This document shows, in pieces, positions 1 to 62,204 of a stretch of DNA of 62,204 nt. The notes under the pieces were generated by a model, which was not told the DNA's origin, did no database searches, and saw only the letters and a program-made list of their open reading frames with translations. Positions within the stretch are counted from its first letter, which is position 1. Every line of letters starts with the position of its first letter. This stretch comes from Clostridiales bacterium (GTDB taxonomy: Bacteria > Bacillota > Clostridia > Lachnospirales > CAG-274). The translations under genes were made by a program, and so were the position numbers. The stretch covers positions 1-62,204 of the forward strand of contig JAJQFU010000056.1 in the NCBI GenBank assembly GCA_021200955.1. Direction: 5' to 3'.

Positions 1-398
1 CTTGAAAGCTTATCCGCCCGATAAACCAGCCCTCGGCAGCTTTTTTCCTCCGCTACGCCGCTGTTTCCGTGGTTTTCGATAACATCTTCAATCTTTTCTC
101 TTTCCGCCAGCGAAAAGCCGCAGACCTTTAAAATAGGCTCTGCAAGCTCTGCGCTTTTTTTGTGATGTTCCGCATTGGGCGAAGATCTGCCTATGTCATG
201 AAGAACCGCCGCCGCATAGACAAGCTCCTTATCTAATTCAACGTTTTCCTCATAAGCCAAAAGCATAGTTATTCTCGCCACGTTAATACAGTGTTCAAGC
301 CCGTGACGGCAGTAAATTCTCTCTCTTTCGATTATTTCAACCGTATCTATATATTGTCTGAATTTTTCTTTTTTAAGTATTCTGTTTACTCTTTCCAT
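1..398 (-). CDS. HD-domain phosphohydrolase, truncated by window edge
   Basis: Only the first ~132 residues are visible; the frame starts at the ATG complementary to 396-398 and is still open at position 1. The visible part carries the HD metal-site pattern: His in YCRHGLEHC (about residues 30-37), the HD dyad in VLHDIG (67-68), a His pair in NAEHHK (78-79) and a His in IENHGN (110). HD enzymes hydrolyse phosphomonoester or phosphodiester bonds of nucleotides; the substrate cannot be told from this piece. The start overlaps the folC stop by 13 bp, so the two are probably translationally coupled at the end of the folD-folC transcription unit. No signal peptide or membrane segment is seen. The family call is good; the specific function is unknown. 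Confidence 0.8.
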   Translation of the reverse strand, partial: MERVNRILKKEKFRQYIDTVEIIERERIYCRHGLEHCINVARITMLLAYEENVELDKELVYAAAVLHDIGRSSPNAEHHKKSAELAEPILKVCGFSLAEREKIEDVIENHGNSGVAEEKSCRGLVYRADKLS

Positions 399-1645
399 AT
401 TTTTATAATCTCTCCCATAAATGACAAGGAGCCGCAGGCAAGAACAACATCGTCACTTGCGGCGGTTTTTTTCGCAATTTCACAGGCTTCTTTAAAGTCC
501 GCCCTTTCGGCTTTTATATTCTCCTTAAGTGCCGCTTTTACTATCATGTCGGCGTTTAAGGCTCTTTCCGTTTTGGGTGTAACGGCTATAACATATTTCG
601 CAAGGGGCAAAAGCTCCCTTAATATGCCCTCATAGTCCTTATCCTTAAGTATTCCCATAATCAAAATAAGCTTTTTATCACCGAAAAGCCTTCTAACGCT
701 TTCCTTAAGGGCGGCTGCCCCCTGGGGGTTGTGTGCTCCGTCGCATATAAAAATCGGGTTTTGCGACACAACCTTCATTCTGCCCGGGTTTTCCGCCGAA
801 TACATTCCCTTTTGAATGCTTTCGAGGCTTATTTTTACGCCCAATTCCTTAAGAGCGTCTATAGCTTTTAGGGCTGTAGCGGCGTTTTTTCTCTGATATG
901 CTCCTAAAAGAGAAATTTTGATTTCCGTTCCGTCCTTAAGGGCAAAACTTTGTCCCCAAAGACCGTAATCTACAGGGGTTAAGTCCAAAGACTCGGCAGT
1001 TATAACAGGGGCTTTCTTTTCCTTTGCCTTTGCCGCTATTACCTCAAAAGCCTGTCCCTTTTCGGCTGTCACTACGGGTATGCCTTTCTTTATAATTCCG
1101 GCTTTCGCCTCGGCTATTTCGCCTATTGTCTTCCCCAAAAGGGCGGTGTGGTCTAAGCCTATTGAGGTTATAACCGTAAGTGTAGGCGAGGTTATATAGT
1201 TGGTTGCGTCAAGACTGCCGCCTAAGCCTGTTTCCGCTATAACAAAATCACAGTTTGCTTTTTTGAAGTAGTCAAAAGCTATTATTGTTTCAAGCTCGAA
1301 AAGAGTTGGAGAAAGTCTGTTTTCTTCGGCAGCTTTCAAAATCTCTTCCGCTTCTGTGAAATATTCATTCTCGGAAATTTCTTTTCCGTCAATTTTTATT
1401 TTATCAAAAAAGCTCATAACCGCCGGTGAAGAATAAGTGCCTGTTTTATAGCCGGCAGCAGTCAAAACCGAAGAAACAAAGGAAAGAACCGAGCCTTTGC
1501 CGTTTGTGCCTGCAATGTGAATTATTTTGAGCCCCTTTTCGGGGTTTCCGCAGGCGGCGGCAAGGTTTTTCACAGTGTCAAGTCCGTAAACAGAACCTTT
1601 TTTCCCTGTTTCTTTTAGTATATCAATAAGCTCTGATTTTGTCAT
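386..1645 (-). CDS. folC: Folylpolyglutamate synthase / dihydrofolate synthase
   Basis: Adds glutamate residues to tetrahydrofolates (and glutamate to dihydropteroate), which keeps folates in the cell. At 419 residues it has the usual length for FolC. The Mur-ligase-type P-loop is clear at residues 43-53 (HIAGTNGKGSV), followed by a YSSP segment and, in the C-terminal domain, DGAHNPQG near residue 298, the second hallmark of the family. It lies 5 bp downstream of the sensor-like gene and overlaps the HD gene. Together with folD two genes upstream on the same strand it makes a one-carbon/folate transcription unit. Whether it has both activities or only polyglutamylation cannot be read from the sequence. 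Confidence 0.95.
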   Translation of the reverse strand: MTKSELIDILKETGKKGSVYGLDTVKNLAAACGNPEKGLKIIHIAGTNGKGSVLSFVSSVLTAAGYKTGTYSSPAVMSFFDKIKIDGKEISENEYFTEAEEILKAAEENRLSPTLFELETIIAFDYFKKANCDFVIAETGLGGSLDATNYITSPTLTVITSIGLDHTALLGKTIGEIAEAKAGIIKKGIPVVTAEKGQAFEVIAAKAKEKKAPVITAESLDLTPVDYGLWGQSFALKDGTEIKISLLGAYQRKNAATALKAIDALKELGVKISLESIQKGMYSAENPGRMKVVSQNPIFICDGAHNPQGAAALKESVRRLFGDKKLILIMGILKDKDYEGILRELLPLAKYVIAVTPKTERALNADMIVKAALKENIKAERADFKEACEIAKKTAASDDVVLACGSLSFMGEIIKIWKE

Positions 1646-1650
1646 AAGGG

Positions 1651-3564
1651 TCAGTCCTTTTTAGTTGCGTCCGCAAAATAATATGTATTCTGAGCCGAGG
1701 GCTTAAACCTTTCATATTCCTTAACGCATTTCGAAATAAGAAGGTCAAAGCTGGGGGCAATATCGTCTGAAATAAACATTGCGGAGGTGCTTTGGGTGTG
1801 AAGTGTTTCGTCAGCCGCCTTTGAATAAAAGCCCAAATTAAGCTCCTTCATAATTTGGTCGCAGTGGAAAACAAGATTTTCCGCCGTAGAATAAACCCCC
1901 AAAGAGTCCGTTAAAATTCTGCCTATGGTGCATTCTATGTTTTCCCCGATTACGTTTGCCATAAACTTAAGAGCCTCTTCCCCTGCCCCTATGTTGTCGT
2001 CCTCAAGTGAATAAAAATTATGAAGCTTCACCATACTTATGCACATGCTTTCCCCTGTTTCCTTCACCTTCAAAAAATCCTCCTTAAGGTTCTGCATAAA
2101 TGTATATTTGTTGTAAACCCCCGTATAGCGGTCAAGCTCTGCGGCACGTCTCAGGGCTGTTTCAGTTCTTACGAAGCGGTCAACGTCCATAATACAGCCC
2201 AAAGCCGAAACAGGGCTTGAGTAACTATCGCAGGCAATGGAAAAGGTATATTCAAAATAGCGGTATTTTCCGTCAGCGGTTTTCTTTCTGAAAATAGACG
2301 GAGCGGTCTTTCTGCCCAGACGAATGTCCTTAAGCATATCGTTAAACCTTGCGGCGTCGTCGGGGTGAATGCCCAGTCTTTCAGGCGAAAAGCCTTTTGA
2401 GCCGTAAGGTATAAAGTCAATTCCGAAAATAGCCTTATAAATAGGACTTATTGTAAATTTCAGCGTAATTAAATCCCACTTTATAAAGACGATTTTTTTA
2501 TCCTCGAAAATTCCGGCATATTTTTTCATAAGAAAGAGAACGGCGGCTTCACCGTTCATCATACCCCTAATAACCTCGTTTACCGAGTTTTTAAGGGCTG
2601 AGAGGGCTTCAAACTCCGTCTCCGTCTCCAAAAGACTGTAGCTTTTATCACCGCACATCTTCTCGATTTCTTCCGAGGTTTCCCTTAAGGGGTCGGAAAT
2701 ACCCTTTTTAATCTTAAAAATAGTAAAAACGCCTATTAAAATCATAATAAGGCAAACTGCCGACGCAGTAAAATAAAATCTGTTAAAAACAGAAATAAGG
2801 CTTGAGCCTGAAAGAAGATAAAAAACGTTCCAGCTTGTGCCTAAATTTTCAAAATAAATTTCACTTCTGCTTATAAAGTATCCTTTAAAATCATCATTCT
2901 TTTCGGGGCTGTCAAGCTCTTCATATGTATATTCAGAGGGCTTTCCGTCCGTCAGTGTAAAAGCCTTTCCCTCTCCGTCGAAAAGAATAAAGCCGGAATC
3001 TCTGTTTAAAATAAGGTTTCCGTGGGTTTTGGAAAAGACCTCAAGGCTTATTTCGGACATAATATAGCCCTTAAGCACCTTGTTTTCGAATACGGGAACG
3101 TCTATTATAAAAACATTGTCTCCCTGATATTCTTTAACGTCAGACATAACAGCCCCTGTTTCAGCCCTGCTTAAAATTTCGTCCATATCGGGTATGTCCG
3201 CTGATGTTTGATCTGTGGAACAGACAGTGTTTTTGTTAATATCCAAAACAGAAACTCTGTTTATGCCGGAGCTTAAAACAGAACCCTGAACCAAAAGAGA
3301 GGCTGTTTCTTCCAGTGCAGACTGATCCCCTTCGATTGCTTCCGTTACACAGTCCAAATCCGCAACGCCCGAAAGAGTTTCGCCGTAAACAGTGAGATAG
3401 CTTGAAATATAATTTGCCGCCATATCTGAGCGTGAAGCGGATATTGTGGAATATTCTTTAATAAACGCCGACTTGCTTCGGCTTGCTGTAAATAACAGGG
3501 CGGCAAAAATTGCTGCCGTAATTATGAAATATATTATCGGATATAAAAGCTTTGGCTTTTTCAT
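1651..3564 (-). CDS. Membrane sensor protein: extracellular Cache-like region, PAS and degenerate GGDEF domain
   Basis: A 637-residue protein with an N-terminal membrane segment (about 8-26), an extracytoplasmic region of ~230 residues that looks like a dCache sensor, and a second membrane segment (about 263-283). A short HAMP-like linker, a PAS-like domain (about 350-465, with GIHPDDAARF typical of PAS_3) and a C-terminal region starting AELDRYTGVYNKYTF follow. That last part resembles the start of a GGDEF domain (normally D-x-LT-x-L-x-NR), but the signature loop reads LTDSLG where GGDEF/GGEEF is expected, so it is probably not an active diguanylate cyclase. It may bind a ligand or a partner. 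It sits between folD and folC with gaps of 27 and 5 bp, an odd place for a sensor; I infer co-transcription only. Confidence 0.75.
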   Translation of the reverse strand: MKKPKLLYPIIYFIITAAIFAALLFTASRSKSAFIKEYSTISASRSDMAANYISSYLTVYGETLSGVADLDCVTEAIEGDQSALEETASLLVQGSVLSSGINRVSVLDINKNTVCSTDQTSADIPDMDEILSRAETGAVMSDVKEYQGDNVFIIDVPVFENKVLKGYIMSEISLEVFSKTHGNLILNRDSGFILFDGEGKAFTLTDGKPSEYTYEELDSPEKNDDFKGYFISRSEIYFENLGTSWNVFYLLSGSSLISVFNRFYFTASAVCLIMILIGVFTIFKIKKGISDPLRETSEEIEKMCGDKSYSLLETETEFEALSALKNSVNEVIRGMMNGEAAVLFLMKKYAGIFEDKKIVFIKWDLITLKFTISPIYKAIFGIDFIPYGSKGFSPERLGIHPDDAARFNDMLKDIRLGRKTAPSIFRKKTADGKYRYFEYTFSIACDSYSSPVSALGCIMDVDRFVRTETALRRAAELDRYTGVYNKYTFMQNLKEDFLKVKETGESMCISMVKLHNFYSLEDDNIGAGEEALKFMANVIGENIECTIGRILTDSLGVYSTAENLVFHCDQIMKELNLGFYSKAADETLHTQSTSAMFISDDIAPSFDLLISKCVKEYERFKPSAQNTYYFADATKKD

Positions 3565-3591
3565 ATGGCAGCAACTCCTTTCACGTCACAC

Positions 3592-4443
3592 TTACATATT
3601 CGCAGCTTTAGCCGCTTCAAGGCAATTTTTCATAAGCATAGCTATTGTCATAGGCCCTACTCCGCCGGGAACGGGAGTTATGGCATATGCCTTAGGCTCA
3701 GCGGTTTCAAAGTCTACGTCTCCGCTGAGCTTCTTGTTTTCCCCTCTGTGAATACCTACGTCAATAACAACAGCGCCTTCTTTAATATAAGAGCCGTCTA
3801 TAAACTTAGGCTTTCCTATAGCAACAACCAAAATGTCGGCTCTCTTTGTAATGCTCTTAAGGTCTTTTGTTTTGGAATGGCAGATTGTAACCGTTCCGTT
3901 TTCTTTAAGAAGAAGCATAGCCATAGGCTTGCCCACAATGTTTGAACGGCCTATAACAACGCACTCCTTCCCCTCGATTTCTATGCCCGTTCTCTTAATA
4001 AGCTCGATTATTCCGGCAGGAGTACAGGGAACAAAGCCCTTTTCCCCTGTCATAAGAGCCCCTGCGCTTTGAACGTGAAAGCCGTCAACGTCCTTTTCGG
4101 GGCTGATTGCTGCAATAACCTTGCTTTCCGAAATGTGCTTAGGCAAGGGCAGCTGAACCAAAATGCCGTTTACGTTTGAGTCAATATTAAGCTCCTTTAT
4201 GAGCGCCAAAAGCTCTGTTTCGGTTATGTTTTCGTCCGGATTAAATGACTTTGAAATTATGCCCGTATATTCACAGGCTTTTTTCTTGTTGCCTACGTAT
4301 ACTGTTGAAGCAGGGTCGCTGCCAACCTGAATAACAGCCAAAGCCGGAGTTATGCCCCGTTCTTCCTTAAGTTCGGCGACCTCTGCCTTAACCTCGTCCT
4401 TTATGCTTTGGGAAATTGCCTTTCCGTCAATAATAATTGCCAT
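3592..4443 (-). CDS. folD: Methylenetetrahydrofolate dehydrogenase / methenyl-THF cyclohydrolase
   Basis: Interconverts 5,10-methylene-THF, 5,10-methenyl-THF and 10-formyl-THF, feeding purine and formyl-Met synthesis. It is 283 residues, the normal size. Family landmarks are visible: the [14 protein letters not shown] catalytic Tyr/Lys segment, QLPLPKHI, the PAGIIELI and [11 protein letters not shown] dinucleotide-binding region, and the near-C-terminal [15 protein letters not shown]. The start ATG (complement of 4441-4443) follows a GGGAGGT ribosome binding site. It is the first gene of the minus-strand unit that continues through the sensor-like gene into folC. Its promoter and a partial copy of the CTATAAAAG repeat lie upstream. 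Confidence 0.97.
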
Positions 4444-4475
4444 TTATATTACCTCCCGATTGTTTGTCTTAAAAA

Positions 4476-4518
4476 TCAAGCTTGCTTATCTGATTGTCCA
4501 TTGAGAACGCTTTTACAG
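4476..4518 (-). repeat. Truncated copy (A) of the CTATAAAAG leader element
   Basis: Read on the minus strand this begins ACTGTAAAAGCGTTCTCAAT, then AATCAGATAAGCAAGCTTG, matching the first ~45 nt of the full element at 52799-52964. The right half is missing. It begins directly after the folD -10 box, so it would form the 5' end of the folD transcript. Confidence 0.65.
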
Positions 4519-4520
4519 TA

Positions 4521-4549
4521 ATTATACTATTTTTTTCGTGTACAATCAA
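4521..4549 (-). promoter_or_regulatory. Sigma-A promoter of folD operon
   Basis: Minus strand: TTGATT (4544-4549), 17 bp spacer, TATAAT (4521-4526). The predicted start is within the repeat copy just downstream, leaving a leader of about 70 nt before folD. Confidence 0.75.
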
Positions 4550-4587
4550 GTAAAAATGTAAAATATAAGCGGTCTGTTAATAAATCT

Positions 4588-4616
4588 TTGTAAAATACAG
4601 GGCTTTGTGTTATAAT
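4588..4616 (+). promoter_or_regulatory. Sigma-A-like promoter of pepT
   Basis: TTGTAA (4588-4593), 17 bp spacer, TATAAT (4611-4616), giving a ~35 nt leader before the pepT ATG. It is divergent from the folD promoter. Confidence 0.6.
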
Positions 4617-4657
4617 AGATTAAAACAAGAGCAAAAAAAGAAAGAAGGCAGCACATT

Positions 4658-5899
4658 ATGAACCTGAAAGAAGAATTAAAAAAAGTCTTTTTGGATTTAG
4701 TCCGCTTTGACACAGCTTCAGACCCCAAGTCGGAGACCTACCCCTCCTGTGAAAACCTCTCGGACTTTGCGGAATATTTATCTCTTAAGCTTGCAGAGCT
4801 TGACCTTAAAGACATAAAAATCGATAACTATTCATATCTGACGGCAACACTCCCCTCAAACACCGATAAAAAATGCAAAACAATAGGATTTTTGGCTCAC
4901 ACCGACACAAGCCCGGACTATTCGGGAAATATGATAAATCCTCAAATTTGGGAAAATTATGACGGCTCCGACATTAATTTAAAGGACGGTGTCAATATAA
5001 CAGCCGCCGAGTTTCCCTTTCTCAAAAATTATATTGGCAAGACCCTTATAACCGCCGACGGAACAACCCTTTTGGGGGCAGACGACAAGGCAGGCATAGC
5101 GGAAATCCTCTGCGCCGTCAAATATTTAAACGCCCACCCCGAAATTAAGCACGGCAAAATCCGCATAGCCTTTACTCCGGACGAGGAAATAGGCAAGGGA
5201 ACGGATTATTTCGACATAGAAGCCTTCGGCTGCGGCTTCGCCTATACGGCGGACGGAGGACCTTTAGGAGAGCTTTCCTATGAAAACTTCAATGCCGCTT
5301 CCGCCGAAATTGTTGTTAAGGGAAAAAACGTTCATCCCGGCAGTGCAAAGGGAATTATGAAAAACGCCCTTTTGGTCGCTAACGAGTTTGTTTCTCTTCT
5401 TCCCGATGAAACCCCCTCAAACACAGAGGACAGAGAAGGTTTTTATCACCTGACCGACCTCAGAGGAACTGTTTCAAGGGCTGAACTCAGCTTTATAATT
5501 CGTGATTTTGACAAAAATAATTTTGAAAAAAGAAAAGAAACAATGAAAAAAATCACAGATAAGCTTAATGAAAAATACGGAGAAGGCACTGTAGACTTAA
5601 CCTTGGAGGACAGCTATTACAATATGCTTGAAATTATAGAGAAACACCCCTATACGGTGGAGCTTGCCAAAAAGGCAATGGTTCTTTCGGGAGTAACTCC
5701 CGAGGTTATTCCCACAAGAGGAGGAACTGACGGCAGCCGCCTTTCCTTCGAGGGTCTGCCCTGCCCCAATCTTTTTACGGGAGGGCATAACTACCACGGA
5801 CCTTATGAGCTTATCTGCCTTGAAAGTATGGAGAAAGCCTGTGAAACTATAATCAATATTATAAAAATCGAAGGTGAAGAAAATGACGGGAAGCTGTGA
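4658..5899 (+). CDS. pepT: Peptidase T (tripeptide aminopeptidase, M20 family)
   Basis: A cytoplasmic zinc aminopeptidase that removes the N-terminal residue of tripeptides. It is 413 residues, the standard length. M20 metal-site segments are visible: FLAHTDTSPDYSG (first His and Asp ligand region, about residue 78), LGADDKAGIAE (bridging Asp, about 141) and FTPDEEIGKG (catalytic Glu pair, about 173), plus a late TRGGTDGS and GGHNYHGPYE (final His region). The ATG at 4658 follows GAAAGAAGG. The gene overlaps the next small ORF by 17 bp, indicating coupling. The assignment is firm because the PepT-specific C-terminal motif is present. Confidence 0.96.
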   Translation: MNLKEELKKVFLDLVRFDTASDPKSETYPSCENLSDFAEYLSLKLAELDLKDIKIDNYSYLTATLPSNTDKKCKTIGFLAHTDTSPDYSGNMINPQIWENYDGSDINLKDGVNITAAEFPFLKNYIGKTLITADGTTLLGADDKAGIAEILCAVKYLNAHPEIKHGKIRIAFTPDEEIGKGTDYFDIEAFGCGFAYTADGGPLGELSYENFNAASAEIVVKGKNVHPGSAKGIMKNALLVANEFVSLLPDETPSNTEDREGFYHLTDLRGTVSRAELSFIIRDFDKNNFEKRKETMKKITDKLNEKYGEGTVDLTLEDSYYNMLEIIEKHPYTVELAKKAMVLSGVTPEVIPTRGGTDGSRLSFEGLPCPNLFTGGHNYHGPYELICLESMEKACETIINIIKIEGEENDGKL

Positions 5900-6059
5900 A
5901 AACTGTCTCTACTACGACTATGACGACTATACCGACTCTTATGAATGCATTATGAATCTTGACGAGGACGAATATTACAGAATTTTAACCCAGAAAAGAA
6001 CTGTCTGCCCTTATTTTCGTTTCAATGATGAATATAAAATCGTAAACAAACAAATATAA
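5883..6059 (+). CDS. Small cysteine-containing protein, DUF6472-like
   Basis: 58 residues, acidic, rich in Tyr and Asp, with four cysteines: CENC near the N-terminus, then single Cys residues in YECIMN and TVCPYF. That pattern fits a small zinc- or metal-binding knuckle; small proteins of this look are common in Clostridia (DUF6472 from memory). I chose the ATG at 5883 because AAGGTGA (5871-5877) is placed 5 nt before it. A GTG at 5874 in frame would add three residues but overlaps that site. The start lies inside the pepT 3' end. Function unknown. Confidence 0.6.
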   Translation: MTGSCENCLYYDYDDYTDSYECIMNLDEDEYYRILTQKRTVCPYFRFNDEYKIVNKQI

Positions 6060-6190
6060 TGCCTGCAGCATTTATCAGTGACAAAAAATATTATAAATTT
6101 TATTTTTTCTTAATGCATTTTAAGATTAATTATGTTATAATTGTTTTATAATTAACATCAAAAAAATATAAACGGAGGTAAAACCCAAAT

Positions 6191-7549
6191 ATGAAAAAAA
6201 TAATTGTGTCAATAGCTCTTATTTGCGCTCTGCTTATTCCGCAGGTGTCGGTTTTGGCAGCAAGAACAGACTGCTCCGTCAGTCTCTCGGGCGCATACTA
6301 CAAAATGTCAAACGGCAAAACAGAAAACGAATATCCCGAGCTTATTTTAACAACCTCGGGCAATTCCTTAAGCGATATGGCTTTTCATTTGGTTTTGGAG
6401 GGAGCCCGGTGGGACTATAACAAAATGAGCCGTATCGACTCAAACATAAGCGTTACCGCTTCAGGCAAAAGCGATATTCAGCTCAAATTTACAAAAGACT
6501 TTTTCAAAACTCAAAACGAAGGCTCTGCTTCCACTTTCTCAATTCCCCTTTATGCAAACAGCTTTGAGGACGGATATATTTATCTTAATGTTACGGATAC
6601 TCCCACATATATGAGCGAAGCATCCTTCCTTTTCGCCTGCAACACTTCAGGAGCCTTTACGGCAAAGTATGATGAAAAAGCCGATATTTACAGATCCGGC
6701 GTTTCAACCCTTTCAGACATAACTATTAACGACACCGCCAACTTCGCGGCAGTTCCCGGCGAAACAACCTTTAATATTACGCTGGGTACAAACGCATATT
6801 CCTTTGAAACCCTTCCCGAAGTAGAGGGAACAGGCAAATATGAGGGCAAGGTTTCCGTCAGCAGAGACTCAGCTGCTTCTATAACCGTAGGCATTACCGA
6901 AGAAACGGAAACAGGCACAGGCTCTGTTATTATAAAGGGGCTTCAGGTTACGGCTACATCAACAAAAATAAGCTCCTCTCCCGATATTACCATAACCTCA
7001 AAGAGAAAGCTTAACGTAAAGACCAATGAAGGCGGAACCGTTTCACGTTCTGTTGATGCAAAAACAACCTTCTCATCAGGAAACTTTATTGAAGCCGCCG
7101 CAATAGCCAATGTTACATCTTCAGCCGCTTCAGAAGACGAGGAGGAAAACACAGCCCTTGACTACGGCGACAGCACAGTTCTTACCTTCACAGTAGGAGA
7201 CGATGCCTACATACTTAACGGCGAAAGAGTGGAAATTTCCTCTCCCTGCATAATCTCCGAGGGCAGAACAATGCTTCCCGTTAGAGCCCTTGCGGAAGCT
7301 ATAAGCGCCGACAGTATTTATTATGACGCTGAAACAAAAACAGCCCTTATAGTTAAGTTTGACACAAATGTTTCAATCGAGCAGAACGGTGATTATATGT
7401 ATGTAAACGGAGAACAATTTGAGGTTTCCTCACCGGCAATTAACTCAAACGGCAGTATGTATCTGCCTGTCAGAGACATCTGCGAAGCCTTCGGCTTAGA
7501 CAATATCTCCTTTGATGCTGAAACAAAAACAGTAACTATTGTATTCTGA
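6191..7549 (+). CDS. Secreted protein with C-terminal copper-amine-oxidase-like stalk domain
   Basis: 452 residues with a classic signal peptide (MKKIIVSIALICALLIP, cleavage likely after VLAA at about 24). The middle ~310 residues are beta-rich and Ser/Thr-rich without a domain I recognise; the alternating pattern would fit a cohesin- or Ig-like fold. The C-terminal ~110 residues hold two repeats of the stalk pattern, each ending in LPVR followed by a YDAETKT or FDAETKT turn, which is the copper amine oxidase N-terminal-like domain common on clostridial surface proteins. A GGAGG site at 6175 precedes the ATG. No sortase motif is seen, so retention is probably non-covalent. Role unknown. Confidence 0.7.
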   Translation: MKKIIVSIALICALLIPQVSVLAARTDCSVSLSGAYYKMSNGKTENEYPELILTTSGNSLSDMAFHLVLEGARWDYNKMSRIDSNISVTASGKSDIQLKFTKDFFKTQNEGSASTFSIPLYANSFEDGYIYLNVTDTPTYMSEASFLFACNTSGAFTAKYDEKADIYRSGVSTLSDITINDTANFAAVPGETTFNITLGTNAYSFETLPEVEGTGKYEGKVSVSRDSAASITVGITEETETGTGSVIIKGLQVTATSTKISSSPDITITSKRKLNVKTNEGGTVSRSVDAKTTFSSGNFIEAAAIANVTSSAASEDEEENTALDYGDSTVLTFTVGDDAYILNGERVEISSPCIISEGRTMLPVRALAEAISADSIYYDAETKTALIVKFDTNVSIEQNGDYMYVNGEQFEVSSPAINSNGSMYLPVRDICEAFGLDNISFDAETKTVTIVF

Positions 7550-7574
7550 AATCACTATTAAAACATAACTTTTT

Positions 7575-7596
7575 AAGCGGACGTTTCTGTCCGCTT
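7575..7596 (+). terminator. Hairpin terminator after the stalk-domain gene
   Basis: AAGCGGAC, 6 nt loop, GTCCGCTT: an uninterrupted 8 bp stem 25 bp after the stop. The U-tract directly after it is poor (ATCTTATG), so termination strength is uncertain. Confidence 0.55.
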
Positions 7597-7614
7597 ATCT
7601 TATGCAAATTTTTG

Positions 7615-7643
7615 TTGCTTTTAAACCGTTTAAGTGATAATAT
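7615..7643 (+). promoter_or_regulatory. Possible promoter for the membrane protein-gltX pair
   Basis: TTGCTT (7615-7620), 17 bp, TAATAT (7638-7643), ~30 nt upstream of the next ATG, which has an AAGGAGG site. Confidence 0.5.
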
Positions 7644-7678
7644 AGTTATAGAATAAAGAAACCATTAAGGAGGATAAA

Positions 7679-8212
7679 ATGAAGGATAAAAATACAAAAG
7701 AAAATAAAAAGCCGGGCAGGCGGCAAAGGGCAAGGGATCCTTTTAAAAAGTCGAGAATGAGATATTATGCACGCTTAAGCGCAAGCCTAGCGGCTGTTCT
7801 TGTAATTATAGCGGCGGGAATGTTTTTATATTTGCGTCACGAGTCTCAGGGCTACAGAAACGAATATACCGAAGAGCTTATAGCCTCTATGGAAAGCTCA
7901 AAGGATTTATGTCTTGAGGTTTTGGAAGAAATGGACGCAGAGCCGGAGACTATTGCCAACATAAACACGCAGTATGAAAACGCTATGCTTGAGGACGATA
8001 TTTTTCAGCAGTATTATCTCATTGACGGAATAATCGACTATTCTCTGACGAGCCTTTATTCACTTATAAACTCAAAACACCAGCAGGTGTCTTTAAACGG
8101 CGGTCAGTGGATAAACTATGATGACGAAATCGAAAAGCTTATTGAAGCCCAGACCGATATGAAAGCAATTAAAGAACAGCTTTCGAATATAGACTTAACA
8201 GAGTACTACTAA
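7679..8212 (+). CDS. Single-pass membrane protein of unknown function
   Basis: 177 residues. The first ~30 are strongly basic (many Lys/Arg) and presumably cytoplasmic, followed by one membrane helix (about 31-50, [20 protein letters not shown]). The remaining ~120 residues outside are acidic, predicted helical, with Glu/Leu/Ile spacing suggestive of a short coiled coil. No recognised domain. The start is supported by AAGGAGG 6 nt upstream. It lies 20 bp before gltX on the same strand and probably shares its transcript; no functional link is implied. Confidence 0.65.
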
Positions 8213-8232
8213 GAATAAGAGGAGAAATAACG

Positions 8233-9666
8233 ATGATCAGAACAAGATTTGCACCAAGCCCCACAGGCTATATGCACATAGGCAATCTGCGGACGGCTCT
8301 CTATGAATATTTTATAGCAAAGCACTCCGGCGGCAGCTTTATTTTAAGAATTGAGGATACCGATCAGGAGAGATATGTGGACGGAGCTGTTGACATAATT
8401 TATGACACACTTAAAGCCGCAGGCATTCACCACGACGAAGGTCCCGACATAGGCGGCGATTACGGTCCTTATATTCAGTCGCAGCGTAAAAACGATTATA
8501 TGAAATATGCCCTTGAGCTTGTGGAAAAGGGTGAGGCCTACTACTGCTTCTGTACCAAGGAGCGTTTGGAAAGTCTCCGCGCAGAAGGCGAAACAGGTGT
8601 AAAATATGACCGCCACTGCCTGTCTCTTTCAAAAGAGGAAATCAAGAAGAACCTGAAGGACGGCGTTCCCTTTGTTATCCGCCAAAAAATCAAGGAAGGC
8701 ACAACCACATTTCACGATGAGGTTTACGGCGATGTAACCGTTCCCAACTGTGATATGGAGGATCAGATTTTGATTAAGTCAGACGGTCTGCCTACCTATA
8801 ACTTCGCCAACGTTATAGACGACCACCTTATGAACATTACCCACGTAATCAGAGGAAACGAGTATCTTTCTTCAACCCCCAAATATAACCTTCTTTACGA
8901 GGCTTTCGGGTGGGAAATTCCCACATATATTCACGTTGCCCCTGTTATGAAGGACGCTCACAACAAGCTTTCAAAGAGAAACGGCGACGCCTCTTTCCAG
9001 GATCTTGTGGCTAAGGGCTATCTTCCTGCGGCAATCGTAAACTATATTACGCTTTTGGGCTGGGCGCCCTCCGAAAACCGAGAAATTTTCTCAATAGACG
9101 AGCTTATAGAGATTTTCGATGTAAAGGGTATTTCAAAGTCTCCGGCTATTTTCGACCCGGACAAGCTTAAATGGATGAACGGCGAATATATAAAGGCTAT
9201 GCCCTTTGACGAATATTATAAAATGGCTGAACCCGTTATAAAAGAAGCCGTTAAAACAGAGGGAATTGACCTCAAATTCGTGGCGCAAATCGTAAAAACA
9301 AGAATTTCAACGGTTTATGATATTCCTGCACTTATTGACTTTATTGACGCACTGCCCCCTTATGAAAAATCTCTTTATACTCATAAAAAGATGAAAACAA
9401 ATGAGGAAAATTCAATCGATTTCTTAAAGCTTATTTATGGCGTTTTGGAAAATGCCCCCGAGTGGGACAATGACTCCCTCTATGCCTTAATGGTCGAAAC
9501 AGCTAAAGCTAACGGACTTAAAAACGGTCAAATTCTCTGGCCCGTCCGTACAGCCCTTTCGGGCAAGCCTGCCACACCCTGCGGCGCAACGGAGCTTTGC
9601 GTTCTTTTGGGTAAGGAAGAGTCTCTGAGACGTATCCAAAAGGGCATTGAACTGCTTGAAAGCTGA
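8233..9666 (+). CDS. gltX: Glutamyl-tRNA synthetase
   Basis: Charges tRNA-Glu. This 477-residue class I synthetase shows the HIGH motif as HIGN in [18 protein letters not shown] (about residue 15) and the KMSKS motif as [11 protein letters not shown] (about residue 252). The EDTDQER segment after the first motif is GluRS-typical. A GAGGAG site precedes the ATG. A separate glutaminyl-tRNA synthetase occurs at 28987-30645, so this enzyme need not mischarge tRNA-Gln, although Clostridia often keep GatCAB as well; that cannot be checked here. Confidence 0.97.
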
Positions 9667-9804
9667 CAACTTAATGCTTTTATTAGAATGATCTCTTATT
9701 AGCAGCTTCTTGACTTTTCCTGTTTTAGGCATTTCATTTGTTTGCTTTTTCTTTAAGCTGAAAATAATCTTTTCCACTTGACCAAGGTTAAGGAGGTTAT
9801 GCTT

Positions 9805-10206
9805 ATGAAACTTGTTTATCCGGCTTGTTTTTATCCTAATTCAAGCAGCGGCTTTACTGTAATAGTTCCGGATCTTTTAGGCTGTGTTACCGAAGGCGAC
9901 AATTTTGCCGATGCATTTGAAATGGCTGTAGATGCCGCAAGCGGCTGGGTATTGACTGCTCTTGAAGATTGTGAAGAGCTTCCCGAAGCAAGCAGCTTAA
10001 AAAATGTTAAGGCAGATGACTATAAAGACGGCTTTGTCTGTCCCCTTGTTCTGAATATGGATACCTATGCCGAAAAACACGGCGGAAAATCCGTCAGAAA
10101 AAACTGTACCATTCCCAACTGGCTTAATACCAAAGCCGAAGAAGCTCATATAAATTTCTCGGCTGTCCTTGCGGAAGCCTTAGAGAAAAAACTTAACTTA
10201 GCTTAA
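9805..10206 (+). CDS. hicB: HicB-family antitoxin-like protein, no adjacent HicA
   Basis: About 133 residues. The N-terminal half (YPACFYPNSSSGFTVIVPDL, then GCVTEGDNFADAFEMAVDA) is the degenerate RNase-H-like fold of HicB. The C-terminal tail (NCTIPNWLNTKAEE, then INFSAVLAEAL) reads as a ribbon-helix-helix DNA-binding segment. I place the start at ATG 9805 because AGGAGG (9791-9796) is 8 nt upstream; the in-frame ATG at 9799 is too close to it. HicB normally neutralises and represses with the ~60-residue toxin HicA, but no hicA-like frame is found in the 138 bp upstream or downstream, so this is a solitary antitoxin or regulator. Confidence 0.8.
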   Translation: MKLVYPACFYPNSSSGFTVIVPDLLGCVTEGDNFADAFEMAVDAASGWVLTALEDCEELPEASSLKNVKADDYKDGFVCPLVLNMDTYAEKHGGKSVRKNCTIPNWLNTKAEEAHINFSAVLAEALEKKLNLA

Positions 10207-10215
10207 GCTTAAAAT

Positions 10216-10249
10216 AACCCCTGACGAACTCAATCGACAGGGGTTTTAT
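10216..10249. terminator. Bidirectional intrinsic terminator
   Basis: AACCCCTG (10216-10223), 14 nt loop, CAGGGGTT (10238-10245) followed by TTATT on the plus strand; the minus strand also has a U-rich flank (TTATTTT). It serves the convergent hicB and flavoprotein genes. Confidence 0.8.
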
Positions 10250-10265
10250 TATTGATATTCATTAA

Positions 10266-11822
10266 TTAAAATTTTTCACAGATTTTTTCGGCGCATTTAA
10301 GCCCGTCTACAGCCGCTGACATAATTCCGCCGGCGTAGCCTGCCCCCTCGCCGCAGGGGTACAAGCCCTTAAGCCCCACGCTTTCAAGGCTTTCTCTGTC
10401 TCTTAAAATCCTCACAGGTGAAGATGATCTGCTTTCAACTCCCGTCAGTACACTTCCCTCGGAAGCGAAGCCCTTAATCTGCCTGTCGAAAGCCAAAAGC
10501 CCCTGTCTGAGACTGTCGCAAATAAATTCGGGAAAAAGCTCCTTAAAGTCGGAGGGAACAACCCCCGGCTGATATGTGGGCTTAACTCCGGTTAGGCTCA
10601 GGGTTGCCTTTTCCAAAACAAAGTCCTCTGTGTTTTGAGCCGGAGCAAAATATTTTCTTCCTCCAAGCTCAAAAGCCTTTCTTTCAAGCCTTCTCTGAAA
10701 TTCAACTCCGTCAAGAACTCCCGACCCGAAATCCTCTCTGCCTATACCTACAAGAACCGCAGAATTTGAGTTTTCTCCGTTCCTTAAGAAGTTGCTCATG
10801 CCGTTGGTAACAACTCCCCCTTTTTCCGAAGCCGCCGCCACAACATATCCCCCGGGACACATACAAAATGTATAAACCCCTCTGCCGTCCGGCAAATGCG
10901 TTGCAAGCTTATAGTCTGCGGCGTTTAATACAGCCGCAAAATCGCCGTATCTCGCCCTGTCTATAAACTCCCTTGTATGCTCTATTCTTACCCCTACCGA
11001 AAAGCTTTTCCCTTCCATAACAATTCCGCTGTCATAAAGCATTTTAAAGGTGTCTCTTGCAGAATGACCCAAAGCCAAAACTACCGCTTTTGTGGGCAAA
11101 ACCTCTTCACCGCATAAAACCCCTTTAATCTCCCCTTTTTCGGTCAAAAGCCCTGTCATCTTTCGGTTAAACCTGACTTCTCCGCCGAGACCTATAATTT
11201 CTTCTCTTATATTTTTAACCATTTCCCCCAAGCGGTCTGTGCCTACGTGGGGCTTTGCCTCCCACAGAATTTCTTCCGGAGCACCTTTTTGGACAAAGGT
11301 TTCAAGCACGAACCTTATTCTGGGGTCATTGACCCCTGTAGTCAGCTTTCCGTCGGAAAATGTTCCCGCTCCCCCTTCGCCGAACTGAACATTGTTTTCT
11401 TCGTCAAGGCTGCCGCCCTTAAAAAAACTGTTCACCTGTTTGGTTCTTTCCTCGACCCTTCCCCCTCTTTCCAAAATTATTGGCTTAAGCCCGGCTCTCG
11501 CCAAATAAAGCCCTGCCATAAAGCCCGCAGGCCCGAAGCCAACCACCACAGGGCGGAAATCAAGGCTTTTTTTGTTAATTTTATACTCCAAAAAGACCGC
11601 TTCCGTTACGTCACGTCTTAAAAGCAGTCTCTTTTTATTTTCCGCTTCAAAATCAATTGTCAGATTAAATATAACCCTGTCTTTCTTTCTTGCGTCTATA
11701 CTCTTTTTAAACAGCTTTACGTTTTTTACCTTAGTTTTAAGCTTTTTTTGAAGAAGCTCCCTTAAAAAAGCTTCATTTAGCTCCTGACCCACAGAAATCT
11801 TAACTCCGCTTATTCTGAGCAT
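10266..11822 (-). CDS. FAD-dependent dehydrogenase of the COG2509 type
   Basis: 518-residue cytoplasmic flavoprotein. After ~90 residues of an N-terminal ferredoxin-like alpha/beta segment comes the FAD-binding dinucleotide fold (VVVGFGPAGFMAGLYLARAG, about 92-111) and the family motif NVQFGEGGAGTFSDGKL. A C-terminal FAD motif is GLYPCGEGAGYAGGIMSAAV. This architecture marks the uncharacterised FAD-dependent dehydrogenases (COG2509). The substrate is unknown. It is adjacent (3 bp) to a second, unrelated flavoprotein gene; the pair is probably one transcript. Confidence 0.9.
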   Translation of the reverse strand: MLRISGVKISVGQELNEAFLRELLQKKLKTKVKNVKLFKKSIDARKKDRVIFNLTIDFEAENKKRLLLRRDVTEAVFLEYKINKKSLDFRPVVVGFGPAGFMAGLYLARAGLKPIILERGGRVEERTKQVNSFFKGGSLDEENNVQFGEGGAGTFSDGKLTTGVNDPRIRFVLETFVQKGAPEEILWEAKPHVGTDRLGEMVKNIREEIIGLGGEVRFNRKMTGLLTEKGEIKGVLCGEEVLPTKAVVLALGHSARDTFKMLYDSGIVMEGKSFSVGVRIEHTREFIDRARYGDFAAVLNAADYKLATHLPDGRGVYTFCMCPGGYVVAAASEKGGVVTNGMSNFLRNGENSNSAVLVGIGREDFGSGVLDGVEFQRRLERKAFELGGRKYFAPAQNTEDFVLEKATLSLTGVKPTYQPGVVPSDFKELFPEFICDSLRQGLLAFDRQIKGFASEGSVLTGVESRSSSPVRILRDRESLESVGLKGLYPCGEGAGYAGGIMSAAVDGLKCAEKICEKF

Positions 11823-11825
11823 ATA

Positions 11826-13058
11826 TTAAACCATTCCTTCGCATGCCTTAGCCCCGGCGAGCCAGCCGCTTGACCAAGCCCACTGCAGATTATACCCTCC
11901 GCACTGACCGAAAATATCCAAAATTTCACCGCAGCAGTAAAGCCCCTTAATCTTTTTTGATTCAAGGCTTTCCGAGTGAAATTCTCTCACGGAAGCACCT
12001 CCGGCGGTAGCCTGGGCGTTATTCCAGCCGTTAGCCCCCAAAACCTCAATTTTGAAAAACTTCATTTCGTAGGCTAACGCCCAAATCAAATCTCTTGTCA
12101 AGCTTTTAACAGGAAAAGACAGTTTTTCAATTCCGGCTTTTCGGCAGATTACGTTTCCTATTCTTTTATTCAAAAGCCCTGTGAAAAAGCTTTCCATAGT
12201 CAGGGTATTAAGGCTTTTTGCCCTCATTCTCAGAAGCCCGAAAACCTGAGCTGTTTCATATTCCGGCATAAAATCTATGGACACCTGTGTTTTGCCCTGT
12301 TTCGGAAAATACGCGGAAAGCTGAAAAACAGGCGGTCCCGAAATACCGTAATCCGTAAAGAGAATTTCTCCCTCTTCCTCACGGATTAAGTGATTGTCTG
12401 TTTCAAGCCCAGCCTTTCCCTTAATTTTTATGCCCGAAAGACTTTTCAGGAAGTCGGCTTTAAGTCTCAGCTGAACAAGAGCCGGTGAAAGGTCGGTTAT
12501 TCTGTGACCCAGCTCCTTAAGAAGCTTAAAGCCCGAGCCGTTTGAGCCCAAATCGGGAGAAGCGCACCCTCCGCAGGCTAAAATCACTCTGTCGCCTGAA
12601 AGCTCTTCGCCCTTATATGATAAAACCTTGAAGCCTTTGTCCGTTGGCTTAAGGCTTTTAACGTCAAAGCCCGTTTTTATAATAATTCCGCATTTCTCCG
12701 CTTCAAGCCTTAAGCAGTCCAAAACCGCCGAAGCCTGTTCGCAGTAGGGGTAAAGCTTTCCGTCCTTTTCCTCTTTTGGGAAAACACCTAAGCTGAAGAA
12801 AAAGTCAACGGTTCTGTCTACATCGAACAGCTCAAGGGCAGGCTTCACAAAGGCAGGCTTTTCGCCGAAATAATTTTCTTCGCTGACATTTCTGTTTGTA
12901 TAGTTGCATCTGCCGTTGCCTGTTGCCAAAATTTTTTTGCCCACTCTGGCAAGCCTTTCGCAAATGACAATTTCAACCCTTCCCTTTGAAGCAAAGGAAG
13001 CGCTTATTGCCGCCATAAGCCCGGAAGCTCCGCCGCCTATGATTATAATTCTTTTCAT
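11826..13058 (-). CDS. NAD(P)/FAD-dependent oxidoreductase, HI0933/BaiN-like
   Basis: 410 residues. N-terminal FAD fold IIIGGGASGLMAAISAS (about 4-20), the family motif ILATGNGRCNYTN (about 44-56) and C-terminal GLYCCGEILDIFGQCGGYN plus LQWAWSSG, all typical of the HI0933/YhiN family (COG2081). Some members in bile-acid-converting Clostridia (BaiN) reduce bile-acid intermediates, but most are uncharacterised, so I would not assign a substrate. It sits 18 bp after the LCP gene and 3 bp before the COG2509 flavoprotein. Confidence 0.9.
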   Translation of the reverse strand: MKRIIIIGGGASGLMAAISASFASKGRVEIVICERLARVGKKILATGNGRCNYTNRNVSEENYFGEKPAFVKPALELFDVDRTVDFFFSLGVFPKEEKDGKLYPYCEQASAVLDCLRLEAEKCGIIIKTGFDVKSLKPTDKGFKVLSYKGEELSGDRVILACGGCASPDLGSNGSGFKLLKELGHRITDLSPALVQLRLKADFLKSLSGIKIKGKAGLETDNHLIREEEGEILFTDYGISGPPVFQLSAYFPKQGKTQVSIDFMPEYETAQVFGLLRMRAKSLNTLTMESFFTGLLNKRIGNVICRKAGIEKLSFPVKSLTRDLIWALAYEMKFFKIEVLGANGWNNAQATAGGASVREFHSESLESKKIKGLYCCGEILDIFGQCGGYNLQWAWSSGWLAGAKACEGMV

Positions 13059-13076
13059 TTAACCTTCACCCCAAGC

Positions 13077-14432
13077 CTATGCCGTTTCGCCCACACCCAA
13101 AACAACAACTATATCGCCCTCGTCTGGCATTTCTTCACCTATAATTATCATAGAGTCGCTGAAAAACTCCTGCAAGTCCTGACCTTCCCCTTTATTTTTA
13201 ACATATATTTTGGTTACGTCCGACTTAAGCCCCGTAAAGTCCTTAACAGACTCAACATTAAAGCCCGCTTCATTAAGCCTGTCTCTGAATACCCCCGCAA
13301 GTCCGCTTGTATAACCGCCGTTTAAAACGGTGATTGTCTTGCCTACGGAAGAAATTGTTTCATATGTTTCGCCGTAGCTGCCGTCATAAACACTTCTTAT
13401 CATATAATTCAATGTATCCTCGTCTACCTGATAGCAGCTTACTCCGTCAAGAACCGCAGATGTGCCGGGAACGGTGAAGTTGTCAATTCCATCGGCGTCA
13501 AAGCTACTGAGAACGGAAAAATATTTAACCGCATCCGTTACGCCTATGTTTGTCTTAACGTATTTTATAGCCGCCGTAATATAGGCAGTGGGGTTTGAAA
13601 GTATGTTTTCTTTTTTAACAAGCTCGCTTATAAGGGCTTTAACGAAATCCTGCTGTGTGGAAACTCTGCCCAAATCCTGATTTGCATAGCCCTTTCTGAA
13701 TCTTACAAGCTGCTCGGCCTGTTCGCCGTTAAGGGTTTGAACCCCGGCTTTAAGGTCAATCAAAAAGTCAAACTCGGGGTCATAATAATACATATCCATA
13801 GGCACGTCATATTCTATTCCGCCGATTGAGTCTATGAGATAAGTAAAGGCGTCAAAATCCACAAGGGCATAATAGTCAATATTTATGCCCAAAAGAGCGC
13901 CTACATATTTGGCTGAAAACTCTTCCTTCTGACCCTCCGGGGCATAGTGGTAGACGTGGTTTATCTTCATTTTTCTGCTGCCCGGCTCGGGATATTCCGA
14001 CTGCATAGCATCAAAATCCTCCTCCGTAACCTCTATATAAGAGTCTCTGGGAACAGAAATAAGTGTCAGATTTTCTGTTTTTGAGTTATAATTGAAAACC
14101 ATAATTGTGTCGGTTCGGGTTCCGTCCTCATCGGTGCCGAAAACAACAAGGTTTGTGTATGTAGGCAATATGGGCTTTAAAACATTTGTGAAGGCGTTTG
14201 CCACATCGTTTTCGCCCGAAAAAAAGTCGTCGCCCAAATCCTCATTTATATAGGTATAGCCTATATAACAGCCTATTGCCGCCACATAAACAAACAATAT
14301 GGAAAACAGAACAGTAAAAAACAGACTGAGCTTGCTCTTTTTCTTCTTTCTGCGTTTTTTGCCGCCGGTTTTTCCTTCCCTTTGGGAACGGCTTCCGCTT
14401 CTTTTTATTCCTTTGTCGTCATAATAACTCAT
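13077..14432 (-). CDS. LytR-CpsA-Psr (LCP) family cell-wall protein with LytR_C domain
   Basis: 451 residues. A strongly basic cytoplasmic N-terminus (Lys/Arg-rich, about 11-35), one membrane helix (about 36-57), then the LCP catalytic domain with FGTDEDGTRTDTIMV and VPRDSYIEV (Asp/Arg residues that bind the polyprenyl pyrophosphate), NHVYHYAP and EQLVRFRKGY. The C-terminal ~90 residues match the LytR_C domain (TITVLNGGYTSGLAGVFRDR). LCP enzymes transfer glycopolymers from lipid carriers to peptidoglycan on the outer face of the membrane. Which polymer is attached is unknown. The PspC-domain gene lies 80 bp upstream. Confidence 0.92.
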   Translation of the reverse strand: MSYYDDKGIKRSGSRSQREGKTGGKKRRKKKKSKLSLFFTVLFSILFVYVAAIGCYIGYTYINEDLGDDFFSGENDVANAFTNVLKPILPTYTNLVVFGTDEDGTRTDTIMVFNYNSKTENLTLISVPRDSYIEVTEEDFDAMQSEYPEPGSRKMKINHVYHYAPEGQKEEFSAKYVGALLGINIDYYALVDFDAFTYLIDSIGGIEYDVPMDMYYYDPEFDFLIDLKAGVQTLNGEQAEQLVRFRKGYANQDLGRVSTQQDFVKALISELVKKENILSNPTAYITAAIKYVKTNIGVTDAVKYFSVLSSFDADGIDNFTVPGTSAVLDGVSCYQVDEDTLNYMIRSVYDGSYGETYETISSVGKTITVLNGGYTSGLAGVFRDRLNEAGFNVESVKDFTGLKSDVTKIYVKNKGEGQDLQEFFSDSMIIIGEEMPDEGDIVVVLGVGETA

Positions 14433-14513
14433 AAAAACACTCCATCTTACAGTTCACTTTATTAAATGATATTTCGCTTTTGAAAATGCGAAAATTCTCT
14501 ATATTACATATCA

Positions 14514-14720
14514 TTAAACGTCAATAATTCCGTCATCGGGCGGTATAACAAATATAAGAATAATATATAAGAGAACTATAACTGTTCCGAAGCAGAACAA
14601 AGCCGCAATAACAGTCAAAACTCTTACAATAGTAGGGTCGATTCCGAAATATTCTCCTATGCCGCCGCAGACTCCTGCAAGCAGACGGTTCTCGTTTGAA
14701 CGTTTTAATCTTCTTTTCAT
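14514..14720 (-). CDS. Small PspC-domain membrane protein
   Basis: 68 residues. RLLAGVCGGIGEYFGIDPTI (about 12-31) is the core of the PspC domain and is followed by a hydrophobic helix pair (VLTVIAALFCFGTVIVLLYIILIFVIP). Stand-alone PspC proteins are inner-membrane proteins linked to envelope-stress responses in other bacteria; no PspA or PspF is seen here. The start is supported by AAGGAGA 7 nt upstream. Located upstream of the LCP gene, it could share a transcript. Confidence 0.85.
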   Translation of the reverse strand: MKRRLKRSNENRLLAGVCGGIGEYFGIDPTIVRVLTVIAALFCFGTVIVLLYIILIFVIPPDDGIIDV

Positions 14721-14759
14721 AGGCTTTCTCCTTTTAGTACAGATACCTGAATAACTGAT

Positions 14760-15085
14760 TTTCTTTAAGCGTCGCAGACTTAAATCCGCAGGGTGGGCTT
14801 TGCCCTCGTTGAACCTCGTTTAGCTCATTTATTTATGCGTAAAACGCACAAATAAGATGTCGCTAACGGGTTCTCCTCTTTCGTTGAAAGCCAAAGCTTT
14901 CAACGAGTAAGGAACACTTCCGCAGTGCATCTTTTTTCTGTGTTTACACAGAAATGAATGCACGCAGGCAAGTGTGACGTGGACAGAAACTTTTCTGTGA
15001 AGTTGATACGAAGTATCAACTTTGCGGAAAACTTGATGGTTTCTACCTTAGACTCTTCGAAAAAATGGTATCATTTTTCGAATTA
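14760..15085. repeat. Cluster of short hairpins in the radC-PspC gap (no gene)
   Basis: The 362 bp between the PspC gene and radC holds no convincing ORF but at least six inverted repeats in a row: 14800-14816 (AGGG...CCCT with inner GGGC/GCCC), TTATTTATGCGT/ACGCACAAATAA (about 14829-14855), CGTTGAAAGC/GCTTTCAACG (14882-14905), TTCTGTG/CACAGAA (about 14936-14953), AAGTTGATAC/GTATCAACTT (15000-15022) and TTCGAAAAA/TTTTTCGAA (about 15056-15082). Loops are often GAA or CAAA. The last one may terminate radC, although no clear T-run follows it. Confidence 0.7.
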
Positions 15086-15811
15086 ATTTTTATACTTCAA
15101 ACCGCAAAGCCTGTGAGAAGCAAAGCTGAAGCAGTCGTCTCCGCAGACAATAATATGGTCTAAAACCTTAATACCCAAAGGTTCAAGATAATTTCTAATG
15201 GCGGTGGTCGTGGCAATATCCGGGTTTGAAGGCTTTAAATTACCGTTTGGGTGGTTATGGGCAAGAATTATATAAACCGCCTGTGACTCCAAAACCTTTT
15301 CAACCACGTCCTTCATAGAAATTTCAACGCTGTCGGTTTTGCCCTTTCCTATAACAATGTCTTTAATAAGAGCATTTCTGTTTTGCTTCACGCCGAGACA
15401 GATTATATGAAAAACCTCTGTGTTATCCTTTGTTCTCGAAAACAGCGTCTTTGCATATTTTTGAACATCGTCGGGAGTATCCAAAAACTTGGGGACTTCG
15501 CTTGTCTTTTTTATGTAATATTCCGCAAGGTCGGACATAAGCGAAAGCTGAACCGCCACCTTCTCCGAAACGCCGCATTTTCTCATAAGCTCCCCGGGGG
15601 AAGCCTTAAAAACATTCACAAGGGAGCCGTCAAAGGCGTTTAAAATTTTGTGGGCAATTCCGTTTGTGTCCATTCTTGCGTGATATGAATAAAAAAGCAG
15701 AAGCTCCAGAATTTGGTGATCCTCAAAGCTGTCTATTCCGCCTTCGGCAATATATCTTTTACGCAGTCTGCTCCTGTGTCCTTCGTGGACATTGTCACTA
15801 TTGTTTGGCAT
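15083..15811 (-). CDS. radC: RadC-family (UPF0758) JAB/MPN-domain protein
   Basis: 242 residues. An N-terminal helix-hairpin-helix-like segment (ELMRKCGVSEKVAVQLSL) is followed by the JAB1/MPN metal site: ILAHNHPNGNLKPSNPD has HxHP followed by the downstream Ser and Asp, i.e. the JAMM signature. The old link to recombination repair is not well supported biochemically; the role remains uncertain. Its ATG is immediately adjacent to the topA stop (TAAATG), so the two are translationally coupled in the comM-dprA-topA-radC unit. Confidence 0.92.
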   Translation of the reverse strand: MPNNSDNVHEGHRSRLRKRYIAEGGIDSFEDHQILELLLFYSYHARMDTNGIAHKILNAFDGSLVNVFKASPGELMRKCGVSEKVAVQLSLMSDLAEYYIKKTSEVPKFLDTPDDVQKYAKTLFSRTKDNTEVFHIICLGVKQNRNALIKDIVIGKGKTDSVEISMKDVVEKVLESQAVYIILAHNHPNGNLKPSNPDIATTTAIRNYLEPLGIKVLDHIIVCGDDCFSFASHRLCGLKYKN

Positions 15812-17914
15812 TTAGCTTTCCTCTGAAACTTCAACATCCTTTTTATAACCGCAGCCGCTGCCGGAGCAGACGATTTTTTTGTTTTTGCCGCCTTTTTCCA
15901 CAAGGGGACTTCCGCATTCAGGGCAAAGCTCCCCTGTGGGCTTATTCCACGAAATAAAGTCACAGTCCGGGTTGTTTTCGCAGCCGTAAAAAATTCTGCC
16001 CTTTTTGCTCTTTTTAATGAGAACTCTTCCTCCGCATTTGGGGCATTTAACCTTTGCGTCCTCATAATAGGGCTTAGTGTTTCTGCATTCGGGAAAACCG
16101 GGGCAAGCCAAAAACTTGCCGTATCTGCCGAATTTTATAACCATATTTCTTCCGCAGACCTCGCAGATTTCGTCCGTCTCCTCCTCTTTTACGGTAACGT
16201 CCGACTGGTTTATCATAGCTGCGTCCAAGAGCTCCTTAAAATGAGGATAGAAGTCTCTCAAAATCTGCTTCCATTCGTGCTTTCCCTCTTCAACCTCGTC
16301 AAGCTGTCTTTCCATTTCCGCAGTAAAATCCACATTTACTATGTCACCGAAATTATTTTTCAAAATCTCGTTTACGACAATTCCAAGCTCCGTAGGGTAA
16401 AAAAGCTTGTTTTCCTTCGTGACATAATTCCTTGCGGTAATTATACCTATTGTAGGGGCATAGGTAGAGGGTCTGCCTACGCCGTTTTCTTCAAGGGTTT
16501 TAATAAGCAGAGCCTCGGTATATCTTGCCGGAGGCTGAGTAAAATGCTGTTCCGGCAAAAGCTTCATAGGCTTTAAAATACTGCCCTCATTACATTCCGG
16601 AATTTCCTCCTCAATAACCTTTTCTCCTGCTTTTTCGGCGTTTTTCTTATAAACAAGAAGATAGCCGTCAAACTTTATTCTGCTGCCGCTTGCTGAAAAA
16701 TTATAGTCGCCGTTGGCAATTTTTATGCTTAATGTGTCATAAACGGCGTTGGGCATTTGGCTCGCCACAAATCTGCCCCAAATAAGCTTATAAAGCTTAA
16801 ACTGGTCGTTTGTCAGGCTGTCCTTTACAAGTGAGGGCTTTCTCAAAACCGATGAGGGGCGGATAGCCTCGTGGGCGTCCTGAGCACCTGCTCTGACCTT
16901 ATATTCACGTCTTTCGCCTACATATTTCTCACCGTATTCATCTCTTATAAAGTCACGTGTCTGAATATAGGCTTCGTCCGCAACTCTTACGGAGTCGGTT
17001 CTGATATATGTTACAAGACCTACAGTGCCTTCGCCCTTTATATTAACCCCCTCATAGAGCTGCTGGGCAACGCTCATTGTCTTTTGTGAGGAGAAGTTAA
17101 GCTGCTTAGAGGCCTCCTGCTGCATTGTACTTGTGGTAAATGGGGGAACGGGGTTTCTGACACGGCTGCCCTTTTTTACCTCTTTAACAATATACTCATT
17201 TTTATTAAGGTCGGCTGAAATGGCGTCAGCTTCTTCCTTATTTTTTATTTCGATGCTTTTGCCGTTCTTTCCGCTGAGCTTAGCCTTAAGCTTCTTTCCC
17301 TCCGGGGTTTTAAGGTCAGCCTGTATGCTCCAGTATTCATTGGGTATAAACTCGTCTATTTCGGTCTGTCTGTCGCAAATAAGCTTTAAAGCCACAGACT
17401 GAACTCTTCCGGCGCTTAAGCCCTTTTTAACCTTTGCCCAAAGAAGGGGGCTTATTTTATAGCCCACAATTCTGTCTAAAATACGTCTTGCCTGCTGGGC
17501 GTTTACAAGATCCATATCTATTCGGCGTGCTTCCTTAACGGATTTTTTAACCGCCGTTTTTGTTATTTCATTAAAGGTAACTCTGTGAACTCTCTTATCG
17601 TCCTCGTCAAGCTTTAAGGCGTAGAGCAAGTGCCAGCTTATGGCTTCTCCCTCACGGTCGGGGTCGGTTGCCAGATAGATCTGCTTTGCACTTTTAACCT
17701 CTCGTCTCAGCTTTGCCAAAACCTCACCCTTGCCTCTTATGGTTATATATTTGGGTTCAAAATCATTTTCCACGTCAATACCCAGTTCACTTTTGGGCAA
17801 GTCTCTGACGTGACCCATGGTCGCCTCTATTTTATAGGTCTTTCCCAAAAATTTCTTAAGGGTTTTAGCCTTTGCAGGCGACTCCACAATTACAAGATTA
17901 TTTTCCGAAGCCAA
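15812..17914 (-). CDS. topA: DNA topoisomerase I
   Basis: 700 residues; relaxes negative supercoils through a type IA single-strand passage. The Toprim domain begins VIVESPAKAKTLKKFLG (about 8-24), with acidic residues in TDPDREGEAISWH. The catalytic Tyr lies in VTYIRTDSVRV (about residue 303). The C-terminus has three C4 zinc ribbons (CEVCG...CPGFPEC, CPKCGG...C, CPECGS...CSGSGC), the usual clostridial number. It lies 16 bp downstream of dprA. No abnormality noted. Confidence 0.97.
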   Translation of the reverse strand: MASENNLVIVESPAKAKTLKKFLGKTYKIEATMGHVRDLPKSELGIDVENDFEPKYITIRGKGEVLAKLRREVKSAKQIYLATDPDREGEAISWHLLYALKLDEDDKRVHRVTFNEITKTAVKKSVKEARRIDMDLVNAQQARRILDRIVGYKISPLLWAKVKKGLSAGRVQSVALKLICDRQTEIDEFIPNEYWSIQADLKTPEGKKLKAKLSGKNGKSIEIKNKEEADAISADLNKNEYIVKEVKKGSRVRNPVPPFTTSTMQQEASKQLNFSSQKTMSVAQQLYEGVNIKGEGTVGLVTYIRTDSVRVADEAYIQTRDFIRDEYGEKYVGERREYKVRAGAQDAHEAIRPSSVLRKPSLVKDSLTNDQFKLYKLIWGRFVASQMPNAVYDTLSIKIANGDYNFSASGSRIKFDGYLLVYKKNAEKAGEKVIEEEIPECNEGSILKPMKLLPEQHFTQPPARYTEALLIKTLEENGVGRPSTYAPTIGIITARNYVTKENKLFYPTELGIVVNEILKNNFGDIVNVDFTAEMERQLDEVEEGKHEWKQILRDFYPHFKELLDAAMINQSDVTVKEEETDEICEVCGRNMVIKFGRYGKFLACPGFPECRNTKPYYEDAKVKCPKCGGRVLIKKSKKGRIFYGCENNPDCDFISWNKPTGELCPECGSPLVEKGGKNKKIVCSGSGCGYKKDVEVSEES

Positions 17915-17930
17915 TGTAATTGTCCTCCTT

Positions 17931-19016
17931 TTATATCAACTGATATTTCGCACCGGGCAGCTTGGCAATTAAACCGTTCATTTCAAGGCTTAAAAGAATA
18001 AGCTGCACCTCCGAAATATCAAGTCCTGTTTTCAAAATAATTTCTTCAAGAGAAGCATCTCCCGAATTTATACAATCATAAACCAATTTTTCTGAATTTT
18101 CAAGACATATTTTTTCTTTGGTCAAATTTTTTTCTTCATCGGGGTTAATGCCTACGGCAAAAAATGCGTCGGAAGCCTCGGTCATAAGGGATGCGCCGCT
18201 TTTAATAAGGGCGTTTGTACCCTTGCTTGCGGCTGAATTAATACTGCCGGGAACGGCAAAAACCTCTCTGCCGAAGTCAACGGCTAAATTCGCCGTAATC
18301 AGCGAGCCGCCTCTTTCCATAGCTTCCACAACCACAACCGCCATTGAAAGTCCGGCTATAATTCTGTTCCTTTCGGGAAAGTATCTTCCGTTGGCTTTTT
18401 CGTCAAGGGGATATTCGCTTAAAACGCAGCCGTTTTCCTCAATGCGTTTCATCAAAAACTCATTTGTTTTGGGGTAGCACACATTCACGCCGCAGCCCAA
18501 AACCGCAATTGTTTTTCCGCCTGCCTTAAGCGCCCCTCTGTGGCTTGCGCTGTCTATGCCGTCTGCCATTCCGCTGACAACAACCACGCCCTTCTCTGCA
18601 AAATCGCCGGCAATTTTTTCAGCCGCCGCCATTCCGTAGGGTGTAGCCTTTCTCGTGCCTACCATACTGACGGTTTTTTCCTTCAAGACGCTTTTGTCGC
18701 CCTTTAAATATAAGCCGAAGGGTGCGTCATAAACCTCTCTCAATATTTCGGGATAAATTCCGTCTCCCTTTATTATATATTCAACTCCGCTGTTATAAAC
18801 CCTGTCTGCATATTTTTTAAGCTTTTCGGGGTCTCTGTTTTCGCAAAGCTCATCTATGTTTTTGTCGCTTAAGCCATTAATCTGCTCAAAGATCTTTCTC
18901 GGTGTTTTGAAAAGCTCCTCAGCCGAGCCGAATTTGTGCAGCAGCACGTCTCTTTTGTGGTGGGCAATGTTTCTTAACATTGCAAGCCACATTAAATATT
19001 CCTTTTCTCCAATCAT
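17931..19016 (-). CDS. dprA: DNA processing protein DprA
   Basis: 361 residues. The central Rossmann-like DNA-binding domain has VSMVGTRKATPYGM, VVVSGMADGIDSASHRGAL, TIAVLGCGVNVCYPKTN and a PERNRIIAGLS segment, diagnostic of DprA/Smf, which loads RecA on incoming single-stranded DNA. An N-terminal helical HhH-like region and a C-terminal winged-helix-like domain (about 300-360) are present. It sits 4 bp after comM and upstream of topA, a very common clostridial order. Whether the organism is naturally competent cannot be judged here. Confidence 0.96.
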   Translation of the reverse strand: MIGEKEYLMWLAMLRNIAHHKRDVLLHKFGSAEELFKTPRKIFEQINGLSDKNIDELCENRDPEKLKKYADRVYNSGVEYIIKGDGIYPEILREVYDAPFGLYLKGDKSVLKEKTVSMVGTRKATPYGMAAAEKIAGDFAEKGVVVVSGMADGIDSASHRGALKAGGKTIAVLGCGVNVCYPKTNEFLMKRIEENGCVLSEYPLDEKANGRYFPERNRIIAGLSMAVVVVEAMERGGSLITANLAVDFGREVFAVPGSINSAASKGTNALIKSGASLMTEASDAFFAVGINPDEEKNLTKEKICLENSEKLVYDCINSGDASLEEIILKTGLDISEVQLILLSLEMNGLIAKLPGAKYQLI

Positions 19017-19020
19017 AAAA

Positions 19021-20544
19021 TCATTCCTTATTCCTGTCGAAATTTCTTAAAGACAGTGCTTCCGCTATGTTCATTCTGCTTATATTTTCGGCTCCGTCCA
19101 AATCCGCTGCCGTTCTTGCAATTTTAAGAATTTTGTGATATGCCCTTGCACTGAGGTTCAGGCTGTCAAAGACCTTTTCTATAAGTCTTTTTTCGGCACT
19201 GCCTAAGGGGCAGTATTTATCGATTGTGCCGGGGGTAAGCTGCGAATTAAACCTGAATGGCTCGTTTTTATATCTTTCCTGCTGAATAAGCTGTGCTTTA
19301 AGCACCTTTTCCTTCATTTGGGCTGAGCTTTCTCCCTCCGAAGCCTCCGCAAGCTTTGAATATTCAAGCCCTCCGGCTTCAGCCTGAATGTCAATTCTGT
19401 CAAGCAATGGTCCGGAGATTTTGTTTTTGTATCTTATAATACTGTTATGGGAACAACGGCATCTGTCGGAATAGCCGTAATAACCGCATGGACAGGGGTT
19501 CATTGACCCCACAAGCATAACATTAGCCGGATAGGTGACTGTTCCGTTAACTCTCGAAATAGTTATTTCGCCGTCCTCAAGGGGCTGGCGAAGCTCCTCC
19601 AAAACCACTCTCATAAACTCGGGCAGCTCGTCCAAAAAAAGAACCCCGTTGTGGGCAAGACTGACTTCTCCCGGTCTGGGCAGTCTGCCTCCGCCTACCA
19701 TAGCGGTGTTGGAAATTGTGTGGTGGGGGCTTCTGAAGGGGCGTCTTGAAATAAGAGCCTCGCTGTCTTTAATAAGCCCTGCCACAGAATATATTTTTGT
19801 AACGTCTATACTTTCTTCAAAGCTCATATCAGGCAGAATTGAGGGAAGGCGTTTAGCCATCATAGTTTTGCCTGTTCCCGGAGGGCCTACCATAAGAATA
19901 TTGTGCATACCTGCTGCTGCAATAAGCATAGCCCTTTTTTCATTTTCCTGTCCCTTAACGTCCTTATAGTCAAGTCCTTTAAAATCGTCGGCGGTTTTTA
20001 TAATATCCGCCTTATAAGGCTTTATAGGCATTCTGCCGTTTATATAGTCACAGCACTCTCTTATATTTTTTACCGGGATTATATCAATGCCTTTTACAAG
20101 AGCCGCTTCGTTTCTGTTTTCATAGGGCAGAACAAAGGCGCTGAAGCCCTTGTTTTTGGCGTGAAGAACCATAGGCAGAATACCGTCTACACGTCTAACG
20201 CTGCCGTCAAGAGAAAGCTCCCCTGTGAACATAGTGTTCTCAAAAACCGTTCTGTTTATTTTAAAGCTGCCGGCAAGAAGCCCCAATGCAATGGGCAAAT
20301 CATAGGAAGGGCCTGCTTTCTTTCTGCCCGTGGGGGCAAGATTTACCACAATAACCGAGTTATAAGGGAATTTAAGCCCTGAGTTTTCAGCCGCAGCCCT
20401 TATTCTCTCTTTAGACTCCCTCACCGATGAATCGGGCAGACCAACTATATCAAATGAAGGAAAGCCGCTTTTAACGTCTGTTTCAACACTGACGGTAAAG
20501 ACCTCAAGCCCCTCAAGTCCGCAGCTCATAACACTAACCAGCAT
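19021..20544 (-). CDS. comM: YifB/ComM-family Mg-chelatase-like ATPase
   Basis: 507 residues. An N-terminal Lon-protease-like fold (GFPSFDIVGLPDSSVRESKE and APTGRKKAGPSYDLPIALG) precedes the AAA+ module with Walker A GPPGTGKT (about residue 216), sensor segments around FRSPHHTISNTAMVGGG and Walker B VLFLDELPEF. The C-terminal Mg_chelatase_C region follows. ComM is a hexameric helicase helping heteroduplex extension in transformation of Gram-negatives; the clostridial role is presumably similar. It is the first gene of the comM-dprA-topA-radC unit. Confidence 0.93.
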   Translation of the reverse strand: MLVSVMSCGLEGLEVFTVSVETDVKSGFPSFDIVGLPDSSVRESKERIRAAAENSGLKFPYNSVIVVNLAPTGRKKAGPSYDLPIALGLLAGSFKINRTVFENTMFTGELSLDGSVRRVDGILPMVLHAKNKGFSAFVLPYENRNEAALVKGIDIIPVKNIRECCDYINGRMPIKPYKADIIKTADDFKGLDYKDVKGQENEKRAMLIAAAGMHNILMVGPPGTGKTMMAKRLPSILPDMSFEESIDVTKIYSVAGLIKDSEALISRRPFRSPHHTISNTAMVGGGRLPRPGEVSLAHNGVLFLDELPEFMRVVLEELRQPLEDGEITISRVNGTVTYPANVMLVGSMNPCPCGYYGYSDRCRCSHNSIIRYKNKISGPLLDRIDIQAEAGGLEYSKLAEASEGESSAQMKEKVLKAQLIQQERYKNEPFRFNSQLTPGTIDKYCPLGSAEKRLIEKVFDSLNLSARAYHKILKIARTAADLDGAENISRMNIAEALSLRNFDRNKE

Positions 20545-20632
20545 AAATCTTTCTCCTTAACTCCCAAAAAATAAACCTAACTCTTACTAAATCAGTCGGT
20601 CAAAGCTGTTTTTTGCTCCGACCCTCAAACAA

Positions 20633-20661
20633 ATACTATCATTATATAAACCAAATTGCAA
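20633..20661 (-). promoter_or_regulatory. Promoter of the comM-dprA-topA-radC unit
   Basis: Minus strand TTGCAA (20656-20661), 17 bp, TAGTAT (20633-20638). The ~80 nt leader contains a GGTC...GACC hairpin. Confidence 0.6.
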
Positions 20662-20716
20662 GAGCTTTTTTATAATCTTCTTCAAAAAATTTAAAATATA
20701 AATGTTTGGATAATAC

Positions 20717-20746
20717 TTGACAAAAGGTGAAAAGGCGTGGTATGAT
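20717..20746 (+). promoter_or_regulatory. Promoter of the antisense RNA (antitoxin candidate)
   Basis: TTGACA (20717-20722), 18 bp spacer, TATGAT (20741-20746). No ORF with a ribosome site follows; the transcript would start near 20753 and end at the hairpin 50 bp on. Confidence 0.8.
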
Positions 20747-20752
20747 TAAATC

Positions 20753-20855
20753 ACAAAAAGGAATTATCGTATTCATTCAGCGATAATGTCCCGTAAAGTT
20801 TCTGGTTATGATAACCGCCGTTGCTTTTGCAGGAAGCTTAGGCGGTTATTTTTAT
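20753..20855 (+). ncRNA. Antisense RNA opposing the 23-residue peptide gene (type I antitoxin candidate)
   Basis: A short promoter-to-terminator unit without a reading frame. It would comprise a 5' hairpin ATTATCG/CGATAAT (20763-20787) and a terminator hairpin AACCGCC/GGCGGTT (20813-20847) followed by ATTTTTA. It lies wholly opposite the mRNA of the minus-strand peptide, covering its 3' UTR, stop codon and last ~6 codons. This 3'-overlap geometry is that of TxpA/RatA- and BsrG/SR4-type systems. The RNA itself is predicted, not demonstrated. Confidence 0.7.
20763..20787 (-). terminator. Terminator of the peptide mRNA
   Basis: On the minus strand ATTATCG, 11 nt loop, CGATAAT, then TCCTTTTTG. 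It sits almost exactly opposite the start of the plus-strand RNA, so the two transcripts end and begin together. Confidence 0.7.
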
Positions 20856-20909
20856 GAGATAAAGAATTATAAGTAATATTGTAAGATAAACAATATCTTT
20901 TCCGCTCAT
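20838..20909 (-). CDS. 23-residue hydrophobic peptide, type I toxin candidate
   Basis: Too short for routine gene calling. The ATG (complement of 20907-20909) follows AAAGGGGGCGAGAAT, a strong ribosome site. The peptide starts MSGKDIVYL, is continuously hydrophobic from about residue 6 to 19 and ends LIKITA: one membrane-spanning helix with a charged N-terminus. It has its own promoter (21026-21054), a ~110 nt leader and a terminator (20763-20787), and is opposed by an antisense RNA unit. Such membrane peptides in type I systems depolarise the membrane when unrepressed. I do not recognise the exact family; it is in the size range of Fst/TxpA/holin-like toxins but not clearly any of them. Confidence 0.7.
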   Translation of the reverse strand: MSGKDIVYLTILLIILYLIKITA

Positions 20910-20925
20910 ATTCTCGCCCCCTTTC

Positions 20926-20965
20926 AAAATTGAATTTCAGAATAAACCTCCTTTCAATTTTGATT
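20926..20965 (-). promoter_or_regulatory. Hairpin with an upstream Shine-Dalgarno in the toxin leader
   Basis: On the minus strand CAAAATTGAA, an 18 nt loop region holding AGGAGG, then TTCAATTTTG: a perfect 10 bp stem ending next to the true ribosome site AAAGGGGG. The first AGGAGG has no ATG behind it. It may be a ribosome standby or decoy site, or a control hairpin; this is inference. Confidence 0.5.
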
Positions 20966-21219
20966 CGGGGCATTAACCGCCAAAATCGTGATTTGAACTT
21001 GAAAATTCCCTTTTGCTTGTTAAATATTATAGCTTAAAATTTTAACCTCTGCAACACAAATATTCATATTATCTGTATTATATATTCATAGCAATCTAAT
21101 TATAATAGTAAATAACGAAGCAAAAAAGACAGTTTATTTACAATCGGTAAATAATTTATTATTCAAAAGCCCTTTGTTTTCCTTAATCTTTTTTTAATGA
21201 CTGTTTAATTGACCCTAAA
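20966..21219. other. Intergenic AT-rich spacer with divergent promoters
   Basis: Between the toxin leader and the promoter of the 21343 gene. Apart from the toxin promoter at 21026-21054 I see no gene, no strong hairpin and no repeat; the sequence is AT-rich throughout. Confidence 0.6.
21026..21054 (-). promoter_or_regulatory. Promoter of the peptide toxin candidate
   Basis: Minus strand TTGCAG (21049-21054), 17 bp, TATAAT (21026-21031). It gives an mRNA from about 21019 to about 20755 (~265 nt), long for a 72 bp gene, as usual for type I toxin mRNAs. Confidence 0.75.
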
Positions 21220-21248
21220 TTGACCGCTATATGTGTGTTTGATATAAT
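21220..21248 (+). promoter_or_regulatory. Promoter of the membrane protein-VTC-DUF4956 unit
   Basis: TTGACC (21220-21225), 17 bp, TATAAT (21243-21248). It leaves a ~88 nt leader before the ATG at 21343. Confidence 0.75.
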
Positions 21249-21342
21249 TAGCAAAGATGAAATGTAAAATCTATGTAAAAGTTAGTTTCTCCGCAATGCG
21301 GCAATAACATAAAGAACAATTAAGAAAAGAGCAGGTGAAAAA

Positions 21343-21993
21343 ATGTACAGAAAACGGAGACTGTTTTATATTATAATGTTTATATTCATACCTTGTGTTA
21401 TACTGCCTTTAATATATATGGCGGCATATTTTGAAAAGTTCAAAAACGGAGTTTTCAACGAGGTCAGCTTTACGGCGGAAACCTCCGACGGCGAAACCAT
21501 TGACTTAAGCGCAAGATATGACTTTAAAGAAAAGGTCTACGAGGTTATGGTTCCATTAGGCGTTGACCTTTCGGATATAGTCATAAACTTCAGCGACAAC
21601 GGGGTTTTCGAGATTGACGATGTTGTTTACAGCAACGGCTCAGTGCTTTATGACATAGAATATGACGAAAGCTATGACATAAAAATGATTACAAACGATG
21701 AAAAGCTTTTAAACGAGGCTGACCTTGTTTTCAAACAGGATCCCGAAAACGTATTGATGAACTTCAACCCGGAGGACGAAAATGTTCAGATAGTTTCGAC
21801 CACAGACCAGTTAAATCCGCCGAATCACGAGGGCTTTGAAAGAATGATGCATAACGGCGGCGAGCGCCCCGGAATTAAAATATCCGCCTATGCTAAATTT
21901 TTGGCGGCGGCTTTCGGCTTAGCCTGGCTTTATCTTTTATATAAGGGGCTTAAAAACAGCGGTTTCTTTATAAGGAGGCGAAAAAACAAGTGA
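21343..21993 (+). CDS. Membrane protein with N- and C-terminal membrane helices, first gene of VTC/DUF4956 unit
   Basis: 216 residues. Helix 1 at about 8-27 (FYIIMFIFIPCVILPLIYMA), an external beta-rich acidic region (about 28-175), and helix 2 at about 181-201 (YAKFLAAAFGLAWLYLLYKG) followed by a basic tail IRRRKNK. The tail overlaps the VTC gene start by 4 bp. I recognise no domain. In many Clostridia the VTC-DUF4956 pair comes with a CotH-type spore-coat kinase or a surface protein; this gene occupies that place but has no CotH kinase motif. A role in the same envelope-associated complex is inferred from operon position only. Confidence 0.6.
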   Translation: MYRKRRLFYIIMFIFIPCVILPLIYMAAYFEKFKNGVFNEVSFTAETSDGETIDLSARYDFKEKVYEVMVPLGVDLSDIVINFSDNGVFEIDDVVYSNGSVLYDIEYDESYDIKMITNDEKLLNEADLVFKQDPENVLMNFNPEDENVQIVSTTDQLNPPNHEGFERMMHNGGERPGIKISAYAKFLAAAFGLAWLYLLYKGLKNSGFFIRRRKNK

Positions 21994-22694
21994 AAATAAC
22001 AAAAGACTCCTTCGGTCAGTACCGCCACGAATATAAATACGTTGTCAGCGATGCTCAAATTGCCCTCATTAAAAACCGGATTGACGGCTTAATGATTTCA
22101 GACCCCCATGCAGGCAAGGAAGGGATGTACAACATAAGAAGCATTTATTTCGACAACTTCTTTAACTCCGCATATTATGACAACGAAAACGGCGTTGACC
22201 CCAGAGAAAAATTCAGAATAAGAATTTACAACAGAAGCGACAGCCGCATAACCTTAGAGCTTAAACAGAAGGTCAGCGGAAAGTGTCACAAGCTTGCCTG
22301 CCCCTTAACGAAAGAGCAGTTTGAAATACTTTCGAAAGGCGGAAGCGTTCCCATATCAAAGGAAAACGACCCTATTTTAAACAAGCTTTCACTGCTTAAC
22401 ATAACACAGGGTATGAAGCCAAAGGTAATTGTGGAATATGACAGAGTGCCCTATGTTTATGAGGACGGAAACGTAAGAGTTACATTCGATAAAAACGTCC
22501 GCTCTTCAAGAGAAATAGACGGCTTTTTTGACGAAAATCTGCCCGTTCGGTGCGTAATGCCCCCGGGTCAGCACCTAATCGAGGTCAAGTGGGATGAATT
22601 TCTGCCGGACTTTATATATAAAAGCGTAATGGCTGATAATCTTCAGCAGACAGCCTATTCGAAATATTATCTTTGCAGACGGTTTACTATATAA
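21990..22694 (+). CDS. VTC-domain (polyphosphate polymerase-like) protein
   Basis: 234 residues, one soluble domain. QYRHEYKYVVSDAQIALIKN, NIRSIYFDNFFNSAYYDN, KFRIRIYN and TLELKQKVSGK are the tunnel-lining Arg/Lys/Glu segments of the VTC fold, the triphosphate tunnel metalloenzyme domain that makes polyphosphate in yeast VTC4. Late HLIEVKWDEFLPDF supplies the terminal Glu/Lys. The basic residues needed for phosphate binding look intact. It starts inside the preceding gene (ATGA-type overlap) and is followed 33 bp on by DUF4956. Enzymatic activity is not established for bacterial homologues of this kind. Confidence 0.88.
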   Translation: MKITKDSFGQYRHEYKYVVSDAQIALIKNRIDGLMISDPHAGKEGMYNIRSIYFDNFFNSAYYDNENGVDPREKFRIRIYNRSDSRITLELKQKVSGKCHKLACPLTKEQFEILSKGGSVPISKENDPILNKLSLLNITQGMKPKVIVEYDRVPYVYEDGNVRVTFDKNVRSSREIDGFFDENLPVRCVMPPGQHLIEVKWDEFLPDFIYKSVMADNLQQTAYSKYYLCRRFTI

Positions 22695-22727
22695 AATTAA
22701 TCACATTTAAAAGGAGGAAGCAAAACT

Positions 22728-23405
22728 ATGCAGACCTATAATGACATTTTCAGAAAGTCCTTTGTTGAGGGCTTTAACGGAGCAGCCCCGGACATAAAGA
22801 ACATACTTTTGACAATGGGCGTAACTCTTCTTATTTCGCTTTACATTTTCTTTGTTTACAGGCTTATGACAAGAAAGACATTCTATTCAAAAAATTTCAA
22901 TATTTCTCTGTCTATGCTGACCGTAATCACCGCAGCGGTTATTCTTTCCGTTCAAAGCTCTATCGTTATTTCTTTAGGTATGGTGGGTGCTTTGTCAATC
23001 GTTCGTTTCAGAACCGCAATTAAAGACCCCCTGGACCTTATTTTCCTTTTCTGGGCAATAGGCGTAGGTATTATCTGCGGCGCAGGTCTTGCCCAAATGG
23101 CAATTTTAACATCGGTTATTATAACGGCAGGACTTTATTTCTTAGACCTTATTCCCGTTGCAAAGGCTCCTATGCTTCTTGTCTTCAACTCCTCCGATAC
23201 AGAGGTTGAAGAGAAGGTTATGGAAAGAGTTAAGGCTCACTGCTCCGCCAGCAATGTTAAGTCAAGAAATATTACACAAAACAGACTTGATATGATTATT
23301 GAAGTAAGATGTAAGGATCAGCCTGCTCTTGTTAAGGAAGTGGCTCAAATCGAAGGCATAACAACAGTTTCGCTTCTGTCACATGACGGCGAGGTTACAT
23401 TCTGA
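22728..23405 (+). CDS. DUF4956 multi-pass membrane protein
   Basis: 225 residues. Helices at about 27-45, 63-82, 84-105 and 118-146 and a soluble C-terminal domain of ~75 residues. The SLGMVGALSIVRFRTAIKDP segment (about 85-104) is the hallmark of DUF4956. The last ~70 residues look like a ferredoxin-like regulatory fold. It has a fixed association with VTC-domain proteins in Firmicutes, so the two probably form a membrane complex; the transported or polymerised substrate is unknown. GGAGG 11 nt before the ATG. Confidence 0.9.
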   Translation: MQTYNDIFRKSFVEGFNGAAPDIKNILLTMGVTLLISLYIFFVYRLMTRKTFYSKNFNISLSMLTVITAAVILSVQSSIVISLGMVGALSIVRFRTAIKDPLDLIFLFWAIGVGIICGAGLAQMAILTSVIITAGLYFLDLIPVAKAPMLLVFNSSDTEVEEKVMERVKAHCSASNVKSRNITQNRLDMIIEVRCKDQPALVKEVAQIEGITTVSLLSHDGEVTF

Positions 23406-23420
23406 TAAATTTCATAAAGG

Positions 23421-23466
23421 AAAGGGCCCGCTTATGAAGCTGCTGAAGGCTTAGGCGGTCCCTTTT
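23421..23466 (+). terminator. Terminator after DUF4956 gene
   Basis: AAAGGGCCCGC (23421-23431) pairs with GCGGTCCCTTT (23455-23465) with one mismatch, followed by T and AAGG. The loop is 23 nt. Confidence 0.6.
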
Positions 23467-23594
23467 AAGGGGGTATACTATGAAGTTTTTAATTTCTATA
23501 ATATATAGTATAACATATTTTGGCTGTTAATAATGCAAAAACAACTTTAAATTTTTTGGTAAAAATAACTAAATACAAGTTATATTACATAAAA

Positions 23595-23633
23595 ACACCT
23601 CCGCCGAATTATACGGTGAAGGTGTAATTTTAT
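23595..23633. terminator. Bidirectional terminator before ilvE end
   Basis: ACACCTCCGCCG (23597-23608 region) pairs with CGGTGAAGGTGT across a short AT loop, one mismatch. T-runs lie on both sides (AATTTTAT on plus, TGTTTTTAT on minus). Confidence 0.75.
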
Positions 23634-23649
23634 TATATTAATTTTAATT

Positions 23650-24675
23650 TTATTTAATAACCTTAATCCAGCCTTCGGGAGCTTCGATTCTGCCCATCTG
23701 AATGCCTGTTAATGTATCATAAAGCTTCTTAATAACGGGGCCCATTTCGTCCATACCGCTGGGGAAGCAGATTTCCTTGCCGTGGTCAACAATCTTGCCT
23801 ACAGGTGAGATAACCGCAGCTGTTCCGCAAAGACCGCATTCCGCAAAGTCCTTAACCTCTTCAAAGGGAACCTCTCTGTGTTCAACCTTAAGTCCCAAAT
23901 AATGTTCAGCCACATACATAAGAGAACGTCTTGTGATTGAGGGGAGAATACTGTCGGACTTAGGTGTAACAACTGTTCCGTCCTTGGTTATGAAAAGGAA
24001 GTTAGCGCCGCCTGTTTCTTCAACCTTTGTTCTTGTAGCAGCGTCAAGATACATATTTTCATCAAAGCCCTGATTGTGAGCGTCAACAATCTGATAAAGG
24101 CTCATTGCGTAGTTAAGACCGGCTTTAATGTGACCTGTTCCGTGAGGTGCGGCTCTGTCATAATCGCTTACTCTGATAGTAATGGGCTTTGCGCCGCCCT
24201 TGAAATAAGGACCTACAGGAGTAGTGAAAATTCTGAACTGATATTCCTCAGCGGGCTTAACGCCTATAACGGGTGAGCTGCCGAAAATAAAGGGTCTGAT
24301 GTAGAGGGTTGCCCCTGTTCCGTAAGGAGGCACATAGTCAATGTTTGCTTCAACTGTTTTAACAACGGCTTCAACGAATTTTTCCTTGGGATAAACGGGA
24401 ATTTCAAGTCTTGCGGCGGACTGCTCAAGTCTTTCGCCGTTAAGGTCGGGGCGGAATGTTACAATGTGACCGTCAACTGTGGTATATGCCTTTAAGCCCT
24501 CAAAAACTGTCTGGGCATACTGCAGAACCCCTGCGCACTCGCTTATAACTATGTTTGCGTCCTCTGTAAGAACGCCTTCGTCCCACTTTCCGTCCTTAAA
24601 GTTGGAAACAAATCTCTTGTCGGTCTGCTGATAAGCAAAGCCCAGCTTTGACCAATCTATGTCCTTTTTTGCCAT
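23650..24675 (-). CDS. ilvE: Branched-chain amino acid aminotransferase
   Basis: 341 residues, class IV PLP aminotransferase interconverting Leu/Ile/Val and their 2-oxo acids with glutamate. Visible landmarks: FEGLKAYTTVDG and FRPDLNGERLEQSAARL (substrate side), the PLP-lysine segment HIKAGLNYAMSL, EETGGANFLFI and CGTAAVISPVG. The length and the YTGIQMGRIEAPEGW-like C-terminus fit the BCAT group II. It stands alone, with its own promoter and the full B copy of the CTATAAAAG element in the leader. I looked for a T-box, since BCAA genes often carry one, and found none. Confidence 0.96.
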   Translation of the reverse strand: MAKKDIDWSKLGFAYQQTDKRFVSNFKDGKWDEGVLTEDANIVISECAGVLQYAQTVFEGLKAYTTVDGHIVTFRPDLNGERLEQSAARLEIPVYPKEKFVEAVVKTVEANIDYVPPYGTGATLYIRPFIFGSSPVIGVKPAEEYQFRIFTTPVGPYFKGGAKPITIRVSDYDRAAPHGTGHIKAGLNYAMSLYQIVDAHNQGFDENMYLDAATRTKVEETGGANFLFITKDGTVVTPKSDSILPSITRRSLMYVAEHYLGLKVEHREVPFEEVKDFAECGLCGTAAVISPVGKIVDHGKEICFPSGMDEMGPVIKKLYDTLTGIQMGRIEAPEGWIKVIK

Positions 24676-24743
24676 AAAGCATACTTCCTTTCATTTTTTA
24701 TCGTTTTTTTTAACTTTCATTTCTACTTTTCAGATACCGCCTG

Positions 24744-24907
24744 CTATAAAAGTCTATTGCTACGTGCTTCGCACTCCCGCAATAGACCCTGTATTCGCAC
24801 TCCGGGTTATCACCCTACGTTGCTCATACGGGTTAGGTTGTCTGATACACAGCCATCTGTGCAAGCAAGCTTGCCCATCTATCTGTCTATCGACAACACT
24901 TTTATAG
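24744..24907 (-). repeat. Full copy (B) of the CTATAAAAG leader element, in the ilvE leader
   Basis: 164 bp, read on the minus strand: left end CTATAAAAG (24899-24907), right end CTTTTATAG (24744-24752); the ends pair with each other. Inside: an arm GTTGTC...GACAAC with loop core GGCAAGCTTGCTTGCA, a conserved linker CCTAACCCGTATGAG, and an arm GTCTATTGC/GCAATAGAC with inner GTGC-GAA-GCAC. It resembles copy D (52799-52964) throughout, with paired changes in both arms. Confidence 0.85.
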
Positions 24908-24909
24908 TA

Positions 24910-24938
24910 ATTATATTCCTTTAAAATGCCTTTGTCAA
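24910..24938 (-). promoter_or_regulatory. Promoter of ilvE
   Basis: Minus strand TTGACA (24933-24938), 17 bp, TATAAT (24910-24915). The repeat element begins 2-3 nt after the -10 box, so the transcript would start within the element's left arm and the leader is ~230 nt. Confidence 0.85.
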
Positions 24939-25136
24939 TAAAATTATAGCATATAAACGCTATCGCAGCTATAACATTCAACCTATAACTGCCTGTTCAT
25001 TGATAATTTTATTTATCCTTGTGCAGAGATCTCTTGATTATATATTTTTTGCCCAAATAGCTGTTGTCGCTTCTCGACCACTGATTGCCGTTCGTTCTTT
25101 AGTGTGCCGTCCGTAATAAGCTTTTGTATGGTTTTG
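24939..25136. other. Intergenic stretch downstream of the methyltransferase
   Basis: About 200 bp with no plausible gene. I see no strong terminator for the methyltransferase and no match to the repeat family here. Confidence 0.5.
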
Positions 25137-25907
25137 TCAAGCTACGCCACACTTAGCACACCTTTCAGTTATTTCAATGCTAGATTCCGCAAGCCTTTCA
25201 ACGGACTTTCTGTAATATTCCTTTGAAAGCTCACAGCCTATAAAGCTGCGGTTTGTGTTATACGCCGCCAAAGCGGTAGTTCCCGAACCGCTGAAGCAGT
25301 CCAAAACCAAATCACCCTCATTTGAGTGCTTTACAATTAAGTCCTCAAACAGGGCAAGCGGCTTTTGGGTGGGGTGAAAACGCCCTTTGTCGTGACATAT
25401 GGGATATGGATAAATTCCGTTGTCATATTCCGAATGAAATGTAGGCTTTCCCCCTTTTACGCCCACTAAGGCAATTTCTCTTGAATTTGTAAGATAATTG
25501 ACTTTGCTGTTAAGAGGAACGGGGTTCGTTTTCAGCCATTCTATAAACCGAAGCTGTTTAAACTTGGCATTGTCAAAATATTCTCTTAAAACAGTAATTT
25601 TCCATATGTCATAAAAGCAAATAAGTGTTCCGCTTTTCTTAAGAACCCTGTAACACTCTGAAATGACCTCAGACAAACCCGTAAAGCCGTAATCCCACAT
25701 GCCAAAATCCATAGACACTCTAAATCTGTCGGTGTCTTTGCCTTTAGCGTCTCCCGACTGAAAATTAGTCTCTCTGGATACCTCGTAGGGAGGATCAATT
25801 AAAACCAAAGAAACGGAATTTGACTTAACTGTTTTCAAAAAATCAAAACAGCTTTCATTTTTTAAAGAAACAAATACATTTGAGGGATTAAGCTCGGAGT
25901 TAATCAT
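25137..25907 (-). CDS. Solitary DNA methyltransferase (beta-class N4-cytosine/N6-adenine type)
   Basis: 256 residues. Catalytic motif IV LVLIDPPYEVS comes first (about residue 35) and the AdoMet motif I VLDCFSGSGTTALAAYN comes late (about 205), the permuted order of beta-class (pfam01555) enzymes. GRFHPTQKP precedes motif I as is usual. DPPY is compatible with N6-adenine methylation; N4-cytosine is less likely (often SPPY). The C-terminus ends with a CAKC pair. No restriction endonuclease or specificity gene is adjacent, so it is an orphan regulator or the relic of a restriction-modification unit. Confidence 0.9.
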   Translation of the reverse strand: MINSELNPSNVFVSLKNESCFDFLKTVKSNSVSLVLIDPPYEVSRETNFQSGDAKGKDTDRFRVSMDFGMWDYGFTGLSEVISECYRVLKKSGTLICFYDIWKITVLREYFDNAKFKQLRFIEWLKTNPVPLNSKVNYLTNSREIALVGVKGGKPTFHSEYDNGIYPYPICHDKGRFHPTQKPLALFEDLIVKHSNEGDLVLDCFSGSGTTALAAYNTNRSFIGCELSKEYYRKSVERLAESSIEITERCAKCGVA

Positions 25908-25975
25908 TGTGAAGCCGCCTTCTTTCTTTTAATACCGCTTTCAAATATTATATCACAAATCAGCCGAATTTTCCA

Positions 25976-26767
25976 CTATTTTTTTCTGAATGGCAGAAGC
26001 ACCAGCAGAAAAGCGGCGGCGCATAGAACGATTGTTCCGCCGGGGGCAATATCCCAAAAGCAGGATATAAAAAGCCCTATAAGTGTGAAGCAAACAGCGA
26101 ACACAACCGAAAGAATTATGTTTTGCCGGTAGCTTTTTGAAACCAAAAGAGCGCAGGCAACGGGAATAACCATAAGAGAGGAAATAACCAAAGCTCCGAC
26201 GGTTCTGGCGGAAACACTGACAGCCACCGCAGTAAGAAGTGTAAAGGCGAAGTTTATGCCCTTTACGGGTACTCCCGAAAGAGCAGCCCCCTCCTCATCG
26301 AAGGCTATATAAAAAAGCTCACGATAGAGCAGCAAGGTTATAACAATAACCGCCGCCGAAAGAACAATAACCGCTGCCGTTTCTCCCGGGGTAATCGCCA
26401 CAATTGAGCCGAAAAGGAAGCTGTTGAATGAAGCTGTGTTTTTAACAAGGCTTGAAAAAACCGCCGCAAGCCCAACCCCTATTGAAAGAACAACGGCTGT
26501 TGAAATTTCGGAATAATTGGGGAAAAACCGCCTGAAAAACTCTATGGCAAGAGCCGCCAAACAGGCAAAGGCAACCGCCGAGCCGATAGGGTTTACCGAA
26601 GCAAAAAGCCCTATAGCCACCCCCGCAAGGCTTGCGTGGGAAAGGGCGTCGCCTATTGAAGAAAGACGCTTTAAGACGATTGTGTTGCCTATAAGGGGCG
26701 TTATTATTGATATAAACAGACCCACCGCAAAGGCACGTCTGATAAAGGCATATGTGAATATTTCCAT
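25976..26767 (-). CDS. znuB: Metal ABC transporter permease, ZnuB type
   Basis: 263 residues, almost entirely hydrophobic with seven to eight helices. The family segment LSSIGDALSHASLAGVAIGL (about 34-53) is diagnostic for the ABC-3 permeases of Zn/Mn importers. It is the last gene of znuA-znuC-znuB, 5 bp after znuC. The metal is inferred from the His-rich loop of the binding protein. Zn is likelier than Mn, but the permease alone does not decide. Confidence 0.9.
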   Translation of the reverse strand: MEIFTYAFIRRAFAVGLFISIITPLIGNTIVLKRLSSIGDALSHASLAGVAIGLFASVNPIGSAVAFACLAALAIEFFRRFFPNYSEISTAVVLSIGVGLAAVFSSLVKNTASFNSFLFGSIVAITPGETAAVIVLSAAVIVITLLLYRELFYIAFDEEGAALSGVPVKGINFAFTLLTAVAVSVSARTVGALVISSLMVIPVACALLVSKSYRQNIILSVVFAVCFTLIGLFISCFWDIAPGGTIVLCAAAFLLVLLPFRKK

Positions 26768-26772
26768 TTAAT

Positions 26773-27504
26773 TTATACCTCCCTGTGGTGGTTGTTGTGG
26801 TGATAATGCTCTGAATAGTTCTGCTTCAGAAATTCCTCTGTTTTATATATTCGGCAGGGCTCGTTTTCGGAGAGAAGCAGAACCTTGTTTGAGTGGTGAA
26901 GAACGGAGCTTAAGTCGTGAGTAACCATAATTATGGTATAGCCGGAAAGGTTTAAGCCTCCTAAAAGACAGCAGATTGAGTCAACGGCGTTTACGTCAAT
27001 GCCTACCGTAGGCTCGTCTAAAAATATAATTTTAGGCTCGGAAACAATGGCTTTGGCTATAAAAACTCTCTGCTGCTGACCGCCTGAAAGCGAGCCTATA
27101 AGCTTGTTTTTAAGGTTATAAATTCCTACTTGTTTTAAGGCTTCGTCTGCCTTTTCCTTATCCTCTTTTTTAGGGAAGCTGAGAAAGCCCCTTAAGGGAT
27201 AAAGCCCCGACAAAACCACCTCATAAACAGTCGCCGGAAAGTCTCTGTTAAAGCCCGTAGCCTTTTGTGAAACATAAGCCAGACTGCCCTTGGCTTTGTA
27301 CTTTCTCGAAGGTATGCCCTCTATTAAAATTTCGCCCTTTTGAAGCTTAAGAATGTTTAAAATAAGCTTTAAGAGAGTGCTTTTGCCTGTGCCGTTGCTG
27401 CCTAAAATGCAGAGAAAATCACCTTTTTCAACGCTGAATGAAACGTCCTTTAATATATTTTTGTCAGGGTAGTCAAAGCTTACGTTTTTTACCTCAAGAA
27501 TCAT
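26773..27504 (-). CDS. znuC: Metal ABC transporter ATP-binding protein, ZnuC type
   Basis: 243 residues from the ATG complementary to 27502-27504, chosen because GAGGTG lies 7 nt upstream; an in-frame ATG at 27540 would overlap znuA more and lacks a site. Walker A GSNGTGKSTLL, Q-loop YVSQKA, signature LSGGQQQRVFIAKA, Walker B IIFLDEPTVG and the H-switch VTHD are all intact. The C-terminus is His-rich (SEHYHHNNHHREV), as in zinc importers. It overlaps nothing with this start; znuA ends 26 bp upstream. Confidence 0.93.
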   Translation of the reverse strand: MILEVKNVSFDYPDKNILKDVSFSVEKGDFLCILGSNGTGKSTLLKLILNILKLQKGEILIEGIPSRKYKAKGSLAYVSQKATGFNRDFPATVYEVVLSGLYPLRGFLSFPKKEDKEKADEALKQVGIYNLKNKLIGSLSGGQQQRVFIAKAIVSEPKIIFLDEPTVGIDVNAVDSICCLLGGLNLSGYTIIMVTHDLSSVLHHSNKVLLLSENEPCRIYKTEEFLKQNYSEHYHHNNHHREV

Positions 27505-27529
27505 ATTTTTGTCACCTCGTTTTAAGCCT

Positions 27530-28483
27530 TTAATTGTCATATTTAAGTCCGGTCTTAAGGCTTTCCAAATTAGCCCTCATTACATCGAAATAATCATAAT
27601 TCTGTTTTTCCTGTTCTGCTGTCAAGCCCTCAAAGGAGCTTATGGGGTAAAGGGCTATGCCTAAATCCTCGGAAATTGCGGTGGCGGTTCGTGAGCCTGT
27701 CAGCTCCTCATAGAAAATGCAGCTTATGTTGTTTTCTCTTATAAAGTCATAAATTTCTCTTACCTTTCGCGGGGACGGCTCTGACTCTGCGCTCATTCCC
27801 TCAACGGCACTTTGGTTTAATCCGTAAGCCCGGCAAATATAGCCATAGGCTTCGTGGGAGACTATTATGCTTCTGCTTTTTAAATCCGCAAGGGCATTTT
27901 TATAGTCCAAATCAAGCTGAATTATTTTCGCCTTAAAGCTTTCTAAATTATTTTTGTAATATTCCTCGTTTTCCGGGTCTGCTTCTGACAGAGCTTCGCA
28001 TATGTTTTCCGCTTCGATTAAAGCATTGTAGGGGTCAAGCCAAACGTGAGGGTCGGCGTCCTCAATATGCCGCCCTTCCTCCTCATGTTCGTGTTCGTCC
28101 TCTTCCTCATCGTGATGGTGGTCGTCCTCATATCCGTAGAGTATGTCGCAGCCCTCTGAGGCTTCAACGTAAATAAGGTCGTTTTTCACCGATGCCCTGA
28201 TTTTATCCACAAAGCTTTCCATTCCCAAGCCGTTGTAAACTAAAACGTCGGCTTTTTCCAAATATAGCATTGCCCCTGTGGAAGGCTCCCAGTCGTGAGG
28301 CTCAGAGCCGTTCGGCACTAAATTTTTAACTTCCGCCCTGTCTCCGCAGATTTGGCGTGTCAGGTCATACATTGCATTAAATGAAGTACAGACCTTAAGC
28401 TTACGGCTTGTTTCCGTTTCGGAACAGCCGCACGCAATAATCGCCGCAGCTATAACGGCAATAAAGGCTTTATATATTTTCAT
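27530..28483 (-). CDS. znuA: Zinc-type metal-binding lipoprotein, ZnuA/AdcA family
   Basis: 317 residues from ATG 28483 (AAGGGTG upstream); a longer frame to 28510 would bury the signal peptide. Lipoprotein signal: hydrophobic AFIAVIAAAIIACGC with the lipidated Cys near residue 20. Metal ligands of cluster A-I proteins are visible: His in NGSEPHDWEPS, His in DADPHVWLDPYNA, His in IVSHEAYGY and a late Glu/Asp. Between them lies an acidic His-rich loop (DDHHHDEEEDEHEHEEEGRH, about 120-140) typical of zinc rather than manganese binders. First gene of the importer operon. Confidence 0.93.
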   Translation of the reverse strand: MKIYKAFIAVIAAAIIACGCSETETSRKLKVCTSFNAMYDLTRQICGDRAEVKNLVPNGSEPHDWEPSTGAMLYLEKADVLVYNGLGMESFVDKIRASVKNDLIYVEASEGCDILYGYEDDHHHDEEEDEHEHEEEGRHIEDADPHVWLDPYNALIEAENICEALSEADPENEEYYKNNLESFKAKIIQLDLDYKNALADLKSRSIIVSHEAYGYICRAYGLNQSAVEGMSAESEPSPRKVREIYDFIRENNISCIFYEELTGSRTATAISEDLGIALYPISSFEGLTAEQEKQNYDYFDVMRANLESLKTGLKYDN

Positions 28484-28540
28484 AACGGTTTTCACCCTTT
28501 TGTAAGTCATTGTTTCCTGATGTTTTTCCTTAATTATATA

Positions 28541-28568
28541 ATTATACCATAAGAATTAATTTTGTAAA
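28541..28568 (-). promoter_or_regulatory. Promoter and possible operator of znuACB
   Basis: Minus strand TTTACA (28563-28568), 16 bp, TATAAT (28541-28546). A palindrome TTTTGT-AA-ACAAAA overlaps the -35 box and is a possible repressor site (Zur-like control inferred, not shown). Confidence 0.55.
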
Positions 28569-28607
28569 CAAAAATATGAAAAACAGTATTCTTAAGGAAA
28601 AAATAGT

Positions 28608-28636
28608 TTGACGTATCTTAATAAATATTATATAAT
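28608..28636 (+). promoter_or_regulatory. Promoter of the small CxxC protein gene
   Basis: TTGACG (28608-28613), 17 bp, TATAAT (28631-28636), divergent from znuA. Confidence 0.75.
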
Positions 28637-28671
28637 TAATTCTATTATAAAAACGTTTGGGAGGGTACAGT

Positions 28672-28899
28672 ATGGATTTACTTCAGGAGCTTAAAAGGTT
28701 TGCAAATAAAGATGACTTTGAAGAAAGCTCAAATTATTATTTTCAGAGACACAGCTGTGAAAAAAGCGGTAAGGAAGAGAAGGTAATGCTTGACTTTACA
28801 CTTTCCAACTACAAAACAGACAAGATTTTAAGGTTCGGTCTTTGCGAACACTGCGGAAAGGTTTTTTATCACAGAGATTTCAGTGCAAAAATGTTTTGA
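28672..28899 (+). CDS. Small protein with C-terminal CxxC knuckle, unknown function
   Basis: 75 residues from ATG 28672; the GGGAGGG at about 28660-28666 rules out the earlier TTG. An acidic N-terminal helix (LLQELKRFANKDDFEE) leads to a small beta-rich region, an isolated HSC, and a terminal LCEHCGKVFYHRDF, which is a zinc-knuckle half. With His/Cys upstream (RHSCEKSG) it could bind one metal ion. It sits divergent from the zinc importer, so zinc-linked regulation is conceivable. No family recognised. Confidence 0.6.
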   Translation: MDLLQELKRFANKDDFEESSNYYFQRHSCEKSGKEEKVMLDFTLSNYKTDKILRFGLCEHCGKVFYHRDFSAKMF

Positions 28900-28986
28900 A
28901 AATTTTCACAAAAATGCACATAATTTTTGCGGATACTTTATAGAAGCCGTTTTTCGGCACAAATATATATTTCGGAGGTTGTTGTT

Positions 28987-30645
28987 ATGACAAATGAAGG
29001 AGCTAACAAGTTCGGCGAAACAGCAGGCTTTATTCACAATTATATTCAGGAGGCCTTAAAGGGTGATCTTAACAAGGTTCATACACGTTTTCCTCCGGAG
29101 CCAAACGGCTATCTGCATATAGGCCACGCCAAGTCTATATGCCTTAATTTCGGAATTGCGGAGCTTTACGGCGGAAAGTGCAATTTAAGATTTGATGACA
29201 CAAACCCTGCCAAGGAGGACGTTGAGTTTGTAAACTCCATAAAAGAGGACATTAAATGGCTGGGCTTTGACTGGGACGACAGGCTTTATTTCGCTTCGTC
29301 TTATTTTGATAAGATGTATGAATTTGCGGTAAAGCTGATTAAAAAGGGAAAGGCTTTTGTCTGCGATATGACAGCCGCCGAAATGAAGGAAGCAAGGGGC
29401 GACCTTGTTACCCCCGGCAAAAACAGCCCCTGGAGAGACCGCTCTGTTGAAGAAAACCTTGACCTTTTCGAAAGAATGAAGGCAGGGGAATTTGCGGACG
29501 GAGAAAAAACCTTAAGGGCAAAAATAGATATGGCGTCTCCCAATATGAATATGAGAGACCCTGTAATTTACAGAATTTCACATATGACACACCACGCCAG
29601 CGGCGACAAGTGGTGCATCTACCCTATGTATGACTTTGCCCACCCTGTTGAGGACGCAATCGAGGGAATTACCCACTCTATCTGTACTCTTGAATTTGAA
29701 GACCACCGCCCTCTTTACGACTGGGTTATAAGAGAAATAGGCGATTTTGAGGTTATCCCCAGACAGATTGAGTTTGCAAAGCTTAATTTGACAGACACAA
29801 TTATGGGCAAGAGATATTTGAGAAATTTGGTTGAAACAAATCAGGTTGACGGCTGGGACGATCCCCGTCTCTGCACAATCTGCGGAATAAGAAGAAGAGG
29901 CTACACCCCCTCCGCTGTCAGAACCTTCTGTGAAATGATAGGAGTGGCTAAGGCTAATTCAACCGTTGATATGGGTCAGCTTGAATACTGCATAAGAGAG
30001 GATCTTAAGGGAGATACTCCCGTAGCTATGGCAGTTTTAGACCCTGTTAAGGTTGTTATAACAAACTACCCCGAGGGTCAAAACGAGTTTTTGACTGTTT
30101 CGAACCACCCGGACAATGAAGCTTTGGGCGAAAGACAGGTTGAATTCGGCAGAGAAATTTATATTGAACGTGAGGACTTTATGGAAGAGCCGCCCAAGAA
30201 ATATTTCAGACTGTCTCCTGACAAAGAGGTTAGACTTAAGGGCGCATATTTCATAAAGTGCACAGGGGTTTCAAAGGACGAAAACGGCGTTATTCAGACT
30301 ATTTACGCCACATACGACCCGGAAACAAAGGGCGGAAACTGCCTTACAAGAAAGGTTAAGGGAACAATTCACTGGGTTTACGCCCCTGCGGCAGTTAAAG
30401 CAAAGGTAAACCTTTATGAAAACCTTGTTGTTAAGGACGAGACTTCGGACAACGGCTACAGCCTTAACCCGGATTCGATTAAAACCGTTGACGCAATGGT
30501 TGAACCCTATATTGCAGACTGTAACCCTATGGACAGATTTCAGTTTATGCGCTTAGGCTACTTCATTGCGGATTCAAAGCATTTCACAAAGGATAACCCT
30601 GTTTTCAACAGGATAGTATCTTTAAAAAGCTCATTTAAGCCTTAA
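28987..30645 (+). CDS. glnS: Glutaminyl-tRNA synthetase
   Basis: 552 residues from ATG 28987, selected because GGAGG (28974-28978) sits 8 nt before it; upstream in-frame codons overlap the leader. Class I motifs: [16 protein letters not shown] (HIGH) near residue 42, and [10 protein letters not shown] in the KMSKS region. The C-terminal anticodon-binding beta-barrels carry GTIHWV and a YFIADSKH-like end, as in GlnRS and distinct from GluRS. Direct charging of tRNA-Gln is therefore present. Confidence 0.96.
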
Positions 30646-30666
30646 ATAAAACAAATCAAAAATAAT

Positions 30667-30698
30667 GCGGCAAAGGATTATTCCTCTGCCGCTTTTTT
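30667..30698 (+). terminator. Terminator of glnS
   Basis: GCGGCAAAGG, short loop, CCTCTGCCGC then TTTTTT. Strong stem and T-run 22 bp after the stop. Confidence 0.9.
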
Positions 30699-30711
30699 AT
30701 TGCTCATCACT

Positions 30712-31974
30712 TTATTTTCTTGTAAACATATTATAGTCTGCCCCGGCGGAATAGAAAAACTGAAAATAAAGCTCGTCCTCATATTCCTCCTCTATACTTT
30801 CGCCTGCCTCGTCAAAGGCGTCCCAAAAATCCTCACCGTAAACAGCTTCAACATAAGCATATATAAGGCTTATATTGTACTCTTTGCGTTCCAGCTCTTT
30901 ATATATCTCCTCGGTTAAGCTATAATAGTCAAGCTGCATAAATTCAAGAACAAAATCCGCCGACAAAACCATACATCTGGCTGCTTCTTCATATTCACTG
31001 TTGGTTTTTATAATATTTTCACCTTCACCGTCTGCCAGCTTATTAAATAAAAACCTTACCATACTTTCGACGCTTTCCTCCATATCGAGGTTATCGTCAA
31101 TTTCGATAGTGCCGGAAAAATCTCCGCATAAAAAGGTTTTAATCTCTCCGTCCATAAGACTGCTGTCGGTCAGGTCATACAAATAGCCGAAAAGCTCAGA
31201 TATGATTTCGTCATATTCATCCTCACCGCCGTAATAGTCTGAATAATAGTCGGATAAATATTCATCATAGTCAAAATAGTCTTTCCAATCCCCGGTTTCT
31301 TCGTCCTCTTCTTCCGGAATATCATAAACGCTTAAGTCCACATCATCTGCGAAATATTCAAGGCATTTTTCCGCAAATTCCTCATAGCCCTTACAGTCCG
31401 CAAGCTTTTCGGCATTATAAATATCCAAGTCGGAAAAGGTCATAACAAGGGGAAAGGGTTCCCCTGCGTATTCTATATTTTCTCTGTATGTATCGGAAAC
31501 AACGCTTATCTGCCCAAGCTGTTCATCGTAATTTACCTCAGCGTCCAAAATCTCCAAAACCTCACGAACAGGCAGCATTGTATAGCCGTCCTTAATAAAG
31601 GGCTTACAGCTTAAAACCCCCATTTTATCCTCTCCGGTGTTGTCATAAAGAGAAATAACCCCGTAGGAATAATTACTTATAATATAGGCGTATGCACCGT
31701 TTGTCAAATTAAGAATAAATCTGCCGTCAAGGGTTTGGGCTATAAGCAGCTTTCCGTTTGAGGTGTCTTTAAAATAAATGTCTCTGTTTAAATATTCTTC
31801 AAGCACCGTTCTTATGGGAAAATAAACCTCTCCGTCAATAATTTCACCCTCAACGGGAAACTCAAGCTCCTCATAATCCACATAAACCGCCGGAATTTCT
31901 TCAAAGCCGTAAACGGCTGCGCAAAGCCCCAACGAAAAAATGGCAGACGCAAAAAACAAAACAAGTCTTTTCAC
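30712..31974 (-). CDS. Secreted acidic protein with copper-amine-oxidase-like N-terminal domain (paralogue 2)
   Basis: 420 residues with a signal peptide (LVLFFASAIFSLGLCAAVYG). The first ~150 mature residues are the stalk domain, with IDGEVYFPIRTVLEEYL and DGYTMLPVREVLEIL as the two repeats. The rest is very acidic and Tyr-rich (runs of DYDEYLSDYYSDYYGGEDEY type), helical, with no known domain. It shares layout and several motifs with the gene 18 bp upstream, so the pair is a tandem duplication. Likely surface-located. Function unknown. Confidence 0.75.
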   Translation of the reverse strand: MKRLVLFFASAIFSLGLCAAVYGFEEIPAVYVDYEELEFPVEGEIIDGEVYFPIRTVLEEYLNRDIYFKDTSNGKLLIAQTLDGRFILNLTNGAYAYIISNYSYGVISLYDNTGEDKMGVLSCKPFIKDGYTMLPVREVLEILDAEVNYDEQLGQISVVSDTYRENIEYAGEPFPLVMTFSDLDIYNAEKLADCKGYEEFAEKCLEYFADDVDLSVYDIPEEEDEETGDWKDYFDYDEYLSDYYSDYYGGEDEYDEIISELFGYLYDLTDSSLMDGEIKTFLCGDFSGTIEIDDNLDMEESVESMVRFLFNKLADGEGENIIKTNSEYEEAARCMVLSADFVLEFMQLDYYSLTEEIYKELERKEYNISLIYAYVEAVYGEDFWDAFDEAGESIEEEYEDELYFQFFYSAGADYNMFTRK

Positions 31975-31992
31975 ATTAAATACCCCCTAACC

Positions 31993-33267
31993 CTAGCCTG
32001 TAAAGCCTGTATGATAAGCGTCACCGCCGTAATAATAATAGTACCAGTTTTCACCGAAATATTCCTTATAAAGCTCTTTTCTGCTTTCGTCGCCCAAGCC
32101 CAAATCAGCGTCGTCCTCTTCCGCTTCCGGTTCATATTCCTCCTTTAGCTTGTCAAGAATAACCAAAATTTCTCCGTCATTTCTGTAAAGACGCTCCAAA
32201 TAGCCCTCAATATATCCCAAATCGCCGCTTAATGAAGAGCTTAGGCGTGAACGGAAGGGCCAGTAGTTTACAAAGGCGTTTGTTTTGCCTTCAAAATCTT
32301 CAGTAAATTCAGCTGTTATGTCTTTTTCGTCATCAACGTAAAGAGAACTGCCGAAAACCGACAAAACCATATATCTGGCATAGGGCAAAATCTTTCCGTT
32401 TACGGCGGCGGAACCGTTCTCTCCCTTATAGAGAAAATCAAAAAGATTTCTCAGGCTTTCTTCATTGTCAAGGCTTGAGTCTATTTTAATAAGGTCGGAA
32501 TAGTCTCCGCTTAAATAGCTTTTCATATAGCTTGAAAAATATTCGTCATATTCACCGAAGCCGCTCAAATCCAAAAAATATTTAACCTCGTTGTAGCAAA
32601 GCTCTCTTAAATATTCATAATATTCCGACGGATTGCTTTCATAGCCGCTGTCATAATAGTTGCCTTCATATTCCAAAACCTTTGCGGAAAGCTCGTTTAA
32701 ATATTCATACCCTTCAGAAGATGTCAATGCGGCAGCAAGCTCGGCATCATAGTCAACCTCTCTTAAAACTATGGGGTAGGGAATTCCCTCCAAATCCGAA
32801 TATTCCTCATAAAGCTCGGAATTTATTGAAATAAGCCCTTCTTCGCCGTCATAAACGACGGTTCCTCCCATAAGCTCTATAATTTCTCTTACAGGCAGCA
32901 TTGTGCTCCCCTGTTTAATATACGGCAGATGCTCCAAAACCCCTACTCTGCTGTAGTCGCCGTAATATTCGGTATAAAGATAGTTTCCTTTGTCTACGTC
33001 TACGGAAAGGCTTCCGCCGTCGGCGTAGGCAGTCAAAATTCTGCCGTTTGCCCCTGTTTTATAGTTTACCTCGTTTCTTGTGAAGGCTTCCAAAACAGGT
33101 CTTATGGCTACATAGGCTACACCGTTTATAATATCCGGCTCTACGTCAAATTCAAGCTCTTTTCCATCTGTTATAACTCTTATGCCCTCGTCACTGCAGA
33201 AAGCCCCTGTTGAAAAACTCCCCGTAAGCAAAGCCGCCAAAGCCAAAAAACATATTGCTTTTTTCAT
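31993..33267 (-). CDS. Secreted acidic protein with copper-amine-oxidase-like N-terminal domain (paralogue 1)
   Basis: 424 residues, signal peptide MKKAICFLALAALLTGSFST. Stalk-domain repeats INGVAYVAIRPVLEAF and QGSTMLPVREIIELMGG, then an acidic Tyr/Glu-rich C-terminal part (SEGYEYLNELSAKVLEYEGN; late NWYYYYYGGDAY). Paralogous to the following gene over the whole length by eye. It lies 38 bp downstream of rex on the same strand with no terminator I can see, so it may be on the rex transcript. Two such proteins under a redox regulator's promoter is unusual; the role is unknown. Confidence 0.75.
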   Translation of the reverse strand: MKKAICFLALAALLTGSFSTGAFCSDEGIRVITDGKELEFDVEPDIINGVAYVAIRPVLEAFTRNEVNYKTGANGRILTAYADGGSLSVDVDKGNYLYTEYYGDYSRVGVLEHLPYIKQGSTMLPVREIIELMGGTVVYDGEEGLISINSELYEEYSDLEGIPYPIVLREVDYDAELAAALTSSEGYEYLNELSAKVLEYEGNYYDSGYESNPSEYYEYLRELCYNEVKYFLDLSGFGEYDEYFSSYMKSYLSGDYSDLIKIDSSLDNEESLRNLFDFLYKGENGSAAVNGKILPYARYMVLSVFGSSLYVDDEKDITAEFTEDFEGKTNAFVNYWPFRSRLSSSLSGDLGYIEGYLERLYRNDGEILVILDKLKEEYEPEAEEDDADLGLGDESRKELYKEYFGENWYYYYYGGDAYHTGFTG

Positions 33268-33305
33268 AAAATTCCTCTTTTCTGCCTGTCTGATTTCTTT
33301 CAGAT

Positions 33306-33932
33306 TTAATTCCTTTCGGTCAGCTTATATGTAAGGGTCATAAGGCTGTCTGTCAGGTGAACATTTTCGATTACCACATCATCGGGAGGGCTTATGGACA
33401 TATGTGAAAAATTCCATATGCCTTTAACTCCGTTTTGTATGATCGTCTCTATAATCTGCTCAGCATTGTTCCCCGGCAGGGTTAAAACCGCAATATCTAC
33501 CTTTGTTTTTTTCAAAAAATCATCTAATGTGTCTATGTCGGAGATTTCAATTCCCCTTATGTTAAGCCCTATAAGCTTAGGGTTTTTGTCGAAAACCCCT
33601 ACGAAGTTATAGCCTCTTTTTTGATAGTTTATATAATTAAGAAGAGCCTGACCTATGTTGCCGGCTCCTATAATAATCATATTATAGGTTTTGTCAAGAC
33701 CCAAAATTTTTCTTATTTCGTTATAAAGAAGCTCCACGTTATAGCCGTAGCCCTGCTGACCGAAGCAGCCGAAATTGTTAAGATCCTGTCTTATCTGCGA
33801 CGCAGTTAAATTCATTTTTCGGGCTAAAGCCTTTGAAGAAATTCTGTTAATTCCGCTGTCTAAGAGACTTTCCAAATAACGATAATATCTGGGCAGACGT
33901 CTTATAACAGCCGTAGAAATAGTTTTTTCCAT
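33306..33932 (-). CDS. rex: Redox-sensing transcriptional repressor Rex
   Basis: 208 residues. An N-terminal winged helix (PRYYRYLESLLDSGINRISS, then TASQIRQDLNNFGCFGQQGYGY) is followed by a Rossmann NADH-binding domain (MIIIGAGNIGQALLNY, about 85-100). Rex senses the NADH/NAD+ ratio and represses fermentation and respiration genes when NAD+ dominates. I looked for a clostridial Rex operator (TTGTTAA-N4-TTAACAA) upstream of this gene and its neighbours and did not see one, so autoregulation is not supported here. Confidence 0.95.
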   Translation of the reverse strand: MEKTISTAVIRRLPRYYRYLESLLDSGINRISSKALARKMNLTASQIRQDLNNFGCFGQQGYGYNVELLYNEIRKILGLDKTYNMIIIGAGNIGQALLNYINYQKRGYNFVGVFDKNPKLIGLNIRGIEISDIDTLDDFLKKTKVDIAVLTLPGNNAEQIIETIIQNGVKGIWNFSHMSISPPDDVVIENVHLTDSLMTLTYKLTERN

Positions 33933-34017
33933 AATCCTGACACTGACCTTTCAAAACAAAAAACTCTTTTAAGCCTAAATAAATTTTCACTTTAAAATTT
34001 TTCAAACTTTTAATGTG

Positions 34018-34046
34018 ATTATACAATAGAAACCCCCTTTTGTCAA
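34018..34046 (-). promoter_or_regulatory. Promoter of rex
   Basis: Minus strand TTGACA (34041-34046), 17 bp, TATAAT (34018-34023). Perfect consensus hexamers; leader of ~80 nt. Confidence 0.85.
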
Positions 34047-34091
34047 TCAGCCCTGTCTCAATTCAATATTAAAAAGTCTTAACAAACAGAC

Positions 34092-34120
34092 TTGTCTGAT
34101 ATTATAAATTATGATATAAT
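34092..34120 (+). promoter_or_regulatory. Promoter of the ABC-F gene
   Basis: TTGTCT (34092-34097), 17 bp, TATAAT (34115-34120), about 45 nt leader. Confidence 0.65.
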
Positions 34121-34172
34121 TTCTTCAATAAAAATTTATAACCTATAAGAAACTAATACAAGAGGCTAAAAT

Positions 34173-36056
34173 ATGATAATTTCACTAAACTCAGTAAGTA
34201 TGTCCTTCGGAGAGACGGAGGTCTTGAAAAACATAACATTTTTATTGAATGAAAAGGAAAAAGCCGCCGTTGTGGGCATAAACGGCTGCGGAAAAACAAC
34301 TCTTTTTAAGCTTATAACAGGGGAGCTTACCCCCACAGGGGGAGACATAATTATTCCCAAATTTACTGAAATAGGCTATTTCTCCCAAAGCCTTACAATA
34401 GATTCGGAAAGCACAATTTATTCGGAGCTTATGGGGGTTTTCAAAAGGACACTTCAAATAGAAGAGCAAAAGCAGGAAACAGAGGCTCAGCTTAAAACCG
34501 CAAAGGGAGCCGAGCTTGACAGGCTTTTGGCTAAATATGACCGTCTCACCGCAGAATTTGAAAAGCGGAACGGCTTTGAAAGCGAAAGCCGGGTCAAGGG
34601 GGTTATAAAGGGGCTTGGCTTTTCTGAGGAGGACAGCGAAAGAAAAATAAACACTCTTTCGGGAGGTCAGAAAACAAGGGTTGCCTTAGGCAGGCTTCTT
34701 CTTGCCTCTCCCGACCTTCTGCTTTTAGACGAGCCTACAAACCATTTGGACATAGACAGCATAAAATGGCTTGAGGGCTATCTTTCGACCTATAAGGGCA
34801 CTGTTATAATAATATCCCACGACCGTTTTTTCATTGATAAAACCACAAACAAAATAATAGAAATAGAAAACGGCGTTTCAAGAGTATTTTCGGGCTCATA
34901 TGAAGAATATGCCCAAAAGAAGCAGATTTTAAGAGAAACGGAGCTTCATCACTATATCAACAACCAAAGAGAAATCAAAAGACAGCAGCAGTCAATAGAA
35001 AAGCTGAAGTCATTTAACAGAGAAAAATCAATAAAAAGAGCCGAAAGCAAGGAAAAGGCTCTTGAAAAATTCGAAAAGCTTAAAAGCCCGGATCCTGTTC
35101 CGGAGGGAATTAATTTAAGGCTCACTCCGGCGAAGACCAGCGGTAAGGACGTTTTGACCCTTACGGATATATCAAAGTCCTTTGGGGATAACTGCCTTTT
35201 CAAAGGGCTTGACCTTGAAATAAAAAAGGGCGACAAGGTGGCTCTGATAGGGGCTAACGGAACAGGCAAAACCACTCTGTTTAAAATTATAACAGGGGGG
35301 CTTTCTCCCGACAGCGGCACTGTCAGAATAGGCTCTAATGTGGAAATAGGCTATTATGATCAGGAGCAGGAAAACCTGAACAAGTCGAAAACACTTTTTG
35401 ACGAAATACACGACGAAAACCCCGAAATGACCACCACAGAGGTAAGAAGCCTTTTAGCGGCGCTTTTGTTTAAAGGAGACGACGCAGACAAGCAGATTTC
35501 TCTTTTAAGCGGCGGCGAAAAGGGCAGAGCGTCTCTTGCGAAGCTGTGTCTTTCAAAGGCGAATTTTCTTCTTTTGGACGAGCCTACAAACCATTTGGAT
35601 ATATGCTCAAAGGATCTTCTCGATCAGGCACTTTCCGAATACAGCGGAACTATTCTTTTTATATCTCACGACAGATATTTTATAAACAAAACCGCAAACA
35701 AAGTTATTGAGCTTAAAGACGGCAGGCTAAAGACCTATTTGGGTAACTATGATTATTATGAAGAAAAGCAGACGGAGCTGCCCCAAGAGACAGCCGCTGT
35801 TAAACAAACAGACAGCGCAGGCAAAAACGACTGGCAGAAGCAGAAGGAGCAGCTTTCACTTCAAAGAAAGGCTCAGGCTCGCCAAAAACGTCTGGAGGAG
35901 GAAGCCGCAGACCTTGAAGCCAAAATCGACAGCTTAGAGGCTCTTTTGGAGACCTCCGAGGTCGCCACCGACCCCAAAAAAGCCACCGATGTATATAACG
36001 AAAAAACGGAGTTAGAGGAAAAGCTTCTTCTTGTATATGACGAGCTTGAAAATTAA
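34173..36056 (+). CDS. ABC-F family ATPase (ribosome-associated, Uup/YdiF-like)
   Basis: 627 residues, two ABC domains and no membrane part. Domain 1: Walker A GINGCGKTTLF (about 37), signature LSGGQKTRVALGRLL, Walker B LLLDEPTNHLD. The ~85-residue charged linker (FNREKSIKRAESKEKALEKF) is the P-site tRNA-interaction motif. Domain 2: GANGTGKTTLF, LSGGEKGRASLAKL, LLLDEPTNHLD. The C-terminal ~80 residues form a coiled coil rich in Gln/Lys/Glu. These are translation factors acting on the ribosome. I cannot tell a housekeeping member from an antibiotic-resistance one by eye; the C-terminal coiled coil favours YdiF/Uup. Confidence 0.92.
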   Translation: MIISLNSVSMSFGETEVLKNITFLLNEKEKAAVVGINGCGKTTLFKLITGELTPTGGDIIIPKFTEIGYFSQSLTIDSESTIYSELMGVFKRTLQIEEQKQETEAQLKTAKGAELDRLLAKYDRLTAEFEKRNGFESESRVKGVIKGLGFSEEDSERKINTLSGGQKTRVALGRLLLASPDLLLLDEPTNHLDIDSIKWLEGYLSTYKGTVIIISHDRFFIDKTTNKIIEIENGVSRVFSGSYEEYAQKKQILRETELHHYINNQREIKRQQQSIEKLKSFNREKSIKRAESKEKALEKFEKLKSPDPVPEGINLRLTPAKTSGKDVLTLTDISKSFGDNCLFKGLDLEIKKGDKVALIGANGTGKTTLFKIITGGLSPDSGTVRIGSNVEIGYYDQEQENLNKSKTLFDEIHDENPEMTTTEVRSLLAALLFKGDDADKQISLLSGGEKGRASLAKLCLSKANFLLLDEPTNHLDICSKDLLDQALSEYSGTILFISHDRYFINKTANKVIELKDGRLKTYLGNYDYYEEKQTELPQETAAVKQTDSAGKNDWQKQKEQLSLQRKAQARQKRLEEEAADLEAKIDSLEALLETSEVATDPKKATDVYNEKTELEEKLLLVYDELEN

Positions 36057-36124
36057 TTATTGGGAATAATCGGATATTTTAAGCGTATTCTTTATAAAAA
36101 GGATAAAAAGGAAATTTATATTAG

Positions 36125-36871
36125 ATGAAGCCTACAGTTAAAAATATGCTTATTACAGCCCTGTCTCCCATAGGCAAAACCCTTTATATTTACGGCGGAG
36201 GGTGGAACGAAGCCGACACCTCAGCCGGAAAAGAAGCTAAAACAATAGGAACAAGCCCCCTGTGGCAAAGCTTTTACAGCCTTAACACAAGGGGCTATAA
36301 TTATAAGGATTTTGATTATAAGAAAAACCCCGGTCTAATTCACTTTGGGCTTGACTGCTCAGGCTATGTAGGCTGGGTTTTGTATAATCTTTTCGAAAGA
36401 GAAAACGGCAAAAACGGCTATGTATATAAGTCTAACGAAATTGCCCGGGCTTTGGCGAAAAAGGGCTTAGGCACGTTTACCACCCCAAGGGAAATAGTCT
36501 CATACCGTCCCGGGGATATTTTGTCGGGTGATAAAGCCTGTCACACATTCATAGCCTTAAGCCAATGCAGCGACAAAAGCCTTATTTTGCTTCACAGCTC
36601 GCCCCCTGCCCCTATGGTTTCTTCATCTCCCACACCTAAAGGCTGCCCCTCACAGGCAGACGTTTTTGCCGAGGGCTTTATGAAAAAAGCATATCCTAAG
36701 CATTTTTCTCTTCATCCTGATATAAAAAGACCTGTTTCTTACCTTGCGGACTATAATCAGTTTCGTTTTTACCCTCACATACTTAAAGACCCCGATAATC
36801 TCTGTTCAAAAACAGCCGAAGAAATTTTAGAGGAGCTGTTTAACTCAATTAACACATTTTCCGAGACTTAA
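36125..36871 (+). CDS. NlpC/P60-type cysteine peptidase or amidase
   Basis: 248 residues. The catalytic Cys lies in HFGLDCSGYVGWVLYNL (about residue 79), the His in KACHTFIALSQ (about 141), and a polar third residue follows in LLHSSPPAP. These match the NlpC/P60 fold that cleaves cell-wall peptides. There is no signal peptide and no wall-binding domain, so either it is exported differently or it acts inside the cell, e.g. during sporulation; this is open. Its TAA and the opposing PTPase stop share the same TTAA tetranucleotide. Confidence 0.8.
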   Translation: MKPTVKNMLITALSPIGKTLYIYGGGWNEADTSAGKEAKTIGTSPLWQSFYSLNTRGYNYKDFDYKKNPGLIHFGLDCSGYVGWVLYNLFERENGKNGYVYKSNEIARALAKKGLGTFTTPREIVSYRPGDILSGDKACHTFIALSQCSDKSLILLHSSPPAPMVSSSPTPKGCPSQADVFAEGFMKKAYPKHFSLHPDIKRPVSYLADYNQFRFYPHILKDPDNLCSKTAEEILEELFNSINTFSET

Positions 36872-37314
36872 GGTAATTCAAAAACCCTAAGCACCCCCTC
36901 CGAAATTTCATCATATGCCAAATCGAAATTATCCGTATACCATGGGTCGGCAATATCCCGGGGGCTGTCGGTAAAATCCAAAAGCCTGAAAATCTTTTTG
37001 TCACTGTCCGAGCCTATAATCCTCAAAAGGTTTCTTCTGTTGAAATCCTCCATAACGAGAACGTAGTCGAATTTTTTATAGTCTCCCGTTGTAAACTGCT
37101 TTGCCCTGTGCCCCCGGGGGTCAAGCCCCACGGACCTTAACTTTCTTGCCGCCGGAGGATAAACGCCGTTTCCCAGCTCCTCTCTGCTTGTAGCTGAAGA
37201 ATCAATTAAAAACCTGTCCTCCAAGCCTTGTTTTTTAACCATATCCTTAAAAATAATTTCACCCATAGGTGAGCGGCAAATATTCCCGTGGCACACAAAC
37301 ATAACCTTTATCAT
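36868..37314 (-). CDS. Low-molecular-weight protein-tyrosine phosphatase
   Basis: 148 residues, whole-domain LMW-PTP. The P-loop MFVCHGNICRSPMGE (Cys about residue 8, Arg 14) and the general-acid loop IADPWYTDNFD (Asp about 123) are intact. Such enzymes dephosphorylate tyrosine kinases of capsule or wall synthesis, or arginine-phosphorylated proteins (YwlE type). No kinase is adjacent. It is convergent with the NlpC/P60 gene, overlapping by 4 bp. Confidence 0.93.
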   Translation of the reverse strand: MIKVMFVCHGNICRSPMGEIIFKDMVKKQGLEDRFLIDSSATSREELGNGVYPPAARKLRSVGLDPRGHRAKQFTTGDYKKFDYVLVMEDFNRRNLLRIIGSDSDKKIFRLLDFTDSPRDIADPWYTDNFDLAYDEISEGVLRVFELP

Positions 37315-37437
37315 AAAAAATCAATCCTTTCTTTCTCAAAAAAATGATTTTGTTCAAATTCATTATATCATATACGAAAAAAAGCTTCAAGCAAAGCCTT
37401 CTTTAAATATCTTTCTTCAAATTTTTCTTTCTTTCAT

Positions 37438-37473
37438 TCAAAAAAGGCATACCCGTTTAAAAAAGTATGCCTT
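37438..37473 (-). terminator. Terminator of the spoIIQ-like gene
   Basis: On the minus strand GGCATAC (complement of 37465-37471), a 12 nt A/T-rich loop, GTATGCC (complement of 37446-37452), then TTTTTTG. Located 15 bp after the stop. Confidence 0.85.
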
Positions 37474-37486
37474 TCGTTCAATTTTT

Positions 37487-38290
37487 TTATTCTTCGTCCT
37501 CAAACAAAAGTTTAGGGTCCTCTGCTGTGTCATTATGGCTTAAGCCGAACTGAAGGTGCGCCCCCAAAGCCGAGCCGAAATCGGTAGGCTCGCCCACAAA
37601 GCCTATAATGTCTCCTGCGTTTACAATGTCTCCAACAGCAGCCGAGATATTCTCTCCGAGCCTACTGTATGTAGACATCCAACCGTTGCCATGGTCAACA
37701 ACTACAAAATTGCCTAAAATCTCGTCATAGCCTGCGTCATAAACTACGCCGTCTGCGCTTGCCCCTACGGGAGTTCCCACATCAGCGGCTATGCAAATGC
37801 TGTCGGTAGTGCGGTACTGCTCAAGAGTGGGGTCGAACACCGCAATTTCCGGGCTGAAATCCATAACAATCTGCCCCTCAACAGGCATAAGCATTGTCTC
37901 TGAGCTTTCGTCAAATGAAAAGAGAGTGTCTGCGCTTGCTGTCTTTTTTGTGTCCTCTGTTTTTGTTTCCGTCTGAGCTTCGGCGGTTTTGGGCTTTGAA
38001 GCCGCTGTTTCAGCCTCTGCGGTCTTTTCCGTTACCGCTTCTGTGGGCTTTTCCGCTGTTTTGGCAGCTGTAGCAGCTTCGGTGGTCTGTTCCTTATAGC
38101 TTTTGTCCTTAGAGCCGCTTACGGCAGTATCCTCATAGGGTTCGCTGAGCTCCGCCGTTTCGCCTTGACCTTCGGTTCTGCTGTCATAAACCGCCACACC
38201 TGCCGCCAAAACCACAATCAGCGCCACACAGGTATAAATTACTGCGGCATAGCCGTTTTCATTAAAAAAATTCTTAATCTTGTCTTTCAC
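37487..38290 (-). CDS. spoIIQ: SpoIIQ-like membrane protein with degenerate LytM/M23 domain
   Basis: 267 residues: short cytoplasmic N-terminus, one membrane helix (about 14-32), a Thr/Glu/Ala-rich linker (to ~125) and an M23-type beta domain (about 130-260). In active M23 enzymes the zinc is held by His and Asp in an RTHxGIDI-like motif and by HxH; here the first reads RTTDSICIA (both ligands lost) and the last AHLQFGL (second His is Gln), so it cannot be a zinc peptidase. PVEGQIVMDFS plus DPTLEQYRT is the SpoIIQ-like signature. SpoIIQ in the forespore membrane joins SpoIIIAH in the mother cell. The GTG start follows GGAGG at 9 nt. A sigma-F/G-like promoter supports the call. Confidence 0.75.
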   Translation of the reverse strand: MKDKIKNFFNENGYAAVIYTCVALIVVLAAGVAVYDSRTEGQGETAELSEPYEDTAVSGSKDKSYKEQTTEAATAAKTAEKPTEAVTEKTAEAETAASKPKTAEAQTETKTEDTKKTASADTLFSFDESSETMLMPVEGQIVMDFSPEIAVFDPTLEQYRTTDSICIAADVGTPVGASADGVVYDAGYDEILGNFVVVDHGNGWMSTYSRLGENISAAVGDIVNAGDIIGFVGEPTDFGSALGAHLQFGLSHNDTAEDPKLLFEDEE

Positions 38291-38296
38291 TGAAAA

Positions 38297-38330
38297 ACAC
38301 CTCCGTAGCCCTATTATTGCCGAAGGTGTT
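38297..38330 (-). terminator. rho terminator whose 3' arm contains the spoIIQ ribosome site
   Basis: On the minus strand AACACCTTCG, 15 nt loop, CGGAGGTGTT then TTTCAG. It follows the rho stop by about 30 bp. GGAGG in the 3' arm is the only ribosome site of the next gene, so in read-through RNA it would be paired. Confidence 0.75.
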
Positions 38331-38341
38331 GATTTATATTC
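38312..38341 (-). promoter_or_regulatory. Sigma-F/sigma-G-like promoter of spoIIQ
   Basis: Minus strand GAATA (complement of 38337-38341), 15 bp, GGCAATAATA (complement of 38312-38321). This matches forespore consensus GHATR and GGnnAnAHTR with the right spacing. The transcript would start near 38305, after the first arm of the rho terminator. Confidence 0.7.
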
Positions 38342-38359
38342 ATTTAAACAGATGTTTTA

Positions 38360-39913
38360 TTAAAATTTAATGCTTTTTATTGCTGAAATAAATTCTGCGT
38401 TGTTTTTTGTTTTTGACATAAGTTCGTTGAATGTGCCTGTTATTTCAACGGGTGTTGCGTTGGATATGCCCCGTCTTATGTTATAAACGCATTCAAGCTC
38501 TTCGGGGCTTAACAGATCCTCCTCACGGCGTGTTCCCGATTTTAAAATATCGATAGCCGGGAAAATCCGCCTTTCCGAAAGCTTTCTGTCAAGAACAAGC
38601 TCCATATTGCCCGTTCCCTTAAACTCCTCATAAACCACGTCGTCAAGCTTGCTGCCCGTTTCAACAAGAGCCGTCGCCAAAATCGTCAGACTTCCGCCGT
38701 TTTCAATGTTTCTGGCTGCTCCGAAAAATCTTTTGGGCATATAAAGAGCCGCCGGGTCAAGACCGCCCGACAAGGTTCTGCCGCTTGGGGGTACGGTTAA
38801 ATTATACGCCCTTGAGATCCTTGTAATAGAGTCAAGAAGAATAACAAGATCCTGCCCCTGTTCAACAAGCCTTTTGGCACGCTCCAAAACCATTTCAGCC
38901 ACCTTTTTGTGGTGCTCCGGCTGTTCATCGAAGGTTGAATAAACAACGTCCACGTTTTTGCCGCTTATTGACCTCTGCATATCGGTCACTTCTTCGGGAC
39001 GCTCGTCAATTAAAAGAACAATTATTTTAATATTCGGATAGTTTGTAATAATTGAGTTGGCAATTTTTTTAATAAGGACAGTTTTGCCTGCCTTGGGCTG
39101 GGCTACAATCATACCTCTCTGCCCCTTGCCTATGGGTGAAATCAAATCTATTGTTCGTGTGGAAATGTCTTTTCCGTCAGTTTCAAGCCTGATTTTTTCA
39201 TTGGGATACAACGGCGTTAAATCTTCAAAATTAGGTCTGTGCATAGCCGTAATAGGGCTGTCGCCGTTTACCGAATTAACATAAATTAAAGCATTGAATT
39301 TATCTGTTTCCTTTTGGGTACGTGTAATACCCTCAATAAAATCGCCTGTTTTAAGATTAAAGCGCTTAATTTGAATTCCGTTTATATAAACGTCTTTAGA
39401 ACCGGGAAGGTAGTTTTCCTTCCTTAAAAAGCCGTAGCCCTCTTCCATAACCTCCAAAACGCCGCTTTCGGTGGCGGTTGAGCCCACAGGTCTTTTTGCC
39501 GTTTCGTCACGGTTCGTTCCATAGGGTCTGGGGGTGTAGGGTCTTTTAAAGCCTTCCCCCTCTTCAAGGGGCTTGCTTTCGGCAGCTTCGGTCTGAGAAG
39601 CTTCGGCTGTTTGCTCTTGGGCTTCTGTCTGAGAAGCTAAAGCCGGCTGTTCGGGCTGTTCGGCTTCTTCTTTAGGCTCAGTCTGAGAAACCGACTCAGC
39701 CTGCGGAGCTTCGGCTGCCTTTTGGGCTTGCTCCTTTTGTTCCTCTTTATAAGGCAAGGAAGCTTCACCCTCAGGGGGCAAAGCTTCCGAAGCCTCTAAA
39801 GCTTCTTTAATCTTTTCTATCAGGCGGCTCTTAGAAAATGTTGTTACGCTTTTAACTCCTTTTTCCTTTCCGAATTTTCGAAGCTCCAAAAGCGTCATAC
39901 GTTCCAAATCCAT
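38360..39913 (-). CDS. rho: Transcription termination factor Rho
   Basis: 517 residues. An N-terminal Rho_N helix-extended-loop ([19 protein letters not shown]) is followed by a ~100-residue low-complexity insert rich in Glu/Gln/Ala/Ser (about 48-145), common in clostridial Rho. Then come the RNA-binding OB fold (about 148-230, with [14 protein letters not shown]) and the ATPase core: Walker [14 protein letters not shown], Walker [13 protein letters not shown] region, Q/R loops in [20 protein letters not shown]. The insert can make Rho prone to aggregation or phase separation in related gut Clostridia; that is inference. Confidence 0.95.
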
Positions 39914-39951
39914 TAAGTCTCCTCCTGAAAAATTATTAAGTTTTAAAAATA

Positions 39952-41226
39952 TTAATCTGCACTGGGGATTATAAGCTTCTGACCCACTGTCAGGTTTGTG
40001 CTTGAACCCATATCGTTGGCTTCCTGAATAAGAGTATATTTTGTCTTGTCTCCCAGCTCGCTTGCTGCGATTTTATAAAGTGTGTCGCCTGACTGAACTA
40101 TATAATAGTTTTCTTCGCCTGAAGCTTCGCTGTCTGAAGAGTCACTGTCTGAACTGTCGCTGCTGTCGGAAGTATCGGCTGAAGCTGTGTCTGCTGTGTC
40201 GGCAGTTACGGGAGATGTGAGCTCTGCAATTTTAGCGTTAAGCTGTTCTACATCCGCAGTATATTTTTCAACCATTTCGGTGTAGCTCTGCTCAGCCTGC
40301 GAAAGCTCCTTCTTGAGTGATCTGTTGTTCAAAAACTGGGCTGCTAAAATAAGAAGAACGATAATCAAAAGAATAGTCAAAACAACAACCTTCAGCGAAA
40401 ATTCAACTCCGCCGCCTGAGGGCTTTTCATCATATTCCTCATCGTCGTCATAATATTCATCGTCCTCATATTCATCATCATAATATTCATCATCGTCATA
40501 GTATTCGTCATCATCGTAATACTCTTCTTCATAGTCCGCGTCTTTTCCGGGCTTTTTCTTCATTTTCTTATCCGCCTTTCTCTTTTTGGGGGCTGCCTTA
40601 GCCTTAGCCTTTACGGGAGCCGCCTTTTCGCTTTCCTTAGCTTCGGGGGCTTCCTCCTTGGGTTCTTCCTTTGCTTTTTCGGAAACCTCGGAAGCTGCCT
40701 TTGCAGGCTCTTTGCTTTTCTCTTCCTTGCCGGTTTTTTTGGATGAGCGTAAAATGCTTACTCTTTTGGTTTTGCTCTTTTTTGCTTCTTCGGTCTTTTC
40801 GGGTTCGGCTTCCTTGCTTTCCTCTTTTTCGGAAATTTTTTCGGGAGCTTTTTCCGCTCTTTCAGAAGCTTTTTCGGGAGCTTTTTCAGGAGCTTCTTCC
40901 GAAGCCTTTTCCGAAACTGCTGCCGCTGCTGCAAGAGCCGTTGCAGCAAGAGCTTCGTCCATTCCCGAAGCCTCGTCATCGCTTAACTGCTTTTCAGTCT
41001 CCTTAATAAATTCGGAATGCTCCTGTTCGGTCTTTTCGTCAGGCTCCGAGCCTGAATAAAAGTCCTTTTCACCGTCGGAAATATATTCCTCAAAAAGACT
41101 TTTAACTATGCTTTTTGTTTCTTCATCGGCTTGAAAACCGCTGTGCTTTCCTGCCGTCTCTCCTTCTTCGGGTGCTGCCCTGCGGCTGCCCCTTCTGCCG
41201 AGAGAGCGTACTTTGGGATTACTCAT
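39952..41226 (-). CDS. LysM-domain membrane protein with charged low-complexity cytoplasmic region
   Basis: 424 residues. The first ~270 are low complexity: basic start (SLGRRGSRRA), long Glu/Lys/Ala repeats of the EKAPEK type, then an Asp/Tyr/Glu block (EEYYDDDEYYDDDEYYDD). A single membrane helix follows (about 278-300, VVVLTILLIIVLLILAA), then a short coiled coil (about 305-335), a Ser/Asp/Thr-rich linker and a C-terminal LysM (about 378-424, YIVQSGDTLYKIA...VGQKLIIPSAD). LysM binds peptidoglycan, so the protein links membrane and wall. It lies 38 bp upstream of rho on the same strand. Confidence 0.85.
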   Translation of the reverse strand: MSNPKVRSLGRRGSRRAAPEEGETAGKHSGFQADEETKSIVKSLFEEYISDGEKDFYSGSEPDEKTEQEHSEFIKETEKQLSDDEASGMDEALAATALAAAAAVSEKASEEAPEKAPEKASERAEKAPEKISEKEESKEAEPEKTEEAKKSKTKRVSILRSSKKTGKEEKSKEPAKAASEVSEKAKEEPKEEAPEAKESEKAAPVKAKAKAAPKKRKADKKMKKKPGKDADYEEEYYDDDEYYDDDEYYDDEYEDDEYYDDDEEYDEKPSGGGVEFSLKVVVLTILLIIVLLILAAQFLNNRSLKKELSQAEQSYTEMVEKYTADVEQLNAKIAELTSPVTADTADTASADTSDSSDSSDSDSSDSEASGEENYYIVQSGDTLYKIAASELGDKTKYTLIQEANDMGSSTNLTVGQKLIIPSAD

Positions 41227-41342
41227 ATTTTACCTCCGTATGTATCACTTAAAAAAATATTTTTTTCAAGACTTAAAAGCCCCATAGATAAAACGGCGCT
41301 TTCAAATCAAACATTCTATTAAAACAGCCTAATACAAATATC

Positions 41343-41371
41343 ATTTTATTATCAAATTATCAAATTGTCAA
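41343..41371 (-). promoter_or_regulatory. Promoter of the LysM gene (and probably rho)
   Basis: Minus strand TTGACA (41366-41371), 17 bp, TAAAAT (41343-41348). Leader ~110 nt. The spacer carries a tandem TTTGATAA. Confidence 0.75.
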
Positions 41372-41467
41372 TACCTACAGCTGAAATTTTGACTTATTTA
41401 ATAAAAATATAATTAATTAACAGTGTTAAAGCTTGATAAAAGGCACAATGAAGTCGAAAACATTTAA

Positions 41468-41496
41468 TTGACAAATGTATATTACTGTAATAAAAT
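41468..41496 (+). promoter_or_regulatory. Promoter of the aquaporin gene
   Basis: TTGACA (41468-41473), 17 bp, TAAAAT (41491-41496). Leader ~50 nt. Confidence 0.8.
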
Positions 41497-41553
41497 TATA
41501 TATAGAAAAGGGTTCTTAAGGGGGCAGCTTTCTAAAGAAAGAAGGTAATTTTT

Positions 41554-42249
41554 ATGAAGAAACTTATTGCTGAGTTTATCGGAACAATGGTGCTCGTTGT
41601 TATGGGCTGCGGAACGGCTATGCTGGTAGGCTGCGGCGCCGATGCAGGCTGCGGCTATATTTTGACCGCCCTTGCTTTCGGTCTTGTAATCGTAGGTATG
41701 GCTTACTGCGTAGGCAACATCTCCGGCTGTCACATTAACCCTGCCGTTTCACTGGGGGTTTTAATGAGCGGCGGAATGGAAGTTAAGGATTTTATAGGCT
41801 ATGTAATTGCTCAGATTTTGGGTGCGCTGGTCGGCGCAGTTATACTTGCGGCAATTTTCGGCTTAGGCGGTGTAACGGATATGACAGGCGGCTTCGGCTC
41901 AAACGGACTTGCCGGTGTAAACGGAAGTGCTGTTGCCGGTCTGCTTGTTGAAATCGTTCTTACATTTATATTCGTTCTTACAATTTTAGGCGTAACCTCC
42001 AAAAAGGCAGGTCACGGCTCATTCGGCGGTCTTATTATAGGTCTTACACTGACCCTTGTACATATTTTGGGAATCGGTCTTACGGGAACCTCCGTAAACC
42101 CTGCCAGAAGTATCGGCCCTGCCATTATGGCAGCTATATCCTATGGCAACACAGAACCCCTTGCAAGCCTTTGGGTATTTATAGTAGGTCCTCTTGTAGG
42201 CGCAGCCATCGCCGCTGTTGTTTATAAATATCTTGAAAGTGATAATTAA
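41554..42249 (+). CDS. MIP-family channel (aquaporin / glycerol facilitator)
   Basis: 231 residues, six helices in two inverted halves. Both pore loops are present: SGCHINPAVSLG (NPA 1, about residue 61) and GTSVNPARSIGP (NPA 2, about 182, followed by the usual Arg). AEFIGTMVLVVMGCG is the family's first helix. The Arg after NPA2 with short loops and overall length favour a water-type aquaporin over GlpF (which has NPAxD), but selectivity was not tested. It stands alone, followed by a repeat element and a terminator. Confidence 0.92.
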   Translation: MKKLIAEFIGTMVLVVMGCGTAMLVGCGADAGCGYILTALAFGLVIVGMAYCVGNISGCHINPAVSLGVLMSGGMEVKDFIGYVIAQILGALVGAVILAAIFGLGGVTDMTGGFGSNGLAGVNGSAVAGLLVEIVLTFIFVLTILGVTSKKAGHGSFGGLIIGLTLTLVHILGIGLTGTSVNPARSIGPAIMAAISYGNTEPLASLWVFIVGPLVGAAIAAVVYKYLESDN

Positions 42250-42277
42250 AAGTTATGATTGATTAATGTACGCTGAC

Positions 42278-42344
42278 AGCCTCCCCTTGAGGGGAGGTGT
42301 CGCACGAAGTGCGACGGAGAGGTGGAGTAGTCATCTCTCAGTCA
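42278..42344 (+). repeat. Interspersed three-hairpin repeat, copy 1
   Basis: Begins AGCCTCCCCTTGAGGGGAGG (first hairpin), then GTCGCAC-GAA-GTGCGAC (second), then CGGAGAGGTGGAGTAG and a third arm ending CATCTCTC. The first hairpin and CGGAGAGGTG also occur at 60890-60936, while the second stem there is a different sequence. It lies in the aquaporin 3' region. Confidence 0.8.
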
Positions 42345-42355
42345 ACCTATATTTC

Positions 42356-42387
42356 AAAAGTCCCCGTCATCAGACTAGGGCTTTTTT
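42356..42387 (+). terminator. Terminator of the aquaporin gene
   Basis: AAGTCC pairs with GGGCTT (one G-U) across a 14 nt loop, followed by TTTTAA. Moderate strength. Confidence 0.6.
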
Positions 42388-42415
42388 AATGCAAAAAAAT
42401 ATTTTCAAAAAGGGA

Positions 42416-42444
42416 TTGACAAAACAGGTAAATTGTTGTATGCT
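42416..42444 (+). promoter_or_regulatory. Promoter of the feo operon
   Basis: TTGACA (42416-42421), 17 bp, TATGCT (42439-42444). A partial palindrome around AGTTAACT follows the -10 box (42451-42465) and resembles DtxR/IdeR-type boxes; this is inference. Confidence 0.8.
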
Positions 42445-42463
42445 AACAGTAGTTAGTTAACTC

Positions 42464-42500
42464 TAATTTTTATTATCATATACTAATTTTAATTATCATA
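42464..42500 (+). promoter_or_regulatory. 20-bp tandem direct repeat in the feo leader (operator candidate)
   Basis: TAATTTTTATTATCATA (42464-42480) and TAATTTTAATTATCATA (42484-42500), exactly 20 bp apart (two helical turns), 20-55 nt downstream of the predicted start. Each contains ATTATCA, a Fur-like half-site. An iron-repressor operator is plausible but unproven. Confidence 0.5.
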
Positions 42501-42533
42501 CAGTAACTTGACCGGATTAAGGGAGGTCTTTCA

Positions 42534-42746
42534 GTGATGCCTTTAACGCTTTGCCCCGAAGGGGAAGAAAATATCATCAAAAGAATAGGCGGAAAGGAAG
42601 AAATTCGCCGTCACCTTGAAAACTTAGGCTTTGTTCCCGGGGGAACCATTACCATAGTCAGCAGAGCCGCAGGCAACATTATAGTAAACATAAAGGAGTC
42701 GAGAATTGCGGTAAGCAGCGAAATGGCTTCTAAGATTATGGTTTAA
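42534..42746 (+). CDS. feoA: Ferrous iron transport protein FeoA (first copy)
   Basis: 70 residues, SH3-like FeoA domain: PLTLCPEGEENIIKRIGG, then HLENLGFVPGGTITIVSR and NIIVNIKESRIAVSSEMA, the usual FeoA core. FeoA is a small cytoplasmic partner of FeoB. GTG at 42534 is 7 nt after GGAGG, with an ATG directly behind it (42537); either could initiate. It is followed 49 bp later by a second feoA and then feoB. Confidence 0.92.
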   Translation: MMPLTLCPEGEENIIKRIGGKEEIRRHLENLGFVPGGTITIVSRAAGNIIVNIKESRIAVSSEMASKIMV

Positions 42747-42795
42747 AAAGGTTTAATAATAATCTTTATATCTTTATGCTTTTAAGGAGGAAAAA

Positions 42796-43017
42796 ATGAA
42801 AACTTTAAAGGATTCAAAGGTGGGCGAAACAGTCACGGTTGTTAAGCTCACAGGCGCAGGAGCAGTTAAGAGAAGAATTATGGATATGGGTATAACAAAG
42901 GGTGTTGAAATCTACATCCGTAAGGTAGCCCCCTTAGGCGACCCAATCGAGGTAACGGTCAGGGGCTATGAGCTTTCCATAAGAAAAGCCGATGCGGAGA
43001 TTATCGAAATTAAATAA
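42796..43017 (+). CDS. feoA: Ferrous iron transport protein FeoA (second copy)
   Basis: 73 residues, the same SH3-like fold but clearly diverged from the first copy: TLKDSKVGETVTVVKLTGAG, RRIMDMGITKGVEIYIRKVA and GDPIEVTVRGYELSIRKADA. Start supported by AAGGAGG 5 nt before ATG. Two FeoA proteins before one FeoB is frequent in Clostridia. It is separated by 57 bp from feoB. Confidence 0.93.
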   Translation: MKTLKDSKVGETVTVVKLTGAGAVKRRIMDMGITKGVEIYIRKVAPLGDPIEVTVRGYELSIRKADAEIIEIK

Positions 43018-43074
43018 AATTATTAAAAAATGCAAGCATTTTTAAGTCTATAACATTTATTAGGAGGAAAAAAT

Positions 43075-45579
43075 ATGAGTGTTAAAATTGCCTTAGCCGG
43101 CAATCCCAACAGCGGAAAAACAACATTGTTCAACGCTCTGACAGGCTCAAACCAGTTCGTAGGAAACTGGCCCGGCGTTACCGTTGAAAAGAAAGAGGGG
43201 AAGCTTAAATTCCAAAAGGACGTTGTAATAATGGACTTACCGGGAATTTACTCCCTTTCGCCCTACACCCTTGAAGAGGTTGTAGCCAGAAATTATCTTA
43301 TTAACGAAAAGCCCGACGCCGTTTTGAATATAGTTGACGGCTCGAACCTTGAAAGAAACCTTTATCTCACAACACAGCTTACAGAGCTTGGCATTCCCGT
43401 AGTTGTTGCCATAAATATGATGGACGTTGTGGAAAAGGCAGGAGACAAAATCGACACAGCCGGTCTTTCAAAGCTTTTGGGCTGTGCAGTAGTTGAAATT
43501 TCAGCCCTTAAGGGAACAGGCGTTAAAGATGCGGCTATGAAAGCCGTTGAAGCTGCCCAAAAAGGAAAGGCTGCTCCTCTTCACCCCTTCAGCAGTGAGA
43601 CGGAACACGCCATTGCCCACATTGAAGATCTCCTTAAAGGCAAAATCGACAAAAAGCAGGAAAGATGGTTTGCTATAAAAGCCTTTGAAGGCGACGAAAA
43701 GGTTATGGAACAGCTTAAGCTTGACAGTGTTACCCTTAAGGAAATCAAGGATGTTGTAAAGGGTATTGAGGACGAGTTTGAAGACGACAGCGAAAGCATT
43801 ATCACAAACGAAAGATACGTTTACATATCAAAAATACTTAAGGGCATATATAAAAAGCAAAGCAAGGGCAAGCTGACCGCTTCGGATAAAATCGACAAAA
43901 TCGTTACAAACAGAATACTCGCTCTGCCTATATTTGCGGTAATTATGTTTATAGTTTACTACATTTCCGTTACCACAGTGGGTACAATCGCCACAGACTG
44001 GGCTAATGACGGCGTTTTCGGCGACGGCTGGCACCTTTTCGGCATAGGCACAGGTGAATATGAAGAAGCCGCTGAGCCTTATGCAGACGCAGCCACAATA
44101 GTAAACGGCTTTGCGGAATATTTTGAAGCAGAGGACGTTTTGGAAGCTCTCGACAGCGAAAGCGAGGAGTATGACCCCGAAACAGCTGTTTCCGTTATAA
44201 ATGAATTTGCAGCTGAGGTTCCCGAGGATGCAGAAGCTGTTTTCCTTGTAAGCGATGAAGAAACCCTTGCTGACGAAGAGGTTACCGCAAGTGCGGAAGA
44301 GCTTAGCGAAGCTGTTGCGGTTTTGACAGAATACGGCTGTGAAGAGCCTGACCCGGCTGACTACGGCGTATGGATTCCCGGTGTTCCCGTATTTATAGAA
44401 AGTGCCCTCAGTGCACTTGGCTGTGCAGACTGGCTTTCGGGTCTTATTCTCGACGGTATCGTAGCCGGTGTAGGTGCGGTTTTGGGCTTTGTTCCCCAGA
44501 TGTTAATTCTGTTTATATTCCTTGCTTTCCTTGAAGCCTGCGGATATATGGCAAGAGTTGCCTTCATTATGGACAGAATTTTCAGAAAGTTCGGTCTTTC
44601 CGGAAAGTCCTTCATTCCTATGCTTATAGGCTCGGGCTGCGGTATTCCAGGAATTATGGCTTCAAGAACAATCGAGTCTGACAGAGACAGAAAAATGACA
44701 ATTATGACAACTACTTTTATTCCCTGCGGAGCAAAGCTTCCCTTCATAGCTATGATCGCCGGCGCTATTTTCGGCGGCGCCGCATGGGTTGCGCCTTCGG
44801 CTTATTTCTTAGGCGTTGCGGCAATTATAGTTTCCGGTATTATGCTTAAAAAGACAAAGCTTTTCGTAGGCGACCCTGCTCCCTTCGTTATGGAGCTGCC
44901 CGCTTATCACCTTCCCACTGTGGGAACAGTTCTCCGTTCAATGTGGGAAAGAGGCTGGAGCTTCATTAAAAAGGCAGGAACTATCATACTTCTTTCAACA
45001 ATTGTTGTTTGGTTTGCTACATACTTCGGCTTTGTTGACGGTACTTTCGGAATGCTTACGGAAGAACAGATTGACTGCTCGATTCTTGCAGCTATAGGCA
45101 GAGCAATCGGCTGGATATTCACTCCCCAGGGCTGGGGCAACTGGCAGGCTGCCGTAGCTTCTATTACGGGACTTATTGCAAAAGAGAACATTGTCGGCAC
45201 TTTGGGCATACTCTATTCAGCAGGAGAGGGAACGGTTTATCAGAATATGTTCGGCGCATTTAATGCGGCCGGCTTCGGCGCAATCGCCGGATATTCCTTC
45301 CTTGTTTTCAATCTTCTCTGTGCTCCCTGTTTTGCGGCTATGGGTGCAATCAGACGTGAAATGAACAACGGAAAGTGGTTCGCTGTTGCAATCGGCTATC
45401 AGTGCGGCTTTGCTTATGTGATTTCACTTATAGTTTATCAGCTTGGCAAGCTCTTTGCAGGCGGCGGCTTCGGCTTAGGCACAATCGTTGCCGTAATTCT
45501 TTTAGTAGGTCTTATCTATCTTATTGTAAGACCTCAGAAAAGCACTTCTGAAGCTTCCGGCAAGGCGGTAAGAGCCTGA
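43075..45579 (+). CDS. feoB: Ferrous iron transporter FeoB
   Basis: 834 residues. N-terminal GTPase: G1 GNPNSGKTTLF, G2 VGNWPGVTVEKKEG, G3 DLPGIYS, G4 NMMD; a helical GDI-like domain (to about 270); then the membrane core with two Gate motifs (GCGIPGIMASR and the repeated APCFAAMGAIRRE region). The first extracytoplasmic loop carries an acidic insertion of ~105 residues (about 325-430, rich in Glu/Ala/Asp), which makes the protein longer than typical FeoB. It takes up Fe2+ under anaerobic conditions. Preceded by AGGAGG; the small Cys-rich partner gene follows 27 bp on. Confidence 0.96.
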   Translation: MSVKIALAGNPNSGKTTLFNALTGSNQFVGNWPGVTVEKKEGKLKFQKDVVIMDLPGIYSLSPYTLEEVVARNYLINEKPDAVLNIVDGSNLERNLYLTTQLTELGIPVVVAINMMDVVEKAGDKIDTAGLSKLLGCAVVEISALKGTGVKDAAMKAVEAAQKGKAAPLHPFSSETEHAIAHIEDLLKGKIDKKQERWFAIKAFEGDEKVMEQLKLDSVTLKEIKDVVKGIEDEFEDDSESIITNERYVYISKILKGIYKKQSKGKLTASDKIDKIVTNRILALPIFAVIMFIVYYISVTTVGTIATDWANDGVFGDGWHLFGIGTGEYEEAAEPYADAATIVNGFAEYFEAEDVLEALDSESEEYDPETAVSVINEFAAEVPEDAEAVFLVSDEETLADEEVTASAEELSEAVAVLTEYGCEEPDPADYGVWIPGVPVFIESALSALGCADWLSGLILDGIVAGVGAVLGFVPQMLILFIFLAFLEACGYMARVAFIMDRIFRKFGLSGKSFIPMLIGSGCGIPGIMASRTIESDRDRKMTIMTTTFIPCGAKLPFIAMIAGAIFGGAAWVAPSAYFLGVAAIIVSGIMLKKTKLFVGDPAPFVMELPAYHLPTVGTVLRSMWERGWSFIKKAGTIILLSTIVVWFATYFGFVDGTFGMLTEEQIDCSILAAIGRAIGWIFTPQGWGNWQAAVASITGLIAKENIVGTLGILYSAGEGTVYQNMFGAFNAAGFGAIAGYSFLVFNLLCAPCFAAMGAIRREMNNGKWFAVAIGYQCGFAYVISLIVYQLGKLFAGGGFGLGTIVAVILLVGLIYLIVRPQKSTSEASGKAVRA

Positions 45580-45606
45580 AAACCTCCTTAAAAAGGACGT
45601 GATTAT

Positions 45607-45768
45607 ATGAATTTTGCTACATTTGTTGTTGGGGCTGTGCTGGTTTTAATAGTGTTTCTTATAATCAGAAGCCTTGTTAAAAAAGGCGGAAACACCTGCG
45701 GCTGTGACCGTGCTCACTGTCATAACGCCTGTCATAAGCCCGCACCCAATAATGAGCAGAAAGAATAA
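45607..45768 (+). CDS. FeoB-associated Cys-rich membrane protein
   Basis: 53 residues, too short for routine gene calling. One membrane helix (about 4-22, ATFVVGAVLVLIVFLIIRSL), then a short cytoplasmic tail with four Cys and two His (NTCGCDRAHCHNACHK), fitting the small FeoB-associated Cys-rich proteins found behind feoB in Firmicutes. The tail may sense or pass on iron or bind a cluster. It has a weak AAGGACG ribosome site and ends the operon before a strong terminator. Confidence 0.85.
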   Translation: MNFATFVVGAVLVLIVFLIIRSLVKKGGNTCGCDRAHCHNACHKPAPNNEQKE

Positions 45769-45816
45769 AGAAATATTATTACTTTAGGCAATAATTTCCT
45801 CTTTATAATATACAAA

Positions 45817-45864
45817 AAAGAAGCTGTTGAAAAGTTGATCTTTCCTTTTCACAGCTTCTTTTAT
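45817..45864 (+). terminator. Terminator of the feo operon
   Basis: AAGAAGCTGT...ACAGCTTCTT, long stem with an internal TGAAAAG/CTTTTCA-like continuation, then TTATTTTAAT. Strong. Confidence 0.85.
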
Positions 45865-45866
45865 TT

Positions 45867-45915
45867 TAATCTCTCAGTAATACCTTCCCAGCAATTTTAT
45901 TACATTCCCAAAACC
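45867..45915 (-). repeat. Direct repeat, copy 1, overlapping the Rpn gene 3' end
   Basis: TAATCTCTCAGTAATACCTTCC (here given only in part) through TTATTACATTCCCAAAACC. It includes the last codons and stop of the Rpn gene. The second copy is 46887-46940 at the other side of the gene, ~43 of 49 positions alike, with a 5 bp insertion. Confidence 0.75.
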
Positions 45916-46871
45916 ATTTTCTTAATCAAGCTATACTTATCTTCAGGAGCTTTTAAAATATTAAAGGCACTGTCAAAGGTATACTGACCTGTTTCCATTA
46001 ATGCTTTTATGTTGTTTGTAAGGTTCTCTATTATTCCTTCAGCTCTGCCTTCTGCTCTGCCCTTCATTTCTCCTCTTTCTTCTCCCCGTTTTTCAATACC
46101 ATAGCTTACATTACACATAGTCGTCACCCCTTCTTCAATATTTTTTGTTATTTTGATATTAAAGTCGTTTTCCATTATGTCAAGTCTTTCCTGTGCGGAA
46201 AGATCCGATGCAGTTATAACATCAATAAGCTTTAAACAGCTTTTATAGTTTTCGGAATCCCGCTTACCGAGACAAACCATAACAATATCCAAAAGGTCAT
46301 AATCTTTAAAATTATATTTTGCTTTGCCTATAATATTCTGCTCCTTCAGTGAAAATCTTGTTATTGTGTTCTGTTTGTTCTTGGGTGCGTCCCAACAGAT
46401 CCAAATGCTAACGACCTTTTTAATATTCCCGTATTCGGAGTTGGTAAACTCCTTATTATACTGATCGGAAATCAATCTTGAACAGTAGTAAACGGCACGT
46501 TTTAACAGCGGATATTTAGTATTAAACTTATTCTGTGCTTCAATGTTTATTATAAGCTTTACCGTTCCCGAAAGTGAGGGCACATAGGCATAGAAAAGAA
46601 TGTCATATCTAACTACAGTGTCGTCCCTGTCCATACCTGTTATAACTTCCTTATCATTTATGTGAACAGCTTCAACAGATACCTCCGGCTCTCCTTCGAT
46701 ATACTTTTCGGCAATATCATACTGGTCATAATCCTTAAACTCTTCCAAACAGTCCTTTAAGATATTGGCTAAAAATATTTTTATAGAAAGTGTCTTTTTT
46801 AACTGCTCGTCATATTTTTTATTTAATTCGTTAGTATAAGCGTTTTTAGCCGCCTCGGTCAGTGTTTCCAT
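45900..46871 (-). CDS. Rpn/PD-(D/E)XK nuclease-family transposase-like protein
   Basis: 323 residues. The nuclease core reads VVRYDILFYAYVPS (Asp), then LIINIEAQNKF (the ExQ of the PD-(D/E)XK site) and YYCSRLISDQY downstream: the pattern of the Rpn (transposase_31-like) family. A charged stretch near the C-terminus (GEERGEMKGRAEGRAEGIIE) is typical. Rpn proteins promote RecA-independent recombination, and several act in phage defence. The gene is flanked by a ~50 bp direct repeat, one copy of which contains its own 3' end. No other defence gene is nearby. Confidence 0.85.
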   Translation of the reverse strand: METLTEAAKNAYTNELNKKYDEQLKKTLSIKIFLANILKDCLEEFKDYDQYDIAEKYIEGEPEVSVEAVHINDKEVITGMDRDDTVVRYDILFYAYVPSLSGTVKLIINIEAQNKFNTKYPLLKRAVYYCSRLISDQYNKEFTNSEYGNIKKVVSIWICWDAPKNKQNTITRFSLKEQNIIGKAKYNFKDYDLLDIVMVCLGKRDSENYKSCLKLIDVITASDLSAQERLDIMENDFNIKITKNIEEGVTTMCNVSYGIEKRGEERGEMKGRAEGRAEGIIENLTNNIKALMETGQYTFDSAFNILKAPEDKYSLIKKMVLGM

Positions 46872-46886
46872 AATTGTTTGCCCTTA

Positions 46887-46940
46887 TAATCTCTCTGTAA
46901 TACCTTCCTTACAATTATATTTTATTACATTCACAAAACC
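46887..46940 (-). repeat. Direct repeat, copy 2, upstream of the Rpn gene
   Basis: 54 bp resembling the Rpn 3' end and its downstream flank (copy 1 at 45867-45915), probably the remains of the 3' end of a lost neighbouring Rpn copy. In the frame corresponding to VLGM-stop it is interrupted. Confidence 0.7.
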
Positions 46941-46958
46941 CTGTCAAGAGAAACAAAT

Positions 46959-46991
46959 TAAAAAAGGACTGCCGAAAACCGACAGCCCTTT
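46959..46991 (-). terminator. Terminator of fba
   Basis: On the minus strand AAAGGGCTGTCG, TTTT-containing loop, CGGCAGTCCTTT then TTTAAT. The two non-Watson-Crick positions are G-U only on this strand, which fixes the direction. Confidence 0.85.
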
Positions 46992-47011
46992 AAAGGTTTA
47001 AGCTCTATTAA

Positions 47012-47959
47012 TTATTTCATAGAATCGGCTGAACCCAAAACGTCGCTGATCTTATTAACAACAAGCTCTTCGATCATATCTCTTGCAAGTCCGCAGTATC
47101 CTCTGGGGTCGAACTGTTCGGGGTTCTCTGAGAAGAACTTTCTGATAGCAGCTGTCATAGCAAGACGGATGTCAGTATCCATATTGATCTTACATACAGC
47201 CATAGAAGCAGCCTTTCTGAGCATATCGGCAGGGATGCCTGCAGCGCCCTTAAGGTTTCCGCCGTACTTGTTGCAAAGCTCGATAACAGCGGGGTCAACT
47301 GAAGATGCACCGTGAAGAACGATAGGATAGTTCTTGTAGCCTGCAGCTTCAAGGTTAGCTGTAATCTGTTCAAGTCTGTCAAAAGCTAACTTAGGCTCGC
47401 CCTTAAACTTATAAGCGCCGTGGCTTGTACCGATAGCGATAGCAAGTGAGTCAACGCCTGTCTGCTTAACGAAATCAAGAGCTTCGTCGGGGTCTGTATA
47501 GATAGCGTCCTTTGAGTCAACCTTAACGTCGTCCTCAACGCCTGCAAGCTTACCTAACTCAGCCTCTACAACAACACCGTGAGCGTGAGCATATTCAACA
47601 ACTTCCTTAGTCTTTGCTACGTTTTCGTCATAGTCAAAGTGGCTGCCGTCGAACATAACTGATGTAAAGCCTGCTTCAACACATTCCTTAACAGTGTCAA
47701 GATCGGGGCCGTGGTCTAAGTGAAGAGCGATGTCGATGCCTGTTTCTGCAACAGCTGCGTCAACCATACCCTTAAGATACTTAGGTGTAGCATACTTAAG
47801 AGCGCTCTTTGAACACTGAAGAATACAAGCGGAGTTCATCTTAGCAGCGCCTCTTGTAACGCCCTGAATAATTTCCATATTGTTGATGTTGAAAGCACCG
47901 ATAGCATATTTGCCTTCAAAAGCCTTTTTAAACATTTCGGTAGTAGTAACTAATGCCAT
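47012..47959 (-). CDS. fba: Class II fructose-bisphosphate aldolase
   Basis: 315 residues; splits fructose-1,6-bisphosphate in glycolysis. Zinc ligands are seen in DIALHLDHGPD, in LAIAIGTSHGAYKF and in IVLHGASSVD. AEVVEYAHAHGVVVEAELG is the active-site loop. AGGAGG lies upstream of the ATG. It has its own promoter and terminator. The RGAAKMNSACILQCSKSAL N-terminal region and length fit class IIB. Confidence 0.96.
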   Translation of the reverse strand: MALVTTTEMFKKAFEGKYAIGAFNINNMEIIQGVTRGAAKMNSACILQCSKSALKYATPKYLKGMVDAAVAETGIDIALHLDHGPDLDTVKECVEAGFTSVMFDGSHFDYDENVAKTKEVVEYAHAHGVVVEAELGKLAGVEDDVKVDSKDAIYTDPDEALDFVKQTGVDSLAIAIGTSHGAYKFKGEPKLAFDRLEQITANLEAAGYKNYPIVLHGASSVDPAVIELCNKYGGNLKGAAGIPADMLRKAASMAVCKINMDTDIRLAMTAAIRKFFSENPEQFDPRGYCGLARDMIEELVVNKISDVLGSADSMK

Positions 47960-47996
47960 TTTTAATACCTCCTGTGGTAGAATTTTCTATACTGTT

Positions 47997-48025
47997 ATTA
48001 TACTCCAAATTTGAAGCCTTTGCAA
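47997..48025 (-). promoter_or_regulatory. Promoter of fba
   Basis: Minus strand TTGCAA (48020-48025), 17 bp, TATAAT (47997-48002), leader ~35 nt. Confidence 0.75.
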
Positions 48026-48100
48026 CAGTTATTTATCAATCGCCGATAAATTATTTTTTACAAAGTCTGCGATAAAATTATAATGGTTTTTACAATTATA

Positions 48101-49597
48101 TTATGACAAAGCCTTTTTAATAAGCTTAAAGTTATTCTTGTTTGCCTTATAAATTTCTCTGAAAACAGGGTAGAGCTTTTCATAAACCGCCGCATTTTCG
48201 GAAGGTGTAATTTCCCTTACGACCTTAACCTTTCCGCCCTTGGCGCTTTCAAAGTCAGCTGCAATTCCCGAGCCTACAAGAGCTATAAGCGCAGCTCCGT
48301 AGGAAGGTCCTTCCGACACATTCAAAACCTTTAAGGGTCTGTTTATAATATCAGAGCAAATCTGTCCCCAAAGAACGCTCTTTGCTCCGCCGCCGGTTAT
48401 GAAAATTTCATCAAGGGCAGTGAACTTTTGAACCTCTTCGTAAAGATCTCTTACGGCATAGCCTACACCCTCCATAACGGAACGTATAATATTGCCCTTT
48501 TCACAGCCGCCCATAATTCCGAAAAAAACACCTCTTGCATCGGGATCGTTGTGAGGAGATCTTTCGCCGAACAAATAGGGAAGGAACACAAGTCCGCCGC
48601 TGCCTGCCGGTGCTTTTTCCGCAAGCACATTCAAGTCGTCAAAAGAAAGGTTCTCGAAAAAAGTTCTCCTTGTCCAGTTAAGAGCTTCTCCGGCACAAAG
48701 CATACAGCCCATAGCGTAGCGGCTGTCGGGTGCTGAATAGTTAAACAGGTGAACGCCCCCTGTTACCTCGGAGTTAATTTCGCCTACATAGCCTATAACG
48801 GTGCCGCTTGTGCCTATGCTTATAACCCCCTGACCCTCTTTAATAACGCCGTTTCCTATAGCGGCGCAGCTGTTGTCGGCTCCTCCGGCTACAACCTTAC
48901 AGCCCTCTGCAAGACCTATTTCACTGCAAAGCTCAGGCTTAACCGTTCCCACAACCCCTGTTGAAGGAATAACCTCAGGCAAAATTTCGGGGCTTACTCC
49001 GACCTTTTCGCAAAGCTCATAAGACCATTCGCATTTTTTTACGTCGAAAAGAAGAGTTCCTGCGGCGTCCGAAACGTCTGTTTTAACCTCGCCGCAAAGC
49101 ATAAAGTTAATATAGTCCTTAGGCATAACGACCTTGTTTACCTTGGCGTAGTTTTCGGGCTCGTTTTCCTTAAGCCACAAAATTTTAGGCAGTGTAAAGC
49201 CCTCCAAAGCCAAATTGCAGGTCATATCAAGAAGCTTTTCCCTTCCCCCCGCAAGGTCGTAAATTTCTTTAACCTGAGGTGTTGTTCTGGTATCATTCCA
49301 CAAAAGAGCCGGTCTTATAACCTCATTGTTTTCATCGAAAAATACGGACGAGTGCATCTGACCGGACGTAGCAACTGCCTCAATCTTCCCCTTAGCTTCG
49401 GGGTGCTTTTCCAAAAGAGCCTTAAGGCATTTAAGAGTATTATCCCACCAAACAACAGGCTTCTGTTCAACCCTTCCCCCCGAGAGAAAATCGGGAGTAT
49501 AGCTGACGCTTGCGGAGTCGATAATTCCGCCCTCGCCGTCAACCAAAAGGGTTTTAACGCCGCTTGTTCCCAAATCTATTCCTACAACATATTTCAT
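48101..49597 (-). CDS. xylB: Xylulokinase
   Basis: 498 residues, FGGY carbohydrate kinase. Phosphate-1 motif VVGIDLGTSGVKTLL (about 4-18), substrate site ATSGQMHSSVFFD (the MH of xylulokinases), WNDTRT, GGADNSCAAIGNG, and the C-terminal ITGGGAKSVLWGQI adenine motif. It phosphorylates D-xylulose into the pentose phosphate pathway. It lies 20 bp downstream of the frameshifted membrane-protein gene; no xylose isomerase or transporter is nearby. GGAGG 9 nt before ATG. Confidence 0.93.
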   Translation of the reverse strand: MKYVVGIDLGTSGVKTLLVDGEGGIIDSASVSYTPDFLSGGRVEQKPVVWWDNTLKCLKALLEKHPEAKGKIEAVATSGQMHSSVFFDENNEVIRPALLWNDTRTTPQVKEIYDLAGGREKLLDMTCNLALEGFTLPKILWLKENEPENYAKVNKVVMPKDYINFMLCGEVKTDVSDAAGTLLFDVKKCEWSYELCEKVGVSPEILPEVIPSTGVVGTVKPELCSEIGLAEGCKVVAGGADNSCAAIGNGVIKEGQGVISIGTSGTVIGYVGEINSEVTGGVHLFNYSAPDSRYAMGCMLCAGEALNWTRRTFFENLSFDDLNVLAEKAPAGSGGLVFLPYLFGERSPHNDPDARGVFFGIMGGCEKGNIIRSVMEGVGYAVRDLYEEVQKFTALDEIFITGGGAKSVLWGQICSDIINRPLKVLNVSEGPSYGAALIALVGSGIAADFESAKGGKVKVVREITPSENAAVYEKLYPVFREIYKANKNNFKLIKKALS

Positions 49598-49617
49598 AAA
49601 AAACCTCCGTAAATTCT

Positions 49618-50038
49618 TTATTCACCGACAGCTTGTCCCTCGTCGGCAGGGGTTAAATCCACAATAAGCCCCAGCTCCTGGGCAATAACGCTTTTAGGCG
49701 TAACCACGCAGACCATATTGTCATAGTTTCTGCCCACAAAGCAGCCTACAAAGCTTTTTTTTGTCGGAAAGGGTTATTTTAACAGCCATTCCTCTTTTAA
49801 AGGTTATTCCGTGATATTCAACAACATCTATGGGAAACAGCCTGCGGCATTTTTCCATAACGTTTTTCATCTGCGCCGCTCCGGTTAAAAGTATGCTGGC
49901 TTCCTCCGCAACCCGTTTCATAAACAGAAAGCTCATAACAAGCATAGTAAGAACAGCCGACACAACAGCCGCCAAAATTACGCCGCCGAAATCAACTACA
50001 AACCTTAAGCTGCCTATATAAAATTCATAACCTTCCAT
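49618..50038 (-). pseudogene. Small membrane protein with an apparent frameshift at an A8 run
   Basis: From ATG 50038 (GGAGG upstream) the frame reads MEGYEFYIGSLR, one membrane helix (about 15-40) and ends early at 49721. Skipping one base in the A8 run at 49755-49762 opens a continuous further frame to TAA at 49618-49620, giving ~139 residues, with DKKSFVGCFVGRNYD at the join and VTPKSVIAQELGLIVDLTP after. The full frame ends just before the xylB ribosome site, which suggests this is the real gene. Cause: assembly or sequencing error, true mutation, or transcriptional slippage. Function unknown. It is tightly coupled (4 bp) to the DUF815 gene. Confidence 0.7.
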
Positions 50039-50042
50039 AAAA

Positions 50043-51158
50043 TTATCCTCCGCACAGCTTGCTTTCAACAAAATGCCTTGCGGCGCGTCCGCTTCTTCCG
50101 CCGAAGCCCAGCTCATAGGCGTTTGCTTCCCTCAAAAATTCGTCTGTAGCTTCAATTCCCTTTTCAGCCGCAATGCCCTTAACAATTTCGGCATATTCCT
50201 TAGGCGTGGGGCGTAAGAACGAAAGCTTAAGCCCGAACCTGTCTGAAAGAGAAACCTTTTCGTTAAGCTGATCCTGAGTATGTATTTCGCCCTTTTGAGA
50301 CATATCCCCTCTGTCGTCCCACTTTTCCGCAATTAAGTGTCTGCGGTTTGACGTAGCGTAGAATATAACGTTTGAAGGCTTTGCTTCGGCGCTTCCCTCC
50401 AAAACGCTCTTTAAATATTTATAAGATGTTTCCTCCGCTTCAAAGGACAAGTCGTCTATAAACACAATAAACTTAAAGCCCCTTTCCGAAAGCTTGGGCA
50501 TAATCTCGGGCATATAGTGAAGCCTGTCTTTAGACACCTCTATAAGCCTGAGCCCGTCCTTCCAATACATATTAACAAGAGCTTTAACAGAAGAAGACTT
50601 TCCCGTACCTCTTGCCCCTGTTAAAAGAGCGTTGGCTGAGGGCTTTCCCTTCATAAAAGCAAGGGTGTTTTCCTTAAGGGTTTCAATCTGATATTTATAA
50701 CAGAAAAGGCTCTTAAGCTCAATTGGGTCAAAATGCCCCACAGGCACAACATTGCCCTTAATGTCAAGCTTAAACCCTCTGTAAAGAGCCAGCTCGCCGC
50801 AGCCCCTATTTTCGTAGAATTTACTGAGCTTTTCCGTCAGTTCCTCAGCGTCAGAAAAGCTGAGCTTATCAAAAATATCGCTTTCACAGGGCTTAAGAGG
50901 TTCATATTCATAAAAAACACTGTCTGTTTTAAATTTTTCGTACTCATCCAAAGTCTCTTTAATGTCACGGCTTGCAAGCTTAAAAAGACTTGACTCTTTT
51001 TTCATAAGCCCCTTTTCGCAGCTTAAAGAAAATATGTTTTCATCTCTTATAAGAGAAAAAATAACATATTTCAAAACAACATTGCCCCCGAAGCCGTATT
51101 TTTCCGCAAAAGCGGCAAAGTCGGCTTTCTCAAGATCTATTGATTTATAAACATACAT
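50043..51158 (-). CDS. DUF815-family P-loop ATPase
   Basis: 371 residues from ATG 51158 (GGAAGTG upstream); the ATG at 51173 extends it by five residues without a site. Walker A LLTGARGTGKSSSV (about 198-211), Walker B KFIVFIDDLSFE, sensor ATSNRRHL and an AAA+-like lid (SDRFGLKLSF). This is the DUF815 pattern of uncharacterised AAA+ ATPases. It lies 30 bp after ychF and before the frameshifted membrane protein; it could act on that protein. Role unknown. Confidence 0.85.
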   Translation of the reverse strand: MYVYKSIDLEKADFAAFAEKYGFGGNVVLKYVIFSLIRDENIFSLSCEKGLMKKESSLFKLASRDIKETLDEYEKFKTDSVFYEYEPLKPCESDIFDKLSFSDAEELTEKLSKFYENRGCGELALYRGFKLDIKGNVVPVGHFDPIELKSLFCYKYQIETLKENTLAFMKGKPSANALLTGARGTGKSSSVKALVNMYWKDGLRLIEVSKDRLHYMPEIMPKLSERGFKFIVFIDDLSFEAEETSYKYLKSVLEGSAEAKPSNVIFYATSNRRHLIAEKWDDRGDMSQKGEIHTQDQLNEKVSLSDRFGLKLSFLRPTPKEYAEIVKGIAAEKGIEATDEFLREANAYELGFGGRSGRAARHFVESKLCGG

Positions 51159-51188
51159 AATCAGCACTTCCAAACTATAATTTTTTAA

Positions 51189-52283
51189 TTACACATTAAA
51201 TCTGAATAAAACTACGTCTCCGTCTTTAAAGACATAGTCCTTGCCTTCACTGCGGTAAACTCCGGCTTCCTTAGCCGCCGCTACAGACCCTAACTTAACA
51301 AGGTCGTCATATGTAACAACCTCGGCTCTAATAAAGCCCTTTTCAAAATCAGAGTGAATTTTGCCTGCCGCCTGAGGCGCCTTTGTGCCTTTGGTAATAG
51401 TCCACGCGCGGCACTCCTTTTCACCGGCTGTCAAATAGCTTATAAGCCCCAAAAGGTCATAGCTTGCGGAAATGAGCCTGTCAAGACCGCTTTCCTTAAG
51501 ACCCAGCTCCTCTAAAAATTCAGCCTTTTCCTCCGGGTCAAGCCCGGCAATTTCCTCTTCTATTTTGGCGCAGATAACAAAAACTCCGTCTCCGCTTTCA
51601 GCTGCGTGCTTTCTTACCGCTTCGGTGTACTCATTTTCGCCGCCGTCGGTGAGACAGTCTTCGTCTACATTTGCGGCGTAGAGAACAGGCTTAAGGGTCA
51701 AAAGATTAAAGCTTTTGACGATTTCCTCTTCCTCTTCGTCCAAAAGCTCAACCTTTCGGGGTGAAACTCCGTCCTTAAGTGCTTTTTCGATTCTCTGAAG
51801 AACCTCAACCTCTTTTTTAAGGCTCTTATCCGACATTGCCTGTTTAGCGGTTTTCGCCAAGCGTCTTTCCACAATTTCCAAATCCGACAGCATAAGCTCA
51901 AGGTCGATTGTTTCAATATCGCTTATGGGGTCAACCTTTGCCGCTACGTGAACGATATTCGAGTCTTCAAAGCAGCGTACAACGTGAACAACTGCGTCAA
52001 CCTCTCTTATGTGGGATAAAAACTTGTTGCCGAGACCCTCACCGGCTGAAGCTCCTTTAACAAGCCCTGCAATATCCACAAATTCAATAACCGCCGGAGT
52101 AATCTTTTTGGTTTTATACATATCGCCCAAAACATCGAGCCGCTTATCGGGAACGGCTACAACCCCAACATTGGGGTCGATTGTACAAAAGGGATAGTTA
52201 GCCGCTTCGGCTCCCCCTCCTGTCAGGGAATTAAAAAGAGTGCTTTTTCCCACATTGGGCAGACCTACAATACCTAACTTCAT
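51189..52283 (-). CDS. ychF: Ribosome-associated ATPase YchF (OLA1 family)
   Basis: 364 residues. P-loop [16 protein letters not shown] (about 3-18), Switch [27 protein letters not shown] in place of the GTPase NKxD (hence ATP preference in YchF), and the TGS domain at the C-terminus ([33 protein letters not shown]). Binds the 50S subunit and is redox-linked. In its leader is copy C of the CTATAAAAG element. Confidence 0.96.
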
Positions 52284-52331
52284 TTAAGCTCTTTCCTTTC
52301 AATGAAAACTTAAAACTTTGCTCTGCAGATA

Positions 52332-52405
52332 CTATAAAAGTTGATTCCTCGTTGAAGCAAGCAATGCTTATTTGCTTTGTCTATCTATCGACAACACTTT
52401 TACAG
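52332..52405 (-). repeat. Short copy (C) of the CTATAAAAG leader element in the ychF leader
   Basis: 74 bp. On the minus strand it starts CTGTAAAAGTGTTGTCGATA, as copy B does, and ends CTTTTATAG. The middle and the CCTAACCCG linker are deleted; AGCAAATAAGCATTGCTTGC replaces the arm. Same orientation relative to the downstream gene as the other copies. Confidence 0.75.
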
Positions 52406-52442
52406 AAAAATATTACGGCATAGCAAAGCTGTATGCCGTAAT
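52405..52442 (-). terminator. Terminator of the 60-residue membrane protein gene
   Basis: Perfect 11 bp stem ATTACGGCATA / TATGCCGTAAT around a 9 nt loop, followed on the minus strand by ATTTTTC. It abuts copy C of the leader element. Confidence 0.85.
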
Positions 52443-52458
52443 GATAAGATTTAATATC

Positions 52459-52641
52459 TTAGGAGTTTTTCCCTGCGATAAAGCCCATTAAAAGACCGTT
52501 AATGAAAACTGCTCCCACAGCTGCGCAAACTGCAACAACTACCTTTGACTTATCCTTTTTTGCTATAACTACGCAGTTTCTCTTGGGAGCTTCCTTGGCT
52601 TCCTTAGCTTTGTTTCTGTAATGTACTCTTGCACTTGCCAT
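52459..52641 (-). CDS. Small single-pass membrane protein, unknown function
   Basis: 60 residues: a strongly basic N-terminal half (YRNKAKEAKEAPKRNCVVIAKK) and a C-terminal membrane helix (about 34-55, VVVAVCAAVGAVFINGLLMG). AAGGAGG is 8 nt upstream of the ATG, and a perfect terminator follows, so it is a real transcription unit. No family recognised. Its upstream region (TTTAAA, 16 bp, TATAAT near 52712-52739) may be its promoter. Confidence 0.7.
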   Translation of the reverse strand: MASARVHYRNKAKEAKEAPKRNCVVIAKKDKSKVVVAVCAAVGAVFINGLLMGFIAGKNS

Positions 52642-52998
52642 AATTTTACTTCCTCCTTATAAAAAAGTATGGTTTCCTTAACACATATGATACATTATAT
52701 TTATTATAACACACATTTCAGCCGTTTAAAAGAGATTTTAATAAATTTTTTCAAATTTTTATGGAAAAATTTCTCTAAGTGGTTTATACTATAAAAGTGT
52801 TCTCAATGTTTAATCAGATAGGCAAGCTTGCTTGCATAGATGATTGGACATTAGAGAACCTAACCCGTATGAGTAAGCAGCTATTTTTCGTAAAAAAATG
52901 AGCGGATTACGAATACGGTTGGCGATTGCGAGAGTGCAACGCACGAAGCAATCGGCTTTTATAGTGAGTAGTTTCCAACAACACAGGAGGTATAATAT
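52642..52998. other. Intergenic region holding leader element copy D
   Basis: 357 bp between divergent genes. Apart from the full repeat copy at 52799-52964 and a probable minus-strand promoter near 52712-52739, nothing else is seen. Confidence 0.6.
52799..52964 (+). repeat. Full copy (D) of the CTATAAAAG leader element, upstream of the NUDIX gene
   Basis: 166 bp. CTATAAAAG ... CTTTTATAG ends pair. First arm GTTCTCAATG.../...CATTAGAGAAC around the conserved GGCAAGCTTGCTTGCA; linker CCTAACCCGTATGAG; a variable A/T hairpin (TTTTTCG-TAAAAAAA); last arm CGATTGC/GCAATCG with inner GTGC/GCAC. Compared with copy B many arm bases differ but pairing is kept. The right end lies 34 bp before the NUDIX ATG. 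Confidence 0.85.
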
Positions 52999-53535
52999 AT
53001 GTATAAAACCCTTAAAACCGAAAATATTTTTAAAGGCAAAATTTTAGATATAAAAGTAGACACAGTGCTTCTGCCTAACGGCAACACAACCACAAGAGAG
53101 GTTGTTATTCACAATGACGCTGCGGCTATGGTAGCCGTTGATGACGAAGGCAAAATCCTTTTCGTAACCCAATACCGCCACGCCATAGGTCAGGACCTTC
53201 TTGAAATCCCCGCAGGCATTCTTGAAGAGGGCGAGGATCCTCAGGAGTGCGCTCTTCGTGAGCTTGAAGAGGAAACATCCTACAAGGCAGGGAAAATCCG
53301 TCATCTGACCTCATTCCACACTTCAGCCGGCTGTTCAAACGAGGTTCTTCACATATATCTTTGCACAGAGCTTACAAAGGGCAGCTATAACTATGACGAA
53401 TACGAATTTTTGACAGACAGCCGTTTAACCCTTGACGAAGCTATGTCAAAAATACTTTCCGGTGAAATCACAGACAGCAAAACCATAATAGGTATTCTTA
53501 TGTATAACGAGCTAAAGAAACAGCTGATTAATTAG
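52999..53535 (+). CDS. NUDIX hydrolase, ADP-ribose pyrophosphatase type
   Basis: 178 residues. The Nudix box is complete: GILEEGEDPQECALRELEEET (G-x5-E-x7-RE-x-EE), about residues 74-95. Upstream VTQYRHAIGQDLLEIPAG is the substrate loop of ADP-ribose pyrophosphatases (NudF type); the length also fits. It turns ADP-ribose into AMP and ribose-5-phosphate. AGGAGG 9 nt before ATG. Copy D of the leader element sits immediately upstream. Confidence 0.92.
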   Translation: MYKTLKTENIFKGKILDIKVDTVLLPNGNTTTREVVIHNDAAAMVAVDDEGKILFVTQYRHAIGQDLLEIPAGILEEGEDPQECALRELEEETSYKAGKIRHLTSFHTSAGCSNEVLHIYLCTELTKGSYNYDEYEFLTDSRLTLDEAMSKILSGEITDSKTIIGILMYNELKKQLIN

Positions 53536-53545
53536 TGCTTCGCAG

Positions 53546-53650
53546 CTTTACCCCCGATTTTTCCGATTGCTTTGTCATGCATTTTCGACGTAGGGCAGAG
53601 ACTACGCCTTCAAATGCCTTCCTCGCACTCGAAAAAATCTGAGGCAAATC
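53546..53650. repeat. Long nested hairpin between NUDIX gene and prmA (no gene)
   Basis: Outer stem CGATTTTTCCGA pairs with TCGAAAAAATC (about 53556 and 53632), a middle stem GCATTT/AAATGC and an inner CGTAG/CTACG (about 53590-53608). The loop holds a GGCAGAGA purine run. No open frame with a ribosome site. Possibly a repeat family or a structured RNA; it may also terminate the NUDIX transcript. Confidence 0.55.
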
Positions 53651-53698
53651 TGCTTCGTCGAATTAATCATCTTTTTCTTAAAACAAAGGAGAACTGTA

Positions 53699-54670
53699 AT
53701 GAAATGGAATAAATATGTTATAAGAACAACCTCGGAGGGAACTGAGCCCCTTTGTGCCCTGCTTCTGAACTCAGGCATAAACGGAATGGAAATCGATGAC
53801 CCTGCCGAACGCTTGGACTTTTTCAACACCCCCTCTCCCGACTGGGACTACGCCGAGGACGCCTTAAAAGAAGCCGACGACCCTGACGTAAAGGTTATAT
53901 TTTATTTAAGCGACAACCCTTACGGGGCAGAGCTGCTTTTATCCGTAAAGGAGGGGCTTAACCGCTTAAAAGAAAACAGCTTCGGGCTTGACCTTGGCTC
54001 ACTTGAGCTTGAAAGCGAAACAGGCTTAAACGACGAGATTTGGCTCAATAAGTGGAAGGAATATTATAAGCCCTTTACAGTCGGCGAAAAGCTTTTAGTA
54101 GTGCCTGCATGGGAGGAAACCCCCTCAGCCGACAGAATTACCCTTAAAATAAACCCCGGAAACGTTTTCGGAACGGGACTTCACCAAAGCACACAGCTTT
54201 GTTTAGAGGAGCTTGAAAGATATATAAAACCCGGAATGTATGCGGCAGATTTAGGCTGCGGCAGCGGAATTTTGGGAATTTGCGCCCTGCTTTTGGGGGC
54301 TGAGGGCGTTTTTGCCGTTGACATAGACAAAAATGCGGAAAAGTCTGTTTATGAAAACGCCGAAATAAACGGCATAGACAAAAGCCGCCTGACATTTAAA
54401 GCCGGAAACATTGTTACAGACGAAGCTTTAAAGACGGAAATATCACAAAAGGGCTGTCAGGTGGTTGCGGCAAACATTGTGGCTGACGTTATAAACGGAA
54501 TTGCTCCCGACGTATATAAAATTTTGGACAAAGGCGGCATTTTTATTTCCTCGGGAATAATTAAGGACAGGCTTAACGAAACCGTTGAAGCAATAGAAAA
54601 TGCGGGCTTTAAAATAAAGGAAACGGCTACCAAAAACGAGTGGAGCCGTATAACTGCTGAAAAAGGGTGA
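53699..54670 (+). CDS. prmA: Ribosomal protein L11 methyltransferase
   Basis: 323 residues. An N-terminal L11-recognition ferredoxin-like domain (WNKYVIRTTSEGTEPL at the start) leads to the AdoMet domain: AADLGCGSGILGICALLLGA (about 183-202), VFAVDIDKNA and VVAANIVADVINGIAPD (NIxA-type motif IV). TGLHQSTQLCLEEL is the conserved segment before motif I. First gene of a five-gene unit; rsmE follows after 4 bp, also an rRNA/ribosome methylase. Confidence 0.94.
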   Translation: MKWNKYVIRTTSEGTEPLCALLLNSGINGMEIDDPAERLDFFNTPSPDWDYAEDALKEADDPDVKVIFYLSDNPYGAELLLSVKEGLNRLKENSFGLDLGSLELESETGLNDEIWLNKWKEYYKPFTVGEKLLVVPAWEETPSADRITLKINPGNVFGTGLHQSTQLCLEELERYIKPGMYAADLGCGSGILGICALLLGAEGVFAVDIDKNAEKSVYENAEINGIDKSRLTFKAGNIVTDEALKTEISQKGCQVVAANIVADVINGIAPDVYKILDKGGIFISSGIIKDRLNETVEAIENAGFKIKETATKNEWSRITAEKG

Positions 54671-54674
54671 TAAT

Positions 54675-55412
54675 ATGCCTAAATTTTTTACTCACAAATC
54701 TTTAATTACAGATGACACTCTGACAATAACAGGCGAGGAAGCAAGCCACATAGTTAAAACCCTGAGAAAAAAAGAGGGGGATATAATTTTAGTGGGCGAC
54801 GGCGAAATGACAGACTACACCTGTGAAATAAAAAAAGCGGACAAAGCCGCTGTTTTATGCCGAATAGTTGAAAAAGCGGAAAACCAAAACGAGCCCAATT
54901 TAAAAATAACTCTTTTTCAGGCTCTCCCCAAACAGGACAAAATGGAGACGGTTATTCAAAAATGCGTTGAAATAGGCGTGACAGAATTTGTTCCCATTGA
55001 CACAAAAAATTCTATGGTTAAAATAAAGTCTAAAGAGGACAAAAAAATTGCAAGGTGGAACAAAATAGCCTTTTCGGCGGCGAAGCAGTGCGGAAGAGGG
55101 ATAATTCCCAGAGTTATGCCCCTAATGGATTTTAGGGAAGCGGTTCTTTTAGCCGAAAAAAGCTTTGACAGAGCTGTTATACCTTATGAAGAGGAAAGGG
55201 CTTATTCTATAAAAAGCTTTGCTTCAGGCTTTAAGGGCAAAAGCTTAGGTATTTTTATAGGCTCTGAGGGAGGCTTTGACCCAAGCGAAATAGCCTTTGC
55301 AAAGGAAAGAGGCATAACCCCCTTAACAATGGGAAAAAGAATTTTAAGAACGGAAACCGCAGGTCTTACGGCATCTATAATAATGTTATATGAAGGAGGA
55401 GACCTAAGTTGA
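54675..55412 (+). CDS. rsmE: 16S rRNA (uracil-1498-N3) methyltransferase
   Basis: 245 residues, SPOUT knot methylase. PUA-like N-terminus (GEEASHIVKTLRKKEGD), then the knot: LFQALPKQDKMETVIQKCVEIG, KQCGRGIIPRVMP, IGSEGGFDPSEIAFAKE and LTMGKRILRTETAGLTA, all diagnostic. Start ATG 4 bp after the prmA stop. Its stop overlaps the cysteine desulfurase start by 4 bp (ttGATA-type overlap). Standard prmA-rsmE pairing. Confidence 0.96.
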   Translation: MPKFFTHKSLITDDTLTITGEEASHIVKTLRKKEGDIILVGDGEMTDYTCEIKKADKAAVLCRIVEKAENQNEPNLKITLFQALPKQDKMETVIQKCVEIGVTEFVPIDTKNSMVKIKSKEDKKIARWNKIAFSAAKQCGRGIIPRVMPLMDFREAVLLAEKSFDRAVIPYEEERAYSIKSFASGFKGKSLGIFIGSEGGFDPSEIAFAKERGITPLTMGKRILRTETAGLTASIIMLYEGGDLS

Positions 55413-56548
55413 TATATTTTGACAATGCATCTACTACGAAAACATCGCAAAAATCTGCCGAAGCGGCTTTGAAAATGATGACGGAGATTTATTCAAACCC
55501 CTCTTCTCTTCACTCCTTCGGCTTTGACTGCGAAAAGGTTATAACAAGCTCAAAAGAAACAATACTGAAAGCCTTAAATGTATATGACCCCGAACACATT
55601 CTCCTGTTTACATCGGGAGGAACTGAAGCCAACAACACCGCAATTTTAGGCATTGCGGAGGGAAGAAAACGTTACGGCTCACATTTTATAACAACCCGTA
55701 TAGAACACCCCTCCGTTGCTGCGGCTTATAAATATTTGGAAGGTCAGGGGGCAGAGGTTACCTACCTTACTCCCGATTTAAGCGGAAACATAAGCCTTGA
55801 TGAGCTTAAAGCCTCAATCAGAGACGACACCGTTCTTGTGAGCCTTATGGCGGTAAACAATGAAACAGGGGCAATAAACGACATTAAGGCAATTTACGAA
55901 ATTATTAAGGAAAGAAATCCCGATACTCTCTACCATGCCGACTGCGTTCAGGCTTTCTGCAAGCACCAAATCAACGGAAAATACGCCGATCTTATTACAG
56001 TCAGCGCACACAAAATTTTCGGAACAAAGGGCTGCGGCGCTCTTATCTTTAAGAAAAATCTTCACCTAACACCCAGAATTTTAGGGGGAGAACAGCAGAA
56101 CGCCCTGCGCCCCGGCACCGAAAACACCCCCGGCATAGCCGCTTTCGGCGAAGCAGTGAAAAACCTTGCTCCTGAGATAAATGAAAATCTCGAAAGAGTT
56201 TCGGCAGTTAAAAATCATCTTTTGAAAATAACGGAAGTTTTAGACGGAATTATTGTAAACGGCGAAAACACCTCTCCCTACATATTAAATTTAAGCTTTG
56301 AAGGCTTAAGAGGCGAGGTTCTGCTTCATGCTTTGGAGGACAAGGGGATTTACGTCTCCACAGGCTCAGCTTGCTCTTCAAAAGCCAAAAAGGACGACAA
56401 CACCGTGGCTAAAATTTGGGGAAGAGAGAGAGGGGGCTCAGCCGTTCGCTTCAGCTTCAGCTCGGAAAACACAGTTGAAGAAGCAGACGAGGCTGTTAAA
56501 GCCCTGACGGAGCTTGTGCCCGTTTTAAGAAAATTTCAAAGACACTAA
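55409..56548 (+). CDS. Cysteine desulfurase (IscS/NifS family)
   Basis: 379 residues, class V PLP enzyme giving persulfide sulfur from cysteine. IYFDNASTTKTSQKS start, TSGGTEANNTAILG, the PLP-lysine segment ITVSAHKIFGTKGCG (about 198) and the mobile-loop Cys in STGSACSSKAKKDD (about 323). Start is TTG at 55409 following GGAGG. Directly followed (19 bp) by thiI, so it is probably the dedicated sulfur donor for ThiI (as NifZ-ThiI in Bacillus); iscU is not nearby. Confidence 0.94.
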   Translation: MIYFDNASTTKTSQKSAEAALKMMTEIYSNPSSLHSFGFDCEKVITSSKETILKALNVYDPEHILLFTSGGTEANNTAILGIAEGRKRYGSHFITTRIEHPSVAAAYKYLEGQGAEVTYLTPDLSGNISLDELKASIRDDTVLVSLMAVNNETGAINDIKAIYEIIKERNPDTLYHADCVQAFCKHQINGKYADLITVSAHKIFGTKGCGALIFKKNLHLTPRILGGEQQNALRPGTENTPGIAAFGEAVKNLAPEINENLERVSAVKNHLLKITEVLDGIIVNGENTSPYILNLSFEGLRGEVLLHALEDKGIYVSTGSACSSKAKKDDNTVAKIWGRERGGSAVRFSFSSENTVEEADEAVKALTELVPVLRKFQRH

Positions 56549-56567
56549 AGAAATTAAGGAGAAAACT

Positions 56568-57746
56568 ATGGAAAAAATACTTTTGGTTAAATACGGCGAA
56601 ATTGCCTTAAGGGGCAAAAACCGCTGGATTATAGAAAATAAGCTTATAGGAATAATTCAAAGAAGCCTTTCACGTTTGGGCAGATACAGCGTTTTAAAGG
56701 AGCAGGGCAGATTTTTGGTTCGTTCCTTAGACGAAGAAATGGACTACGAAAAGGTTGTTCCCAAGGTTTTGAAGATTTTCGGTGTTTTGGCTGTGTGCCC
56801 GGGAATTATGCTTGAAAACAGAGACTTAGACAGCCTTAAGGAGGGCGCTCTTGCCTATATGAAGGAGCATTACCCCAAAGAGGGCGGCTACAGCTTTAAG
56901 GTTACGGCACGCCGTTCAGATAAAACCTATCCCCTTAATTCACAGGAAATCTCCGCTGAGGTGGGCGGTCACATTTTCGAAAGCTTAGGCAATGTCACAG
57001 TAGACGTTCACAACCCGGAAGTGGAGCTGAGAGTAGAACTCAGAAATATGGTCTATATGTTTTCCAAAACCCTTAAGGGCTACGGGGGCTTGCCTGTGGG
57101 AGAAAGCGGAAAAGCCACTGTTCTTATGTCCGGGGGCATAGACAGCCCCGTTGCGGCGTGGCTCACTGCCAAAAGAGGGGCTGAAATAGAAGCGGTTTAT
57201 TTTCACTCGCCCCCTTATACCTCCGAAAGAGCTAAGGAAAAGGTTATTGACCTGTGTAAATGCATAGCGGAATACTGCGGAAAAATGAAGCTTTATGTAA
57301 TACCCTTTACGGAAACGCAGCTTTTGATTTATGACAATGTTCCCCCTGAGAGAATGACAATATTTTTAAAGAGGGCAATGCTTAAAGCCGCTTCACTTGT
57401 GGCGGATAAAAGCAAGTCGGACGCTCTTGTCTGCGGAGACTCAATCGGTCAGGTAGCAAGCCAGACTATGCAGGCGATAAACGCCATAAACACCGCCGCC
57501 CCCGACTACCCGATTTTGAGACCTCTCTGCACCTATGACAAACAGCAGATTATAGACCTTGCCAAGGAAATAGGCACATTCGACATTTCAATTCGCCCCT
57601 ATGAGGACTGCTGTACTATTTTCGTGGCAAAACACCCTGAAATCCGCCCGAAACGCCACATAATCGAAAAGAAGGAAAAGACAATTCCCAATTTGGAAGA
57701 AACAATAGCCAAAGCTGTTGCCGAGGCTGAAATTATAGAAGTTTGA
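56568..57746 (+). CDS. thiI: tRNA 4-thiouridine synthase ThiI
   Basis: 392 residues. N-terminal ferredoxin-like and THUMP domain (to about 165), PP-loop VLMSGGIDSPVAAWL (about 182-196), and HSPPYTSERAKEKV with KEIGTFDISIRPYEDCC in the C-terminus. The C-terminal rhodanese domain of E. coli ThiI is absent, as in other Firmicutes, so sulfur comes directly from the neighbouring desulfurase; the Cys pair EDCCTIF is the candidate acceptor. 19 bp after the desulfurase. Confidence 0.95.
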   Translation: MEKILLVKYGEIALRGKNRWIIENKLIGIIQRSLSRLGRYSVLKEQGRFLVRSLDEEMDYEKVVPKVLKIFGVLAVCPGIMLENRDLDSLKEGALAYMKEHYPKEGGYSFKVTARRSDKTYPLNSQEISAEVGGHIFESLGNVTVDVHNPEVELRVELRNMVYMFSKTLKGYGGLPVGESGKATVLMSGGIDSPVAAWLTAKRGAEIEAVYFHSPPYTSERAKEKVIDLCKCIAEYCGKMKLYVIPFTETQLLIYDNVPPERMTIFLKRAMLKAASLVADKSKSDALVCGDSIGQVASQTMQAINAINTAAPDYPILRPLCTYDKQQIIDLAKEIGTFDISIRPYEDCCTIFVAKHPEIRPKRHIIEKKEKTIPNLEETIAKAVAEAEIIEV

Positions 57747-57765
57747 TGAACCCAAAGGAGCAAAA

Positions 57766-60700
57766 ATGGAGCTTAATTTTATAACAGGCAGAAGCCAATC
57801 CGCCGGAACAGAATATTGTATAGACAAAATGCTTTCACTGCCTCAAAGTCAGCGTATTTTTTATATCGTGCCGGAGCAGTTTACATTAGAGTCGGAAAAG
57901 GCTCTTGTAGCTAAGCGAAATTCTCTTTTGAATATTGACGTTGTCAGCTTTAACCGTCTCCGTTTTCATTTAAGCGCCCTTGAGGGCAAAATCGACAGAG
58001 AGTTTTTGGACGATGAAGCCAAGTCTATGATTTTACGCCGCATAACCGAAGGCTTAAGCTTAGAGCTTTTTAAAGGTCTTGAGGGCAGACAGGGCTTTTT
58101 GGACAGTATAGAGTCGGTTATAAGCGAATTTTATCGCTTTAAAATAACCCCCTCCAAGCTTAAAGAAAATCTTTTAAAGGTTAAACCGAACCCCGAAAAC
58201 ACTTCTTTTTTAAAGAAAATGAATGAAATTTCAGCCATATATGAAGCCTATAATAGCTTTGTTTCCGAAAAATATATTTCCTCAGACAGTATTTTGGATC
58301 TTGTGGCGGAGCAGATTAAGCACTCCTCACTTTTTGACGGCTCGGCGGTTTTTATTGACGGCTTCAACAGCTTCACAAAGCAGGAGCTTGGGGTAATTAA
58401 AGAAATATTCGCCTTTGCGGAGTCCGTAAGCGTCAGTCTCTGCTTTGAAGGGGAGCTTAACAAAAACCCCTCTGAGCCTTTAACAGACCCATTTTATGAA
58501 ACCAAAACAACAGCCATTAAGCTGAGACGTATTTTTACAGAGGTATTCCCCGAGGGTGGCAAAATAAACACTGTTGAAACAAAGTCTGAAGATGAAAAGC
58601 TTCCGCCTTTTTCACATCTTGAAAAATACTTTTTTGCATATCCCCCAAGGGTTTTTAAGGGTGACGCCCCCAACATACGCCAAATATCGGCGGTAAACAA
58701 AAAATCCGAGGTTTCGGCGGTCTGCGACGAGATTTTAATCCTTACGGAAAACAATATGAGATACAGAGACATTGCTATAATTCTCTGCGACCCCTCATAT
58801 ATGCCCCTTTTAAAGTCGGCTCTTAAGTCAAGGGGCTTGCCCGACTTTACAGATACCCCTCTGCCTATAAGCACCCACCCCTGCATACGCTTTATAATTT
58901 CACTTATTAAAACAGCTGAAGCTTTTCACACAAGAGACATTTTGACACTGCTCAAAACAGAGCTTACCAAAATTTCAGCTGAAAAGACTTACGCCCTTGA
59001 AAGATTTGCGGAGGAATACGGAGTCGATAATTATAAGTGGCAGAGTGAGTTTAAAAATCCTTATTTTGAAGGTATAAGAAAAGAAATTATTGAAATGGTT
59101 TCTCCCTTAAGAGAACTCTTTGCGGAAAATAAAGAAGCAAAGGTTTCAGACCTTAACAAAGCCCTTTTCGAATGTATTGAAAAAAGCGGCTTTTACAGCA
59201 AATATAAGACCCTTGCCGAAAATGAAACAGACCCGGTTCTTTCCTCGCGTCACAAACAGGTTTGGGAACAGGCTGTCTCCACCTTCGACAAAGCCGAAGA
59301 ATTTTTAGGAGACACCTCCGTCACTCTTGAGACTTTCGGCAAAATTTTGGAAAGCGGTTTTGCCAAAAAAACCACTGCCACAATCCCCCTTTATCAGGAC
59401 AGTATCACAATCGGCGACGTAAACAGAAGCCGTCTGCCGAAAATTAAGGCGCTGTTTATAGTTGGAGCAAACAAGGGCAGTCTGCCCAGAGCCTTTCCCG
59501 ACGACGGTCTGCTTTCAGACAGCGAAAGAGCCGCCCTTAAAGAAATGGATATGGAAATTGCCGCAGACACAAAGGAGCAGCTGTCTCTGGAATATCTTAA
59601 GATTTATCAGATTATGACAAAGCCCTCCGAACGGCTTTATTTGACCTATTCCTTAGGCACAAACAGCGGCGAGCCTTTGGAGCCTTCGGAAATCATTGAA
59701 AAGCTTATAACAATTTTCAAAACACCTGCGGAGGTTTACAGCGACAGAGCAATATCCCCCGAAAATGCCGATGTTTTTGAACCTAAGGAAGAAATTGCCC
59801 CCGGGCTTACAGAGAAGCTTTTAGGCTCACCCCTGACCTTAAGCGCATCAAAGCTTGAAAGCTATTCACAGTGTCCCTTTTCATTCTTTTTGACGTACGT
59901 TCTGCGTCTTAAGGAAAACAAGGTTTTCGACATTGACCCCTTAGACAGAGGAAACATTATTCACAGTCTTTTGGAAGAATTTTTTAAGGCTTATCCCGAT
60001 GTAAACAATATCGACGAAGAAAAAATAGACGGGGTTATAGCTTCTCTTATGCCGGAGCTTATTAAGGAAAACTGCCCTAAGCTTCTTGACGATGAAGGAA
60101 ATGTTTCTGAGGAGCTTCCCATTATGAAATACCGTCTGCGGCTTATAAAAAACATCGCCGCTTCTTCCGTTAAGGCGGCGGTTTCACAGCTTAAAGCCGG
60201 TGACTTTGTTCCCTCAGAGTTCGAAGCTTCATTCGGTGAAGACAAGGCTTATGAGCCTATCGATTTGGGGGGTGGAATTTCCCTCGTAGGCAAAATAGAC
60301 AGAGTTGACATATGCGAAAAAAACGGTGCGTCATACATTAAAATAACCGACTACAAAGGCTCTTCCCACTCTGTGGACAGTGCCGAAATCACAAACGGAA
60401 CAAGCCTTCAGCTTCCTCTCTATCTTTCGGCTTATACGGAAGAAAAGAAAAAGGAAGAGGGCGGTGACTTCCGCCCCGCCGCCCTTGTTTATTTCACATA
60501 TAAAGACCCTATTTTGACAGACAATAAAATAACCTCTGCGGAAGAGGCGGATACTCTCCGCAAGGAAAAATATGAGCTTTCGGGCATAGTCTCCGATAAG
60601 GCTTTTGCCTATTTGAATAAGTCTGATATGGGCTTTACAGACAAATTAGAGGTCAAAACAGAAGCGGAGCTTTCGGAGATTTTAAAGACCGCCAAAGAGG

Positions 60701-60855
60701 TTTCCCTCCAAAAAGGGCTGGAGCTTCAAAAGGGTTATTTCCCTGTCCGTCCTTATAAATACGGGAATAAAGAGGGCTGTGCCTTCTGCCCCTATGACGG
60801 CATATGTAAAATCAATATAGATAAAAGTAAGTTTAAGGATATTGAGAAGGAGTAA
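57766..60855 (+). CDS. addB: Helicase-exonuclease subunit AddB
   Basis: 1029 residues. The C-terminal RecB-like nuclease domain is intact: Fe-S Cys in YSQCPFSFF (about 703) and in EGCAFCPYDGIC (1005, 1008, 1014; C-x2-C-x5-C), the nuclease Asp/Glu/Lys in GKIDRVDI and ITDYKGSS. The N-terminal P-loop expected as GxxGxGKT reads GRSQSAGTEYC: the invariant Lys is missing. AddB works with AddA in double-strand-break repair, yet addA is not downstream; a repeat and a convergent gene follow. It closes the prmA-addB gene series, 19 bp after thiI. Confidence 0.93.
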   Translation: MELNFITGRSQSAGTEYCIDKMLSLPQSQRIFYIVPEQFTLESEKALVAKRNSLLNIDVVSFNRLRFHLSALEGKIDREFLDDEAKSMILRRITEGLSLELFKGLEGRQGFLDSIESVISEFYRFKITPSKLKENLLKVKPNPENTSFLKKMNEISAIYEAYNSFVSEKYISSDSILDLVAEQIKHSSLFDGSAVFIDGFNSFTKQELGVIKEIFAFAESVSVSLCFEGELNKNPSEPLTDPFYETKTTAIKLRRIFTEVFPEGGKINTVETKSEDEKLPPFSHLEKYFFAYPPRVFKGDAPNIRQISAVNKKSEVSAVCDEILILTENNMRYRDIAIILCDPSYMPLLKSALKSRGLPDFTDTPLPISTHPCIRFIISLIKTAEAFHTRDILTLLKTELTKISAEKTYALERFAEEYGVDNYKWQSEFKNPYFEGIRKEIIEMVSPLRELFAENKEAKVSDLNKALFECIEKSGFYSKYKTLAENETDPVLSSRHKQVWEQAVSTFDKAEEFLGDTSVTLETFGKILESGFAKKTTATIPLYQDSITIGDVNRSRLPKIKALFIVGANKGSLPRAFPDDGLLSDSERAALKEMDMEIAADTKEQLSLEYLKIYQIMTKPSERLYLTYSLGTNSGEPLEPSEIIEKLITIFKTPAEVYSDRAISPENADVFEPKEEIAPGLTEKLLGSPLTLSASKLESYSQCPFSFFLTYVLRLKENKVFDIDPLDRGNIIHSLLEEFFKAYPDVNNIDEEKIDGVIASLMPELIKENCPKLLDDEGNVSEELPIMKYRLRLIKNIAASSVKAAVSQLKAGDFVPSEFEASFGEDKAYEPIDLGGGISLVGKIDRVDICEKNGASYIKITDYKGSSHSVDSAEITNGTSLQLPLYLSAYTEEKKKEEGGDFRPAALVYFTYKDPILTDNKITSAEEADTLRKEKYELSGIVSDKAFAYLNKSDMGFTDKLEVKTEAELSEILKTAKEVSLQKGLELQKGYFPVRPYKYGNKEGCAFCPYDGICKINIDKSKFKDIEKE

Positions 60856-60889
60856 GACTGATTCTGCCAACAAATTAAAGGGTTAGTCA

Positions 60890-60936
60890 AGCCTCCCCTT
60901 GAGGGGAGGTGCCTGCCGAAGGCAGGCGGAGAGGTG
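60890..60936 (+). repeat. Interspersed three-hairpin repeat, copy 2
   Basis: AGCCTCCCCTTGAGGGGAGG, then CCTGCC-GAA-GGCAGG, then CGGAGAGGTG. Same outline as 42278-42344, with the middle stem rebuilt from different bases. It lies between addB and the opposing phosphorylase, reaching almost to the phosphorylase stop. Confidence 0.8.
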
Positions 60937-60942
60937 ACAACT

Positions 60943-62204
60943 TCACTCCACCTCACCTACAATAAGCGGCTTCTTTCCAACAGGTGTATTCCCAACAGTC
61001 AGTGCATTTTTTATAATGTCTGCGGCGGCGATACACCTGTTCTTTTCTGCGGCAAAAACTACGGCTATGGTTTCCCCTTTTTCAACTCTGTCCCCTAAAC
61101 GCGTTTTCATTATAATTCCGGCGTTATAGTCTATTTTGTCGGTTTTCAAAAGTCTGCCTGCTCCCAAAGCCACAGAGGCTTTCCCTATTTTATAGGTGTC
61201 TATTTCAGAAACAAAGCCGCTGTTTTCAGTCTTAACCTCAAGGCTTTCCGCCGCAGCTCCCATAAGACTGTAATTGTTAAGAACCTCGGGGTTTCCGCCC
61301 TGAAGGCTTATAAGCTCTTCGAATTTTTCAAGGCCTTTTCCGTTTTCTATGTTTTTGTTAAGCTTCTCAAGCCCTTCATCAAAAGTTTCGGCAATGCCGC
61401 CCAAAACAAGCATTTTGCTGCCCAAAGCAAGAGCCACGGTTTTAAGGTCGTTGTCAACATTTCCCTTTAAAATTTCAGCCGCTTCAATAACCTCTAATGA
61501 GTTGCCTATGAAATTACCCAAGGGCTGATTCATATCCGTTATAAAGGCGGCTGTTTTCTTCCCTGCCCTTTTACCTGCCGCAAGCATAGTTTTCGCCAGC
61601 TTTTCGGCGTCCTCCGGGGTTTTCATAAATGCGCCGCTGCCCCACTTTACGTCAAGAACAATTGCGTCTGCCCCTGCTGCAAGCTTTTTGCTCATTATGC
61701 TGGCGGCAATAAGGGGAATGCTTTCAACGGTTCCTGTTACGTCTCTGAGAGCATAAAGCACCTTGTCCGCCGGAGCTAAGTCCTCAGTCTGTCCCATTAT
61801 AACTATGCCGCTTCGGTTCACCTGTTTAAATGCCTGTTCCGCCGTAAGCTCAACCCTCATTCCGGGGATAGCTTCGAGCTTATCCAGTGTTCCGCCGGTA
61901 TGCCCTAAACCCCTTCCGCACATTTTTATTACGGGAAGCCCAAGAGACGCCGCTAAGGGAGCAAGTATTAATGTTGTTGTGTCCGCAACTCCCCCTGTGC
62001 TGTGCTTGTCAACCTTTATGCCCTTAATCGGACTTAAGTCTAAAATTTTTCCCGAATGAGCCATTTCATAGGTCAAAACAGCCGTTTCTTCGTCGTCAAG
62101 TCCCTTTATGCAAATTGCCATAAGAAGGGCTGAAATTTGATAATCGGGAATTATCCCCTCTGAAGCCCCTTTTACGAAAAAGGCAATTTCGCTCTCGGTT
62201 AACT
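60943..62204 (-). CDS. pdp: Pyrimidine-nucleoside phosphorylase, N-terminus outside the window
   Basis: About 419 residues visible; the frame is still open at 62204 (upstream residues read LTESEIAFFVKGASEGIIP before the Met at 62121), so the true start lies beyond the window edge and the Met is internal. Signature SGKILDLSPIKGIKVDKHS, then GVADTTTLILAP and CGRGLGHTGGTLDKLE, the thymidine/pyrimidine phosphorylase family motif. It phosphorolyses uridine/thymidine to base and (deoxy)ribose-1-phosphate. Firmicutes enzymes usually accept both pyrimidines, hence pdp rather than deoA. Its stop is 7 bp from the repeat. Confidence 0.92.
   Translation of the reverse strand, partial: LTESEIAFFVKGASEGIIPDYQISALLMAICIKGLDDEETAVLTYEMAHSGKILDLSPIKGIKVDKHSTGGVADTTTLILAPLAASLGLPVIKMCGRGLGHTGGTLDKLEAIPGMRVELTAEQAFKQVNRSGIVIMGQTEDLAPADKVLYALRDVTGTVESIPLIAASIMSKKLAAGADAIVLDVKWGSGAFMKTPEDAEKLAKTMLAAGKRAGKKTAAFITDMNQPLGNFIGNSLEVIEAAEILKGNVDNDLKTVALALGSKMLVLGGIAETFDEGLEKLNKNIENGKGLEKFEELISLQGGNPEVLNNYSLMGAAAESLEVKTENSGFVSEIDTYKIGKASVALGAGRLLKTDKIDYNAGIIMKTRLGDRVEKGETIAVVFAAEKNRCIAAADIIKNALTVGNTPVGKKPLIVGEVE

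Follow-up and report, generated by a model that had tools for sequence, protein, structure and literature searches.

The four related elements in the window (the whole 62,204-nucleotide stretch of DNA from a Clostridiales bacterium analysed here) are probably two intact copies (B and D) and two decayed copies (A and C) of a mobile repeat that is MITE-like and non-autonomous, with a folded core that corresponds to the Rfam family RF01699, Clostridiales-1. A preliminary description of this DNA had offered a MITE-like family and an undescribed cis-acting RNA as alternatives, and had preferred selection on RNA structure. In favour of the MITE-like alternative are the number of copies and their patchy distribution, the empty sites, the target duplications and the decay of copies, whereas the preferred reading proves to have been weakly argued. 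The elements and their surroundings are as follows.

about 4478 to 4518, minus strand: copy A, a 5' remnant in the leader of folD (gene 3592-4443, minus)
24712 to 24743, minus strand: 3' tail hairpin belonging to copy B but not covered by the Rfam model, from sequence reading and alignment with other copies
24744 to 24907, minus strand: copy B, full-length RF01699 core (108.9 bits), leader of an ilvE-like gene at 23650-24675, minus
24910 to 24915, minus strand: TATAAT box ending 2 nt before copy B, itself preceded by TTGACA at a distance of 17 nt
52309 to 52405, minus strand: copy C with its tail (core 52332-52405), internally deleted, leader of a ychF-like gene at 51189-52283, minus
52789 to 52964, plus strand: copy D, full-length RF01699 core (119.5 bits), 34 nt before a NUDIX-like gene starting at 52999

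All four copies that had been claimed in the window are present and point toward the start of the downstream gene, a TATAAT box does lie 2 nt before the start of both A and B, and the paired arm changes listed between B and D are correct. The coordinates needed small changes: B had been placed exactly, but D had been started 10 nt late, the tail of C had been missed, and A had been started at 4476. Copies B and D fold into a three-way junction, with z scores of -8.3 and -8.7, respectively, and in neither case was any of 200 shuffled sequences as good. In most copies the repeat does not end with the RF01699 model but continues 3' of it for about 30-35 nt, forming a tail hairpin.

In an Rfam covariance-model scan, copies B and D matched RF01699 over the full model (positions 1-166; gathering score 48), and copies A and C fell below the gathering cut-off. 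By the Rfam criterion the window copies are members of this family, and the full-length match rules out an undescribed RNA family. Rfam lists RF01699 under the type Gene; sRNA, and gives no function. The study that reported the Clostridiales-1 motif lists it as probably an RNA, neither cis-regulatory nor a switch, and its main text does not discuss repeats or mobility for it (Weinberg et al., 2010; PMC2864571); the few other papers found to name Clostridiales-1 or RF01699 appear, judging by their titles, to mention it incidentally. No description of RF01699 as mobile was found in the literature searched, from which most subscription journals are missing. The published motif and the window copies have the three-way junction and the conserved loops in common. 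However, what is catalogued as a gene for a small RNA is here the core of a longer unit that has a 3' tail hairpin and empty sites in relatives, and that in other lineages is also flanked by target duplications, unlike the catalogue picture.

The genome-wide count that the preliminary description had proposed gives 23 matches to RF01699 by model scan in the window's own genome (G000), and 31 by blastn. These copies are scattered and non-coding, as is typical of MITEs. The eight sister species (G001 to G008) carry 15, 19, 2, 0, 2, 16, 0 and 0 copies, respectively. Within the order, 56 of 295 genomes carry the family, and in a sample of 398 genomes from the phylum its matches were confined to this order. 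A survey of gene context confirmed no copy inside a gene, and element B gave no match indicating carriage on a plasmid or phage. On another account, which follows the Rfam type, RF01699 would be a small RNA gene that stands on its own and has many paralogues. Loops conserved across genera would agree with this, as would the good promoter found directly 5' of a few copies, for example the TTGACA-17-TATAAT arrangement before B. However, most copies have no such promoter, and the spread from 0 to 19 copies among sister species, with gains and losses between close species, makes this a very improbable account.

Empty sites in relatives, which had been suggested as something to look for, exist for C, D and nine other copies. 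Copy C is missing from G006, where the junction is clean, and is present in G001; the site of copy D is empty in G001 and holds a different insert in G006; and for the nine further copies of G000, the corresponding locus in G001 and/or G006 lacks the element. Insertion, rather than deletion in the sister species, is the parsimonious reading, although some empty sites have diverged and do not amount to proof at each locus. Where copies are shared, they decay. Copy A is a 41-bp remnant of an element that is full-length at the same site in G006, the orthologue of copy B in G001 has lost 76 nt internally, and copy C104 is degraded in both G001 and G006. Across eight shared pairs the divergence of the element ranges from 0 to 25%, now below and now above that of the flanks. 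Such behaviour does not look like conserved function at each site. The insert that fills the copy D site in G006 (L056) belongs to a second repeat family, a CCCCTTGAGGGGAGG-type hairpin, which is also seen at L303 and other loci and is present in many copies in both G001 and G006.

The boundaries of the mobile unit are clearest in G253 and G279. Near-identical copies in these genomes span from TGACGTAAGGGTCAAAAG to CTTTTGACACCTACCTCA, which form an imperfect terminal inverted repeat, and AT-rich target duplications of 5-6 bp flank 19 of 20 copies, compared with 61 of 380 mismatched flank pairs (16%; Fisher p about 1e-13). Both terminal inverted repeats and target-site duplications, as expected of MITEs, are therefore found in these two genomes. 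In three genomes the end motif had 51, 64 and at least 25+38 occurrences, whereas the reversed control gave 0-1. Elements of 39-49 bp that consist of the ends alone also occur, and may have arisen by internal deletion between short repeats. Non-coding sequence, multiple copies, inverted-repeat ends, target duplications and short internal-deletion derivatives are all features of the MITE type. In the genus of the window, only the closing stem formed by CTRTAAAAG and CTTTTATAG is clear at the ends. The left boundary is sharp in this genus and in several other genomes, with TTAC preceding the TATRAAAG start at 50 of 71 distinct sites (background 0.4%). The right boundary in the window genus is not sharp, TTA, TTTA or TTTT flanking many copies on both sides, and copy C142 shows no target duplication. 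The core is common to several genera, while the end sequences differ among them.

The preference for TTAC, together with hairpins close to both ends, raises the possibility of a non-autonomous derivative of an IS200/IS605 element, inserted after TTAC by a Y1 transposase. Against this, the Y1 transposase domain (PF01797) is absent from all six carrier species in the genus (G000-G003, G005 and G006), making it an unlikely mover there, and the target duplications in G253 and G279 vary between 5 and 6 bp. To our knowledge, variable duplications of this size are not expected of the IS200/IS605 family, and we consider such an origin very unlikely. The three species without RF01699 (G004, G007 and G008) show the opposite pattern and do encode the Y1 transposase, a mutual exclusion that may reflect shared ancestry only. 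The end matches inspected, from three genomes, revealed no autonomous partner, no transposase with these ends and no parent insertion sequence; pairs of such matches separated by as much as 1.9 kb enclosed ordinary genes or were separate small elements. This result, like the blurred right boundary in the window genus, counts against the mobile reading.

One argument for a cis-acting leader RNA, regulating the downstream genes and selected for its structure, was that every copy in the window lies in the sense orientation just 5' of a start codon. This uniformity holds in the window only. Among informative co-directional sites across the genus, 12 copies are sense and 4 antisense (p 0.08), rising to 22 and 7 (p 0.008) if copies in divergent regions are also assigned to their nearest gene, a call that is close for some of them; in G253, G279 and G137 the copies are divided 5 to 6, with no orientation bias. 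The pattern in the window is mostly a matter of small numbers. The placement of the element just after a TATAAT box was borne out, but for a minority of copies: a TATAAT with at most one mismatch lies just upstream of 13 of 38, five of them exact, whereas at control AT-rich sites the proportion is 14% (p 0.002). Both trends could arise if the element targets AT-rich sequence in promoter regions and insertions within genes are purged. Furthermore, no stable link to orthologous or functionally related genes was found, the downstream genes being unrelated and the positions not kept in sister species, and copies common to several species decay freely. Taking these points with the pairing data below, we regard a regulatory leader as improbable. 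As a separate observation, copies L031, L034 and L040 (contigs C104, C111 and C32 of G000) lie directly 3' of leader RNAs, a SAM riboswitch in one case and a T-box in the other two, so that each copy separates the leader from the start of the gene.

Paired changes in the stems had been taken as a further sign of selection on RNA, and they are abundant. Among 118 aligned RF01699 matches, 43 of 46 pairs vary on both sides, and the paired share of cells is 93%; it falls to 73% on shuffling and to 45% or less when the arms are slid. A constraint on RNA pairing would, however, be expected to produce a strong excess of G-U over A-C on the RNA strand. In cells flanked on each side by a Watson-Crick pair, G-U accounts for just 38 of 2559 (1.5%), whereas acceptor stems of tRNAs from the same loci, a small control of 31 tRNAs, have 16 in 214 (7.5%). 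When events were de-duplicated, 34 G-U were counted against 17 A-C, a twofold difference, as opposed to 16 and 0 in the tRNA stems; these counts come from model-confirmed, cluster-level, register-checked matches. Because the stems are almost purely Watson-Crick, paired changes alone are no proof of RNA selection. Template switching is known to create and repair hairpin arms at the DNA level (PMC8794818); it could account for the paired changes, including swaps of G-C to C-G, and the scarcity of G-U fits its action on DNA palindromes. The argument from paired changes is consequently a weak one, and the family illustrates clearly that covariation in a palindromic repeat, however heavy, is not by itself readable as RNA selection.

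The unpaired loop sequences are also conserved between genera. This counts in favour of a leader RNA and against the mobile repeat that we prefer, since a passive palindrome does not explain it; from these loops the folded strand may have some sequence-specific role. A further reading, which we think very unlikely, would make the core an RNA that aids its own spread, as in a bacterial SINE-like or RNA-dependent mobile element, with the core held constant across genera and the ends changing with the transposition machinery of each host lineage.

According to the model of a MITE-like repeat, copies would be moved in trans by a putative transposase acting on the ends of the element, and would insert between genes, at TTA/TTTA sites rich in AT. 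In a minority of cases the insertion would fall immediately downstream of a -10 box, and the copy would then be transcribed as a leader. Pairing in the stems would be upheld, at least in part, on DNA through template-switch correction of the palindromes, and any effect on the downstream gene would be a by-product of insertion. The closest analogue in behaviour, compared through published descriptions only, appears to be bcr1 of the Bacillus cereus group. The bcr1-bcr3 repeats are approximately 100-400 bp long, multicopy, intergenic and MITE-like, often lie in UTRs and are associated with a TTTAT motif at their insertions (PMC6542083; PMC3446304). The RF01699 repeat is likewise multicopy, intergenic and MITE-like, and would in a minority of copies be part of a leader; the bcr repeats belong to another bacterial order, however, and the motif at insertion is TTTAT rather than TTA/TTTA. 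These results suggest that the core of a mobile repeat has been filed in Rfam as an orphan 'sRNA'; the annotation of RF01699 across the order would change accordingly. If so, there is no reason to expect matches to this family to regulate the genes that adjoin them.

Several variants of the element were also seen. Four long ones in G000 (L046, L024, L039 and L042, on contigs C107, C55, C91 and C138) carry an extra structured module inside the element or replacing part of it, with the sequences CATTCATTTC...GCATAAATGC... and ...CGTTTAAAGCC...GGCTTTAAACG...; a scan of three of these four found no Rfam family for the module. At L051, L052, L053 and L182, RF01699 units are arranged in tandem arrays, those of L182 being joined through a common TTTAC. 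Finally, L113, L128 and L152 in Lachnospiraceae show a GCAAGCTTGCTTGC...ATGAGYA pattern just 3' of tRNA genes, and score below the RF01699 cut-off.
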